A stretch of DNA of 50,476 nt, taken from contig PMUN01000376.1 of assembly GCA_003166875.1 (NCBI GenBank), positions 3,404-53,879 on the forward strand, given 5' to 3'. Made by a program: the position numbers and the translations under genes. The stretch comes from Bryobacterales bacterium (GTDB taxonomy: Bacteria > Acidobacteriota > Terriglobia > Bryobacterales > Bryobacteraceae). Below, in pieces: positions 1-50,476 of the stretch. Within the stretch, counting starts at the first letter, position 1. Every line of letters starts with the position of its first letter. Below the pieces are notes generated by a model, which was not told the DNA's origin, did not search any database, and was given only the letters and a program-made list of their open reading frames with translations.

Positions 1-224
1 CTTTGCATTCGTCCATCCGAGAACGAAGTGTGTTTTCGACGGTGCGTGCGCCACGGGAGATCGAACAACCGCTTACCAAGTTGGGGCCGGCGTCTTTGCC
101 GCCTCCTCTCTCTCGCGTCTGAGCCGACATGTTGATTGGCTTTCGGCGCCGAAATCGCCCTCAAGTTTTGGCCCCGTTCCGCCGATCTACCGATTGAGCC
201 TTATAGCGATAAAAGGAGTCTTCC

Positions 225-1049
225 ATGGGTACCTTCTCTCGATCCTGGGATTTGATTTGGGAAAGCTTTCATGTCATTCGCAAAGATAAAAAACTCATCG
301 TTTTCCCCATCCTGAGCGGTCTGGCGGTGTTGGCGGTTGCGGCGCTCTACTTCATTCCTCTTTTCCAACTTGGCATCCTACAGCAGTACAAGGCACAGCA
401 TCATGTCGACCCCAGCACCTACGCCTGGATGTTTCTTTGGTATTGCACCAACTACTTCGTCATCGTTTTCTTTAGCTGCGCACTGGCGGCTTGCGCGCAG
501 ATGCGTTTCTCGGGCGGAGAACCAACGCTCGGCGCGGGGATGAGTCAAGCGGCAGCGAAACTCCCTGCCATTATGATGTGGGCGGTAGTGGCGAGCACGG
601 TGGGTCTGATCATCCGCATCATTGAAGACCGCTCGAAGGCGGCTGGCAAGATCTTCGCCTCCCTGGTCGGCGTGGCCTGGGCGGTCACAACTTACCTCAT
701 GGTTCCGGTGCTGGTCTTCGAGGAAGCGGGAGTCTTCGGCTCCATCAAACGGTCCTGCCAGCTTCTGCGCAAGACCTGGGGCGAGCAGATTGGCGCCAAC
801 ATCGGTTTTGGTCTGCCTTTCCTGGTGCTCGCCATTCCAGGTATCCTATTAATCCTGGGAGCACGTCATCAGCCGGTGGCGCTCGCGCTCGCACTGCTTT
901 ATTTTCTGATGCTGGGCGCTTTAATGAGCGCGGTGAAGGGAATCTTCGCAGTGGCCTTGTATCGCTACGCCACTCAGGGCGAAGCGGCGGCAGGTTTTTC
1001 AAAGGTCAATCTGAACGGCGCTTTTGTGGATTTGTCTAACGGAGAGTAG
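225..1049 (+). CDS. DUF6159-like multi-pass membrane protein
   Basis: A 274-residue integral membrane protein of unknown function. About six hydrophobic segments are visible, near residues 25-47, 66-92, 113-133, 143-166, 189-211 and 219-247. The N-terminus (FSRSWDLIWESFHVIRKDK) followed directly by a membrane span matches my recollection of the DUF6159 family. The ATG is preceded by a good ribosome binding site (AAAAGGAG, about 6 nt away), which fixes the start. The gene stands alone: upstream sequence to the window edge shows no convincing gene, and downstream is a decayed TPR gene. No catalytic motif is visible. The family call is from pattern memory, so moderately sure. Confidence 0.8.
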   Translation: MGTFSRSWDLIWESFHVIRKDKKLIVFPILSGLAVLAVAALYFIPLFQLGILQQYKAQHHVDPSTYAWMFLWYCTNYFVIVFFSCALAACAQMRFSGGEPTLGAGMSQAAAKLPAIMMWAVVASTVGLIIRIIEDRSKAAGKIFASLVGVAWAVTTYLMVPVLVFEEAGVFGSIKRSCQLLRKTWGEQIGANIGFGLPFLVLAIPGILLILGARHQPVALALALLYFLMLGALMSAVKGIFAVALYRYATQGEAAAGFSKVNLNGAFVDLSNGE

Positions 1050-1071
1050 GGGACTGGTTGCTGGTGGCTAG

Positions 1072-2891
1072 TTGCTGGTGACGGAGGATCCCAAAGACCC
1101 CAAGCTCAAGTTGAAACTGGCTAACGTGTACGAGTATGACGCCAAGGGTGTGCGCTTTTCGAAACAGGCGAATCTCGCGGAAGCGATCGCCGCGTTTCGC
1201 AAAATCGAGGCCGACCTGCCGAAGTTAAAGTCGGTGGCAGCATTGCCTGAGGCATTGCTCTATGACCGTCAATATTCAGATGTAAAGAAGTTCTATGAAG
1301 ACGAGACGAATGACGCGCCGCTGAGCTATCGGTTGGCGGCGCTGGCTGTTACAGATGGCGTGGAAGCCGCCCAGAAAGCATTCGATGCGGCCGGCGTGGA
1401 TGCATCGCGTCAATCTCAATTCACTTCCGCGGCACAGTATTTGATCTTCCTGCATGAGTATTCCGCGGCCGGACGATTACTCCGCGCCGCAATGCAGGAT
1501 GAGAATGAAAGCGCACGCGCCGAGATCGCCATGTTTCAGAAGACTCGGCGGCGCGAGGATGCCCGGTTCTCGCAAGAACCGCCTATAGCGCTGGCGCAAC
1601 ACCTTATTTATGCCCTGCTCGATCCGGATGACGAAGAGAGTTGGAACCAGTTGTTTGTTCCGGAGTGGCGGGACCTGGTAGTCCGCACCGAACGCAATGA
1701 CATTTTGAACGTGCTGCGCTCCTGGCGGGTGGTGGGGAGAGCGCCGGTGGGATGGGCCACGACGGCCGACCTGGCCGTAAGCAATGCACAATTTGTCAGC
1801 GAGGGGTCGGATGAAACCGGCTACCGCGTGCGCATTCCGGATGCAACCAATAATGGCGCGATGAAGACCGTCGCCTGGATCGTCAAACTCCGGCGGGCGG
1901 AGAAGCGCTTCAGGCCGCACAAAAGGGAGATCTCAAGTCCGCCAAGCAATGGCTGGACTGGTTGCGCGAGGAACAAACCGTTCCTAGGACCCGCTGGCCG
2001 GGTGGGCGTTCCTAAAACTTTGGCCGGTTCCCAAGGCTGGCGCCGTCGAAATGATCAACGCTGCCGCCAGCCTGGTAGTTCGAGGTAAGTACTTCGAAAC
2101 CGCACTTCCAGTTCTACTCGATGCTGAAAAGAATTCTACGGCCGGCGCATACCAAGATGCGATCGATCTTGCGATTATCCATGGCTACAACATCCACCAG
2201 CAGTGGGGCAATGCCGTTTCCGAAGCGAAGCAATTGCTGGAAGATTTCCCCGATTCCGAGGTGGGTGTCGACACGCTATTGAGCGCGCTGATGAACTCCG
2301 GCGACCTTAGCGGCGCCCGGAAATTTGTCGAAGACCGGCTATCGAATGGCTCTGGAATATCTCGGCGACACTCTAATGGAACAGGGCCGCTACGATGAAG
2401 CACAGCGCAGTTTCGAAGCCGCTCTGCACACGTTCACCTAGCTGCGCCGTCCTTACCGCGGCATGGCCGAGATGTTGCTGCGCCAAGGCAAAGATCCTCA
2501 AAAGGCGCTGCAATATGTCGAGAGCATCATTGATTTTGCCGGACTATCCCGGCTGCAGGTTAAAAACAACGGACGCCCGCAGGACGATTATTGGGCGCTC
2601 AAGGCCTGGGCTCTGGCCAGCATCGGCCGGTCGTCTGAAGTCGCGGCCGCGATTGAGAAGGCGCTGGAGGCTACCAATCCCAAAAGCCCGCCGGATCTTG
2701 CGGCAACTCATTATCGCGCTGGCATGGCGATGCAAGCGCTGGGCAACGTATTGGAAGCGAAGGATCATTTTCGGCGCGCGGTTGAGTTCGATCCCCAAGG
2801 CCGGCGTGGAAAGCTGGCCAGCGCCGCGCTCAGAGAAACCAACGTTTGGCGCGCTCGCGTGACGGAGCCCCAAGCGTTAGCGCGGAGCTGA
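1072..2891 (+). pseudogene. Decayed TPR-repeat protein gene (frameshifts plus nonsense codon)
   Basis: Three consecutive plus-strand reading-frame pieces together read as one helical TPR-type protein but cannot be translated continuously. Frame 1 is good protein until about 1890. It continues in another frame (EALQAAQKGDLKSAKQWLDW, from 1902) until near 1990, then in a third (LKLWPVPKAGAVEMINAAAS, through about 2345). It finally returns to the second frame (EYLGDTLMEQGRYDEAQRSF), which is interrupted by TAG at 2439-2441 before resuming to 2891. TPR-like units include the stretch near 2700-2790. The 5' end lacks a signal peptide or credible start and abuts short direct repeats (GGTTGCTGGTG-like) at 1055-1080, so the N-terminus is probably deleted. 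The original function is unknown; it was probably a large exported TPR protein. Confidence 0.75.
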
Positions 2892-2893
2892 TC

Positions 2894-2992
2894 GTCTGGT
2901 CCCCTCCCTCACGGTCGGGGCTACAATCCGGCCAATGGATCAGGACGAACGTGCGGGGATGTAGCCCCGCGCGTAAGCAAGGGGACCGGACC
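2894..2992. repeat. Long imperfect palindrome (repeat family C, copy 1)
   Basis: The left arm (2894-2924) reads GTCTGGTCCCCT, then CCCTCACGGTCG, then GGGGCTAC. The right arm (2961-2990) reads GTAGCCCCGCGCGTAAGCAA followed by GGGGACCGGA. The arms pair at both ends (GTCTGGTCCCCT with AGGGGACCGGAC; GGGGCTAC with GTAGCCCC). The right arm recurs nearly unchanged at 24559-24584. The element sits between a dead gene and the dehydratase, only about 20 bp before the latter's ATG. It may act as a terminator or processing structure. Confidence 0.7.
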
Positions 2993-3013
2993 GCTAGGTA
3001 GAATCAAGGCTTC

Positions 3014-3961
3014 ATGCCTGTTGGGTGTCCGGATCTCCGCGCCATTCTCGAAGCGCGGCAGGCCATCGCGGGGTCGGCCATCCGCACGCCGCTGGTGCGT
3101 CTCAATGCGCCGGAAATCCCGGCCGAAATCTACCTCAAGCTCGAAAACCTGCAACCCATCGGCTCCTTCAAAATCCGTGGCGCCGCGAATGCCATGGCAC
3201 ACATGTCCGCGGACGATCTTCGAAAGGGCGTCGTCACGGCATCGGCGGGGAACATGGCGCAAGGAGTGGCTTGGCGGGCGCGCGAGCTCAACATTCCATG
3301 CACCGTGATCGCGCCGGAATCTGCGCCCGAAACCAAGATTCGCGCCATCGAACGGCTGGGCGCGCGAATCCTCAAAGTCCCCTACGATGCCTGGTGGCGC
3401 GCCTTCGAGGAACGATCGTACCCCGGCGTCGAGGGCGTCTTTATCCACGCCTTCGACGATCCGAATGTCATGGCCGGAAACGGAACCATTGGGTTTGAGA
3501 TTTTGGAAGACTTGGCCGAAGTGGACGCCATCGTGATCCCCTGGGGTGGTGGGGGCTTGGCGTGCGGCATCGCGTCGGCCATCCGCGAACTGAAGCCGGC
3601 GACCAAGATCTTCGCCGCCGAAGTGGCGACGGCCGCGCCACTCACAGCATCGTGGCAGGCTGGGTCGCCGCAGGTCATCGAACCGCGGCGTTCGTTCGTG
3701 GATGGGATAGGCGGTAAGTCCGTGTTTCCACAGATGTTTGAGCGCGCCCAGCGATTGCTGGACGGCGTATTGGTGGCCGAGGTGGAACAAGTCGCCTCCG
3801 CGCTCTGCCTGATGGCCGAGCGCAACCGGATCATCGCCGAAGGAGCCGGCGCGACGCCCGTCGCCTGTGTTCTGGAGCATGCGAAATCCAAGATCGTCTG
3901 CATCGTGTCGGGCGGGAATATCGACCTCACAAAACTTGCGGAAATTTTCGGAACAAAATGA
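3014..3961 (+). CDS. Threonine/serine dehydratase-like PLP enzyme (fold type II)
   Basis: A 315-residue pyridoxal-phosphate enzyme of the threonine dehydratase/serine racemase group, expected to deaminate a beta-hydroxy amino acid to a 2-oxo acid in the cytoplasm. The PLP lysine lies in GSFKIRGAAN (K53). ASAGNMAQGVA is the substrate-binding loop, and IPWGGGGLACG is the glycine-rich phosphate loop. Near the C-terminus, IVSGGNIDL matches the usual SGGN motif. The length fits single-domain catabolic enzymes without the regulatory ACT domain. The ATG follows the palindrome at 2894-2992 with no strong ribosome binding site. A second enzyme of the same fold is encoded at 20746-21585 on the other strand. 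The exact substrate cannot be read from sequence. Confidence 0.88.
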   Translation: MPVGCPDLRAILEARQAIAGSAIRTPLVRLNAPEIPAEIYLKLENLQPIGSFKIRGAANAMAHMSADDLRKGVVTASAGNMAQGVAWRARELNIPCTVIAPESAPETKIRAIERLGARILKVPYDAWWRAFEERSYPGVEGVFIHAFDDPNVMAGNGTIGFEILEDLAEVDAIVIPWGGGGLACGIASAIRELKPATKIFAAEVATAAPLTASWQAGSPQVIEPRRSFVDGIGGKSVFPQMFERAQRLLDGVLVAEVEQVASALCLMAERNRIIAEGAGATPVACVLEHAKSKIVCIVSGGNIDLTKLAEIFGTK

Positions 3962-3997
3962 AGACCTGTTCGTCTGTACTTTGAAGAAGGAGGCCGT

Positions 3998-4369
3998 ATG
4001 ACGGCTAAGATAGGTGGCGTGTTGCTGGTTGCGATGCTTGCGGCGGGCTGCGCTTTTGCGTACGTGAATGAGGATTGCGATTGGCGGGACCGCTCCGAAG
4101 CCCGCGAAATTGCCCGCGAAGCTCGCGAACATGCCCGTGAAATCGCCAGGCAAGCGCGGGACCAGGCACGAGAACAGGCGCGGGAAGCCCGCGAGCTTTC
4201 GCGCGCCAGCCGCGACGTCCAGCGCGAAGCCGCCCGCACTGCACGCGAGAGCGCGCGTGAGGCATCGCATGAGCTTCGCGACGCCATTCGCGAGTCGGTT
4301 CGCGCTGAACGCGAGGCCCTGCGCGAAATGCGGCGGGAACTGCGGCGCGATTGGGGTCCGGTTTACTAA
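3998..4369 (+). CDS. Small Ala/Arg/Glu-repeat helical lipoprotein
   Basis: A 123-residue protein with a signal peptide and probable lipobox (MLAAGC, C18). From about residue 30 to the end it consists almost entirely of imperfect A-R-E units (for example AREIAREAREHAREIARQAR). The dense alternation of Arg and Glu with Ala predicts one long charged helix, either a single alpha-helix or a coiled coil, standing off the membrane. The start is well supported: GAAGGAGG lies about 5 nt before the ATG. The gene follows the dehydratase by 36 bp and ends just before repeat copy 4374-4426. No family is recognised. It could be a periplasmic spacer or envelope-anchored rod. If the lipobox is not used, cleavage after AFA is the alternative. 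Confidence 0.75.
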   Translation: MTAKIGGVLLVAMLAAGCAFAYVNEDCDWRDRSEAREIAREAREHAREIARQARDQAREQAREARELSRASRDVQREAARTARESAREASHELRDAIRESVRAEREALREMRRELRRDWGPVY

Positions 4370-4373
4370 GCAG

Positions 4374-4426
4374 CGTAGGACAAGCCTCTGGCTTGTCAGC
4401 TGGGCAAACCGGAGGCTTGCCCTACG
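4374..4426. repeat. CGTAGG double-hairpin repeat (family A, copy 1)
   Basis: Two adjacent inverted repeats, GGACAAGCCTCTGGCTTGTC and GGGCAAACCGGAGGCTTGCC, are bounded by CGTAGG and its complement CCTACG. The same structure occurs at 11566-11616 and 14735-14787. The complement of CCTACG on the minus strand supplies the TAG stop codon (4422-4424) of the amidohydrolase gene, so the element overlaps that gene's end. Confidence 0.85.
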
Positions 4427-6128
4427 GAGCGCGCTGGTACATTACCTTACCGCCGACAATCGTATAGTCCACCTGCGCTTTGGGAATCTCGTCTTCCGGA
4501 ATCGTCAGGATATCTTTTGACAGCACCGTGACATCTGCCAGCTTGCCGGGCGCGAGCGAACCCTTGCTCGACTCCTCAAATGCCGAGTAAGCATTGTTCA
4601 CGGTGTACGACCGCAGCGCTTCTTCCCGGCTCATGCGCTGCTCCGGGAAAAATACCGATCCATCCTTCAACTTCCGGCTCACCGAAGCATAGAAGCATGC
4701 GATCGGGTCCACGTCTTCCACCGGCGTGTCCGTTCCATTGGTAACCAGCGCGCCCGACCGCATGAGACTCTGCCAAACATAGGCTCCTTCTTCGGCGCGC
4801 TTGGGTCCCAAACGCAAAATAACGAATGGCGCATCGGAGGTGCAGTGGATGCCTTGCATGGAAGCGATCACGCCCAGTTCCGCGAAGCGCGGAATGTCGG
4901 CTGGATCGATATGTTGCGCATGCTCGATGCGCCATCGCAAGGCTTTCTTATCCGGATGCTCCTTGAAGACGGCTTCGTATATATTCAGCACTTCGCGATT
5001 TGCGCGATCACCGATGGCGTGGACGCAGAGCTGATAGCCGTTGGCAATCGCGAGCTCCGCGGTCTTCCGTATATCGGCCGGATCTTGCGTCGCGAGCCCC
5101 GATCTGTTCGGAGTTCCAGGCGGCAGGTCGGAGTAAGGCTCCAGCATCCACGCGCCGCGCGACCCAAGCGCGCCATCCATCATGCGCTTGATGGCCCGAA
5201 CGGTGAAGTGGTCGTCGGCTGCGCCGATGGTGTAGTACTTGCGCAGATTCGGAGCTAGGATAGCGTTGCTGGTTCGAAGCATCACCCAGAGGCGCAGGCC
5301 CAGCTTGTGCTCCTCCGCCAGGCTCTTGAGCAAATCCACGGTCGGGAGCGGAGAGCCGGCGTCCTGAAAAGTGGTGATGCCTTTCGAAAGGCATTCGCGT
5401 GCCGCGAGATCCACCTGCTGGCGCGCTTCCGCGGCGAGTTCAGCGAGCGGCAGGTGCTCCCGATAGGACGTCAGCGCGCGCCCGATGAGACCCTGTGCCT
5501 GCTCGTTGAACAATCCGGTGGGATTGCCTTGCGCATCCTTCAGAATCTCGCCGCCGGATGGATTGGGAGTGTTCTTGTCGACGCCGGCCAGGCGCATCGC
5601 TTCCGCGTTCGCAAATCCTGCATGACCGCTGGCGTGAGTCAGCCACACCGGATTGTTTGGAGAAACTTTGCTGAGCGCGTCGTGCAGCGGGAATCCCTGC
5701 ACGTTGGGAGAGGGCGGCGGATCCCATTTGGCTTGATGCCAGCCGCGTCCGATAATCCAGGTTCCGGGCTTGGCTTCGCGCGCGGCTGCGGCGACCATGG
5801 CAACAATCTGGTCCCAATTCTTCACGTCGCGCAAATTCAGCGACATCTTAGAAGCGCCCAGACCGGTGAAATGCCCGTGCCCTTCGATGAATCCTGGGAT
5901 GGCCAGGCGTCCTGAGAGGTCGATGACCTTGGTGGAAGATCCGATGTAGGCTAGCATCTGCTGATTCGTGCCCACTGCGACGATCTTGCCGCCACGGGCC
6001 GCCAGCGCCTGCACTTCGGGCACGCTCGATTCCATGGTGACGATTTTGCCGTTGCGTAGCACCAGGTCGGCGGGCTGGGCCTGGAGGACGGCCACGCCCA
6101 AGGCGACTAAGAGGGACGAACGAATCAC
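4422..6128 (-). CDS. Exported amidohydrolase, YtcJ-like
   Basis: A 568-residue metal-dependent hydrolase of the amidohydrolase-3/YtcJ group. The N-terminus after a GTG start at 6128 (IRSSLLVALGVAVLQAQ) is a signal peptide, so the enzyme is probably periplasmic. The reading frame stays open upstream to 6224, but that extension would overlap the divergent ABC-F gene and hide the signal peptide, so I reject it. Metal-binding motifs seen are EGHGHFTG (HxH), CVHAIGDRAN and RIEHAQHID, and the C-terminal PGKLADVTVLSKD is the usual family end. The stop codon TAG lies inside the repeat at 4374-4426. The gene diverges from the ABC-F gene across a gap of about 58 bp that must hold both promoters. The substrate is unknown; amide or ester hydrolysis is expected. 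Confidence 0.88.
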   Translation of the reverse strand: MIRSSLLVALGVAVLQAQPADLVLRNGKIVTMESSVPEVQALAARGGKIVAVGTNQQMLAYIGSSTKVIDLSGRLAIPGFIEGHGHFTGLGASKMSLNLRDVKNWDQIVAMVAAAAREAKPGTWIIGRGWHQAKWDPPPSPNVQGFPLHDALSKVSPNNPVWLTHASGHAGFANAEAMRLAGVDKNTPNPSGGEILKDAQGNPTGLFNEQAQGLIGRALTSYREHLPLAELAAEARQQVDLAARECLSKGITTFQDAGSPLPTVDLLKSLAEEHKLGLRLWVMLRTSNAILAPNLRKYYTIGAADDHFTVRAIKRMMDGALGSRGAWMLEPYSDLPPGTPNRSGLATQDPADIRKTAELAIANGYQLCVHAIGDRANREVLNIYEAVFKEHPDKKALRWRIEHAQHIDPADIPRFAELGVIASMQGIHCTSDAPFVILRLGPKRAEEGAYVWQSLMRSGALVTNGTDTPVEDVDPIACFYASVSRKLKDGSVFFPEQRMSREEALRSYTVNNAYSAFEESSKGSLAPGKLADVTVLSKDILTIPEDEIPKAQVDYTIVGGKVMYQRAP

Positions 6129-6186
6129 GCACGTAATTATCGCAAAAGGAGCAGATCGCCACACTCTGCTACCGTACAAGTTCCGG

Positions 6187-7824
6187 ATGATCTCCTTCTC
6201 GAATATCAACAAGCAGTATGGCAAACAGTTAATCTTCGTCGATGCTTCCTTTCAACTGAACCCCGGCGAAAAGGTCGGCTTGGTCGGTCCTAACGGCGCC
6301 GGCAAGACCACGCTCTTTCGCATGGTGGTGGGCGAAGAGGCTCCCGATGAGGGCGACGTTTCGGTTCCAAAACGACTGACGATCGGATATTTCCGCCAGG
6401 ACGAAGAGGAGATGCAGGGCCGGTCCGTGCTGGACGAAGCCATCGCCGGCAGCGGGCGCGCTGGCGATCTGCATCATGAACTCGAAGCTCTGCACCGAGC
6501 CATGGAAGATCCCGAACGCGCCGATGAAATGGACCGGATTCTCGCGCGCTTCGGCGAAGTTCAGGAGGAGTATGAGCACCTGGGTGGTTATTCACTCGAA
6601 GCGCAAGCGCGCGAGGTGCTGCACGGGCTGGGATTCAAGGATGACCAGATTGATGGCGACGTTGGGGCTCTATCTGGCGGCTGGAAAATGCGCGTCGCTC
6701 TGGCGCGGGTACTGCTCGGCCGGCCAGATGTGCTGTTAATGGACGAACCGACCAATCATCTTGATATCGAATCGATCATCTGGCTGGAGCAGTTCCTCAA
6801 GACATTCCAGGGCGCGCTTCTGATGACCTCGCACGACCGCGAGTTTATGAATCGCATCGTCTCGAAAATCGCCGAGATCGATGCGGGTGAGATCATCACG
6901 TACTCGGGAAATTACGATTTCTATGAGCGCGAGCGCGCCATCCGCGAGACCAATCAACAAGCCGCATTCGCGCGGCAGCAATCCATGCTGGCCAAGGAAC
7001 AGCGTTTCATCGATCGCTTCCGGACACACGCGGCCAAGGCGGCGCAAGTGCAAAGCCGCATCAAAGCGCTGGACAAAATCGAAAAAATCGAGCTGCCGAA
7101 GCAACGCCACGTGGTGAAGTTCGAATTCCGCATCCCGCCACGCTCGGGCGACCAAGTCGCGGTGATCGAGGATCTGCACAAGAGCTACGGCGCGCGCGTG
7201 ATCTATGACGGATTTAGTCTCACCATCCGCCGTGGAGAGCGTTGGGCGGTGATGGGAAGGAACGGGGCGGGGAAGACCACGCTGCTCAAGATGATTGCCG
7301 GCGTGAGTGCGCCCGATTCGGGCAGCGTGCGGTTGGGCGCGAGCCTCAACATGGGATATTTCGCGCAGCAGTCGCTGGAGGTGCTGGATCCGGAGCTTAC
7401 TATTTTCGAGCAGCTCCAAAGGGATTTCCCTCAGGACGGTATCGGCTCGCTGCGTTCGCTGGCGGGAGCGTTTCAGTTTTCCGGCGACGATGTGGATAAG
7501 AAGATCCGGGCGCTGTCGGGCGGCGAAAAATCACGGCTTGCGATGGCGCGGATGCTATACAATCCGCCGAACTTCCTGGTACTGGACGAGCCGACCAATC
7601 ACCTGGATCTGGCCACCAAAGAAATGCTGGTGGAAGCGCTGAAAGATTTCGAAGGCACGATGATTTTCGTGTCGCACGACCGCATGTTCCTGCGCGGACT
7701 CGGCTCCCGCGTCCTGGAGTTGGGAGGCGAAAGCGGCGTAGAGCGCGAGCCGGTGGTGTATCCAGGGTCGTATGTTGAATACGTGCGGAATTTGGGGCAT
7801 GAGGCGCCGGGGATTTATTCGTGA
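6187..7824 (+). CDS. ABC-F family ATP-binding protein (Uup/YbiT-like)
   Basis: A 545-residue soluble protein with two ABC ATPase domains and no membrane segment, the layout of ABC-F translation factors that act on the ribosome. Domain 1 has Walker A GPNGAGKTT (about residues 34-42), signature LSGGWKMRVA and Walker B VLLMDEPTNHLD. Domain 2 has GRNGAGKTT, LSGGEKSRLA and FLVLDEPTNHLD. Between the two lies a charged, helical linker rich in Arg/Lys/Gln, where the family's P-site tRNA interaction motif sits. The frame is open upstream to 5968, but homology begins at MISFSNINKQYG, so the ATG at 6187 is chosen. It is a monocistronic gene diverging from the amidohydrolase. It probably relieves ribosome stalling; a specific antibiotic-resistance role cannot be shown. 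Confidence 0.93.
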   Translation: MISFSNINKQYGKQLIFVDASFQLNPGEKVGLVGPNGAGKTTLFRMVVGEEAPDEGDVSVPKRLTIGYFRQDEEEMQGRSVLDEAIAGSGRAGDLHHELEALHRAMEDPERADEMDRILARFGEVQEEYEHLGGYSLEAQAREVLHGLGFKDDQIDGDVGALSGGWKMRVALARVLLGRPDVLLMDEPTNHLDIESIIWLEQFLKTFQGALLMTSHDREFMNRIVSKIAEIDAGEIITYSGNYDFYERERAIRETNQQAAFARQQSMLAKEQRFIDRFRTHAAKAAQVQSRIKALDKIEKIELPKQRHVVKFEFRIPPRSGDQVAVIEDLHKSYGARVIYDGFSLTIRRGERWAVMGRNGAGKTTLLKMIAGVSAPDSGSVRLGASLNMGYFAQQSLEVLDPELTIFEQLQRDFPQDGIGSLRSLAGAFQFSGDDVDKKIRALSGGEKSRLAMARMLYNPPNFLVLDEPTNHLDLATKEMLVEALKDFEGTMIFVSHDRMFLRGLGSRVLELGGESGVEREPVVYPGSYVEYVRNLGHEAPGIYS

Positions 7825-7841
7825 GGAACGTATAATAAAGA

Positions 7842-8119
7842 TTGGAGTTCGAGCGGGATCCGACCAAAGCCGCGTCAAATCTGGCCACACACAAAGTCTC
7901 TTTCGAGGACGCGGCGACGGTCTTCGGTGACCCATTGGGCTCCATTGTGGCCGACCGCGTCATTCGTTTCGGGAAGGGCGGTTCGTATTATTGGGACTTT
8001 CTCAGGGCCAGCGTTTGTTGGCAGTGATGTACGCAGACCGGGGCGAAGCGATTCGCATCATCAGCGCACGCCGGGCCACACGCAGTGAGCAAAGGAACTA
8101 TGAAGAAAACGCGCACTAA
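7842..8119 (+). pseudogene. brnT: BrnT-family toxin gene with a one-base frameshift
   Basis: The first part reads as a BrnT ribonuclease toxin (EFERDPTKAASNLATHKVSF, then FEDAATVFGDPL) from a TTG at 7842. Near 7954-7960 the frame is lost. Continuing one frame over gives the expected second half: HSFREGRFVLLGLSQGQRLL, then AVMYADRGEAIRIISARRAT, ending at TAA 8117-8119. Restoring one C in GCCGACCGCGT would rejoin both halves (ADPRHSFREG), so this is a single-base deletion or a sequencing error. The end overlaps the downstream partner gene by 20 bp, as in intact brnT-brnA pairs. A TATAAT at 7831-7836 lies 5 nt before the TTG, with no good ribosome binding site. Confidence 0.8.
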
Positions 8120-8357
8120 ACGAGAAGCCGCCGGCCAGACTGGCATCGACGAGATTCTTCCCGAGTACGATTTCAGCCGGACCTCACACAACAAGTATGC
8201 CTCGCGCTACGCCGCGGGAAGTGCTGTGGTTGTGCTTGAACCCGATGTGGCTGCCGCGTTTCCGAGTTCAGCAGAAGCCAACGAAGCTCTGCGCGCCTTG
8301 GCGGGAATCATTCAAAAACATCGGTCGCGCCGCACGGCATCACGCCGCAGCCTCTAA
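8100..8357 (+). CDS. BrnA-like antitoxin partner
   Basis: An 85-residue basic-ended protein directly overlapping the brnT remnant. The ATG at 8100 has a good ribosome binding site (AAAGGA, 3-4 nt before it) and is preferred to a GTG 15 nt upstream. The N-terminal half (TGIDEILPEYDFSRTS, then NKYASRYAAGSAVVVLEPD) resembles the small proteins found beside BrnT toxins in many soil bacteria. The middle (FPSSAEANEALRAL) is predicted helical, and the last ten residues are Arg/Ser rich. In the classical system the antitoxin binds BrnT and represses the operon promoter through a ribbon-helix-helix domain; such a domain is not obvious here. It is intact although its toxin gene is broken. Confidence 0.7.
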   Translation: MKKTRTKREAAGQTGIDEILPEYDFSRTSHNKYASRYAAGSAVVVLEPDVAAAFPSSAEANEALRALAGIIQKHRSRRTASRRSL

Positions 8358-8531
8358 GCGACCGAACATCGATTGCGGTTTGTGGGCTTGCAGAGATCCT
8401 CACCCGAACAACTCCATGCAGAGACCGCGAGCGCCATGTTACTGCCTGGCCGAGCCCTCTGGATATTCCGAAGTTGTTCGTCCGGAGCCCTTTTTCTAGC
8501 GTCCTCCGGACAGTGACGCGCACGGTGCTCC

Positions 8532-9416
8532 TTACCTCTCTAATTTACTCTCACTGAACCCACAGAAGTGGCACCTATAGAGTCTACGATTACTCCCTAG
8601 CTCTCCAAACTGGCGATCAGGATCGCTTGATTCGACGTGCCAACCCCTCTGGCGGCACTTGGGGCACATTTCCCCTTCAAATCCGTCGGCGCCAGGCTTT
8701 TCATCTGCGACTAGTTGGAGTTCTTGCTTGAAAGCGGCCCTCCTATTTGCATCCTCACGCTCAAGTACTTGGCGGATTCTTTCAAATGCCGGCTCGATGT
8801 TTCCTTTAGGAAACTCGATATGAGTCAGACCGTGAATGTTCGAGAATAGAGAGCAGTCTTTCTCCAAGAGAATAATGGCCCGTTCAAATCCCAGGCGACC
8901 CTGAAACAGCCCTGCCTCATGAATGACGTTTTCTCGCGCATGGGAAGTGTTGTCGGCATGGAGGTCCTCTGCCGTCATCACTAAGAAAGCGAACCACGCG
9001 TCGTCGAGCAACTCTTGAAGGCGCGCTGTCGTAGGTATGCCCGCTACAGCCTGGGCGTTGAACTCGTCGCACGAAAAGCCTAGCCGGTCGCTCAGAAACG
9101 CTTTGAGCTGATGCCAAACCAGGGAACGGCCATGTCCAATGAAAATGTTCGTTCCATCGGAACGGTGCGTTTGTTGTGCAGCCTCCAAGCGAAGGTCTGT
9201 TTCCGCCGAGATGCGTCCTACGGCAGATGCTATCTGTAGACGCAGTCCCTCGACAGACACGCTATTCGGGTCGAAGGCTGGTATCAGCCCGGGGAATTCG
9301 GCACGAATCCGGTCAAACTCTTGTTTTACAGGCCTCACTAGCGCCATGTTTCCGGACGCCGGGTCAGCTTGTGCGAGCACGCGGTCCTGACGCTCCAGCG
9401 ACTGCCTATATCCCAA
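8532..9416 (-). CDS. TIR-like (CAP12/PF10137-type) protein with zinc ribbon
   Basis: 294 residues from a TTG at 9416. Residues about 90-190 match the TIR-like nucleotide-binding domain known from CAP12-type anti-phage effectors: NIFIGHGRS opens the fold, and ARENVIHEAGLFQGRLGFER is the conserved region, with E167 the likely catalytic glutamate of an NAD-cleaving TIR. The C-terminus is a zinc ribbon (CPKC at 251-254, CHFC at 282-285). The N-terminal 85 residues are helical and unassigned. No cyclase, STING or other sensor is adjacent, so it is an orphan. Base composition is visibly less GC-rich than its neighbours, suggesting transfer. The frame stays open upstream to a CTG at 9497 with protein-like sequence (KHLFPVAEKSKTQRAIGGDT), so the true N-terminus may be longer. 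Confidence 0.75.
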   Translation of the reverse strand: MGYRQSLERQDRVLAQADPASGNMALVRPVKQEFDRIRAEFPGLIPAFDPNSVSVEGLRLQIASAVGRISAETDLRLEAAQQTHRSDGTNIFIGHGRSLVWHQLKAFLSDRLGFSCDEFNAQAVAGIPTTARLQELLDDAWFAFLVMTAEDLHADNTSHARENVIHEAGLFQGRLGFERAIILLEKDCSLFSNIHGLTHIEFPKGNIEPAFERIRQVLEREDANRRAAFKQELQLVADEKPGADGFEGEMCPKCRQRGWHVESSDPDRQFGELGSNRRLYRCHFCGFSESKLER

Positions 9417-9586
9417 GAGTACTCTGCGGTGGTCCGTGTCACCCCCAATGGCTCGTTGCGTCTTGCTTTTTTCCGCAACAGGAAATAAATGCTTCAGGCC
9501 CGCGCCGACGCCCCAGCTTCACATCAGATGCGCTCTGATACGGCGAAGCGATCTAGCCTGTCAATCAGTTTATACCAAACTCAAGG

Positions 9587-9751
9587 TTACTTAAATTGTT
9601 TGGAATGTTCCGGCTTCGGAGGGCTGAATTCAGCCTCGTCTTCCAGCAGAGCCTGTTCCTCGGTCTGCTTCTCGTAATGGTCGATGACTCGCAAGGCCTT
9701 CCGTTCATCCCAATCGGCTGGAAACTTATCTCCGCCCTTCGTTGAAGTCAC
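9587..9751 (-). CDS. Small 54-residue acidic protein, antitoxin-like
   Basis: A short frame beginning GTG at 9751 and ending TAA at 9587-9589. It starts TSTKGGDKFPADWDERKALR and continues VIDHYEKQTEEQALLEDEAE, ending in a basic KQFK. The pattern FPxxWDExxxxxVxxHYExQTEExxxxEDEA recalls, to my memory, a family of small uncharacterised proteins often found near toxin-antitoxin genes; those are usually longer, so this copy may be C-terminally shortened. It lies upstream of and on the same strand as the TIR-like gene, so the two could share a transcript. A TATAAC box ends 5 nt before the GTG. In the rest of 9417-9869 I see no other gene. Confidence 0.55.
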   Translation of the reverse strand: MTSTKGGDKFPADWDERKALRVIDHYEKQTEEQALLEDEAEFSPPKPEHSKQFK

Positions 9752-9869
9752 GCAATGTTATATAGACACAGCGGTCTTATTGTAACGCCGAAGGCGCTCG
9801 CCTCGCTCTTTCCTCCTTTGTCGATTGAGAGTGCAGCCGCCATCAACATTAGACTAAGATTGATTCTCT

Positions 9870-11570
9870 ATGCGCCCACTCCTCCTGTTCCTCGCCATCC
9901 CCCTCTTCGCCCAACCCTACCGCGTCGTCATCCAGACTGGCGTGCCGGTCAAAATGCGCGACGGAGTCACGCTGAGGGCTGATGTTTTCCGCCCGGATGA
10001 TCCCGGCAAATTTCCGCTGCTGCTGGAGCGCACGCCGTACAATCGTGCCGGCGGTACCAGCGAGGCTTCGCAGCTTGCCGCGCACGGCTATGTGGTCGTC
10101 ATTCAAGACACGCGCGGGCGCTTTGCGTCGGAAGGCGAATTCTATCCGTTCCGCAATGAGAGCGCCGACGGTTATGATTCCGTGGAATGGGCAGCTGCAT
10201 TGCCCAACTCGAATGGCCATGTGGGCATGTTCGGCGGATCGTACGTCGGCGCGACGCAGATGCTCGCCGCTATTGCGATGCCTCCGCACCTCGATGCGAT
10301 CTTTCCTTATGTCACAGCCGCCGAATATTACGAGGGCTGGACCTATCAGGGCGGCAGCTTGATGCAATGGTTCGCCAGTTCGTGGTCTTCCGGCCTCACC
10401 ATCGATACGCTCACGCGTCAGGCGAATTCGAGGCTCCAACCCAAGGAATGGACCGCGACACTTCCGGTGGAAGCATATCGTATGACCGATCCTCCGCCCG
10501 TCTCCGGACTAGCTCCGTATTTTCAGGATTGGGTGGCGCACGAGCGCAACGATGAATACTGGCGCCCCTGGAAAATCTCCGATCATTATTCGGAAATGAA
10601 GGTGAAAGCGCTGCACGCTGGAGGCTGGCACGATATCTTCCTGGGCGGCTCCATTCGTAACTACGAAGGTATGCACAAGGTCTCGCTCGCTCGCGAGGAT
10701 CAAAGATTGCTGTTGGGTCCGTGGGCGCACGCTGCTACGTCGCCCGAAGGAAAAGTGGGCGACGTGGTTTTCGGAAAGGATGCCGTGCTGGATATGACCG
10801 GAACGGCGCTGCGGTGGTTCGATTACGCCTTGAAGGGCGTCCAGAACGAGTATGCGACCGGAGCGCCTGTACGCATCTTCGTTATGGGCGAGAACAAGTG
10901 GCGAGAGGAGCGCGAGTTTCCGCTGGCGCGCACGAAATATACCAAATATTTTCTGCATTCCTCGCACGAACTCAACACCTCCGCTCCCGGCCAAGACGGT
11001 CCTGACGCTTACGAATACGATCCGGCGAACCCGGTGCCAACCATCGGCGGACGGCTGTGCTGCGGCAACCAGATTCCGCCCGGTCCTGCGGATCAGCGCC
11101 CCAATGAAGGCCGTCCGGACGTGCTGATTTTTTCCACGCCGCCGCTGGATCGCGATGTGGAAGTGACCGGCTGGATCCACGCCGAAATCGATGCCGCGAG
11201 TTCAGCCGTGGATACCGATTTCACGGCGCTGCTGGCGGATGTGGAACCTTCCGGATACGCGCGATTTCTCACCGACGGCATCGTGCGCGCCCGCTACCGC
11301 AATTCCACTGAGAAGGCCGAGCCGATCGTTCCCGGCGAAATTTATCATTACAACATCGATATGTGGGCATCGAGCAACGTGTTCAAGGCGGGTCATCGCA
11401 TCCGGCTGTACATTTCGAGCAGCAATTTTCCGCGCTTCAATCGAAACCTGAATACCGGAGAGCCGATTCTAGGCGCAACGCGAACGGTCAAAGCTAGCCA
11501 GAAGATTTATCACGATGCGAAGCATCCATCGGCGCTGGTTCTGCCAGTGATTCCGTCTCCGTCCCCGTAG
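9870..11570 (+). CDS. Secreted CocE/NonD-family serine hydrolase (S15-like)
   Basis: A 566-residue alpha/beta hydrolase of the CocE/X-Pro dipeptidyl-peptidase type. It has a short signal peptide (MRPLLLFLAIPLFAQ), so it is probably exported. The nucleophile is S124 in MFGGSYVGATQ. The catalytic Asp is likely in AGGWHDIFLGG and the His in LLGPWAHA. The N-terminal strand VPVKMRDGVTLRADVFRP is typical of the family, as is the C-terminal jelly-roll domain (VTGWIHAEIDAASS onwards). Such enzymes hydrolyse acyl esters, amides or X-Pro peptides; the substrate here is unknown. The stop TAG at 11568-11570 is the TAG of the CGTAGG core of the repeat at 11566-11616. It is convergent with the permease gene. 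Confidence 0.88.
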   Translation: MRPLLLFLAIPLFAQPYRVVIQTGVPVKMRDGVTLRADVFRPDDPGKFPLLLERTPYNRAGGTSEASQLAAHGYVVVIQDTRGRFASEGEFYPFRNESADGYDSVEWAAALPNSNGHVGMFGGSYVGATQMLAAIAMPPHLDAIFPYVTAAEYYEGWTYQGGSLMQWFASSWSSGLTIDTLTRQANSRLQPKEWTATLPVEAYRMTDPPPVSGLAPYFQDWVAHERNDEYWRPWKISDHYSEMKVKALHAGGWHDIFLGGSIRNYEGMHKVSLAREDQRLLLGPWAHAATSPEGKVGDVVFGKDAVLDMTGTALRWFDYALKGVQNEYATGAPVRIFVMGENKWREEREFPLARTKYTKYFLHSSHELNTSAPGQDGPDAYEYDPANPVPTIGGRLCCGNQIPPGPADQRPNEGRPDVLIFSTPPLDRDVEVTGWIHAEIDAASSAVDTDFTALLADVEPSGYARFLTDGIVRARYRNSTEKAEPIVPGEIYHYNIDMWASSNVFKAGHRIRLYISSSNFPRFNRNLNTGEPILGATRTVKASQKIYHDAKHPSALVLPVIPSPSP

Positions 11571-11616
11571 GGCAAGTCTCCGACTTGCCCTGGACAAGCC
11601 GGAGGCTTGTCCTACG
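11566..11616. repeat. CGTAGG double-hairpin repeat (family A, copy 2)
   Basis: Two inverted repeats, GGGCAAGTCTCCGACTTGCCC in the left half and GGACAAGCCGGAGGCTTGTCC in the right, are enclosed by CGTAGG and CCTACG. It fills the 53-bp gap between two convergent genes and provides the stop codon of the CocE-like gene. The position suits a bidirectional transcription-end structure, although no T-run of terminator type follows except TTTT at 11617-11620. Confidence 0.88.
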
Positions 11617-11623
11617 TTTTACG

Positions 11624-14287
11624 CTAATCGCGCAAGGCTCGCACTGGATCCGTCCGTGTCGCGCGCCACGCCGGCAGAAAGCAAGCCGCCGTTGCGGCGA
11701 TGATCATTACCAGGAATGCCGAGCCGAACACCGCGGGGTCCCGTGGGCTGACCTTATATAGAAGTGTCCCCATCAGCCGCGTCAATCCCAGCGCTGCTGC
11801 CGTGCCCGCTACAACGCCGGCCACGGTCAAGGCGAGTCCATTCGACATTATCAGCCGCACCAGATTTCCTGCGTCAGCGCCTAACGCCATGCGCAAACCC
11901 AGTTCGCGCGTGCTTTGCGACACCGTATACGACATGACGCCGTATAGCCCGATGGCCGCCAGCACCAACGCCAATCCGCCAAAAACGGCGAGCATCATCA
12001 CCGCTGTCCGCTGCACCGCAGTGGTACGGTCCACCTGCTCTTGCATCGTTATCACTTCACCCGGCGCCAGGTTCTCATCGAGCGCTTTTACTTCATGCGC
12101 CAACGCCTTCGCCATCACAGCCGGCGGGAGCGACGTACGGATAACCAGCCCCAACCCAGCGGAGTTTTGGCGGGTCGGCACGAAAAAGAACGGCTTGGGC
12201 GTCTCCATCAAACGCTCGTACTTCGACACTCTGGCGACACCCACCACCTGCAGCCAGTTTCCCTTCACCTGAAGGCGGCTGCCGACGGGATCGCGCCCGC
12301 GCCAGTATTGCGCCGCCATCACGTCATTCACTACCGCGACCGGCGGGGCCGTTTCATTGTCTGCGCGCGTGAACTCGCGCCCGGAAACCAGGGGAATGCC
12401 CATAGTGGCGAGATACGCGGGACCAACTTCGTTGTAGTCCACGATGAGTTGCTGATCCGGTGCAGTCTCATAGCCATCCACTGCGATGGGAGCAGAAGAA
12501 TAGCTGCGATAGCCGAACGGCGTGGTTCGCTGAATCGCAGCCGATTCCACGCCGGCTAGCGACTGGAGCCGATCGATCAGTGCATCTTGAAAATTGTTCG
12601 TGCGCTGCCTGTCGTATCCGGCCACTTTCACATCGACATTGGTGGTCAGCGTTTTGGTGGAAAAGCCCGGACTGATATTCTGAATTCCGCGCAGGCTCTG
12701 GAGCAAAAGTCCCGCTCCAACCAACAAAACGAAACTGAGCGCTACTTGCACCAGGACCAATCCCGATCGCACCAGGCCACGCCGGCGTCCACCACCCACC
12801 ACGCCACCGGCTTCGGCCTTGAGCGCCGAGGTGAGATCGATCTTGCTGGTCTGCATGGCGGGAACCAGTCCGAATAACAATGTTGAGATCAGGCAAACGC
12901 CGGTGCTCAGCGCCAGCACGCGCCAATCGATTTCCCCCGGCAGATTCATCCTCTGACCGTCTCGCGCGGGCAGCAACAGCACGAACAAGTTGCGGCACCA
13001 GTACGCCAGCAGGAATCCGCCGGCCGCGGCGATGGTCGCGAGGATCATGCCTTCGGTGAGAAGCTGCCTCAATAACCGGCTGCGTCCCGCGCCCACCGCC
13101 AGCCGGATGGTCATTTCGTGCCGCCGTCCGAAAGCGCGGACCAGCAGCAGATTCCCGACGTTCGCGCACGCGATGAGGAGCACGGAGATCACTACAGCTA
13201 GGGCGATTCCGAGCGTTGGGAACAGAGTGCGGGCATTGTTGAAAGGGGTGCGCCACAGCGGGAACAAATTCACTCCGCGATTGCGGTTGGTGGCGGGATA
13301 TGCGGTTTCGAGGCGCCTGGCCACCGCCGAAATCTCCGCCTGCGCCTGTTGCAATGTGACGCCGGGCTTGAGCCGCACGAAGCCTTCAATCCAAGTTTCG
13401 CCGCGATCTTCGAGTTTGTATCCGCTGGGATCGAATTTTTCCTGCATCGACAAGGGAACCCAGAACTCCATGGCCCAGCCCACGAAGGTGCCATAAAAAC
13501 CTTCCGGGGCGACGCCGATGATGGTGTGCGGCATGCCGTTGAGCATTTGCGTTTTGCCGACGATGTTCGGATCGCTTTTGAAGCGCGATTGCCACAATTG
13601 ATAGCTGATCACTGTTACGGGGTGGGCGTTGCGGCCGATGTTTTCCGACGGTTCGAACCCGCGTCCCAGGATCGGCCGGACTCCGAGCGCGTCGAAATAG
13701 TTGGCCGACACTACGCTCGATCTTGCGACCTCGCTCCGGTCGCCAATGGCGAGCGAGACGCCGGTGATGCGGTCGACTATAAATGCGTCGAAGAGGGTGC
13801 AGTTTTTCTCGAAATCCTGGAAGTCGGGCCAGGAGACATCGGGGTCTCCGGGGACGTCGCGGTTCCATCCGGCGATGGCCATCATCCGGTCCTGGTGGGC
13901 GACCTTCGGGAACGGCCGCAGCAGGATTCCTTCGATCCACGTGAAGACGGCGGCATTGGAGCCGATTCCCAGGGTCAGGCAGAGGATCGCCAAAAGGGAA
14001 AAGCCCGGACTGCGCCGCAGCATTCGCAAACCGTAGCGCAGATCTTGCCACAGCACTTGGAACACCGGTAACGAGTGGGTCTCGCGGTAGGTCTCCTTGA
14101 CTCGCGCCACGCCGCCGAAGCGTCGCAGGGCTGCCGATCGTGCCTCGTCCGGCTGCATTCCCCGGCGCAGGTTTTCGGCGATCTCCATTTGCAGATGAAA
14201 ATCGAGTTCCTCATCCAGATTGGGTTCCAGGTTTCCCTTGCGAAAAAGACCGGCGAGCCGGGAAAAGAGTACACGAATTGCTGTCAT
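11624..14287 (-). CDS. MacB/FtsX-type ABC transporter permease (acidobacterial ADOP type)
   Basis: An 887-residue permease of the family greatly expanded in acidobacteria (ADOP). The order is: N-terminal cytoplasmic region (EEELDFHLQMEI-like, about 25-70), first membrane helix at RRSPGFSLLAILCLTLGIG, a MacB-like periplasmic core domain, and a first FtsX block of three helices near residues 375-480. A second periplasmic domain and a C-terminal FtsX block (about 770-885) follow. The frame is open further upstream, but ATG at 14287 overlaps the PadR stop (ATGA), the normal arrangement for this pair. No ATPase gene is adjacent, typical of these orphan permeases. The transported substrate is unknown. 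Expression is probably controlled by the co-transcribed PadR protein. Confidence 0.9.
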   Translation of the reverse strand: MTAIRVLFSRLAGLFRKGNLEPNLDEELDFHLQMEIAENLRRGMQPDEARSAALRRFGGVARVKETYRETHSLPVFQVLWQDLRYGLRMLRRSPGFSLLAILCLTLGIGSNAAVFTWIEGILLRPFPKVAHQDRMMAIAGWNRDVPGDPDVSWPDFQDFEKNCTLFDAFIVDRITGVSLAIGDRSEVARSSVVSANYFDALGVRPILGRGFEPSENIGRNAHPVTVISYQLWQSRFKSDPNIVGKTQMLNGMPHTIIGVAPEGFYGTFVGWAMEFWVPLSMQEKFDPSGYKLEDRGETWIEGFVRLKPGVTLQQAQAEISAVARRLETAYPATNRNRGVNLFPLWRTPFNNARTLFPTLGIALAVVISVLLIACANVGNLLLVRAFGRRHEMTIRLAVGAGRSRLLRQLLTEGMILATIAAAGGFLLAYWCRNLFVLLLPARDGQRMNLPGEIDWRVLALSTGVCLISTLLFGLVPAMQTSKIDLTSALKAEAGGVVGGGRRRGLVRSGLVLVQVALSFVLLVGAGLLLQSLRGIQNISPGFSTKTLTTNVDVKVAGYDRQRTNNFQDALIDRLQSLAGVESAAIQRTTPFGYRSYSSAPIAVDGYETAPDQQLIVDYNEVGPAYLATMGIPLVSGREFTRADNETAPPVAVVNDVMAAQYWRGRDPVGSRLQVKGNWLQVVGVARVSKYERLMETPKPFFFVPTRQNSAGLGLVIRTSLPPAVMAKALAHEVKALDENLAPGEVITMQEQVDRTTAVQRTAVMMLAVFGGLALVLAAIGLYGVMSYTVSQSTRELGLRMALGADAGNLVRLIMSNGLALTVAGVVAGTAAALGLTRLMGTLLYKVSPRDPAVFGSAFLVMIIAATAACFLPAWRATRTDPVRALRD

Positions 14288-14631
14288 GATGATTCTCTCG
14301 CGGGATTTGCGAAGCGTGACAGGATGCCGGCAATCCGCTCCCAGTTCGCGGCTTCGGCGGCGAGCTGCTTCTTGCCGGTCCGCGTGATGGCGTAGAACTT
14401 GGCGCGCCGGTTGTTGTCGGATGCGCCCCACTTCGACGTTATCCAACCCATTTGCTGCAGGCGCAGGAGGGCAGGGTACAGCGATCCCTGGTTCAACTCC
14501 AGCGCGTCGCCGCTGATCTGCTCGATGCGCCGCGCGATTCCCCAGCCATGTTGAGGGCCGAGTGTGTCTAGGGTGCGGAGCACCATGAGAGCGAGCGAAC
14601 CGTAGAGGACGTCGGTTTTGTCCTTGGTCAT
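14284..14631 (-). CDS. PadR-family transcriptional regulator
   Basis: A 115-residue winged-helix repressor. Motifs of the PadR family are clear: GSLALMVLRTLDTLGPQHGW at the start, GIARRIEQIS, and the recognition region LNQGSLYPALLRLQQMGWI, then a wing ending in the typical YAITRTGKKQL. The C-terminal helix (about 85-110) is the dimerisation segment. The ATG is preceded by AAAGG about 9 nt away. It overlaps the downstream permease gene by 4 bp, so both are one operon read from the promoter at 14660-14689. By analogy with related pairs it probably represses this operon until a toxic compound is sensed; the ligand is unknown. Confidence 0.93.
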   Translation of the reverse strand: MTKDKTDVLYGSLALMVLRTLDTLGPQHGWGIARRIEQISGDALELNQGSLYPALLRLQQMGWITSKWGASDNNRRAKFYAITRTGKKQLAAEAANWERIAGILSRFANPARESS

Positions 14632-14659
14632 TGGGAATTACCTTTCGGCTGACTACAGG

Positions 14660-14689
14660 AGTTTACAACAGCGTCCTTTAGGCTGTCAA
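14660..14689 (-). promoter_or_regulatory. Probable sigma-70 promoter of the padR-permease operon
   Basis: Read on the minus strand, a perfect -35 box TTGACA (14684-14689) is followed after 18 bp by TAAACT (14660-14665), 4 of 6 matches to the -10 consensus. Immediately downstream, ACTCCTGTAGT has near-palindromic arms (ACT/AGT) and overlaps the -10 box, a reasonable position for a PadR operator. The boxes are seen directly; the operator is inferred. Confidence 0.55.
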
Positions 14690-14734
14690 CAGGGGGGTAG
14701 TTTGGACATTGTTCTAGTATCGGTCCCGTGATTC

Positions 14735-14787
14735 CGTAGGGCAAGTCTCCGACTTGCCCATGGGACAAGCCGGAGGCTTGTCCTACG
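14735..14787. repeat. CGTAGG double-hairpin repeat (family A, copy 3)
   Basis: This copy is nearly identical to 11566-11616: hairpins with arms GGGCAAGT/ACTTGCCC and GGACAAGCC/GGCTTGTCC between CGTAGG and CCTACG. It is followed at once by three tandem TACGAT-like hexamers (14784-14801). It lies where the ribosome binding region of the following methyltransferase gene would be expected to begin. Confidence 0.88.
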
Positions 14788-14806
14788 ATTACGATTACGA
14801 TGGTAT

Positions 14807-15856
14807 TTGGTCTCTCCCGCGCGCCAAGTCGCCTTCGACGTTCTTCACAAAGTCTCCCAAGGCGGCTATGCTTCCGATCTGCTGCTCAAGCACACCGCCG
14901 CGCTCGATCCCCGCGATGCCGCGCTCGCTTCCGAAATCGTTTTCGGATGTCTCCGCTATCAGGCGCAGCTTGACCATCTGATCAGTTGCTTCGTCCCGCG
15001 GCCTCTCGATCCTGAGATCCGCTTGATATTGCGGATGGGCATTTATCAACTCCGCTATCTGGATCGCATTCCCGCCCACGCCGCGGTAAGCGAGAGCGTG
15101 GAGCTGGCCAAGCGCGCGCGAAAGCAATCGGCCTCCGGTCTGGTGAATGCCGTACTGCGAAAGGTTGACCGAAAGCCCGTCGCCTGGCCAGACCAAGCTA
15201 CTGAGTTATCCACGCCAGCCTGGTTGATCGAAAAATGGACGCGCCAGTTCGGTCCCGATACTACGGAGACGATCGCCACCACATTCCTCCGGCCCGTCGA
15301 AACTTACACAGCGAGTACAGGACGCATCCAGGACATATCAGCGCAATCCGTCGTGCCGCATCTCGACCTGCATCCGGGAATGACCTTTCTCGACCTTTGC
15401 GCCGCTCCCGGCAACAAAACCGCGCAAGCTTTGCAGCACGGCGTCCGAGCCATCGCTTGCGATATCCACTGGCATCGTTTGAAAGATCTTAGCGACCTGG
15501 CTTGCCCGCTGGTGGTGCTGGATGCGACCGAACCGCTGCCCTTCAATACGCAGTTCGATCGAATTCTGGTGGACGCTCCCTGCTCAGGCACCGGAACCCT
15601 GGGCCGCAACCCCGAGATCAAATGGCGCCTCGAACCCTCCGACTTGCTACACTTGCATCGCAAACAGGTCGCTCTGCTGCGTAACGCTCTCCAGTATTTG
15701 CGCCCCGGCGGCCGGCTGGTCTACGCCACTTGTTCGCTCGAGGAGGAAGAGAACCGGCTGGTCATCCAGGCTGTGCCCGGCCACTGGCAATCGACCGAGC
15801 GGCTTCCTGGCGTCGCCCCTGGGGATGGGTTTTTTGTGGCTGTGTTAACATCTTAG
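14807..15856 (+). CDS. rsmB: RsmB-like rRNA (cytosine-C5) methyltransferase
   Basis: A 349-residue SAM-dependent m5C methyltransferase. An N-terminal NusB-like helical domain (about 1-125) is followed by the catalytic Rossmann domain. The SAM loop is FLDLCAAPGNKT (about 195-205). The two essential cysteines are C259 in DAPCSGTGTLGRNPE and C309 in YATCSLEEEEN. It is predicted to methylate C967 of 16S rRNA, as E. coli RsmB does. It is shorter than the about 430 residues usual for RsmB, with a small linker between the domains. The start is a TTG at 14807 (VSPARQVAFDVL, the usual family N-terminus); no ribosome binding site is visible because a repeat occupies the upstream region. It is followed within 10 bp by rpe. 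Confidence 0.9.
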   Translation: MVSPARQVAFDVLHKVSQGGYASDLLLKHTAALDPRDAALASEIVFGCLRYQAQLDHLISCFVPRPLDPEIRLILRMGIYQLRYLDRIPAHAAVSESVELAKRARKQSASGLVNAVLRKVDRKPVAWPDQATELSTPAWLIEKWTRQFGPDTTETIATTFLRPVETYTASTGRIQDISAQSVVPHLDLHPGMTFLDLCAAPGNKTAQALQHGVRAIACDIHWHRLKDLSDLACPLVVLDATEPLPFNTQFDRILVDAPCSGTGTLGRNPEIKWRLEPSDLLHLHRKQVALLRNALQYLRPGGRLVYATCSLEEEENRLVIQAVPGHWQSTERLPGVAPGDGFFVAVLTS

Positions 15857-15866
15857 CTAGTCCGCA

Positions 15867-16541
15867 ATGGTTGAAATCCTTCCATCCCTTCTCGCGGCGG
15901 ATTTTGCGCATTTGGGCGAAGAGATCGCCAAGGTCGAACGTGCCGGAGCATCCATGCTGCATGTGGATGTCATGGATGGGCATTTCGTACCTAACTTCGC
16001 CATCGGAATTCCGGTGCTGGAGTCAATCCGGAAAGTGACCCGGTTGAAGCTGGATGTGCATCTCATGATTAGCGATCCGGACCGCCACGCTCCAGAGTTC
16101 ATCAAAGCCGGCGCCGACCACGTCCTGGTGCATCAGGAAGCTTGCGTCCATCTGGACCGCACGCTTCGAATGATCCGAAACGAGGGCGCGTTGGCGGGTG
16201 TGGTGCTGAATCCATCTACGCCGGTCTCAACTCTGAGCGAGGTCATGGATTTGGTGGATCACGTGCTAGTCATGAGCGTGAATCCGGGTTTTGGAGGGCA
16301 GCATTTCATTCCCAACGCGCTTCGCAAGATTCAGGCTTTGGCATGGAAGCGCAAGGAGTTAGGGCTGAATTTCGCCATTGAAATCGATGGTGGCGTGGCG
16401 CTGGATAACGCCGCCGAGATCGCCCGCGCCGGGTGTGACTGGTTGGTAGCAGGGACGTCGATTTTTCACACTCACGACGTCGCGGGCGCCTTCCTGGAAC
16501 TCGAACGAACGGCGCGTGAGGCGACGCTCGCAAGGGCTTAG
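15867..16541 (+). CDS. rpe: Ribulose-phosphate 3-epimerase
   Basis: A 224-residue cytoplasmic TIM-barrel enzyme that interconverts D-ribulose 5-phosphate and D-xylulose 5-phosphate in the pentose phosphate pathway. Family motifs are complete: ILPSLLAADFAHLGEEI at the N-terminus, LHVDVMDGHFVPN with catalytic D34 and metal ligand H32, LDVHLMI with H65, MSVNPGFGGQHFI, and IEIDGGV with the second catalytic aspartate D174. The length is standard. It begins 10 bp after rsmB and ends just ahead of the BamD-like gene, so the three may be cotranscribed. Nothing unusual is seen. Confidence 0.96.
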   Translation: MVEILPSLLAADFAHLGEEIAKVERAGASMLHVDVMDGHFVPNFAIGIPVLESIRKVTRLKLDVHLMISDPDRHAPEFIKAGADHVLVHQEACVHLDRTLRMIRNEGALAGVVLNPSTPVSTLSEVMDLVDHVLVMSVNPGFGGQHFIPNALRKIQALAWKRKELGLNFAIEIDGGVALDNAAEIARAGCDWLVAGTSIFHTHDVAGAFLELERTAREATLARA

Positions 16542-16565
16542 GTTAAACTTGTAGGGTTGAATATT

Positions 16566-17930
16566 ATGTCTCGATACATTTTCCTCGCAATACTGGTCGG
16601 GGGTCTGGTGACCTCTAGCTGTGGCTTCAAACGCAAGAAGTACGACAATCCGATCACCAAGGACACCAAACAGCCGGATAAGGTCCTCTACGACCGGGCG
16701 ATCAACGACATCGAGCACAGCCGCTACGAAGTCGCCCGCATCACTCTCAACACCCTTATTAATACGTACGACCAAAGCGAGTTCATGGCGAAAGCTAAGC
16801 TGGCTATCGCGGACAGTTGGTTCCGCGAGGGCGGTACTCAGGGTTTTGCGCAAGCCGAAGCCGAATATAAGGACTTCATCTTGTTCTATCCCACGATGGC
16901 CGAAGCCGGGGAGTCTCAGGAAAAGATCTGCATGATCCATTACAAGCAAATGGAGAAGGCGGATCGCGACTCGGTCCAAGCGCTACGAGCCGAGGACGAA
17001 TGCCGGCAACTGGTTGTCCAATTCCCAAACAGCCAGTTCGTACCTGAAGCTCAACAACTGCTGCGGAACATTCAGGAGGGTCTGGCCGAGGGCGAGTATT
17101 TGGTGGGGGACTTCTACTATAGGAGAGGATCGAATCCATCCGCCGCGAACCGGTTCAGCCGCCTGGTTGATCAATTTCCGCTCTACAGCAAAGCCGATCT
17201 GGCGCTTTGGGAGCTGGGTGATTCCTACAACAGAATGGGAACGCGTTTCCGCACGGCTGCCGGCGATGCCTACGCCCGGATTGTGCGGGATTATCCGCTG
17301 AGCGGTTATGCCGATGCGGCCAAGAAGAAACTGACGGAGCTCGAGATGCCCATTCCGCAGGCCGATCCGGTGGCTTACAATCGCATGAAGTGGGAAGCCG
17401 AAAATCGAACGAAGATCAGTATGCTCTCGAAGCCCATGAGCTTACTGCAACGCGGTCCTGATGTGAGCGGCGCGGCCAAATCGGGCCAGCCGGCCATGAC
17501 CACGTTGCGCGGCACTGTTCCGGTAAGTGTTCCGTTGACGCGTGGAACGCCAGGGTTCACCGGCGACGTGACCGCGACCACGGTGGGAGGAGATGCCTCG
17601 GCGCTCGACAAGCTGCCGGATGCGCGGACCAATCCGCCTGCCGCTGGAGCAGAGGGCCAGCCCGCGGGCGCGAAACCGGAAGACGCAAAACCGGCGGATC
17701 CCAACGCGGCCGCTGCTAAACCCGCTGACGCCAACGCCAGTGCGGCTAATGCGCAGCGGGCACAAACCACCGATCCAAAGGCTAAAAAGAAAAAGAAGGA
17801 TAAGAAGGTGAAGCCGCAGCCGGCCACGAATCCGCCTGCCTCGACTACGCCAGCCACCACAACACCCACTACGCCGCCCGCACCCAGTCAGCCGCCCTCA
17901 GGCCAGCCGAATCCACCCGGCCAGCCCTGA
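16566..17930 (+). CDS. bamD: BamD-like outer membrane assembly lipoprotein
   Basis: A 454-residue lipoprotein with signal peptide and lipobox VTSSC (C19). Residues about 35-260 form TPR-like repeats of the BamD/ComL type (DRAINDIEHSRYEVARITLN; YKDFILFYPTMAEAGESQE; RLVDQFPLYSKADLALWELG). BamD is part of the complex that inserts beta-barrel proteins into the outer membrane. The last roughly 130 residues are a low-complexity tail rich in Pro, Ala and Thr with a KAKKKKKDKK stretch, which usual BamD (about 240 residues) lacks. ATG 16566 has AGGG 9 nt upstream and is preferred to the TTG three codons earlier. It overlaps the response regulator start by 1 nt. A different periplasmic TPR scaffold role is possible. 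Confidence 0.8.
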   Translation: MSRYIFLAILVGGLVTSSCGFKRKKYDNPITKDTKQPDKVLYDRAINDIEHSRYEVARITLNTLINTYDQSEFMAKAKLAIADSWFREGGTQGFAQAEAEYKDFILFYPTMAEAGESQEKICMIHYKQMEKADRDSVQALRAEDECRQLVVQFPNSQFVPEAQQLLRNIQEGLAEGEYLVGDFYYRRGSNPSAANRFSRLVDQFPLYSKADLALWELGDSYNRMGTRFRTAAGDAYARIVRDYPLSGYADAAKKKLTELEMPIPQADPVAYNRMKWEAENRTKISMLSKPMSLLQRGPDVSGAAKSGQPAMTTLRGTVPVSVPLTRGTPGFTGDVTATTVGGDASALDKLPDARTNPPAAGAEGQPAGAKPEDAKPADPNAAAAKPADANASAANAQRAQTTDPKAKKKKKDKKVKPQPATNPPASTTPATTTPTTPPAPSQPPSGQPNPPGQP

Positions 17931-18490
17931 TGAGTCGTATCCTGCTGGCGGATGACAGCCCGCACGCTCAGCGTATGGGCGAGCGTATTTTACGCGAAGA
18001 AGGTTTTGAAGTCGTCAGCCTGACCGATGGCGACGTGGTTTTGCTGCGCCTGGCCGACGTGGATCCCGATCTCATCCTGGCGGACGTTTTCCTGCCTGGA
18101 AAATCGGGGCTCGATCTGTGCCGTCACGTTAAGAACGATCCCAGCCAACGGCACATCCGCGTGGTGTTGACTGCTGGACTGCTGGAACCCTTCGACGAGG
18201 AAGAAGCGGTGCGCGCCGGCTGTGACGCGATTCTCAAGAAACCGTTTGAAGCGTCCAAGGTGATGGAGACCATCCATCCGCTGGTGAAGGAGGCGCAACT
18301 AGCGCGCGGTCTTTTTGCCGAAGTGCTTGCATCAGCGGCCGCCACTGCTTCCGCGAGCGCGCCGACGCCCGTTTCCCACGAGATCGATCCTGAGCGCGTT
18401 CGCGCCGCCATCACCCTGGCGCTCGACGCCGCGCTCCCCGCCATGATCCATGAAATTACCGAGCGCGTCTTGATAGCATTGGGACATTGA
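17930..18490 (+). CDS. Response regulator receiver protein
   Basis: 186 residues. A CheY-like receiver domain occupies about 1-120: acidic pocket ADD (8-9), phosphoacceptor D52 in ILADVFLPGKSG, the switch Thr in VVLTAGL, and the conserved Lys in AILKKPFE. After an Ala/Ser linker comes a short helical tail (ERVRAAITLALDAALPAMIH) with no DNA-binding or enzyme domain. It therefore probably signals through protein contacts. Translation is coupled to the BamD-like gene (TGATG), and yajQ follows 3 bp later. No histidine kinase is nearby. Confidence 0.92.
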   Translation: MSRILLADDSPHAQRMGERILREEGFEVVSLTDGDVVLLRLADVDPDLILADVFLPGKSGLDLCRHVKNDPSQRHIRVVLTAGLLEPFDEEEAVRAGCDAILKKPFEASKVMETIHPLVKEAQLARGLFAEVLASAAATASASAPTPVSHEIDPERVRAAITLALDAALPAMIHEITERVLIALGH

Positions 18491-18493
18491 CCA

Positions 18494-18994
18494 ATGCCTG
18501 ACAATACATTCGATATCGTTTCCAAAATCGACCTGGCGGAAGTGAACAACGCCATCCAGCAAGCCATGAAGGAGATTCTGCAGCGCTACGACCTGAAGAA
18601 CTCCAAGTCCGACATTCAGCTCAATGAGAAGGATCATAAGATCGTGCTGGCCAGCGAGGACGAGTTCAAGCTGAAAGCCGTGACGGATGTTTTCGAACAA
18701 AAACTGGTGAAGCGCAAAGTGCCGATCAAGGGGCTGGTGTTCGGCCCAATTGCTTCGGCGGCTGGATCGACGGTGCGGCAGGAGATCACGCTGCAGCAGG
18801 GCATTCCCATCGAAAAAGCGCGCGAGATCGTGAAGATCATCAAGGACAGCAAGAAGAAGGTGCAGGCCTCCATCTCGGGTGACTTTGTGCGCATTTCCGG
18901 ACGCGACCGGGACACACTGCAGGAAGTGATGGGGCTGCTGCGAGGCCAAGATTTCGGCATCGACATGCAGTTCACCAACTATCGCACCAACTGA
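18494..18994 (+). CDS. yajQ: YajQ-family nucleotide-binding protein
   Basis: A 166-residue cytoplasmic protein with the full YajQ/DUF520 pattern: FDIVSKIDLAEVNNAIQQ at the N-terminus, RYDLKNSKSDI, the central GLVFGPIASAAGSTVRQEI, and the C-terminal GQDFGIDMQFTNYR. The fold is two ferredoxin-like RNP domains. Members in Xanthomonas and Pseudomonas bind cyclic di-GMP and act with a transcription factor; others have been reported as RNA or phage-related factors. It sits 3 bp after the response regulator and overlaps the next gene by 1 nt, so it is one tightly coupled unit with a possible signalling theme. Confidence 0.95.
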   Translation: MPDNTFDIVSKIDLAEVNNAIQQAMKEILQRYDLKNSKSDIQLNEKDHKIVLASEDEFKLKAVTDVFEQKLVKRKVPIKGLVFGPIASAAGSTVRQEITLQQGIPIEKAREIVKIIKDSKKKVQASISGDFVRISGRDRDTLQEVMGLLRGQDFGIDMQFTNYRTN

Positions 18995-19623
18995 TGCCGC
19001 GGCGCATCGAGACGCTTTTCCTGCCAGGGCCGGCCGGACGGCTGGAAACAGTGATCGAAGAGCCGGAGGATAAAGCGCCTCGGGAAGCAGTGCTGATCTG
19101 CCATCCCCATCCGCAATTCGGCGGGACCATGCACAACAAAGTGGTATACCGCATGGCGCGAGGCATGCGCCGTGCGGGCGCCGTGGCCATGCGTTTCAAT
19201 TATCGCGGTGTGAATATGAGCGAAGGAACGTACGACAACGGCGTCGGTGAATTGGAAGATGCCCGCGCCGCGCTAGAATTTCTACGGTCGCGTTATACGG
19301 AATTACCGTTTAGTCTGGCAGGCTTTTCGTTCGGATCGAGAATTATTCTGAAGCTAGGCTGCGAAATTCCAGGCCCAAGACGCTTGATCGCCGTCGGTTT
19401 TCCAGCCGGCGACGCGGCGAGTCGCACACTGGGCGCTTGTGAAATTCCCCGAGTTTTTATCCAAAGCACCAACGACGAGTTCGGTCCACGGGACGCCATG
19501 GAATCATATTTCGCAGCTCTCGAAGGCCCGAAAGAACTAATCTTGATAGAAGCTCGCGACCACTTCTTCGCCGGCGCGCTGGATGAATTTGAAGAAGCGG
19601 TGTTTCGCGTCGGAAACGCGTGA
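18994..19623 (+). CDS. Alpha/beta hydrolase
   Basis: A 209-residue cytoplasmic hydrolase without signal peptide. It has the oxyanion region ICHPHPQFGGTMHNKVVY, then FNYRGVNMSEG, the nucleophile elbow LAGFSFGSRI (the serine of GFSFGS), an Asp in STNDEFGPRD, and the catalytic His in EARDHFFAG. This matches the short alpha/beta hydrolases of the COG2945 group. The start overlaps the yajQ stop (TGATG), making this the last gene of the BamD-like/regulator/yajQ run. The substrate is unknown; a small ester is plausible. Confidence 0.88.
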   Translation: MPRRIETLFLPGPAGRLETVIEEPEDKAPREAVLICHPHPQFGGTMHNKVVYRMARGMRRAGAVAMRFNYRGVNMSEGTYDNGVGELEDARAALEFLRSRYTELPFSLAGFSFGSRIILKLGCEIPGPRRLIAVGFPAGDAASRTLGACEIPRVFIQSTNDEFGPRDAMESYFAALEGPKELILIEARDHFFAGALDEFEEAVFRVGNA

Positions 19624-19721
19624 GTTTCGAGTTAGTTGGGATTTACCTCGTATTCATGCTTGACAAGCACAAGTAAACGTGAGATTTTACCTCTGGGTTG
19701 GGGCGGCTGGCGAGGTGTAAC

Positions 19722-20690
19722 ATGGCATTAGGTAGAAGAATTCTCGCGTGGCACTGTCCGCACGCTCACAGTAGCCTGCTTGGCGTCGCCCTTCTCACGG
19801 CCTTCTCGCTGGGCGGGCAGGATCCTATCGCGAAAGCGAAACGCACCTTCTCGCTGGAACCCGATGTCAAGACCTTCGCCGTCTGGCGGTATATCCCGCG
19901 CTGGAACTCGGCGATTCTCGTTGGGTACGACACCAATTTCTCGAGCGGACTGATCCTTTACACGATCGATAGGGATGGTAGGCGTGAGGAGATGATGTTC
20001 ACGCTGCAGGACGGAGCCCGAATCAACGCTTACAACATAGCGGCATCTCCAAAGGGCGAGATCGCTATTGTCGGTAGCGCATTAACCGCTAATATACAGG
20101 ACCGCACTTTCGTCGCCCGCATCGCAGCTGACCGTACGCAGCAGGTGATAACGCGGACTTGGCCGTATTGCCCGAAAGTAGTGACATTTGCGCCGGATGG
20201 CTCCCTTTGGACGATTGGGAATCTAAAAAGCAAAGAAGGAATTGGTGACATTCCGGGGCACTATCTCCGACGTTTCGATCCGTCGGGTAAAATGCTCGCA
20301 TCGACTACAGTTCGGGCCAGGGGATGGCACAGTGACGAGATCTCATTTCTTAGCGCATCGCGGGACCGGGTGGGCTGGTTCACCACGGACGGAGAGTACA
20401 TCGAGTTCTCACTAGATGGATCGGAGATTGCCCGCTATGATGGGCCAGACGGAGAGAATGCGAGAGACATCACCGGCGTTGCCCTCAGCGAAGAGAACGA
20501 CGTCGTCGCTGGCCATTTCGGAAAAGGAAAAGCGCAATTTGTTGCCCTTGATCGGGAAACCCATCGATGGCTCCCTGCCGCACTACCCGCCGGTTACGCA
20601 CCAACGTGGGCTTGGGTGCTGGGTTTTGACGGAACGACTATGGTCACATACAGCGAGATGGGTATTCTGCACCGCCTTAGGATGGACTAG
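19722..20690 (+). CDS. Hypothetical beta-propeller-like exported protein
   Basis: A 322-residue protein of no recognised family. A hydrophobic stretch LLGVALLTAFSLGG near residues 19-32 suggests a signal peptide. The rest consists of alternating strands with propeller-like blades (for example VTFAPDGSLWTIGNL and ITGVALSEENDVVAGHF), as in NHL/SMP-30-type sensors, but without catalytic residues I can name. ATG 19722 is chosen because GAGGTG lies about 5 nt upstream; an in-frame codon at 19698 is less likely. It stands alone between the alpha/beta hydrolase and a convergent PLP-enzyme gene. Similar unknowns are common in acidobacterial genomes by my recollection. Confidence 0.65.
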   Translation: MALGRRILAWHCPHAHSSLLGVALLTAFSLGGQDPIAKAKRTFSLEPDVKTFAVWRYIPRWNSAILVGYDTNFSSGLILYTIDRDGRREEMMFTLQDGARINAYNIAASPKGEIAIVGSALTANIQDRTFVARIAADRTQQVITRTWPYCPKVVTFAPDGSLWTIGNLKSKEGIGDIPGHYLRRFDPSGKMLASTTVRARGWHSDEISFLSASRDRVGWFTTDGEYIEFSLDGSEIARYDGPDGENARDITGVALSEENDVVAGHFGKGKAQFVALDRETHRWLPAALPAGYAPTWAWVLGFDGTTMVTYSEMGILHRLRMD

Positions 20691-20745
20691 ACTGCTTGGC
20701 CGGCTTAGCGGCACAGAAGCCGCCTGAAGCTGCTCGAAGCGCCCT

Positions 20746-21585
20746 TCACCCTAGCAGCCACTCCCGTATCTGCTCCGAAGTCAGGTTTCCGCCACACAAC
20801 GGGGTCACCACCGAAGCGCCTCGAAATCGATCGCGGAAAGTGATTGCTGCGGCGAGACCAGCCACGCCGGCAGGTTCGACTACTAAACCGTGCTGGCGAA
20901 AAGCTAGCTGCATTGCCTCGATCATGGCCTGGTCGTCCACCAGGAGGACCTCGTCCACCACGCCGGCCAAGTCGGCCAAAGCTTCCGGTACGGGGACACG
21001 AACGGCAATTCCGTCGGCAATAGTCGCGACGGACTCGGTCGATTCCGGTCGGCCATGTTGAAGCGAGATCGCCATGGAGGGAGCGCCCTGGGCGCAGACA
21101 CCGATGACCCGCGTGTTGGGCGATGTTGCTTTCATCCAAGTTCCCATGCCTGCCAGTAGCGCGCCATTTCCCAGAGGGATCAACGCGAAATCGAAAGCAT
21201 GCGGCCAGCGGCCCAATTCCACGGCGATAGTACCCGCGCCTTCCGCGATGGCCGGGTCGCGTCCATCTTCGATAAAGCGCGCGCCGGTTTCGCTCGCAAA
21301 ACCTCGCGCATGCTGCTTGGCTTCGTCGAAATCGCGGCCGGCCAGCCGCACATGCGCGCCCAGTTCGCGCATACGGTCCAATTTCAAGCGATTGGCTGAT
21401 TCCGCGGCGAAGACCACCAAGGGAAGGTTCCGCTTGCGTGCTGCATAGGCCATTCCTTGGCCGAAGTTTCCTGCTGAGGCGCACACCAATGCAGGCGATT
21501 CTGCCGGAAGACTGGAGACCAGGAAATCGGCGCCGCGTCCCTTGAAAGACCGGATGGGGTTTACGGTTTCCACCTTGAGGAACAC
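20746..21585 (-). CDS. PLP-dependent threonine/serine dehydratase-like enzyme
   Basis: A fold-type II PLP enzyme. The PLP lysine is in NPIRSFKGRGA. ASAGNFGQGMAYAARKR is the substrate loop, LGNGALLAGMG replaces the usual glycine-rich phosphate loop, and LCGGNLT is near the C-terminus. With the GTG at 21585 it has 279 residues, but the frame continues upstream without a stop, encoding ARIEAASRSIDPVFLNTPQF, the N-terminal helix and strand expected of the family. The real start may therefore be a CTG at 21675 or a nearby non-standard codon, giving about 309 residues. A deaminase on Thr/Ser or a related amino acid is likely. It is a distant paralog of the enzyme at 3014-3961. Confidence 0.82.
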   Translation of the reverse strand: MFLKVETVNPIRSFKGRGADFLVSSLPAESPALVCASAGNFGQGMAYAARKRNLPLVVFAAESANRLKLDRMRELGAHVRLAGRDFDEAKQHARGFASETGARFIEDGRDPAIAEGAGTIAVELGRWPHAFDFALIPLGNGALLAGMGTWMKATSPNTRVIGVCAQGAPSMAISLQHGRPESTESVATIADGIAVRVPVPEALADLAGVVDEVLLVDDQAMIEAMQLAFRQHGLVVEPAGVAGLAAAITFRDRFRGASVVTPLCGGNLTSEQIREWLLG

Positions 21586-21681
21586 GCCCAGAGCTTCGCT
21601 TTCGAATTGGGGAGTGTTCAGGAAAACCGGATCGATGGAGCGGGAGGCCGCTTCAATTCTAGCGAGCTGAATCAGATTCGA

Positions 21682-22083
21682 TTATCCAGAAGTTGTAGCG
21701 TGACGCATTTCGCGCCGCATTTTGCGCGCCGCGCGGTCGCTAATCAGGTTGGCAACTTTGCCCAGCAACTCCGGAATGTCTTCCGGCTTGATCAGCATGT
21801 GGGCCTGTTTCGGAGGCAGCGGCTTGGAGTTCTGATAGGTGGTTACAATCGCGGTAGCCGGCTTGTAGTCCATCATTTTGGCGTGGGCCAGCACTTTGAG
21901 GCCCGCTTCGGGAGATTCCAACTGAAGATCACTGAGAACTAGCTGATATTCAAACTCCTCCAGCTTGCCGACGGCTTCGGCGGCCGAAGCTGCCGCATCT
22001 ACATGGTATCCACCAGCTTGGAGTACCGTTTGTAAGGTTAAACGCGAGGTTGGGTCGTCATCTACCAGGAGTACCCTGGCCAT
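21682..22083 (-). CDS. Response regulator receiver protein
   Basis: 133 residues forming a single CheY-like domain plus a short basic tail (SDRAARKMRREMRH). The domain starts ARVLLVDDDPTSRLTLQTVL, with acidic residues VDDD and the phosphoacceptor Asp in LVLSDLQLESPEAG; Thr-Thr follows in IVTTYQ, and the Lys is in HMLIKPEDIPEL. No output domain is present. The ATG at 22083 begins exactly where homology begins; an upstream ATG at 22125 would add 14 residues of no obvious value. It is expected to relay phosphorylation by protein contact. The neighbours give no kinase. Confidence 0.85.
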   Translation of the reverse strand: MARVLLVDDDPTSRLTLQTVLQAGGYHVDAAASAAEAVGKLEEFEYQLVLSDLQLESPEAGLKVLAHAKMMDYKPATAIVTTYQNSKPLPPKQAHMLIKPEDIPELLGKVANLISDRAARKMRREMRHATTSG

Positions 22084-22222
22084 TTCGAGTTCCAAACACC
22101 GGTCTGAATCAGTAAAGTTCCGCATTCGATACAGCCCGTCTCCTAGGTATAGTGTAATCGAACAGTTCCGAAATGGAAGCGGAGATTTGAGGCTAATTGT
22201 GAACTACAACTGTAGAAGAGGC

Positions 22223-23536
22223 CTATGAGTTTGGAAATACCCGATCGAAGATCTGGTCTATGTTCGCTAACTGTCTGGAAACAGAGAAGCTCTTCGTAAT
22301 CTGGCCCTTGTCTAACCTCTTTGTCACCTCAGGATCGGATTCGATCGCGGCCCGGAAGTCCTGATCGTACTCCCAGGCTTTCATCGCGTGGCTCTGCACC
22401 AGTTTGTAAGCGTCCTCACGGAGCATGCCCGCCGCGGCCAAGTCCAGGAGAAGCTGGCCTGAGAAGATCAACCCTCGGGTTATCTCTAGGTTTTTCAGCA
22501 TCCTGTCGGGATAAACCCTGAGACCTGAGATGAGCCAATCGGTGTTGGCCAGCATGTAGTCAACCAGGATTGTGGAATCCGGCAAAATGATCCGCTCCAC
22601 CGAGGAATGGGAGATGTCGCGCTCGTGCCACAGCGCCACATTCTCGAAAGCCGCCTGCACATTCGCGCGAACCACGCGAGCCAGACCGGCGATCTGTTCG
22701 CAAGTCACCGGATTGCGCTTGTGCGGCATGGCGGACGATCCTTTTTGCCCGGCGGCGAACGGCTCCTCGGCCTCGCGAACTTCGGTGCGTTGCAGGTGGC
22801 GAATCTCGATGGCGATCTTTTCGAGTATGGCGGCGATCAGGGCCAGCGCGGAAACGTAGTTGGCATGCCGGTCTCGTGAAATTACCTGCGATGCGATCGG
22901 CGCCGGACGTAATCCCAGCCGTTTGCAGATTCGCTCTTCAGCCTCCGGACCGATGTGGCCGAATGTCCCCACCGCTCCTGAAATCTTCCCTACTCGCATA
23001 TCTTCCGCTGCAGCAGAAAAGCGGCCGAGGTTCCGTTGAACCTCGTCGTACCAAAGAGCCAACTTCAAGCCGAAAGTGATCGGCTCAGCCTGGATGCCGT
23101 GCGTTCGTCCGATCTGTACGGTGTGTTTGAATTCGAAAGCGCGGGTCTTAAGGGAATTCGCTAACTTACTTACGCCTCTCGAAATAATTTCAGATGCGCT
23201 ACGGATCAACAGAGCCTGCGCTGTATCCACGACATCATTCGAGGTCAGGCCGTAGTGCAGCCACCGGGAAGCTTCGGGATGGCCGGCGGTGGCCATGCTC
23301 TGGGACACAGCCGTGGTGAACGCGATCACGTCGTGCCGGACCTCGCGCTCAATCTCCTGGATTCGGGCCACTTGAAAGCTGGCGTGCTGCCGCAGGAGTT
23401 GGGCAGCTTCGGCGGGTACTTCGCCCGTTTCTGCTAGAGCTTCCGCAGTAGCCAGCTCCACTTCGAGCCACGCGCCGTACTTGCTTTCATCGCTCCAGAT
23501 GCGGCCCATTTCGGGCAGTGTGTAGCGCTCAATCAT
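22223..23536 (-). CDS. purB: Adenylosuccinate lyase
   Basis: A 437-residue purine biosynthesis enzyme of the fumarase/aspartase superfamily. It cleaves SAICAR to AICAR and adenylosuccinate to AMP, releasing fumarate. Seen are HYGLTSNDVVDTAQ (about 94-107), catalytic H146 in IGRTHGIQAEP, and the superfamily signature GQKGSSAMPHKRNP (263-276) carrying the catalytic serine. Length and the N-terminal IERYTLPEMGRIWSDESKY are those of the shorter bacterial PurB type. It directly abuts the MBL hydrolase gene downstream with no gap, so both are likely one transcript. Confidence 0.96.
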   Translation of the reverse strand: MIERYTLPEMGRIWSDESKYGAWLEVELATAEALAETGEVPAEAAQLLRQHASFQVARIQEIEREVRHDVIAFTTAVSQSMATAGHPEASRWLHYGLTSNDVVDTAQALLIRSASEIISRGVSKLANSLKTRAFEFKHTVQIGRTHGIQAEPITFGLKLALWYDEVQRNLGRFSAAAEDMRVGKISGAVGTFGHIGPEAEERICKRLGLRPAPIASQVISRDRHANYVSALALIAAILEKIAIEIRHLQRTEVREAEEPFAAGQKGSSAMPHKRNPVTCEQIAGLARVVRANVQAAFENVALWHERDISHSSVERIILPDSTILVDYMLANTDWLISGLRVYPDRMLKNLEITRGLIFSGQLLLDLAAAGMLREDAYKLVQSHAMKAWEYDQDFRAAIESDPEVTKRLDKGQITKSFSVSRQLANIDQIFDRVFPNS

Positions 23537-24298
23537 TCAGTAAGTGAAAACCTCGGTTTGCTGTTTCGGCTCCGCCACCACCAGTCGCGTGAAGAGCGCG
23601 CGCCCGGTTTTGTCGAGCGCCCGGCCAGCGACGTTGCGCACGATTTCCGGATGATTATTGTGTTCGCTCAAGTGTCCCAGCACGAGCGTACTGATGGATG
23701 AATCCAGATCGATGCGGATGAAATCCGAGACGACGTCGTTCGAAAGGTGACCTTTGCGGCCCATCACCCGCTGCTTCACGGACCAAGGATACGGTCCAAC
23801 CTTAAGCATTTCGAGATCGTGGTTGGATTCCAGCACCAGCAGGTCCGTGCCACGCAAATGGAACTTGATGGAATCCGGCAGGTAGCCAAGATCTGTAACG
23901 ATACCGATCTTGATTCCGTGCGTGCGAAAGCAGAATCCCACCGGATCGATGGCATCGTGCGGGATGGTAAAGCTGTCGATCTCAATATCGCCAATCGTGA
24001 ACGTGGTGCCAGCTTGAAAGCAATCAAGCTTGGGCGTGTACTCGCCCCATGGAATTGCAGGAGCCGTCAAACGCGTGATAAAAATGGGCGCGTTGAGTTG
24101 CCTGGCCAGAGAAACCAGGCCGCTCACATGATCGGAATGCTCATGGGTGACCAGGATGGCATCCACGCTGTCGCACTGTTCATCAATTGCAGCGAGGCGC
24201 GCGAAAAGATCGCGCTTACTCAGGCCGGCGTCCACAAGAATGCGCGTACGCTCGGTTCGGATGAAGGCCGAGTTACCCGAACTGCTGCTGGCGAGCAC
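23537..24298 (-). CDS. MBL-fold metallo-hydrolase, YycJ/WalJ-like
   Basis: A cytoplasmic metallo-beta-lactamase-fold hydrolase of 253 residues. It starts with the family-typical LASSSSGNSAFI. The metal site motif is VTHEHSDHVSG (HxHxDH), later ligands are likely in TDLGYL and GHLSEHNNH, and GRKGHLSNDVVSDF matches the YycJ C-terminal region. YycJ-like proteins are thought to be nucleases linked to DNA repair or cell-wall stress in Firmicutes. The GTG at 24298 is the annotated start, but homologs begin about four residues earlier (KVCVLASSSSGN). Those residues are in frame here behind a GGAGG, so initiation may be at a non-standard codon. It is followed immediately by purB. Confidence 0.87.
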   Translation of the reverse strand: MLASSSSGNSAFIRTERTRILVDAGLSKRDLFARLAAIDEQCDSVDAILVTHEHSDHVSGLVSLARQLNAPIFITRLTAPAIPWGEYTPKLDCFQAGTTFTIGDIEIDSFTIPHDAIDPVGFCFRTHGIKIGIVTDLGYLPDSIKFHLRGTDLLVLESNHDLEMLKVGPYPWSVKQRVMGRKGHLSNDVVSDFIRIDLDSSISTLVLGHLSEHNNHPEIVRNVAGRALDKTGRALFTRLVVAEPKQQTEVFTY

Positions 24299-24382
24299 AC
24301 AAACTTTGACGATGATACGCCTCCGATGTTCATTGTGGCACAGGTAACCCGTCAGCGAACTAGGTCTCTAACCGCTTGATTT

Positions 24383-24584
24383 GTCCCCTTGCTGACGGGT
24401 CTGTGAAAAAATCGGTTGGCAGGCGAAAGCGCCTGCCCCACCCAAACCGTAAAACCTTACACGTCAAAGTGGGGCAGACGCTTCCGTCTGCCAACCAGGC
24501 GATTCATTCCGATTTTTTTACAGACCCCTAACGCGCGGGGCTACCAGGGCTTGGCATTGTAGCCCTGCGCGTCAGCAAGGGGAC
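24383..24584. repeat. 202-bp nested palindrome (families C and D combined)
   Basis: Three inverted repeats are nested. The outer arms GTCCCCTTGCTGAC (24383-24396) and GTCAGCAAGGGGAC (24571-24584) are perfect over 14 bp. The middle arms GGGTCTGTGAAAAAATCGG (24397-24415) and CCGATTTTTTTACAGACCC (24502-24520) pair with one or two mismatches. The inner arms begin TTGGCAGGCG and end CGCCTGCCCCAC on the left, and GTGGGGCAGACG to CGTCTGCCAAC on the right (to about 24488). A further small hairpin (GGGGCTAC/GTAGCCC) lies within the right part. It fills the gap between two minus-strand genes and ends 2 bp beyond the stop codon of the DapA-family gene. Nothing else is seen in 24299-24586. Confidence 0.85.
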
Positions 24585-24586
24585 TA

Positions 24587-25600
24587 TTAGCGCAACCATT
24601 CATCAAGGTGATCTTGAACGAACTGATCGTCGGCGAGATCAGGATAAGCACAGCAAACCCGATCGATCTCTTCACTCTGGCCCGGCGAAAGCGCTTCGTT
24701 AGGATCGAGGCACCAAGTTCCTTCCAGCAGTCCCTGACGGCGCAGGATCTCGTGTAGACCCGCGATGCAGCCGCGAAACTGGTTCGCTGGATCAAAAAAA
24801 GCTGCATTCGCGTCCGTCACTTGTTGCGCGAGTGTCAAAAGGGACGCCGGTATTTGGTCACCGGTCGCGTGGACGGCGGAAAGCTGCTCTACCGCGGTTC
24901 GGGCCCAGACCGCCCAGTGGCCCAGCAATCCACCCACGATGCGAGTTTTGCGGCCGCCGAAATCGAACTGCGTGAGCAGGTCAACAATAATGTTGTCGTC
25001 GTTGCCGGTGTAGAGCGCGATATCGTCAGCGCGTCCAGACTCCACCACTGCGCGTACAACATCAAGAGTCTGATAGCGATCGAACGGAGCGATTTTGATG
25101 GCAACTACAGCGTCAATCTCCGCGAATTCGCGCCAGAAACTGTATGGCAGCAGCCGGCCACCCACGCTCGGTTGCAAGTAGAACCCGATAATCGGAATGA
25201 CGTTTGCAACGGTCCGTACGTGCTGGATCAACTGAGGAACTGTTGCATCGCGCAGCGCGCCCAGGCTGAGTAGCGCAGCGTCGTAGCCCAGCAATGCCGC
25301 GAGTTCGGCTTCCTGGACGGCTTGCGCGGTTTGGCCGCACACGCCTGCGATCTTGGCGACGGTGCGCTGGCGCATTTCTTCCATCGCCAATTCGAGAACG
25401 GGACGGAATAATCCGAAGCGCGGCTCGCGAATGGCGAACTGGGTGGTGTGGACGCCGACGGCGATTCCACCGGCTCCAGCAGCCAGATAATATCGCGTGA
25501 GAGCGCGTTGCCTGCGTTCGTCCAGTTTGCGTTCCGCATTCAAAGCCAGCGGATGAGCCGGAATCACGTGGCCTTGCTTGAGATGCTGGCGGATTTCCAT
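24587..25600 (-). CDS. DapA/NanA-family aldolase or synthase
   Basis: A 337-residue TIM-barrel lyase of the dihydrodipicolinate synthase/N-acetylneuraminate lyase family. The Schiff-base lysine is K169 in AVVAIKIAPF. The Tyr of the proton relay is Y141 in IIGFYLQPSVGGR. AGAGGIAVGVHTTQFA replaces the usual GTTGE-type loop. The family forms or cleaves carbon-carbon bonds next to a 2-oxo acid; in a sugar-catabolic cluster a 2-keto-3-deoxy sugar acid aldolase is the likely role, not lysine synthesis. It is somewhat longer than the usual 290-300 residues. The ATG at 25600 overlaps the stop of the upstream epimerase gene (TGATG), so translation is coupled. Confidence 0.87.
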   Translation of the reverse strand: MEIRQHLKQGHVIPAHPLALNAERKLDERRQRALTRYYLAAGAGGIAVGVHTTQFAIREPRFGLFRPVLELAMEEMRQRTVAKIAGVCGQTAQAVQEAELAALLGYDAALLSLGALRDATVPQLIQHVRTVANVIPIIGFYLQPSVGGRLLPYSFWREFAEIDAVVAIKIAPFDRYQTLDVVRAVVESGRADDIALYTGNDDNIIVDLLTQFDFGGRKTRIVGGLLGHWAVWARTAVEQLSAVHATGDQIPASLLTLAQQVTDANAAFFDPANQFRGCIAGLHEILRRQGLLEGTWCLDPNEALSPGQSEEIDRVCCAYPDLADDQFVQDHLDEWLR

Positions 25601-26652
25601 CAATATTTACCGTCCCGCGCTTCGAAATGGGTTGGTTTGTTTAGTAAACGGCCGCCGCCAGTAATCCAATTTGCAACCCAATCCATCATTTGATTGGCGG
25701 TGACTGTGGGAAGGCCGAAGAGTTTATGGGAATCGGCGGCGTTGCTTAGCAGAGCCGTGGTGCTTTCCTCGCCGGAAAAGATTGGGGTTTTCCCGAGTCG
25801 TTGGCCAAAGTCGCGTGCGATTTCACGCACGGACAATTTTTCGGGACCCGTGATGTTCAACACTCGGGGTGGTGACTGACAATGCGGGAACGATCGCAGA
25901 CACATGGAATTCGCATCGCCCTGCCAGATCACATTCACCATCCCCATTCGCAAATCAATGGGTCGCCCTTCGAAAACTGCCATCGCAATGTCCACCAACA
26001 CGCCGTAGCGAAGATCCACAGCGTAGTTGAGCCGTAGCAGCGCGACTTTAGTCTGCCAGCGGCTGGACGCGTACTCGAACATACGCTCCCGGCCGAGGAC
26101 CGACTGCGCGTACTCGCCCGCCGGCGCCACGGGAGACGACTCGATGCATCCGTCGCTGGATATTGGTTCTAAACCGTACACATTTCCGGAGGAAAACGCG
26201 ACGATGCGTGAAGTTCGATATCTTTCGGCGACCAATCCCGGCAGATATGTGTTCATTGCCCAGGTCAAATATGCTGAGCCACTGGTGCCGAACTTGCGCG
26301 CGGCCATAAAAATGATATTGGGCGCATCGGGGAGTTGGGCGAGCGCGCCTGGCTCCAAGAGGTCGCTGGTGATGGTCTCGATGCCGGATGCATTCAGCTC
26401 GGCTGCGGCGTTGACATTTGAGAAACGCGCCACCGCGATGATGCGTTTTCTTGAATCACCGACTCCCTTACGGTCGCGGTTCGGTTTTTCGTCCGCGGCG
26501 CGGCGAGCGAGCTTCGCCAAACTGGGTCCCATTTTCCCGCCGGCGCCCAGGATCAGAAGATCGCCATCGAGCGCCGCCATGGCCGCGATATCCTGCTCGG
26601 TGGGCCGCGACAATCGTTCTTCGAGTTCTGTTTCGTTGTGGATCATCTGCAT
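25600..26652 (-). CDS. NAD-dependent epimerase/dehydratase with an in-frame repeat insertion
   Basis: A 350-residue extended short-chain dehydrogenase. The nucleotide loop is LLILGAGGKMGPSLA (GxxGxxG). FSSGNVYG carries the catalytic Ser region. The expected Tyr-x3-Lys appears as YAQSV, so the active-site lysine is not evident. NITGPEKLSVREIA is the usual C-terminal substrate-domain start. After the second strand the protein contains EKPNRDRKGVGDSRKR, encoded by a copy of repeat family B (26458-26485). Such a long basic loop is unusual between that helix and the IIAVARF strand. ATG 26652 is preferred to the TTG three codons upstream. The gene overlaps the dapA-like gene downstream by 1 nt. It probably acts on a sugar or sugar acid. 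Confidence 0.85.
   Translation of the reverse strand: MQMIHNETELEERLSRPTEQDIAAMAALDGDLLILGAGGKMGPSLAKLARRAADEKPNRDRKGVGDSRKRIIAVARFSNVNAAAELNASGIETITSDLLEPGALAQLPDAPNIIFMAARKFGTSGSAYLTWAMNTYLPGLVAERYRTSRIVAFSSGNVYGLEPISSDGCIESSPVAPAGEYAQSVLGRERMFEYASSRWQTKVALLRLNYAVDLRYGVLVDIAMAVFEGRPIDLRMGMVNVIWQGDANSMCLRSFPHCQSPPRVLNITGPEKLSVREIARDFGQRLGKTPIFSGEESTTALLSNAADSHKLFGLPTVTANQMMDWVANWITGGGRLLNKPTHFEARDGKY
26458..26485. repeat. Repeat family B, copy 1 (inside the epimerase gene)
   Basis: 28 bp starting ACCGACTCCCTTACGG and ending TCGCGGTTCGGT. It is identical over all 28 bases to 38622-38649 and differs at one base from 37534-37561. Unlike those copies it lies inside a coding sequence, in frame, and specifies part of a basic loop. 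Confidence 0.9.
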
Positions 26653-26653
26653 A

Positions 26654-27433
26654 TTAACCAAGTTCGAAGCCCGCGATCGCGTAGATCCAGCCTTCGCGGC
26701 CTCGCAAGTCTCTGCCTCGCACCATTCTGATCAACTTTCGCTTCTCGGTGAATCCGAGCTCTGTCGCGAGGGCGAGAGCTGCCGGGTTTTGCGGAAGCAG
26801 ATCCCAGTAGGATTCTTCTTGCGCGCAGGCTTGGATAGAATGGCGGGCAAAATCCGCGTTGCGCGCGACGCAAGGGCCGACATAGTTGGCGCGCCGGCCT
26901 GGTCGAGAGAGGCAGAATCCGTCAGGGCTGGTTTGAACGTTGCTACGTTGCATCAGGGCGCGTAGTAGTTCTGAACGATCCGCTTTGTATGCTTCCATAT
27001 CGTGGTCTAAGAAGTTGGCAGGCTGAAGGGCTGCCCCACCAGCCTGCGGGGTTCGCCACCAGCGTTGTACTGGTTGTTCCACGCGGAACCCTAGGCTTTC
27101 ATAAAGCGGTTGTCCCTGATCTGTTGCATCCAATTTCAAGGACTCAACGCCGAGCTGGTCCGCCCGCGCGATCGCGTGCAGCAGCAAGGTCCGAGCAAAA
27201 CCGCGGCGTTGGTAGGCGCGATTGGTCAGGACCATGCCAATCCATGCAAGCTTCCTGCCGTAACAGGAAAGTGTTGCAGTTGACACCAGGCGGCCATCAA
27301 ATTCAATGCCAAAACAATTTTCCGGATTGAGGCGCAACAGCATCCGCCAGTCGTCCGCGGTCTGATTCCAGCCGGCCTCGGCCGAAAGTTCAGTGGCGAT
27401 GACGATATCCTGTTCCTGGAGGAGACGGACCAT
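26654..27433 (-). CDS. GNAT-family N-acetyltransferase (two-domain)
   Basis: A 259-residue acetyltransferase. The N-terminal GNAT domain (about 1-140) shows the acetyl-CoA site NRAYQRRGFARTLLLHAIAR and the following LYESLGFR. The C-terminal part (about 160-259) looks like a second, degenerate GNAT fold ending LALATELGFTEKRKLIRM. Between them lies WWRTPQAGGAALQPANFLDH, encoded across a copy of repeat family D (27014-27039). ATG 27433 has a good ribosome binding site (AAGGG, 8 nt); the longer open frame to 27568 is rejected because it would run through the divergent gene's coding sequence. The acetylated substrate is unknown. Its start codon overlaps the start of the divergent isomerase gene. 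Confidence 0.85.
   Translation of the reverse strand: MVRLLQEQDIVIATELSAEAGWNQTADDWRMLLRLNPENCFGIEFDGRLVSTATLSCYGRKLAWIGMVLTNRAYQRRGFARTLLLHAIARADQLGVESLKLDATDQGQPLYESLGFRVEQPVQRWWRTPQAGGAALQPANFLDHDMEAYKADRSELLRALMQRSNVQTSPDGFCLSRPGRRANYVGPCVARNADFARHSIQACAQEESYWDLLPQNPAALALATELGFTEKRKLIRMVRGRDLRGREGWIYAIAGFELG
27014..27039. repeat. Repeat family D, copy inside the GNAT gene
   Basis: GTTGGCAG (27014-27021) and CTGCCCCAC (27031-27039) reproduce both ends of the inner hairpin arms at 24415-24441 and 24469-24488, with a variable middle of about 9 bp. Here the element is within the GNAT reading frame and encodes the Gly/Ala/Gln stretch GGAALQPAN on the minus strand. Confidence 0.7.
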
Positions 27434-28332
27434 TGAATCACCCTTTAGTTTTGCACTCGGTAAGCTACTCCGGTTCTTGGGGGCAGCACTTTCTTTCCGT
27501 GGAACAATTCCTGGACAAGGCTGCGGATCTCGGTTTCGATGGCGTGATGCTGATGGCCAAGCGTCCACACTTGTCCGTTCTGGATTGGCCCCCTGCCGCT
27601 CGTGCCCACCTGAGGTCGCATGCGGAGAAGCTGGGTCTGCGCGTGGCCTGCATTGCAGGATACACGAATTTCACCGCAGATCTGGAGCATCGCGACATTC
27701 CGAATCGCGAATTCCAGATCCGGCACGTAATCGAGCTCGCCGAAATGGCGCGGGATTTGGGATGCGGCCTGGTGAGGGCTTTTACTGGATATGAACACCC
27801 GTCGGCTATGCTTGATGCGCAGTCAAAGATGGTGGTGGAATCGCTGCGGGAGTGCGCCGAGCGATCGGCGGAGCTGGGTGTGACCATCGGAGTTCAGAAT
27901 CACCACGATATCGCGTGCGATTTCGAGAGTCTCTATGAGCTCATCCGAGAAGTAAATGCTCCCAACTGCCGCGCCATGTTCGATGCCTGGGCTCCGGCGC
28001 TTCAGGGTGTGGATCTGGAATCTGCAGCCGCAAAGATGGCGGAGATCACGGTGTATACAACGACAGCGAACTATGCGGTGCGGCCCCGTTTTCGGTATCA
28101 TCCCACGCTGGTGAACTACGAGAAGCTGTTGCCCACGGTGCAGGCCGTTCCGGTCGACGAAGGCTTTATCGATTACCGGTCTTTTCTCGCGCAGCTCGAA
28201 AAGGGCGGATTCCATGGGCCGGTAGCTTATGAGATGTGTTCCCCTTTGCGCGGAGGCGGAGGCATCGAGAACCTGGATCTCTACGCTCGAAAATTTCTTA
28301 GTTTCATGCGAGCCCGGCAAGCTGTAGAATGA
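27433..28332 (+). CDS. Sugar phosphate isomerase/epimerase (TIM barrel)
   Basis: A 299-residue xylose-isomerase-like TIM-barrel protein without signal peptide, thus cytoplasmic. Typical elements are DLGFDGVMLMAKRPHLSVLD, then VIELAEMARDLGCGLVRAFT, IGVQNHHDIACD (metal-site His/Asp region), MFDAWAPALQG and the final GPVAYEMCSPL. Members isomerise sugars, inositols or hydroxypyruvate-like compounds; the exact substrate is not readable. The start is a TTG at 27433 with GGAGGA 9 nt upstream. Its first base coincides with the last base of the divergent GNAT start codon, so there is no intergenic region. It overlaps the next isomerase gene by 4 bp (ATGA). Confidence 0.86.
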   Translation: MNHPLVLHSVSYSGSWGQHFLSVEQFLDKAADLGFDGVMLMAKRPHLSVLDWPPAARAHLRSHAEKLGLRVACIAGYTNFTADLEHRDIPNREFQIRHVIELAEMARDLGCGLVRAFTGYEHPSAMLDAQSKMVVESLRECAERSAELGVTIGVQNHHDIACDFESLYELIREVNAPNCRAMFDAWAPALQGVDLESAAAKMAEITVYTTTANYAVRPRFRYHPTLVNYEKLLPTVQAVPVDEGFIDYRSFLAQLEKGGFHGPVAYEMCSPLRGGGGIENLDLYARKFLSFMRARQAVE

Positions 28333-29177
28333 GACGCAGCATGCATAACATCAACAGGCGGGGATTTGCCGGCGCTCTGGCGGGAGCAGGATTCCTTGCT
28401 AATACGAAGATTCTATCCGCCGCATCCGATGACTCCGCCGGTTTCAAACTGGGCGTGGCCAGCTACTCGCTTCGGAAATTCCCGCGGACTCAGGCGATCG
28501 CGATGGTGAAGCAGTTGAACACTCCCTACATCTCCGTCAAGGAGTTCCACCTTCCCATCAGCAGCACGCCGGAAGAAATCGCACGCGGCCGGAAGGAGTT
28601 CGAGGACGCCGGACTCATCGTTCTGAGCGGCGGAGTGATCTCTTTTCCCAAAGACGATGATGCCGACATCCGGCACAAGTTTGAATACGCGAAGATGGCC
28701 GGATTCCCGATGATCACATGTATGCCGACGGCGAAGACCTTACCCAAAGTGGAAAAAATGGTGAAGGAATACGATATCCGGATGGCGCTTCACAATCACG
28801 GCAAGAGCGACAAAAACTTCCCTAGGCCGCAAGACGCGCTGAAGGCCATTGACGGAATGGATCCACGCTGCGGGCTGTGCATCGACGTCGGCCACACCGC
28901 CGAGGCAGGAGCGGATGTGGTGGAATCGATCCGCATGGCAGGTTCGCGGTTGTTCGACGTTCACATCAAGGATGAGAGTGACCTCTCGAACGCCGATGCC
29001 CAGGTGCCAGTGGGCGAAGGACACATGCCGATCCCCGCTATTTTCCGGGAGTTGAAGAAGGCGAATTACCGAGGCGGCGTGATGCTGGAATACGAGATCG
29101 ACGAAAACAATCCCATGCCGGGGATGGCCAAGAGTTTTGCTTACATGCGCGGGGTTCTGGCGGGCATGCAGGCTTGA
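28329..29177 (+). CDS. Tat-exported sugar phosphate isomerase/epimerase
   Basis: 282 residues. The N-terminus carries a twin-arginine motif (NINRRGFAGALAGAGFLA) followed by an Ala-rich cleavage region, so the folded enzyme is probably sent to the periplasm. The remainder is a xylose-isomerase-like TIM barrel: GVASYSLRKFP, EFHLPISSTPEEI, IRMALHNHGKSD and CIDVGHTAEAG with metal-binding His/Asp, LFDVHIKDE, and GGVMLEYEIDENNP at the end. It overlaps the preceding isomerase by 4 bp and precedes two oxidoreductase genes. An alternative ATG lies at 28341, just before the Tat motif. A dehydrogenase-coupled keto-sugar conversion in the periplasm is plausible. Confidence 0.88.
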   Translation: MRRSMHNINRRGFAGALAGAGFLANTKILSAASDDSAGFKLGVASYSLRKFPRTQAIAMVKQLNTPYISVKEFHLPISSTPEEIARGRKEFEDAGLIVLSGGVISFPKDDDADIRHKFEYAKMAGFPMITCMPTAKTLPKVEKMVKEYDIRMALHNHGKSDKNFPRPQDALKAIDGMDPRCGLCIDVGHTAEAGADVVESIRMAGSRLFDVHIKDESDLSNADAQVPVGEGHMPIPAIFRELKKANYRGGVMLEYEIDENNPMPGMAKSFAYMRGVLAGMQA

Positions 29178-29204
29178 GGTCTCGGCGAAAGATAAAGGAG
29201 ATTC

Positions 29205-30509
29205 ATGCAACGCAGATATTTTCTACTTGGTTCCGCCGTGGCCGCGGCCGCGAGCAGGACCGTTCTGGCGAGTCCCAACGATACAGTTCGCGTAGCGTGC
29301 GTCGGTGTACGGGCGCAAGGCCACGAGCACATCCGTCGCTATGCCAAGATGCCCAATGTTCAGATCGCTGCGGTCTGTGATATCGACGAATCCGTTTTGA
29401 ACGCGCGGCTGGACGAAATCGAAAAGCTGGGGCAGAAGCGTCCCACCGGATACACCGATTTCCGCAAGCTGCTTGACGACAAGAGCATCGATGCGGTGTC
29501 CATCGCCACTCCGAACCATCACCACACGCTGCAAACCATTTGGGCTTGTCAGGCGGGAAAAGACGTGTACGTCGAGAAGCCGTGCTCACACGATATGTTC
29601 GAGGCGCGGCAGATTTCGACCGTCGTGGAGAAATACCAACGCATCGTCCAGCACGGCACCAACAGCCGCTCCGGCATCGCACGCGAGGCAGTTCAAAAGA
29701 TTCACGAGGGCCTCATCGGTGATGTCTACATGGCGCGCGGGCTGTGCTTCAAATGGCGCAATACTATCGGACGAGAGCCGGTTTCGCCGGTTCCACCCGG
29801 AGTCCACTATGACTTGTGGCTAGGCGGCGCGCCGCAGCACGAATTCACTAAGAATCGCTTCCATTACAACTGGCATTGGTTCTGGGATTACGGCAACGGC
29901 GACATTGGCAACCAAGGTATCCATCAGATGGACGTCGCGCGTTGGGCGCTGGGCGTGAAGTATCCGGCCAAGGTGAGCGCGATCGGCGGCCACATGATGT
30001 TCGATGACGACCAGGAGACGCCGAACTTATTGACGGCCACGTTCGAGTTTGACGAAGGCGGCAGAAAACGCATTTTGGTTTTCGAAGTTCGCCATTGGAT
30101 GACAAATCATGAAGCGGGTATGGGTGAGAACGGCAGCTCTCCGAATACAGTTGGGACGATCATATACGGTCCCAAAGGATATGTTGCCATTTGGGATGAG
30201 GACAACGGGCGCTACTCGAGCTTCCTCGGCAAGGAACAGCAGCCTGGTCCATCGGGCCACGACGCCGGCAATAATTGGGCGAACTTCATCTCGGCGGTTC
30301 GCAGCCGCAAGCCCTCGGACCTGAACGCGCCGATCACCGAGGGCGCCATTTCCACCATGCTGGTACATCTTGCGAACATTTCTTATCGGGTCGGCCGGAC
30401 ACTTTACTTCGATCCCGAGACATACTCGTGCAAAGGCGATGAGGAAGCCAATGCGTTGTTCCGCCGGAAATATCGCGCACCGTTTGCGGTGCCGGAACTG
30501 GTAAGTTAA
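29205..30509 (+). CDS. Exported Gfo/Idh/MocA-family oxidoreductase
   Basis: A 434-residue NAD(P)-dependent oxidoreductase. An N-terminal RRYFLLGSAVAAAASRT resembles a Tat signal. The Rossmann part follows (VRVACVGVRAQGHEHIRRY; the usual second G of GxGxxG is replaced), then IATPNHHH and the catalytic-lysine motif YVEKPCSHD. The alpha/beta C-domain contains NWHWFWDYGNGDIGNQGIHQ with the His that substitutes in catalysis. The start has AAAGGAG 5 nt upstream. Such proteins oxidise hydroxyl groups of sugars or inositols. It is located 27 bp after the Tat isomerase and 3 bp before a paralog, so it is part of the same operon. Confidence 0.9.
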   Translation: MQRRYFLLGSAVAAAASRTVLASPNDTVRVACVGVRAQGHEHIRRYAKMPNVQIAAVCDIDESVLNARLDEIEKLGQKRPTGYTDFRKLLDDKSIDAVSIATPNHHHTLQTIWACQAGKDVYVEKPCSHDMFEARQISTVVEKYQRIVQHGTNSRSGIAREAVQKIHEGLIGDVYMARGLCFKWRNTIGREPVSPVPPGVHYDLWLGGAPQHEFTKNRFHYNWHWFWDYGNGDIGNQGIHQMDVARWALGVKYPAKVSAIGGHMMFDDDQETPNLLTATFEFDEGGRKRILVFEVRHWMTNHEAGMGENGSSPNTVGTIIYGPKGYVAIWDEDNGRYSSFLGKEQQPGPSGHDAGNNWANFISAVRSRKPSDLNAPITEGAISTMLVHLANISYRVGRTLYFDPETYSCKGDEEANALFRRKYRAPFAVPELVS

Positions 30510-30512
30510 ATC

Positions 30513-31838
30513 ATGGAAAACTCGAACCAGCCTACGCGCCGCAACTTTGTTGAGCAAGCTTCCACTCTTGTGGGATTGGGGGCTGCGATCCAATCGACAG
30601 CTCTTTCCTACAGCCGCATCCTCGGCGCCAACGATCGTATTTCCGTCGGCCACATCGGCATCGGCAGCCGCGGGGCCGAACTCGCGGGCATGGCCGCGCG
30701 GCTCAAGGATAAATACAACTTCGAGCTGACCGCGGTGTGCGATCTTTGGAGCGTTAATCGCGATCGCGCGGCCGATCGGGGCGAGAAGAGCTACGGACGG
30801 CGGCCACGCACTTTCCAATACATGGAGAAGATGCTGGAATTGCCCGACGTGGATGCGGTGTTCATATCCACCGCGGATTTCCAGCACTCCCTGCACCTGA
30901 AGACCGTTCTTGAAGCCGGCAAAGACGTGTATTGCGAAAAGCCGATGGCGACGGATCTGGCCGACGCTAAGGCCGCGCGCGATGCTTTCTTGAAGACCGA
31001 CCGGATTGTTCAAATCGGATCGCAGCACCGCAGCGAAGCCTACTCCCGCGAGACCAAGAAGGTGATCGATAGCGGCGCTCTGGGCGAGATCACGAAAATC
31101 GAAATCGTATGGAATTTTCACGGTCCCCGGTGGCGCGGGCGGCCGGAGGTGAAGCAGATTCGCGAACAGGACACGGACTGGAAGCGCTGGCTGCTGCACA
31201 AACAGCCTCGCCCGTTTGATCCACGTGCGTATTTCGAGTTTCGTCTGTATCGGGACTTTTCGGCCGGGATTGCCAGCCAGTGGATGGTGCACGCGCTGGA
31301 TCTGATGAACTACTTCCATGAGGACAAGTTTCCGCATTCGGTGGTGGCGCACGGCGGCGTCTACGCGTGGCCGGATGGCCGCGAGAATCCCGATACTTTC
31401 CACGCGCTGTTGGAACATCCGAAAGGGTTTCTACTGAGCTACTCCACCAGTTTCGGAAACGACTGCGACAGCTTCTCGCGCATCATGGGAAAGAAGGCCA
31501 CGCTGATTAACGAAGGCGGGGAGGGCAGCCCGCGCTGGTTATTGGTGGAAGAAGTTGGAAATCACGAGAGCAATCCATTCATCAAACGGCCGCAGCATTA
31601 TGTCACCCTTCCCGGCAGCGACAAACCTGGTCCGACCTTCATCGGCGATGAGGATCTTTCGCACCAGGACAACTGGTTCTCATGCATCCGGTCGCGGCAA
31701 CAACCCAACACAACGGTGCATGACGGATTCGCCTCCGCAGTGGGCGTGATCATGGCCGCGCAAGCTCAGCGGGAAGGGAAGAAGCTTTACTGGAATCCGA
31801 AGACGGAAGAAATTTTGGACCATCCGGCGAAAGCCTAG
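30513..31838 (+). CDS. Exported Gfo/Idh/MocA-family oxidoreductase
   Basis: A 441-residue paralog of the preceding gene product. It has a Tat-like TRRNFVEQASTLVGLG, a Rossmann loop VGHIGIGSRGAELAG (GIGSRG), ISTADFQHSLH, and the Lys motif YCEKPMATD. SQHRSEAYSRETKKVIDSG precedes the C-domain, in which GIASQWMVHALDLMNYF corresponds to the catalytic His region. The two paralogs differ enough to suggest different substrates or sequential oxidation steps. It starts 3 bp after the previous stop and is followed 3 bp later by the MFS transporter, so it is in the middle of a five-gene run. Confidence 0.9.
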   Translation: MENSNQPTRRNFVEQASTLVGLGAAIQSTALSYSRILGANDRISVGHIGIGSRGAELAGMAARLKDKYNFELTAVCDLWSVNRDRAADRGEKSYGRRPRTFQYMEKMLELPDVDAVFISTADFQHSLHLKTVLEAGKDVYCEKPMATDLADAKAARDAFLKTDRIVQIGSQHRSEAYSRETKKVIDSGALGEITKIEIVWNFHGPRWRGRPEVKQIREQDTDWKRWLLHKQPRPFDPRAYFEFRLYRDFSAGIASQWMVHALDLMNYFHEDKFPHSVVAHGGVYAWPDGRENPDTFHALLEHPKGFLLSYSTSFGNDCDSFSRIMGKKATLINEGGEGSPRWLLVEEVGNHESNPFIKRPQHYVTLPGSDKPGPTFIGDEDLSHQDNWFSCIRSRQQPNTTVHDGFASAVGVIMAAQAQREGKKLYWNPKTEEILDHPAKA

Positions 31839-31841
31839 CGA

Positions 31842-33098
31842 ATGCGAGCAGGCCACGGCATTCGCTGGCGGATTGTCTGGATTCTGTTTTTCTCCACCGC
31901 GATCAATTACATCAACCGGCAAACGCTCTCGCTCCTGGCCCCGGTCATCTCCAGTGAGCTGCATTTCAGCCACGAGGATCTTTCCAGGATCTTCGGTTCT
32001 TTTCAACTCGCCTACGCCTGGACCTGGCTCATCGGCGGTCTGCTTTTGGATCTGATCGGCGCGCGCTGGGGTCTCAGCCTGGCGGTCATTTGGTGGTCCG
32101 CCGCGAGTATCCTCACCGGTTTCGCGAACTCTGTCGCGTCCTTTAGCTTCTACCGATTTCTGCTCGGTATTGGAGAGGGTTTCAACTGGCCTGGCGCGAG
32201 TAAAGTGGTGGCGGAATGGTTTCCGGCCCGCGAACGCGGTCTGGCTGTTGCGATTTTTGATAGCGGCTCAAGCGTCGGCGCAGCCATTGCCGCGCTGACC
32301 ATCCCACTTATTTCGCTGGCGCTGGGATGGCGCCGTGCTTTCACCGTATCCGGTCTCCTTGGCCTGGTGTGGCTCGCGTTCTGGTGGAAGAATTATTACC
32401 CGCGCGATCAGCATCCTAAACTCTCAGCCGAAGAAGCCGCCATTATCGACGACGGCGTGGATCGGAGCATCCAGAAAGAGCCGTTCCTGGTTGTGCTCCG
32501 GAGACTGTGGAAGAACCCGAACGCGTGGGGAATTCTGCTGGGACGCTCGCTGACCGATCCAATGTGGTGGTTCTACGTTTTCTGGCTGCCGCAATACTTG
32601 AGCGATGCGCGCGGATTCAGCCTGAAGCAGATCGCGGCTTTCGCGTGGATCCCGTTCGTTGCGGCCGACCTCGGAAATTTCACGGGAGGCTGGGTGTCGG
32701 GCCTGCTGATCCGGTGCGGCGTGCCCGTGATTCGAGCTAGAAAATGGGTTTGCGTGGTCACGTGCGTTCCGATGCTTGCCGGAATTCCAGCGGTGCTGGT
32801 GCACAGTCCGTTTTGGGCCGTTTTTCTGATTTGCATTGCGCTGTGGGGCTACGCGGCCTGGTCGACCATGGGGCTCACGTTTCCTTCCGATCTGTTCGAC
32901 CAGCGAGTGGTTGGCACGGTCACCGGTTTTAGCGGATTCGGCGCGGGCATGGCGGGAACGGCCGTGACCTTGGCGGTCGGCTATATCGTGGACAGGTTCT
33001 CATACATGCCGGCGTTCCTGTTTGTTTCGTTCTTGCCGGTGCTAGCCACCGTGAGCGTGCTGGGATTGATTCGCCAGAACCGTCCCGCGGCTCGATAA
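31842..33098 (+). CDS. MFS transporter, anion:cation symporter (ExuT-like) type
   Basis: A 418-residue inner-membrane transporter with about twelve hydrophobic segments. The first helix region INYINRQTLSLLAPVIS and the loop LLLDLIGARWGLSLAVIWW, then GEGFNWPGASKVVAEWFPARERGLAVAIFD in part (KVVAEWFPARERGLA), match the hexuronate/sugar-acid symporters of the ACS family. A central cytoplasmic loop lies near residues 185-220. As last gene of the isomerase/oxidoreductase operon it probably imports the sugar acid or modified sugar those enzymes handle. It is convergent with the next gene, with only 4 bp between the stops and no visible terminator. Confidence 0.9.
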   Translation: MRAGHGIRWRIVWILFFSTAINYINRQTLSLLAPVISSELHFSHEDLSRIFGSFQLAYAWTWLIGGLLLDLIGARWGLSLAVIWWSAASILTGFANSVASFSFYRFLLGIGEGFNWPGASKVVAEWFPARERGLAVAIFDSGSSVGAAIAALTIPLISLALGWRRAFTVSGLLGLVWLAFWWKNYYPRDQHPKLSAEEAAIIDDGVDRSIQKEPFLVVLRRLWKNPNAWGILLGRSLTDPMWWFYVFWLPQYLSDARGFSLKQIAAFAWIPFVAADLGNFTGGWVSGLLIRCGVPVIRARKWVCVVTCVPMLAGIPAVLVHSPFWAVFLICIALWGYAAWSTMGLTFPSDLFDQRVVGTVTGFSGFGAGMAGTAVTLAVGYIVDRFSYMPAFLFVSFLPVLATVSVLGLIRQNRPAAR

Positions 33099-33102
33099 TC
33101 TC

Positions 33103-34197
33103 CTATGCTTTTCCGCTGTCTACTGTAGATGGCGTGGACGAAACCGGACCGCTTTTCGTGAACTTCCCGAGCATGCCCTCCAGGAACGCGAAGAATACAT
33201 CTACGGCGTATCCCACCAGAAACGCGATCGCGAGTGGCGGGATGGAGGCACCCTGCCCGATGGCGAAATTGTTAAACAGGCCCACGACAGCGCCCCCAAT
33301 GGCTGTAATCAGGAACCGCGCTGAATCTCCGACGGAGGGCGTATACGTCCGGGCGGATATTTGTTGTTGAAACGTGCGCAACAGATACGCGCATGTTCCT
33401 AGCAGCGCATACAGAACCGGGAGAATGCAGGTAGTAATCGCGCCATATACCACTGCCACATCGTCCACCAAGCTTTGGCCAAAATATCGCACGTACTGAA
33501 ACACCTGCGTTCGATCACCCGCGGCCCAAGCAAAGTCTTTCAGTCCCTCGGGAAGTTGAAACGTGTCGTGGATCGCCTTAGTATTGTTGCGAACATCAGG
33601 ATAAGGATCAATTCCCGGGCCGAAGACGAGTACGCGCAATTCCCGGGCACCCGCGTCAATCTCCCGGATGTCGCTCGCGAACTGCTGGAGATCGGTGATT
33701 ACGGCGGTCTCGGAAACTCCAGTGGGCACGGTCGCTTCCTTCCTCTCCGAAGGCGGTGGAGGGCCGAGTTGCGCACGCAATTTAACGGCGAGATCGTTAG
33801 CGGCTGCGATATTCGTCTTGATGGTGGTGGATATGGCCGATGTAACAAAGCTGGCCACCGAAAACGGAACGATGAATGCGGCCAGGCAGATCGACACAAT
33901 CCAGTACTTTTTGACTTTTGGCTTGCCGCTCCACACTTTGAGACTCTCGGCCGTAACCGGCTTGAGCTGAGCGGCGAGTTTCCCGAGCGCCGTTAGCAGT
34001 TTTGCCGCTGTCTCCTCGTCCCATCCGGCAACGCTTACGGCCCTGGCCTGCAGTATATGATCGCGGGTATGGTTTTCGATTGGTAGACCCATCTCCGATG
34101 CATACTTGAGCAGCCGCTCAGCATCCTTAAGAGCCTCTTCAAAATAGGCGGGAGTCTCTGCAAAAGTCGGATTTCGATCCGCGTGAGAATGGGCCAT
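33103..34197 (-). CDS. Unknown four-helix membrane protein
   Basis: 364 residues; no family recognised. The N-terminal 90 residues are cytoplasmic-looking and helical (YFEEALKDAERLLKYASE). A membrane helix follows near 98-122. Then comes a soluble domain of about 125 residues (helical ISTTIKTNIAAANDLAVKLR, then ARELRVLVFGPGIDPYPD), and three more membrane helices near 253-281, 296-315 and 322-349. The layout, one helix, a large external domain and a C-terminal three-helix bundle, is that of a sensor or anchor but no signalling domain follows. It is a single gene with its 3' end against the MFS transporter. It could be regulatory or structural. Confidence 0.7.
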   Translation of the reverse strand: MAHSHADRNPTFAETPAYFEEALKDAERLLKYASEMGLPIENHTRDHILQARAVSVAGWDEETAAKLLTALGKLAAQLKPVTAESLKVWSGKPKVKKYWIVSICLAAFIVPFSVASFVTSAISTTIKTNIAAANDLAVKLRAQLGPPPPSERKEATVPTGVSETAVITDLQQFASDIREIDAGARELRVLVFGPGIDPYPDVRNNTKAIHDTFQLPEGLKDFAWAAGDRTQVFQYVRYFGQSLVDDVAVVYGAITTCILPVLYALLGTCAYLLRTFQQQISARTYTPSVGDSARFLITAIGGAVVGLFNNFAIGQGASIPPLAIAFLVGYAVDVFFAFLEGMLGKFTKSGPVSSTPSTVDSGKA

Positions 34198-34423
34198 TAC
34201 CGTTTCGGCTCCCTATCATATACCCAGTACATCCAGGGTGCAAGCATTATCTGGCGCTTAACAGAGTTTAAGCAGTAAAGTGTGCATTATATATGTGCGA
34301 AATGCCGGCAGATCGTTTCATGATCAGTAATGGTGGCGTCGAAAGCGGGCGGGCGCTTGGAAGTTCAATCCCACGCGTTGTACCGGCACGTCTTGAAGTC
34401 TCATCTTGCGGTATATTCTCTCC

Positions 34424-37400
34424 ATGCAGCTCTGCCGGTGTCTTATCGCAGCGTTCGTCACGCTTCCGCTCTTCTCGCAGCCCAGCGCAAACATTTTGCT
34501 GAAGCCTGGTCACGATGCCAACCAACCCGTGGATGACGAGTACACGAAAAAGATCCGTGAATATACCACCGAGTCATTCTTTAACTCTCCGCTTACCGAC
34601 TATCTGCCGGCGTCGAAGACCGTGCCTACGCCCAAGGCCGTTCTCGGTGACATCGCGGGCGCACCTGGCATTCTGCCTTACTCGCACGAGGTGTATCGCT
34701 ACATGCGGATGTTGGAGAAGGCCAGTCCGCGCGTAAAGGTGTTCAGCATCGGCAAGACCGAGGAAGGCCGCGAGATGATCGCGGTGGCAGTGGCATCCGA
34801 ACGGTTGATTGCATCGCTCGAAGAGAACCGCGCACGGTTGGCGAAGCTCGCCGATCCACGCACCATCAATCTCGACGACGCCGAGGCCGAAAAACTGATC
34901 GCCGTTTCAACGCCCATTTACTACATCACAGGCACGATACACTCGCCCGAAACCGGCGCGCCCACGGCGCTCATGGAAATGGCCTACCGGCTGGCTGTGG
35001 ATGAAAGCGCATATATCCGCGCCATCCGCGAAAACGTGATTACGTTGATCACGCCCATTGTGGAAGTGGACGGGCGCGATCGCATGGTGGACATCTATCG
35101 CTGGCACCTCGCAAATCCGGGTAAGGAATGGCCGCCGCTGGTTTATTGGGGCCACTATGTGGCGCACGACAATAATCGCGATGCGATGGGTCTTACGTTG
35201 GAGTTGACGCGAAATGTTCTGAAGACTTTCGTCGGCTGGAAAGCGCAGGTGCTACATGATCTGCACGAATCCGTTCCGTATCTTTACGACAACACCGTGG
35301 GCGACGGCCCGTATAACGCCTGGATCGATCCGATTCTAGCCGACGAGTGGCAAATGATGGGCTGGAACAACGTTTCGGAGATGACTAAGTTCGGCATGCC
35401 AGGCGTGTTCACGCACGGCACGTTCGACACGTGGTCGCCCAGCTATCTGATGTTCATCGCCGCCATGCACAACGGGATCAGCCGGCTCTATGAAACATTC
35501 GGTAACGGCGGCGCCGATACCGAGGAGCGCACTCTGCGGCCCAACGAGTACTCGCGCACCTGGTACCGGCAGAATCCACCGCTGCCGAAAGCGAAATGGT
35601 CCCAACGGAATAACAATAATTACGAACAGACTGGCGTACTGACTGGATTGGCATACTTCGCCACCAACAATAAATTATTCCTGCGCAATTTTTATTTAAA
35701 AGCGAAGCGCTCTATCGAAAAGCCTCGTACGGCGGGACCGGCGGCCTACGTATTTCCCGCCGACGATCCCCGGCCCGGCGCGCAAGCCGATCTATTAAGG
35801 ATGCTGCAGGATCAAGGCTGCGAGATTTCTCGCGCGAGTGCGCCCTTCACCGTGATGATGCCGGCTAAGAAAGCTTCGCCGAAGGGTGGCCGTGGTGGAA
35901 GCGGTGGCGGCGATACCGCCGCGGAGGGTGAAAACGCGGCCGAAGGCGGCGACCACAAACCTAAGGAAAAGCCCAAGCCCGAGCCACGCACTTTTCCTGC
36001 CGGAACTTACGTTTTGCGTATGGACCAGCCCTACAGCCGCATTGCCGACACGCTGCTGGATTATCAATACTGGGCGCCCAACGATCCGCAAAAGGCCATT
36101 TACGACGATACCGGCTGGACCTTCGGCGAACTCGGCAACGTGCAAGTATCGCGCGTGACTGACATCAAAGTCCTGGATGCATCCATGACTCGCGTTCAGG
36201 GAGCGGTGGATGCGCCGGGCGGCGTAGAAGGATCCGGCGATGTTTTTCTGATCAACCACAACGCTGACAGCGGTTTGATTACCTTACGCTACCGCTTCCC
36301 CGGTGCGTCGTTCGAAGCCGCCGAGGAGCCGTTTGAAGCGGCCGGACGAAAGTTTAACCGCGGGTCATTCATCGTACGTAGTGTGCCGTCGGCCGAACTG
36401 GGCAAAGCCGGCGCCGAGCTTGGCGTGCAGATTTATGCGGCATCCTCCGCGCCCAACGTGAAAATTCATGCGGTTCGCGCTGCGCGCATCGCGATAATGC
36501 ACACCTGGTACAGCACGCAGCCCGAAGGCTGGTGGCGTGTTGAATTTGACCGGCTGAAGATTCCTTACGACTACATCAGCACGCAGACTGCGTCCAATGC
36601 CGTCGATCTGCGCTCGAAGTACGACGTGATTGTTTTCCCTCCCGGCGTCCGCAATCCCCAGACGGTGATCAATGGTATGCCGATGTACGGAAATCCGCTG
36701 CCGTGGAAGGTTACAGCGCTTACTCCGAATCTCGGCAAGACCGATGAGACCGATGACATGCGTCCAGGACTCGGCTGGACGGGCCTGGAACATTTGCAGG
36801 AGTTTGTACGGAAGGGTGGTCTGTTGATCACGGCGAACGACAGCGCCAACTTTGCCGTCGCGTTTGGGCTTACGCCCGGAGTCTCCATCTCGGCGGCGCA
36901 ACGGCTGAAAGTAACGGGTTCGGCTTTGCGATCGAAGATGGTGGACGCGGCCAGCCCGATTGTTTATGGGTACAAGGACAATCTCGCGATCTTTGCTTCG
37001 AATCCTCCGGTTTTTAACCTGACGAATATGGTGGGCGGAAGTGGTGGCCGTGGCGGGGCGAATGGTCCCGGCGGTGCGAACGAGAAGGAGCGCGCAACGG
37101 GCCGCGGCACAGCCGACGATCCGGATGTCCCGCAAGGCCGCTCGCCGGTGGAGATCCCCGAAGAGCCGCATGCGGAAGCCTGGGAGGCTTTGCCGTTGAC
37201 CGACGAGCAGCTTCGCAATCCCGTGAACGTAATCCCGCCGGTGGCGCGGCCGCGCGTGGTGCTTCGTTACGCCAATGCAAGTGAGCTGCTGGTTTCCGGC
37301 CTGCTCGATAACGGCTCTGAATTGGCACAACACGCCGCGGTCATCGATTCGCCGTATGGTGAGGGGCACGTGGTGCTGTTCTCCAATAATCCGTTCTGGC

Positions 37401-37492
37401 GCGCGGAAACCAAAGGCAGCTACTTTCTGGTGTTCAACGCCATTCTGAATTTTGACAGCTTGAATGCCGGCAAGAAGCTGGCGGATCGCTAA
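34424..37492 (+). CDS. Very large secreted M14-type zinc carboxypeptidase
   Basis: A 1022-residue exported protein with signal peptide (MQLCRCLIAAFVTLPLFSQ). Residues about 70-400 form an M14 peptidase domain: VFSIGKTEEGREM, the zinc motif HSPETG (HxxE), and the third ligand probably in WGHYVAHDNNRD or LHDLHES. A Gly/Glu/Lys linker (KGGRGGSGGG; KPKEKPKPEP) near 485-520 joins a second half. Near 690-830 there is a glutamine-amidotransferase-like fold (YDVIVFPPGVRNP; LQEFVRKGGLLITANDS), and another Gly-rich segment lies near 865-890. ATG 34424 is chosen over a TTG 18 nt upstream. TATATT at 34412-34417 is 6 nt from the ATG, so the mRNA may be leaderless. It likely degrades extracellular peptides. 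Confidence 0.85.
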   Translation: MQLCRCLIAAFVTLPLFSQPSANILLKPGHDANQPVDDEYTKKIREYTTESFFNSPLTDYLPASKTVPTPKAVLGDIAGAPGILPYSHEVYRYMRMLEKASPRVKVFSIGKTEEGREMIAVAVASERLIASLEENRARLAKLADPRTINLDDAEAEKLIAVSTPIYYITGTIHSPETGAPTALMEMAYRLAVDESAYIRAIRENVITLITPIVEVDGRDRMVDIYRWHLANPGKEWPPLVYWGHYVAHDNNRDAMGLTLELTRNVLKTFVGWKAQVLHDLHESVPYLYDNTVGDGPYNAWIDPILADEWQMMGWNNVSEMTKFGMPGVFTHGTFDTWSPSYLMFIAAMHNGISRLYETFGNGGADTEERTLRPNEYSRTWYRQNPPLPKAKWSQRNNNNYEQTGVLTGLAYFATNNKLFLRNFYLKAKRSIEKPRTAGPAAYVFPADDPRPGAQADLLRMLQDQGCEISRASAPFTVMMPAKKASPKGGRGGSGGGDTAAEGENAAEGGDHKPKEKPKPEPRTFPAGTYVLRMDQPYSRIADTLLDYQYWAPNDPQKAIYDDTGWTFGELGNVQVSRVTDIKVLDASMTRVQGAVDAPGGVEGSGDVFLINHNADSGLITLRYRFPGASFEAAEEPFEAAGRKFNRGSFIVRSVPSAELGKAGAELGVQIYAASSAPNVKIHAVRAARIAIMHTWYSTQPEGWWRVEFDRLKIPYDYISTQTASNAVDLRSKYDVIVFPPGVRNPQTVINGMPMYGNPLPWKVTALTPNLGKTDETDDMRPGLGWTGLEHLQEFVRKGGLLITANDSANFAVAFGLTPGVSISAAQRLKVTGSALRSKMVDAASPIVYGYKDNLAIFASNPPVFNLTNMVGGSGGRGGANGPGGANEKERATGRGTADDPDVPQGRSPVEIPEEPHAEAWEALPLTDEQLRNPVNVIPPVARPRVVLRYANASELLVSGLLDNGSELAQHAAVIDSPYGEGHVVLFSNNPFWRAETKGSYFLVFNAILNFDSLNAGKKLADR

Positions 37493-37533
37493 GTCTCAGA
37501 CCGGATGATTCGTTCCAAAGAACCGGCGCAGGC

Positions 37534-37596
37534 ACCGACTCCCTCACGGTCGCGGTTCGGTAACACTCTTCCGAACCGCGAGCGTAAGCGACCGGT
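37534..37596. repeat. Repeat family B, copy 2 (full palindrome)
   Basis: The left arm (37534-37561) is 27/28 identical to the other family B copies. After a 9-bp loop, CCGAACCGCGAGCGTAAGCG forms an imperfect complementary arm. It lies in the 252-bp gap between the M14 gene and the HDOD gene, where no coding sequence is evident. Confidence 0.85.
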
Positions 37597-37744
37597 CGTT
37601 GCTATTGTTTTCACCGCTTCTCACTCTCACGCGCGGGGCCAAGCTCGACACCGCCGCTATTGCACAGGATTGGCTAGTAGTCTTAGAGCTCATCCCCTCG
37701 TTTGGGGGGACCAGCTTTCCTCGGGTGCAGCCGATTAATCAAGC

Positions 37745-38614
37745 GTGTCAGCCTCGGCCAGTTCATTGCCTGTAAAGGAGCGGGCACTCCTTGCTCTAAG
37801 AGCATTGCCGCCACTGTCGCCCGTTCTTCATCGCGTGATTGCGAGCCTGGCGCACGAAGATGTCTCCTTCGCCAAAGTGGCAGAATTGATCGAGAAAGAT
37901 ATGGCGCTGGCTGGGAATATCCTGCAGTTGGTTAATTCTCCGCTGTACAGCGTACGTGGAACGGTAAGTTCGGTCCGGCATGCGGTTTCTCTACTTGGTG
38001 TCAATAAGCTTCGGAACGCGGTGCTTGGTCTTTCGGCTGCGCAGATGTGGCGCTCGTTGAGAACTCCGCCCGGTTGGTTGATGGCTGATTTTAATCGCCA
38101 CTCGGTGAGCGTCGCCATTCTGGCGGATCTGCTATCGCAGCATTTACCGGTAAGAGACTCCGTGGGCGCTTTCGTGGCGGGACTATTCCACGATCTCGGG
38201 CTGTTGCTGGTGGCGATTGGCCTGCCCGCGGAGTATAAGCAAATCGCGCTTCTGTGCGAGAAGGACCCGCAAGGTTCGGCGACGCATGAGTTTCAGGTTT
38301 TGGGAACAACGCATGCTGAGCTGTCTGCGGAGGCCTTGGCGATTTGGAACTTGCCCGCGCCGATAAGCGCCGCGGTTCGATACCATATGCGGCCCGAGCT
38401 CGATCCGGAAGCCTCCGCGGACGGAATCGCCTTGAGTCGTATTCTCCACGTCGCGAATGCTTACGTCGGGGCGGCGACAGTGTCGTTCTGCGTGATGGAA
38501 GAAACCGCGTGCGGCGCCGACAGTTCGCTCGAATCGCTCGGCCTGGGTGACCAGGTGGCGGGCGTACTCAGTGAGTTCGAGAATGAGCTCGCGGAGATCC
38601 AGCCGTACTTCTGA
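37745..38614 (+). CDS. HDOD-domain protein
   Basis: A 289-residue cytoplasmic protein consisting of one HDOD domain (related to HD phosphohydrolases but lacking the full metal site). Typical are LPPLSPVLHRVIASLAHEDV, ELIEKDMALAGNILQLVNSP, the helix VRHAVSLLGVNKLRNAVLGL, and GLFHDLGLLLVAIGLP where an HD pair (FHD) is retained. HDOD proteins act in signalling and in control of motility in several bacteria. The start is a GTG; an in-frame TAA occurs shortly upstream, so no longer form is possible, and no ribosome binding site is seen. It is convergent with the flagellar cluster across repeat copy 38622-38649, and a role in motility control is plausible. Confidence 0.87.
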   Translation: MSASASSLPVKERALLALRALPPLSPVLHRVIASLAHEDVSFAKVAELIEKDMALAGNILQLVNSPLYSVRGTVSSVRHAVSLLGVNKLRNAVLGLSAAQMWRSLRTPPGWLMADFNRHSVSVAILADLLSQHLPVRDSVGAFVAGLFHDLGLLLVAIGLPAEYKQIALLCEKDPQGSATHEFQVLGTTHAELSAEALAIWNLPAPISAAVRYHMRPELDPEASADGIALSRILHVANAYVGAATVSFCVMEETACGADSSLESLGLGDQVAGVLSEFENELAEIQPYF

Positions 38615-38621
38615 TAAAGGC

Positions 38622-38649
38622 ACCGACTCCCTTACGGTCGCGGTTCGGT
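38622..38649. repeat. Repeat family B, copy 3
   Basis: 28 bp identical to 26458-26485. It lies exactly between two convergent genes, 8 bp from each stop codon. Only the left half of the palindrome seen at 37534-37596 is present. Confidence 0.9.
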
Positions 38650-38657
38650 AACACGCG

Positions 38658-39311
38658 TTAGACTGCGATAGAACCGGGGGGTGGATTGTTGGCATTGTAA
38701 GCCGTAGCGCCGGGCGTGCTGATTCCAGGCGCTTCCTCGACGGGTTGCTGCATGGCGGATGGCACCCACGTGTATCCGTAACTTTCCCGGGCGGCGGTGA
38801 TCTTGGCGGGATCCCAACCGTATACCATGATCGGCACGTCGATGTTGTAGCCCTCGGCGCTGAGTTTCGCGGCCAATTGCGTACGCTGATCGTAGTCGTC
38901 CATGTTGCGGAGCGCCTGAACGGCGGGTGGTTGCGCGGCCCAATAGGCGTCATCGAACGACTGCTCGGAGTCGCCCGAAGAGCTGCCGGCCGTTGACGTC
39001 GTTGTGGTGGAAGCCGGCGTGGCCGGCGTAGTGCTCGCGGCGGGCGTTGCGCTCACGACGGGAGTGGTACTCGCCGCATTAGCCTCGTTCGCGGCCGCCG
39101 AAAAAGGCGTCACTGCGGAGACCGCGGCTTTGGCCGGCGTAATAGAGAGCGTGACATTATTCGGATTAATTCCAAACTTCTGCAAGGTTGAGGAAAGCGC
39201 GGCCGACAGAGCAGTTTGAAAACCGTCGCCGGCTTGGCTCTGCGGAGGGGGGAGGAGGCTCGCGGACGAATCCTGCGCCCCGGAACTTGACGTAGTGTTT
39301 AACTGAATCAT
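38658..39311 (-). CDS. Hypothetical Thr/Ala-rich protein at the end of the flagellar operon
   Basis: 217 residues, no family recognised. A short N-terminal region (GDGFQTALSAALSSTLQKFG) is followed by INPNNVTLSITPAKAAVSAV. A Thr/Ala/Ser-rich linker spans about 75-115 (for example ATPASTTTTSTAGSSSGDSE). The C-terminal globular part has conserved-looking DAYWAAQPPAVQALRNMDDY and IMVYGWDPAKITAARESYGY. No signal peptide or cysteine is present. It has a good ribosome binding site (CAGGAGA) and lies about 20 bp after flhB on the same strand, so it is probably expressed with the flagellar genes, perhaps as a substrate or assembly factor exported through the flagellar type III system. Confidence 0.75.
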   Translation of the reverse strand: MIQLNTTSSSGAQDSSASLLPPPQSQAGDGFQTALSAALSSTLQKFGINPNNVTLSITPAKAAVSAVTPFSAAANEANAASTTPVVSATPAASTTPATPASTTTTSTAGSSSGDSEQSFDDAYWAAQPPAVQALRNMDDYDQRTQLAAKLSAEGYNIDVPIMVYGWDPAKITAARESYGYTWVPSAMQQPVEEAPGISTPGATAYNANNPPPGSIAV

Positions 39312-39332
39312 ATTTGTGTCTCCTGGTTCTCG

Positions 39333-40394
39333 CTATAGTGTTTTGGTTCCCATCAAACGTAAAATGTAAGCCAAGATTTCGGCCACTGCACGGTAAAGAT
39401 GCGGTGGAATCTGTTGTCCCACTTCCACGGATTTATACAAGGCTTGCGCCAAAGGCGGGTTTTCCACCAACGGGATGTTATGCGACAGCGCCCGTGCGCG
39501 AATGCGTCCCGCTAGATAATTCTTTCCCTTCGCAACTACAACCGGCGCCGCCATGGATTCGTGGTGATAGCGAATAGCCACCGCGTAGTGGGTGGGGTTC
39601 ACGATCAAGGCGGTTGCCGTCTTTACGTCTTCCATCATTCTGCGGCGGCGAGTGTCGCGCTGCAGCCGCCGGATGCGCATTTTGATTTGAGGATTGCCTT
39701 CGGTCTGCTTCTGCTCCTCACGAATATCCTGCTTGCTCATCTTCATCTGCTTGGAGAATCGGCGCCTCTGCCGGGCAAGATCGATCATTCCGAACAACAC
39801 GAAGAAGGCAGCGGCTTTCCACAGCACAGTCAGGCATAAGGAACACATTTCAGCCATGCCCACTTGGAGGCTGCTGAGTGGCAGCACCAACAGCCGGCCC
39901 AAGTCGCGCGCCGTTACCCAATAGATGGACATGCCGAACATCGCCAGTAGGGCCACGGCCTGGATAGCTGAGGCGAAGCCTTTTTGCGGAGCGGATTTGA
40001 GCTTGGAAATTACGCTGAAGTTTGAAGCCTTGGGCGTCAGACCCTGCAAGCTCATGCCGAAACCGGTTGAGGTAAGCTGAAACGCCAGGCCGGTGAGCAC
40101 CAGAACGCCGCTGGTGGCCGCCAGCGGGTACATGGTCTGCGCAAAAGCGTTGTGCAAGATGTTGGTCAGCACCGCGGGGCTGAGGTCCTGGCGAAACGCC
40201 TGGCTGAACAAGGTTTGCGTTGCCTTCTTGAGGTTGCCAAGCAATTGTTGTCCGCTTTCCACCAGCAGGATCACGAACACGGTGAACTGCAGGCCGCTGA
40301 CGAAATCCTTGGACGAAGCAAACTTGCCTTCCCGCCGCGCCTTGAGCAGCCGATGCGCTGTAGCTTTTTCGGTTTTTTCACCACTCTGCTGCAT
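39333..40394 (-). CDS. flhB: Flagellar type III export protein FlhB
   Basis: A 353-residue inner-membrane component of the flagellar export gate that switches substrate specificity from rod/hook to filament. The N-terminal GEKTEKATAHRLLKARREGK precedes four membrane spans (about 35-55, 90-112, 145-165, 185-205). The cytoplasmic domain contains the self-cleavage site NPTH (266-269) and continues VAIRYHHESMAAPVVVAKG, as in other FlhB. A ribosome binding site (AAGGT) is present. It follows fliR by 18 bp. The length is normal. Confidence 0.96.
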   Translation of the reverse strand: MQQSGEKTEKATAHRLLKARREGKFASSKDFVSGLQFTVFVILLVESGQQLLGNLKKATQTLFSQAFRQDLSPAVLTNILHNAFAQTMYPLAATSGVLVLTGLAFQLTSTGFGMSLQGLTPKASNFSVISKLKSAPQKGFASAIQAVALLAMFGMSIYWVTARDLGRLLVLPLSSLQVGMAEMCSLCLTVLWKAAAFFVLFGMIDLARQRRRFSKQMKMSKQDIREEQKQTEGNPQIKMRIRRLQRDTRRRRMMEDVKTATALIVNPTHYAVAIRYHHESMAAPVVVAKGKNYLAGRIRARALSHNIPLVENPPLAQALYKSVEVGQQIPPHLYRAVAEILAYILRLMGTKTL

Positions 40395-40412
40395 ATTCTG
40401 AGACCTTGCGCA

Positions 40413-41186
40413 TCACAAACCCAGGAATTTTCCAAGAGCTCCGAAAGCGGCAGTGGCCGACTGCTGATAGAGCTTGGGAACCAAAAATATAAGAAGGCTC
40501 AAGGCTGTCATAGCAGCCAGCATCTTGGCTGGAAACGCGAGCGCCATCAGTTGAAGCTGCGAGTTCAGGCGGCCGAGCAAGCCCATGGATAAGTCAATCA
40601 GGAACAGCAACGTCATCAGCGGAAGCACCAGACGGACTCCCGTGGAGAATATTCCGGAGCCGAGCATCACCAGTCCCTCAACGCTGGGCCGAGACGCGGC
40701 AAAGGCGCCGGGCGGATTAGTTTCAAGGCTGCGCGAGAGAATGCCCAGCAGTTGCCGGTCTAATCCCATGGCGAAGAAAAGCATGCCTGCGACTAACTGC
40801 GCGATCAGAATCAGAACCGTAGCATCCGCTTCCGTGTTGGGGTCGACCGTGGAGGCGTAGGCAAAACCGGCCTGAGTGCTGATGGCTTGTGCCGCCATAA
40901 CCAGCCATTCGATGACAAAGGACACTGCCAATCCGGTTGCTAGGCCAATGCCGGCTTCGGCCAACATCCACCCGGTGAGTTGCACCATGCTGGCAGGAGC
41001 CGGCTGCGAAACCGGCCAGCGCGAATACAACGCAAAGGTCAGTGCCAGGGCGAGCGCGATTTTGGCTGCGTCGGGGCCGGATTTGAAACCCGGCAGAGGA
41101 AGGAAAATGAAGACGCCGGCCATGCGAGCCAACACCAGAAGGAACCCGTAAAGTTGGGAAGCGTGGATGGCGGCATCACCGTGCAT
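40413..41186 (-). CDS. fliR: Flagellar export protein FliR
   Basis: 257 residues; the polytopic export-gate subunit. Hydrophobic spans fill the sequence: LYGFLLVLARMAGVFIFLPL at the start, IGLATGLAVSFVIEWLVMAA with following AISTQAGFAYASTVDPN (a hallmark FliR stretch), LILIAQLVAGMLFFAMGLDR, and the C-terminal LSMGLLGRLNSQLQLMALAF. ATG 41186 overlaps the fliQ stop by 11 bp; the TTG at 41204 is also in frame. Gene order fliP-fliQ-fliR-flhB is the canonical one. Confidence 0.95.
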   Translation of the reverse strand: MHGDAAIHASQLYGFLLVLARMAGVFIFLPLPGFKSGPDAAKIALALALTFALYSRWPVSQPAPASMVQLTGWMLAEAGIGLATGLAVSFVIEWLVMAAQAISTQAGFAYASTVDPNTEADATVLILIAQLVAGMLFFAMGLDRQLLGILSRSLETNPPGAFAASRPSVEGLVMLGSGIFSTGVRLVLPLMTLLFLIDLSMGLLGRLNSQLQLMALAFPAKMLAAMTALSLLIFLVPKLYQQSATAAFGALGKFLGL

Positions 41187-41445
41187 AGCGGCCCAAGTCG
41201 GCAAAAATCGAGATAGAGTACGCCGAGATCTGCTTCAACATCCATGGCAGCAGCAGCAAGAACCCGAACAGAAATGCAGCCAGTCGCGGAATGGTGCTAA
41301 AGGCCGAATCCTGCAATGAGGTAGCGATTTGGATGATGTTCACCACGATGCCCACCGCGAAGCCGATGAGCAACAGCGGCGCGCAAAGAAGCACCGTGGT
41401 CCAGAACGCCTGGCTGATAATGTGGATAACCGCTTCCGGACTCAT
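41176..41445 (-). CDS. fliQ: Flagellar export protein FliQ
   Basis: An 89-residue export-gate subunit with two membrane helices (about 15-40 and 53-75). SPEAVIHIISQAFWTTVLLC at the start and GFAVGIVVNIIQIATSLQD in the middle match FliQ closely. The ATG has AAGGAG 3 nt before it. It overlaps fliR downstream and follows fliP by 7 bp. Confidence 0.96.
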   Translation of the reverse strand: MSPEAVIHIISQAFWTTVLLCAPLLLIGFAVGIVVNIIQIATSLQDSAFSTIPRLAAFLFGFLLLLPWMLKQISAYSISIFADLGRYAR

Positions 41446-41452
41446 GATCTCC

Positions 41453-42190
41453 TTAATAAAAGCTCTTCAGTAAAGAGCCGATCACCAGGTTCCATCCGTC
41501 CACCAGAACGAACAGAAGGATTTTGAACGGGGCCGAAATCATGACCGGAGGCAACTGAACCATTCCGATGGAAAGCGTGACGGAGGCCACCACCAGGTCG
41601 ATGATCAAGAAAGGTAAAAACAAAACTGCACCGATTTGAAAACCGGCCTTCATTTCTGAAAGGATGTAGGCGGGAATCAGAACCTTCAAATCCAAGTCAG
41701 CGGGTGTCCGCGGCGGCGGAGATTTGGCGATTTCAAGGCACGTCTTGATGTCCTTTTCGCGCGAGAATTTCAGAAGAAAAGTCTTGAGCGGCTGGGAGCC
41801 TTTTTCAAATCCTTCCTGCCACGTAAGCTGGCCGTTCTCCACTGGTTCCCAACCTTGGTGATAAACATCGTAGACCACCGGTTGCATGACAAGGAATGCC
41901 AAAAATAGCGCTAAGCCTACCAACACCTGATTGGACGGCGCCGATTGAGTTCCCAGGGCCTGCCGGAGAAAATGCAGCACGATGGCGATTCTCAAGAACG
42001 GGCTTACCGACATGATGGCCGCAGGCAACAGCGTGAGCAGCGTCAGCAGAATCACGATTTGCATGGGCGTGCTAAGCGTCAAGCCCTTGCCTGCGGTCGG
42101 TCCGAAGACAGGCACGGACGGATCGGCCGGCGCTGCCTGGAGTGAGACGGCCGCGAGGAGCAAAAGCAGAATGAGTAGCGTTCTGATCAT
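41453..42190 (-). CDS. fliP: Flagellar export protein FliP
   Basis: 245 residues with a cleavable signal peptide (MIRTLLILLLLLAAVSLQA), as usual for FliP. The core shows QIVILLTLLTLLPAAIMSVS, FLRIAIVLHFLRQALGTQSA (signature 1), the conserved loop VLIPAYILSEMKAGFQIG, and the C-terminal LSIGMVQLPPVMISAPFKIL (signature 2). It forms the export pore with FliQ and FliR. ATG 42190 overlaps the fliO stop (ATGA); the longer frame to 42265 would lie inside fliO and lacks support. Confidence 0.96.
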   Translation of the reverse strand: MIRTLLILLLLLAAVSLQAAPADPSVPVFGPTAGKGLTLSTPMQIVILLTLLTLLPAAIMSVSPFLRIAIVLHFLRQALGTQSAPSNQVLVGLALFLAFLVMQPVVYDVYHQGWEPVENGQLTWQEGFEKGSQPLKTFLLKFSREKDIKTCLEIAKSPPPRTPADLDLKVLIPAYILSEMKAGFQIGAVLFLPFLIIDLVVASVTLSIGMVQLPPVMISAPFKILLFVLVDGWNLVIGSLLKSFY

Positions 42191-42495
42191 TGTCCTGTGC
42201 TCAGGATGTTCTGGGGTAGGGAAGCCGGCAACGCGTCCGGTAAGGCGGCGTCTAGGATGGTGCAAGAGGAAGGCGCGGTTCCTATCAACACCACCTTTCC
42301 CGAGACACGCACCAGGTGGATGGCATGTTGCGGAGTGAGCGGAACGCGTTCTAGCACCTCCATGCGGCGGACGCCGGCGCTGCGTCGCCCCATCAATGGA
42401 AGCGATGCCAGTCCGCGCTTCTTCGCGAGAAACAGCAGCCCTCCGAGGAGTGCGAACACCACCAACACCATCGCGATCTGTTCAGTTAGTTCCAT
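42187..42495 (-). CDS. fliO: Flagellar biosynthesis protein FliO-like
   Basis: A 102-residue bitopic protein: one membrane helix (TEQIAMVLVVFALLGGLLFL) and a small cytoplasmic domain containing MEVLERVPLTPQHAIHLVRV, the usual FliO beta-domain pattern. FliO helps assemble FliP. ATG 42495 lies inside the fliN end (14-bp overlap), giving translational coupling. Assignment rests on the motif and on position between fliN and fliP. Confidence 0.88.
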   Translation of the reverse strand: MELTEQIAMVLVVFALLGGLLFLAKKRGLASLPLMGRRSAGVRRMEVLERVPLTPQHAIHLVRVSGKVVLIGTAPSSCTILDAALPDALPASLPQNILSTGQ

Positions 42496-42760
42496 TCGTG
42501 CCAGCACCCGGGTTTGCCTTTTGCAACATGTTCCGCACCCGGACGGAGAGAGAATCTCGAACCACCACCACTTCCACTGATGCCAGCTCCGCGCCGCCGG
42601 CCCGCATGGTGAACGGTGCGCCCTCGGGGTGATCGGTTTTGAGGATCATGCCCTCGCTGAGATCGAAAATTTCTCCTATCGTCAGCGTTAGGTTTCCGAG
42701 CTCCACTTCGACAGGGAACGGAAGTTCCGCGAAGCGCTGCAACACATCCGAGTTGTCCAT
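42482..42760 (-). CDS. fliN: Flagellar motor switch protein FliN
   Basis: 92 residues, essentially one SpoA domain: LPFPVEVELGNLTLTIGEIF, then LSEGMILKTDHPEGAPFTMR and VEVVVVRDSLSVRVRNML. FliN forms the lower part of the C-ring and docks export cargo. It begins 2 bp after the stop of flgE upstream and overlaps fliO downstream. FliM is not encoded in this window. Confidence 0.93.
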   Translation of the reverse strand: MDNSDVLQRFAELPFPVEVELGNLTLTIGEIFDLSEGMILKTDHPEGAPFTMRAGGAELASVEVVVVRDSLSVRVRNMLQKANPGAGTNGTN

Positions 42761-42762
42761 CG

Positions 42763-44016
42763 TTATTGCTTCAGGTTGAGCAGATCCTGAGTCAACTGAT
42801 CGAGCGTCGAGATCACGCGGGAATTCGCTTCATAGGAGCGTTGATACACAATCAAGTTGGTAAACTCCGTTGCGATATCAACATTGGATGATTCCAGCGC
42901 GCCGCCCTGGATGGTCCCGCGGCTGCCGGTTCCAGGAGAACCAACGGCGGGAGCGGCCGTATTGGCTCCGAGCTCAAAGTTATTTTGTCCAGTTGAAATG
43001 AGCGACTGGGGGTTGCTGATGGCGGCCAACGCCAGTTGGGCAACCACGGCCTGGCTACCGTCGGAGTAATGCGCCACGATGGAACCTCCGTCGGCAAGAG
43101 AAACCTGCGTGATTTCGGTGGCGGGGATTCCGTCCTGGGTGGTGCCGGAGAGCGCGGATGTCTGTGCAAACTGAGTGATGGTGGATGCGCCCGTTGTAGC
43201 GTTGTAAAGATTCCAGTTCAAGTTCATGTTGCTGGCGCCATCGGCGAGCCCTGTAATAGCCACGGGAACCACGCCGGGAGGCGCTGGCGTCGTCAGATTT
43301 CCATTGGAATCAAAGTTGAGAGTTCCTGTGGCGAGCTGAGAGGGCGTTCCCGCCTTGCCGCCGGTGATGTCTTGGCCGGGAATAGTGATGGAATAACCCC
43401 ATGTGTTCGCCGCGGTTTCGGTGAACGTGGCAGTGAGGGTCTGGGTGGTGCCGAGCGAGTCCACTACCTGGATGGGGGCGGAGAAGGTTGCGGCGCTTGT
43501 TCCGACGGTTGCGCCAGACTGAAGGTTCATATCCATGGAGAACTGTGTGGTGGCGCTGGGCGTAGATAAAGCATTGGCGGGAATCGTAATGTTCCCCACC
43601 GCGCCGCTGGTGTTTAACACGCCGTTGGTGGCCATCCAGCCTTGCACGTTTTGCCCCGTGGCTGTGACTAGAGTCCCGTTGGCGTCGAGCTGGAAGTTGC
43701 CGGCCCGCGTATACAGCGTGTCTCCGGCAGAATCCTGAACCACAAAGAATCCATTCCCTTGGATGGCTCCGTCGAAGGCCCCTCCGGTAAGCTGAATGGA
43801 TCCCTGAGTAAACTGGCTCTGGCCGATGGTGGCTGAAACACCGCCGCCAATTTGAATTGCGCCTCCTCCGGCGGTCTGCGCCAGCAAATCGTAAAAGGAT
43901 GCCGTAGTGTCCTTATAGCCGGTGGTGTTCAGGTTGGCTAGATTGTTGCCAACGATGTCCAGCGCGTCGGTGTCGGCGGTTAGTCCGCTCAGTGCGATTG
44001 AAAATGATCCTGACAT
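42763..44016 (-). CDS. flgE: Flagellar hook protein FlgE
   Basis: A 417-residue hook subunit. The N-terminal rod-type motif is IALSGLTADTDALDIVGNNL, then ANLNTTGYKDTTASFYDLLA. IQGNGFFVVQDSAGDTLYTR opens the D1/D2 part, and a variable central region (about 140-330) forms the outer domains. The C-terminus is the conserved SNVDIATEFTNLIVYQRSYE, then ANSRVISTLDQLTQDLLNLK. It has a strong ribosome binding site (AAGGAG). It is exported through the flagellar apparatus; no Sec signal is present, as expected. It follows flgD by 13 bp. Confidence 0.95.
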   Translation of the reverse strand: MSGSFSIALSGLTADTDALDIVGNNLANLNTTGYKDTTASFYDLLAQTAGGGAIQIGGGVSATIGQSQFTQGSIQLTGGAFDGAIQGNGFFVVQDSAGDTLYTRAGNFQLDANGTLVTATGQNVQGWMATNGVLNTSGAVGNITIPANALSTPSATTQFSMDMNLQSGATVGTSAATFSAPIQVVDSLGTTQTLTATFTETAANTWGYSITIPGQDITGGKAGTPSQLATGTLNFDSNGNLTTPAPPGVVPVAITGLADGASNMNLNWNLYNATTGASTITQFAQTSALSGTTQDGIPATEITQVSLADGGSIVAHYSDGSQAVVAQLALAAISNPQSLISTGQNNFELGANTAAPAVGSPGTGSRGTIQGGALESSNVDIATEFTNLIVYQRSYEANSRVISTLDQLTQDLLNLKQ

Positions 44017-44029
44017 ATTTGAGTGCTCC

Positions 44030-44425
44030 TTAAGTTAATTTGTTTGTACTTCCACTGGTTGGCGTCGTCGGTGTACTGCTGGAGGAAGCGGGTGGTTGAA
44101 CGTCGGACGCCAGCGTCGTGACGCCCTGGTTGATACTCAACAACTGTTCCAATTGGCTGAACTGTACAAGTTGGCCGACAAACTGTATGCTGTCGGTGGG
44201 ATTAAGCGGATCCTGATTCTGAATCTGCGCCACCAGCAAATTCAGAAATGTGCTCTCGCTAGTGAGCGAGCCGGGAAGGCCAGCGACCGAGCCCGAGGAG
44301 GTGCTAGAGGTGCCGTTGGTGGCGCCGCTCGACGGAGTGCTCGCCGTAGCGTTCGCCTTTAGGGTGGCCGCGCTGTGGATTAGGTGCGACCGAGTAGAGG
44401 TGGACGCGGTGTCTAGTATGTTCAT
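44030..44425 (-). CDS. flgD: Flagellar hook capping protein FlgD (short form)
   Basis: 131 residues. The FlgD signature LTSESTFLNLLVAQIQNQDP, then LNPTDSIQFVGQLVQFSQLE, then QLLSINQGVTTL is clear at about 54-106. A Thr/Ser-rich N-terminal segment precedes it and a Ser/Thr/Pro tail follows. The usual C-terminal FLN-like/Tudor domains (proteins of about 220 residues) are absent, so it is a minimal form. Its start overlaps the fliK stop by 1 nt (TGATG). It is required to scaffold hook assembly. Confidence 0.93.
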   Translation of the reverse strand: MNILDTASTSTRSHLIHSAATLKANATASTPSSGATNGTSSTSSGSVAGLPGSLTSESTFLNLLVAQIQNQDPLNPTDSIQFVGQLVQFSQLEQLLSINQGVTTLASDVQPPASSSSTPTTPTSGSTNKLT

Positions 44426-46263
44426 CAGTTCGTACCTCCTGGATTGCCGGAATTGCCGGATGCCTGCTCTTCAAATGCTGCGAGCCATTGTCCGCTCGAG
44501 CCCCGCCGGTCTCTCTGAGATTGCCGTTCCCCCTGGGACGAAGAGTGCTGCTGGCCGGGCGAACGCTGTCCATCCTGATGGGGATCTTGCGACGTTTCTC
44601 CGCGCGTAAGAGTCGTTCCGGATTTTACGACCTCGGTTTTCCATCCTTGATGGGTGAGTTGTGACGCAAGATCGCCGAGATTCGAGCGCAGCGAGGAACG
44701 CAGGTCCGGGTCGGTGGCGTGCACCGAAACGTTTACGGCTCCAGCGCGGTCGGTTACGCGAATGGCGGCCGCCTGATCTTTGCCGCCCAATTGAAGCAGA
44801 ATCTCGCTGGCCGCACTCGGCCGCGGCGCTTCTGGCAAAATCGGCTGTGCATCGTATAGAGCAGCCACCGTGCTAAGGTTGGCTGGCTGGTGAGGCTCCG
44901 ACAACTGCGTGTCCGGACTCACGTTCAATTGCGGAGCCGCTGCTGCCTCATTCCACACCGGACTTACAGTCGCGGCCGCCGCCGCTACTTCGCCCGGTAT
45001 AGCCGCTGGCGACATCGGCGATGAGGTTGCGTGGGTCGCGTTGGGGGCGAGTAGCGCTGCGGGATTATGTTCCGCACTTTTTATTTGGGTGGCGGCTTGA
45101 TTTCGATCCGTCAGCTCGGGTTGCGCTACCTGCTGAGCGTGGCGCGCCTGGAGGGTTGACTCCATCATTTTCAGTGAAAAGGCTAAATTCCCACTCTGGG
45201 GTGCGAGCGCGGCCGCCAATCCTCTAGTGAATAGCGCGGGATCAACACTCGGTTGCTGGGAAGTACTTGATTGGGAGGATCGAGGCGAGTTCGCCGACGG
45301 CCGTGATTCAGGCGACGCCTCAACTTGCGAACCCTGCAGTATCGAAGGTGCGCCCAATAAATACGATGGCGTATTGGTTGGAGCTTGCAGATTGAACGCC
45401 GGCTCGCGGCTGGCCGCGAGTTGCCGGGTCGATGTTGCAATCCCAGGAGCGGGAGCGGACGAGTTATCCGGATTGATGGCGCTAGCGACGGAAAACGTGG
45501 AAGCACTGCGCGAACCGGCCACGGTAGAACGTATCTGGTTGGAAGACGGTTCCCGTGTAGATGCGGGGAGCGAGTACTCCAGGATGTTGCCAGCTCTAAC
45601 CGGGACAGCGGGAGTAGGAGCGGATTGCTCGGACATCGAAAGTTGTGCTACCTCTTGCGCGGCCGATTGCGGTTCGACGGCGCTCGCATTGAGGGAGCTG
45701 GCCACGGCAGACTGTATCAAGTTGGAAGGCCGGGCCTGCGCGGTCGCTGGGAGCGAAGATTCCCTGATGTTATCGGCCCTTTCCACGAGGGTGGACGTGG
45801 CCGGGGATTGCTCGGACATCGAAGACGGCGGTACTTCTCGCGTGACGGGCTCAGGTTCAGTGGCGCTCGCATTGGCCTTCACAGAAAATGATGGCAACGC
45901 GGGCGTCCACGGACGCTCTGAGGGAGAAGTGGCGGCCGTGGAACTTACGGGTGCAGGCAGGGTGTCATTGGTGTTCTTAGATGAAACTTTCTTACTCGAC
46001 GCCACCTTCGAGGTTTCGACCTGGGAAACGGAGTCGCCTGCGAGAAGTGGCAAACTCTGGTAGACGCTCTGAAAGCTGGTCGGAGGCCGGGCAGAACTGG
46101 ATGCTGGTCCCACGGCGGCTTGAGAGAGCGCATGCGAATCGGGAAGAGCGGGCGCCGCAGCAGTAACCATGTCGGCGCCACTTATTGCAGATTCGCGGCC
46201 AAAGTTGCAAACGTCAATTTTCAGTAACTTAGATTTTGGCGAGCGTCGAGAACTCGCCGACAT
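44425..46263 (-). CDS. fliK: FliK-like hook-length control protein
   Basis: 612 residues. The long N-terminal part (about 30-480) is low-complexity Ser/Ala/Pro/Thr/Gln sequence with partly repeated blocks (for example SMSEQSPATSTLVERADNIR and SMSEQSAPTPAVPVRAGNIL), consistent with a flexible molecular ruler. The C-terminal FliK domain (about 500-570) reads EILLQLGGKDQAAAIRVTD, then HATDPDLRSSLRSNLGDLAS, and LTHQGWKTEVV. The last 40 residues are Gln/Ser/Arg rich. The first ATG is at 46263; an alternative ATG at 46170 (VTAAAPALPDSHAL) would drop 31 residues. It is first in the minus-strand flagellar operon and diverges from flgF. Confidence 0.87.
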   Translation of the reverse strand: MSASSRRSPKSKLLKIDVCNFGRESAISGADMVTAAAPALPDSHALSQAAVGPASSSARPPTSFQSVYQSLPLLAGDSVSQVETSKVASSKKVSSKNTNDTLPAPVSSTAATSPSERPWTPALPSFSVKANASATEPEPVTREVPPSSMSEQSPATSTLVERADNIRESSLPATAQARPSNLIQSAVASSLNASAVEPQSAAQEVAQLSMSEQSAPTPAVPVRAGNILEYSLPASTREPSSNQIRSTVAGSRSASTFSVASAINPDNSSAPAPGIATSTRQLAASREPAFNLQAPTNTPSYLLGAPSILQGSQVEASPESRPSANSPRSSQSSTSQQPSVDPALFTRGLAAALAPQSGNLAFSLKMMESTLQARHAQQVAQPELTDRNQAATQIKSAEHNPAALLAPNATHATSSPMSPAAIPGEVAAAAATVSPVWNEAAAAPQLNVSPDTQLSEPHQPANLSTVAALYDAQPILPEAPRPSAASEILLQLGGKDQAAAIRVTDRAGAVNVSVHATDPDLRSSLRSNLGDLASQLTHQGWKTEVVKSGTTLTRGETSQDPHQDGQRSPGQQHSSSQGERQSQRDRRGSSGQWLAAFEEQASGNSGNPGGTN

Positions 46264-46353
46264 CCGACTTAGCTTCGACGAACGCTACAGCACGGCCTTT
46301 TCACTTATCGCAAAAGTTAGAGCAAAATAAAAGATTATTCTGGCTCCTCACTT

Positions 46354-46370
46354 TTGGTTGGCCACTTGCA
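46354..46370 (+). promoter_or_regulatory. Probable sigma-54 (RpoN) promoter before flgF
   Basis: TTGG (46354-46357), then 8 bp, then TTGCA (46366-46370), reproduces the invariant GG-N10-GC spacing and flanking T residues of the -24/-12 promoter. The predicted start is near 46380, only about 8 nt before the flgF ATG at 46388. Sigma-54 control of hook/basal-body genes is known in many bacteria. The match is by eye and no activator site is identified. Confidence 0.5.
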
Positions 46371-46387
46371 ACTGAGATTGCGGATCT

Positions 46388-47122
46388 ATGGACCAGATTA
46401 GTATCTTGGCTGCAAGCGCAATGCGCTCCAGCATGCAGTCGCTCGACTTACTGGCGAACAACATGGCCAATGCGTCGACGAGCGGGTACAAGGGCGACAG
46501 TGAGTTTCATACCGTCTATACTTCCGAGGCCGCCGAAGCAGATGCAACGGAACTGCCGGTTACTCTTCCGATGATTCAACGCCGCTGGACGGACTTTACT
46601 CAGGGACTGCTGGAACCCACTAACAACCCGATGGACTTTGGATTGTCCGGCAAGGGTTTCTTCGTGGTGCAAGGCCCCTCCGGTCCTCTGTACACACGCA
46701 ACGGAAATTTCCGGATGTCACCGGACGGAACGGTGGTCACCTCGGACGGCTATCCGCTCCTCGGCCAAAACGGACAGCCGGTGAAAGCCACCGATCCGGG
46801 CCAGCCTTTGCAGGTTTCCTTCGATGGTAGCGTCAGCCAGAACGGGCAGCCCGTCGCCCAAGTACATCTGGTGGATTTCAAAGAATCGAGCGCGCTCTCC
46901 AAACAGGGGAACAATTATTACCAGAACACCAGCGGCCAGGAGCCGGCGGATGCAACCGAGGCCCAGATCTATCAGGGAAAAGTCGAGGCGTCCAACGTGA
47001 GCGCTGCGCACGGCGCAGTTCGTCTGGTGAATGTCACGCGCCAGTTCGAGATGATGCAGAAAGCGATTTCGATTGCCAATGACATGAACAAAGAGGCGAT
47101 CGAACAGGTGGCCAAGGTCTAA
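46388..47122 (+). CDS. flgF: Flagellar basal-body rod protein FlgF
   Basis: A 244-residue proximal rod protein. N-terminal motif MRSSMQSLDLLANNMANAST with SGYKGDSEF; middle FGLSGKGFFVVQGPSGPLYT followed by RNGNFRMSPDG; and the C-terminal YQGKVEASNVSAAHGAVRLV with NVTRQFEMMQKAISIANDMN are those of the FlgF/FlgG group. It is shorter than FlgE and followed by FlgG, which supports FlgF. No strong ribosome binding site is seen before the ATG, in line with a very short leader from the promoter at 46354. It is first in the plus-strand flagellar operon. Confidence 0.93.
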   Translation: MDQISILAASAMRSSMQSLDLLANNMANASTSGYKGDSEFHTVYTSEAAEADATELPVTLPMIQRRWTDFTQGLLEPTNNPMDFGLSGKGFFVVQGPSGPLYTRNGNFRMSPDGTVVTSDGYPLLGQNGQPVKATDPGQPLQVSFDGSVSQNGQPVAQVHLVDFKESSALSKQGNNYYQNTSGQEPADATEAQIYQGKVEASNVSAAHGAVRLVNVTRQFEMMQKAISIANDMNKEAIEQVAKV

Positions 47123-47138
47123 GGTTTCAGGAGATGAG

Positions 47139-47930
47139 ATGATTCGAGCACTTTTCAGCGCAGCGAGTGGAATGAACGCGCAGCAATTGAACGTGGAGAA
47201 TATTGCGAACAATATCGCGAACGCCAACACCACCGGCTTCAAGTCGCGGCGAGCACAGTTTCAGGACTTGCTCTATCAGAATATGATCCAGCCCGGCGCG
47301 GCCGCCAGCCAGCAGACCACCGTGCCGACGGGCTTGCAAGTGGGCTTGGGTACGCGAGCCGTCTCGAATGAGGTCATCTTCACTCAAGGCGATTTCTCGG
47401 AGACCGACAACCCATTGGATATGGTGATCCAGGGAAACGGCTTCTTTCAGATTCGCCAAACCTCAGGCACCCTGGCTTACACTAAGGCCGGCAACTTTCA
47501 TATGAACAACACAGGTCAGGTGGTGGATCCGAACGGCAACCTGCTGGATCCACCGATTACGATCCCGACCAACGCGCTATCCATGTCGGTCGCTGCCGAT
47601 GGAACCATCAGCTACACCCTGCCCGGACAAACGTCGGCACAACAGGCCGGCCAGATCCAGCTTGCCACTTTCGCGAATCCTTCCGGCCTCAACAGCATCG
47701 GCAACAGCCTGTTCCAGCAGACCGACGCTTCCGGCGATCCGGTGGTGGGCGCGCCCGGTGGCCAGGACGGACTCGGCACGTTGCTGCAAGGATACGTCGA
47801 ACAGTCCAACGTCAGCATCGTTCAGGAGTTCGTCAACCTCATTGTCAGCCAGCGCGCCTACGAAGCCAATTCCAAGGTGGTGAAAGCGGCTGACGACATG
47901 TATCAACAGGTCAACAATCTCAAACAATGA
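47139..47930 (+). CDS. flgG: Flagellar distal rod protein FlgG
   Basis: A 263-residue distal rod protein. It begins RALFSAASGMNAQQLNVENI, then ANNIANANTTGFKSRRAQFQ, a near-perfect FlgG N-terminus. It has the FlgG-specific GLQVGLGTRAVSNEVIFTQG and VIQGNGFFQIRQTSGTLAYT, and ends VEQSNVSIVQEFVNLIVSQR followed by AYEANSKVVKAADDMYQQVN. An AGGAGAT site lies 6 nt before the ATG. It overlaps flgA by 4 bp. Confidence 0.97.
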   Translation: MIRALFSAASGMNAQQLNVENIANNIANANTTGFKSRRAQFQDLLYQNMIQPGAAASQQTTVPTGLQVGLGTRAVSNEVIFTQGDFSETDNPLDMVIQGNGFFQIRQTSGTLAYTKAGNFHMNNTGQVVDPNGNLLDPPITIPTNALSMSVAADGTISYTLPGQTSAQQAGQIQLATFANPSGLNSIGNSLFQQTDASGDPVVGAPGGQDGLGTLLQGYVEQSNVSIVQEFVNLIVSQRAYEANSKVVKAADDMYQQVNNLKQ

Positions 47931-48841
47931 ACCTATGGTTTCTTATCTTGAGCATGCTGGCACATTCCGGACCCTGTGAAATGATTAGTGGCGATCAAAT
48001 TACCGGAGCGGATTTGGCGCGGGCGCTGCCGATGTTCTCGATGCTCCCTCGAGACGCGGTTCTCGCGTACTCCCCAGCGCCAGGTGGGCGCCGCGTTTTC
48101 GGGCCTCCTGAACTCGAAGGAATCGCGAAGAAGTACGTTATCGCCGTCCCGGAGGGTTCGAAGGCATGTTTCGAATGGCCCCTGCAGCCTCTGGATGAGA
48201 GCGCGGTTCGCGCCGCGATTCGGGAATCGCTCGCCATGCCGGAAGCGCGTGTCGAAGTTCTCGCCATGAGCAGAGCGCAGGGCCCCCTTGGCAAGCTGGT
48301 TTTTCCTCTGTCCGGGCTATCCGCATCCACCAGCATCGATCCATCTACTCCGGTGACCTGGAGAGGCGAAGTGCTTTACCATAGCTCGCACAGGTTTGGC
48401 GTATGGGCCAGAGTGAGAGTGGCTGCCACTATGACGCGCGTGGTGGCAACCGAGCTGATTCTGCCGGGCAACGCGGTTACCGCCAAGCAGGTGAGACAAG
48501 AAACGTACGACGATTTTCCCCTCCGCAACGACATTGCACGCAGTCTCGACGAAGTGATTGGCCGCGTGCCGCGGCGTGCCATCCGCGCCGAATTGCCCGT
48601 GTTCCGGAGCGATCTGATGGAACCGTATCAAGTCCAGCGCGGAGAAATCGTGCAAGTCACCGCCATCTCAGGCGCGACCCAGCTCAGTATGGAGGCTGTT
48701 GCGCAAAGTTCGGGCAGGCAGGGCGATACGATCTCGCTCAAGAACGAGCGAAGCGGCCGAACCTTTCAGGCCCGAATTGAAGGAAAGGACCGAGCGCTTG
48801 TGGTGGTGGGACCTCTGGCGATGCCAACCCGTATCCAATGA
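47927..48841 (+). CDS. flgA: Flagellar P-ring assembly chaperone FlgA
   Basis: A 304-residue exported protein with a short signal peptide (MNLWFLILSMLAHSGP). FlgA chaperones FlgI during P-ring formation in the periplasm. The C-terminal SAF/ChapFlgA domain is visible: ELILPGNAVTAKQVRQETYD, then GRVPRRAIRAELPVFRSDLM, and VQRGEIVQVTAISGATQLSM with SGRQGDTISLKNERSGRTFQ. The N-terminal 130 residues are less conserved. It overlaps flgG (ATGA) and flgH (4 bp) and sits between the rod and ring genes. Confidence 0.92.
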   Translation: MNLWFLILSMLAHSGPCEMISGDQITGADLARALPMFSMLPRDAVLAYSPAPGGRRVFGPPELEGIAKKYVIAVPEGSKACFEWPLQPLDESAVRAAIRESLAMPEARVEVLAMSRAQGPLGKLVFPLSGLSASTSIDPSTPVTWRGEVLYHSSHRFGVWARVRVAATMTRVVATELILPGNAVTAKQVRQETYDDFPLRNDIARSLDEVIGRVPRRAIRAELPVFRSDLMEPYQVQRGEIVQVTAISGATQLSMEAVAQSSGRQGDTISLKNERSGRTFQARIEGKDRALVVVGPLAMPTRIQ

Positions 48842-49545
48842 AACTGAGGATCGCAATTCTAATGATGCTGCCGCTGTTCCTCGCGGCCGCGGACTCCAGC
48901 AAGGACAAGAAGAAACAGAAACCACCCGAGCCGTCGCCCCTTGACATATATATCAAGGACGCGTACCGCGATTATGCCTTGCCCGCGACTGCTCCACCCG
49001 CCGGGTCCATGTGGTCACAAAATGCGCTTTTTTCCAACTTAGCCATGGATGTGAAAGCCAGCCGTGTGGACGACTTAGTAACTATCACGGTGGCCGAAAC
49101 ATTTTCCGCAGTTGCTACAGGCGATGTGAAAACCCAGCGCCAGTCCACTGCCCAGGCGGCGATCACGGCCGCGGCAGGAATTAAAAAAGCCACCGGGCCC
49201 CTGGCGAATCTCGCAAATACTAACACGCAGACTCAGTTACAGGGAACGGGCGAAACCAGCCGAGGCGCCGTGCTGACCGCGAACTTGAGCGCAAGAGTGA
49301 CGCATGTCTTACCGAACGGTTACTTAGTGATCGAAGGAACAAAACGCGTGCAGGTTAGCTCGGAAAACCAGGTTGTCACCGTACGGGGCGTAATTCGCCC
49401 GGTAGATCTGGACCCGACCAACACGGTTGCATCGAATCGGATTGCCCAGATGGAAATTCAGGTGAATGGTAAGGGAGTGGTGAACGACTCAATCCGCCGT
49501 CCGAATTTCCTCTACCGATTGATCTTGGGGATACTACCGTTCTAA
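48838..49545 (+). CDS. flgH: Flagellar L-ring protein FlgH without lipobox cysteine
   Basis: 235 residues. The L-ring domain is clear: SMWSQNALFSNLAMDVKASR, VDDLVTITVAETFSAVATGD, the loop TGETSRGAVLTANLSARVTH, and VLPNGYLVIEGTKRVQVSSE followed by VRGVIRPVDLDPTNTVASNR. FlgH is normally an outer-membrane lipoprotein. Here the signal peptide (MKLRIAILMMLPLFLAAA) is not followed by a cysteine, and I see no cysteine in the whole protein; DSSKDKKKQKPPEPSP follows instead. It must therefore be held by another means. It overlaps flgA by 4 bp and is followed 2 bp later by flgI. Confidence 0.93.
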   Translation: MKLRIAILMMLPLFLAAADSSKDKKKQKPPEPSPLDIYIKDAYRDYALPATAPPAGSMWSQNALFSNLAMDVKASRVDDLVTITVAETFSAVATGDVKTQRQSTAQAAITAAAGIKKATGPLANLANTNTQTQLQGTGETSRGAVLTANLSARVTHVLPNGYLVIEGTKRVQVSSENQVVTVRGVIRPVDLDPTNTVASNRIAQMEIQVNGKGVVNDSIRRPNFLYRLILGILPF

Positions 49546-49547
49546 TT

Positions 49548-50476
49548 ATGATGAGCCGAACGTTAACGCTCGTTGTCCTTGGCCTGTTTCTGCCTCAGCT
49601 TCCGATTTCGGCTGATCCACCGGCCGCACGGCTGAAGGAGCTGGTTTCGCTGGAGGGCGTGCGCGATAACCAACTAATTGGGTACGGCATCGTGGTGGGC
49701 TTGAAAGGGACCGGCGACCGGCAACAAACGCTATTCACCGCGCAGAGTCTCACCAATATGCTGCAACAGATGGGTGTGACGGTGAATGCGGCAACCATTT
49801 TGGTGCGGAACACAGCGGCGGCTATGGTCACGGCTACGCTTCCGCCCTTTGCGCAGCCGGGCATGCAGATTGATGTTACCGTCGCGGCCATGGGCGATTG
49901 CGCCAGTTTGCAAGGCGGTCTGCTGCTGATGACCAGCTTGCGAGGGATCAATGGTCAGGTATACTCAATCGCGCAGGGGCCGGTGGTCACCGGCGGATTT
50001 ATTCTTGGCGGAGCTGGAAATACCCAGACCGTGAATCATCCCACCGTGGGCCGCATCCCTGGTGGCGCCATCGTCGAGAAACCGGCGCCTTCGGTTACAC
50101 CATCCACTCAGGTACGGCTCCAGCTTCATGAGGCGGACTTTACAACTGCGGCACGGATTGCCGAGGCGGTGAATCGTCATTTCACGACGGAGGCGAGCCC
50201 AATCGCTCATGCCGACAACTCCGGCTTAGTAAGTGTCGCGATTCCTGCCAGCTTCTCGACGCATGCCACTGAATTCATCGCGGAGCTGGAAGCGGTTACC
50301 GTAAAACCCGACCGGCCGGCGCGAGTCGTCATAAACGAAAGAACCGGAACGATTGTGATGGGCAAGGAAGTACACGTTTCACCGGTCGCCATCATGCATG
50401 GAAACCTGACGGTCGAGATCCAGACCACTTACAGCGTTTCGCAACCAAACGCGCTATCTTCCGGCACTACTCAGGT
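49548..50476 (+). CDS. flgI: Flagellar P-ring protein FlgI (3' end outside window)
   Basis: The open frame from ATG 49548 (a second ATG follows directly) continues to the window edge, about 309 residues visible. The signal peptide SRTLTLVVLGLFLPQLPISA is followed by the conserved RLKELVSLEGVRDNQLIGYG, then IVVGLKGTGD, QSLTNMLQQMGVTV, and ASLQGGLLLMTSLRGINGQV. GRIPGGAIVEKPAP and VVINERTGTIVMGKEVHVSP fit the later part of FlgI, about 370 residues in full. It forms the periplasmic P ring around the rod, with FlgA as chaperone. It starts 2 bp after the flgH stop, in the same operon. Confidence 0.96.
   Translation, partial: MMSRTLTLVVLGLFLPQLPISADPPAARLKELVSLEGVRDNQLIGYGIVVGLKGTGDRQQTLFTAQSLTNMLQQMGVTVNAATILVRNTAAAMVTATLPPFAQPGMQIDVTVAAMGDCASLQGGLLLMTSLRGINGQVYSIAQGPVVTGGFILGGAGNTQTVNHPTVGRIPGGAIVEKPAPSVTPSTQVRLQLHEADFTTAARIAEAVNRHFTTEASPIAHADNSGLVSVAIPASFSTHATEFIAELEAVTVKPDRPARVVINERTGTIVMGKEVHVSPVAIMHGNLTVEIQTTYSVSQPNALSSGTTQ

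Follow-up and report, generated by a model that had tools for sequence, protein, structure and literature searches.

Can a short dispersed repeat become part of an enzyme without breaking it? The question is raised by a 28-mer, ACCGACTCCCTTACGGTCGCGGTTCGGT, at positions 26458 to 26485 of the window, the 50,476-nucleotide stretch of contig PMUN01000376.1 (Bryobacterales bacterium, assembly GCA_003166875.1) that was analyzed here. This copy lies on the forward strand inside a reverse-strand gene of the NAD-dependent epimerase/dehydratase family (25600 to 26661; Pfam PF01370 Epimerase, E 7.7e-7), whose open reading frame (ORF) comprises 353 amino acids, with the true start possibly a few codons downstream. 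We confirmed that the 28-mer is identical to an intergenic forward copy at 38622 to 38649, located directly past the stop of the upstream gene, and that it shares 27 of 28 positions with another intergenic forward copy at 37534 to 37561, which is followed by a degenerate inverted partner, CCGAACCGCGAGCGTAAGCGACCGGT. Shuffled windows contained no match to the 28-mer (0 expected). A sequence-only reading of the window had proposed that a mobile REP-type element was inserted into a tolerant loop of the epimerase, adding a basic segment in frame.

The epimerase gene does read the reverse complement of the repeat in frame, as PNRDRKGVG, in the context ...ADE-KPNRDRKGV-GDSRKR.... In an alignment with about 30 homologous epimerases from the same family, the same order, Paenibacillus, and Chthonomonadales, exactly nine residues, KPNRDRKGV, are missing at the position of the repeat, and in a few homologs the loop is shorter still. 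The net insertion is 27 bp (reverse strand, 26461 to 26487, codons 59 to 67), with borders that are ambiguous by a few bases. The only homolog with KPNRDRKGV is the ortholog of the sister species (G002), which is 93% identical and carries the same repeat in the same place; no repeat-free homolog with the basic loop was found in the alignment, and the loop is thus specific to the insertion. An assembly artefact was ruled out, since the insert is common to two genomes that differ by 11% in the epimerase gene. The closest insert-free copy is that of genome G012 (70% identical), and the sequences compared indicate that the insertion took place before the two species separated but after their divergence from G012. 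The epimerase gene had no match in genomes G001, G003, G004, or G005, and hence there is no direct empty-site sequence.

The 28-mer belongs to a repeat family, of which it forms the conserved core. Allowing for three or fewer mismatches, 367 copies (172 forward and 195 reverse) were counted in this genome (an 8.02-Mb draft in 485 contigs), and a reversed-pattern control yielded 0 matches in the same genome. Among the congeners, the sister species contains 189 copies, G004 contains 16, G001 contains 1, and G003 contains 0, and only three matches were obtained in the other 36 genomes of the family and order. The element spans about 30 to 36 bp, aaaGGCACCGACTCCCTTACGGTCGCGGTTCGGTAACac, and 106 single copies gave the consensus aaagGCACCGACTCCCTtACGGTCGCGGTTCGGTAACac, which is flat beyond these positions. 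The core is free of stop codons in five of its six reading frames. The repeat had been described as dispersed and palindromic; it is dispersed, but the palindrome is weak and imperfect in a single copy, and stable hairpins form only from inverted pairs. In a single copy, only the ends ACCGA and TCGGT pair, and the DNA folding z score is about 0, no better than that of shuffled sequences, so that the stable single-unit hairpin of RAYT-associated REPs was not seen with DNA parameters. Inverted pairs reach −38 kcal/mol (z score of −11.9), and near-perfect 30-bp hairpins are possible. Most sampled copies are single, and inverted neighbors, which correspond to BIME-like pairing, occurred 19 times in the "+-" order versus once in the "-+" order.

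The distribution of copies inside and outside genes was determined in a sample picked mostly around exact copies, with 1.40 Mb taken from this genome and 0.37 Mb from the sister species; genes were called with a home-made hexamer gene finder, which classed 90% of the 1.40 Mb as coding, and copies were accepted with five or fewer mismatches. Among the 145 copies in the 1.40 Mb, 117 were intergenic, 18 were located at gene ends, 9 were inside an ORF, and 1 overlapped a start. If copies were placed at random, 88% of them would fall within genes; internal copies are therefore strongly depleted, as expected if most are removed by selection or avoided. With a length in the 20- to 40-bp range of REPs, a high copy number, and a dispersed and mainly intergenic distribution, the element resembles a REP in these respects. 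Intergenic copies are enriched between convergent gene pairs (odds ratio of 2.4, P = 8e-5). At 17 of the 18 gene ends, the gene runs into the element and stops at its TAA (15 with a TEPRP tail and 2 with an SEPRP tail); at the remaining one, the stop adjoins the element. The identical C-terminal tail formed by TEPRP and the element's TAA, which results from a reading frame other than that used in the epimerase, is found in 15 sampled genes here (loci L080, L082, L087, L090, L101, L102, L106, L107, L114, L138, L145, L151, L152, L157, and L165) and at L121 in the sister species.

Three of the nine copies classed as inside an ORF are in the other orientation at a C terminus, which ends in ...TVAVR* or ...TVAAR*. 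Well-supported internal in-frame insertions number three: the epimerase copy, the copy at position 4302 of L101, and the copy at position 9125 of L109. The L101 copy is a 33-bp, 11-codon in-frame insert near the N terminus of a 323-amino-acid protein, and its site is empty in four congeners (G002, G001, G003, and G004), so that this gene supplies a same-genus empty site. The L109 copy is located in a linker behind an MNIO/MbnB-like domain; the ortholog in the sister species (L189) has no element at this site but an unrelated GC-rich palindromic stretch, which is likewise in frame. Near-N-terminal copies at L077 and L087 were set aside, since the start may be downstream. In the sister species, a copy at L129 lies between two AHSA1-like segments; the matching place in this genome consists of N's, and this copy is therefore undated.

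This genome contains several Y1 transposase genes. One of them (G000:C23) encodes a HuH protein with the motifs NHVH, WT, and YVIEEQ and has exact inverted copies of the element on both sides. Diverged inverted copies also lie on both sides of each of the related genes in G017, G007, G002, and G003 and of a second such gene in this genome, and diverged copies are located near the transposase gene of G005; 97 kb of control loci searched at the same stringency yielded 0 diverged-copy matches. Compared by eye, the C23 motifs match the class 3 TnpA-Y1 set listed in PMC6006769 (NHVH, W[TA], and YV[VI][AENY]EQ). The flanking association suggests that a transposase of the C23 type moves the element, and we infer that it also moved the epimerase copy.

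Other repeats were observed as well. Inverted copies of a second repeat, CGCGCGGGGCTAC, flank another related Y1 transposase gene, both here and in the sister species (L225, positions 1422 and 1998; L221, positions 1175 and 1753; window, positions 24532 and 2961), and the two appear to form a second transposase/REP pair. The window also contains three occurrences of a further pair of GC-rich repeats, GGACAAGCCGGAGGCTTGTCC and CCGTAGGGCAAGTCTCCGACTTGCCC (4373 to 4429, 11565 to 11619, and 14734 to 14790).

The presence of individual copies varies between the two sister species. Copies common to both include those in the epimerase gene, at 38622, at L076 11627, and at L107 2086, among others, and copies present here and absent from the sister species are those at L115 12609, L101 4302, and 37534, where the whole block of copy and inverted partner is missing. 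At L076 12708 and L099 5990, the sister species (L132 and L128) has another repeat, of the GCGGGGCTAC family, as though different repeats could occupy one and the same site. The proposed insertion of a mobile REP-type element into a tolerant loop is supported: the element is dispersed, varies in presence between sisters, and is associated with a RAYT-like HuH transposase. A copy derived from a repeat already present through ectopic recombination, gene conversion, or template switching, with no transposase involved, would fit the irregular insertion sizes (a net gain of 27 bp in the epimerase versus 33 bp in L101), and the three sites with a different sequence in the sister species, at least two of which hold a different repeat there, are consistent with recombination or with repeated repair at the same site. 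The homologs, however, show no prior repeat at the epimerase site, and hundreds of near-identical dispersed copies together with the flanking HuH transposase favor transposition, which makes such an arrival improbable.

The expectation that the protein was not broken is borne out by the comparison of the two species: dN is 0.032 and dS is 0.50 (dN/dS of about 0.06), and therefore purifying selection on the epimerase gene continued once the repeat had been inserted. As a position between a Rossmann helix and the next strand had been proposed, it is of note that the insert is predicted to form a coil behind the first such helix (residues 45 to 57) and ahead of a strand (residues 74 to 78) in an AlphaFold model built from ten sequences (mean pLDDT of 80), in which residues 61 to 69 have low confidence (pLDDT below 50); no solved structure with a similar sequence was found for the epimerase. 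The peptide might instead be adaptive, with the repeat co-opted as a new binding surface or for regulation, as its codons are identical in both species, within a 45-nucleotide identical run, despite a dS of about 0.5. Identical runs of 51, 44, 44, and 38 nucleotides are found elsewhere in the gene, however, so that a special constraint on the insert DNA is unsupported; the segment is also predicted to be disordered, similar peptides occur in unrelated proteins, and we regard adaptation as improbable. Most likely the nine residues are tolerated, and we infer that they are functionally neutral. A chance resemblance of codons to the repeat in an enzyme that needs a basic loop is not supported by any point that we found and is practically refuted by the identity of all 28 positions to a repeat with 367 copies in the genome (shuffled sequences should give 0 matches) and by homologs that lack the segment altogether.

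We thus consider it highly probable that a non-autonomous REP-type element, spread by a class 3 HuH transposase, inserted into the epimerase gene before the two species split and persists there as nine tolerated codons of a surface loop. The 28-mer is the core of this element, which most likely is spread by a class 3 single-strand HuH (Y1) TnpA encoded elsewhere in the genome. One copy would have entered the epimerase gene in the common ancestor of this species and its sister. As the element has no stop in the frame concerned, the net gain of 27 bp would have become nine codons in the predicted loop that follows the first Rossmann helix; the protein would have tolerated the insert, and purifying selection has maintained the gene. 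A selfish micro-repeat would in this way have turned into protein sequence without killing the gene, in a case bracketed by insert-free homologs and a matching transposase, and the little-studied class 3 HuH/REP systems gain an in-gene readout. It seems doubtful that REP insertion is a regular source of new protein segments in this lineage (loops, TEPRP tails, and domain-joining linkers), some of them now functional. In-frame lengthening of proteins by repeats is known but uncommon; the phenomenon is not new, and the epimerase is a clean new example of it.

REPs in frame inside genes and REP-supplied stop codons have already been described, loops and linkers have been proposed as REP-tolerant sites, and the Rickettsia elements RPE-4 and RPE-6 have been treated in the same set as REPs (PMC3733652). 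Like RPE-1 to RPE-6, the present element is inserted in frame in unrelated genes, has mostly open frames, and leaves proteins apparently functional; compared by description, it differs in belonging to another lineage and in that only a small fraction of its copies is internal, the majority being intergenic. It shares with the GTAG/CGTC REPs that it is short, dispersed, mostly intergenic, and often in inverted pairs, with some in-frame intragenic copies and some supplied stops; unlike them, it has neither a GTAG nor a CGTC tag at the ends of the consensus from 106 single copies, and the stop that it supplies is TAA, not TAG (PMC3733652). Class 3 TnpA-Y1 genes occur chiefly in Planctomycetes, Acidobacteria, and Proteobacteria, and Solibacter usitatus Ellin6076 has about 600 copies of class 3-associated structures (PMC6006769). 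With that class, as described there, the present system shares the HuH motifs, the inverted repeats flanking the gene, the hundreds of copies, and the occurrence in Acidobacteria (PMC6006769). Intragenic copies, which the present element has, are not mentioned in the available part of the class 3 account, and the 5′ tetranucleotide foot CnGA, which class 3 structures have at their base, can be placed only on the folded structure, with CCGA located near the element's 5′ end (CACCGAC). Since PMC6006769 describes class 3 structures as atypical, we use the label "REP-type" and not classical REP. As far as the class is described there, the element fits the class 3 association rather than the GTAG/CGTC families.
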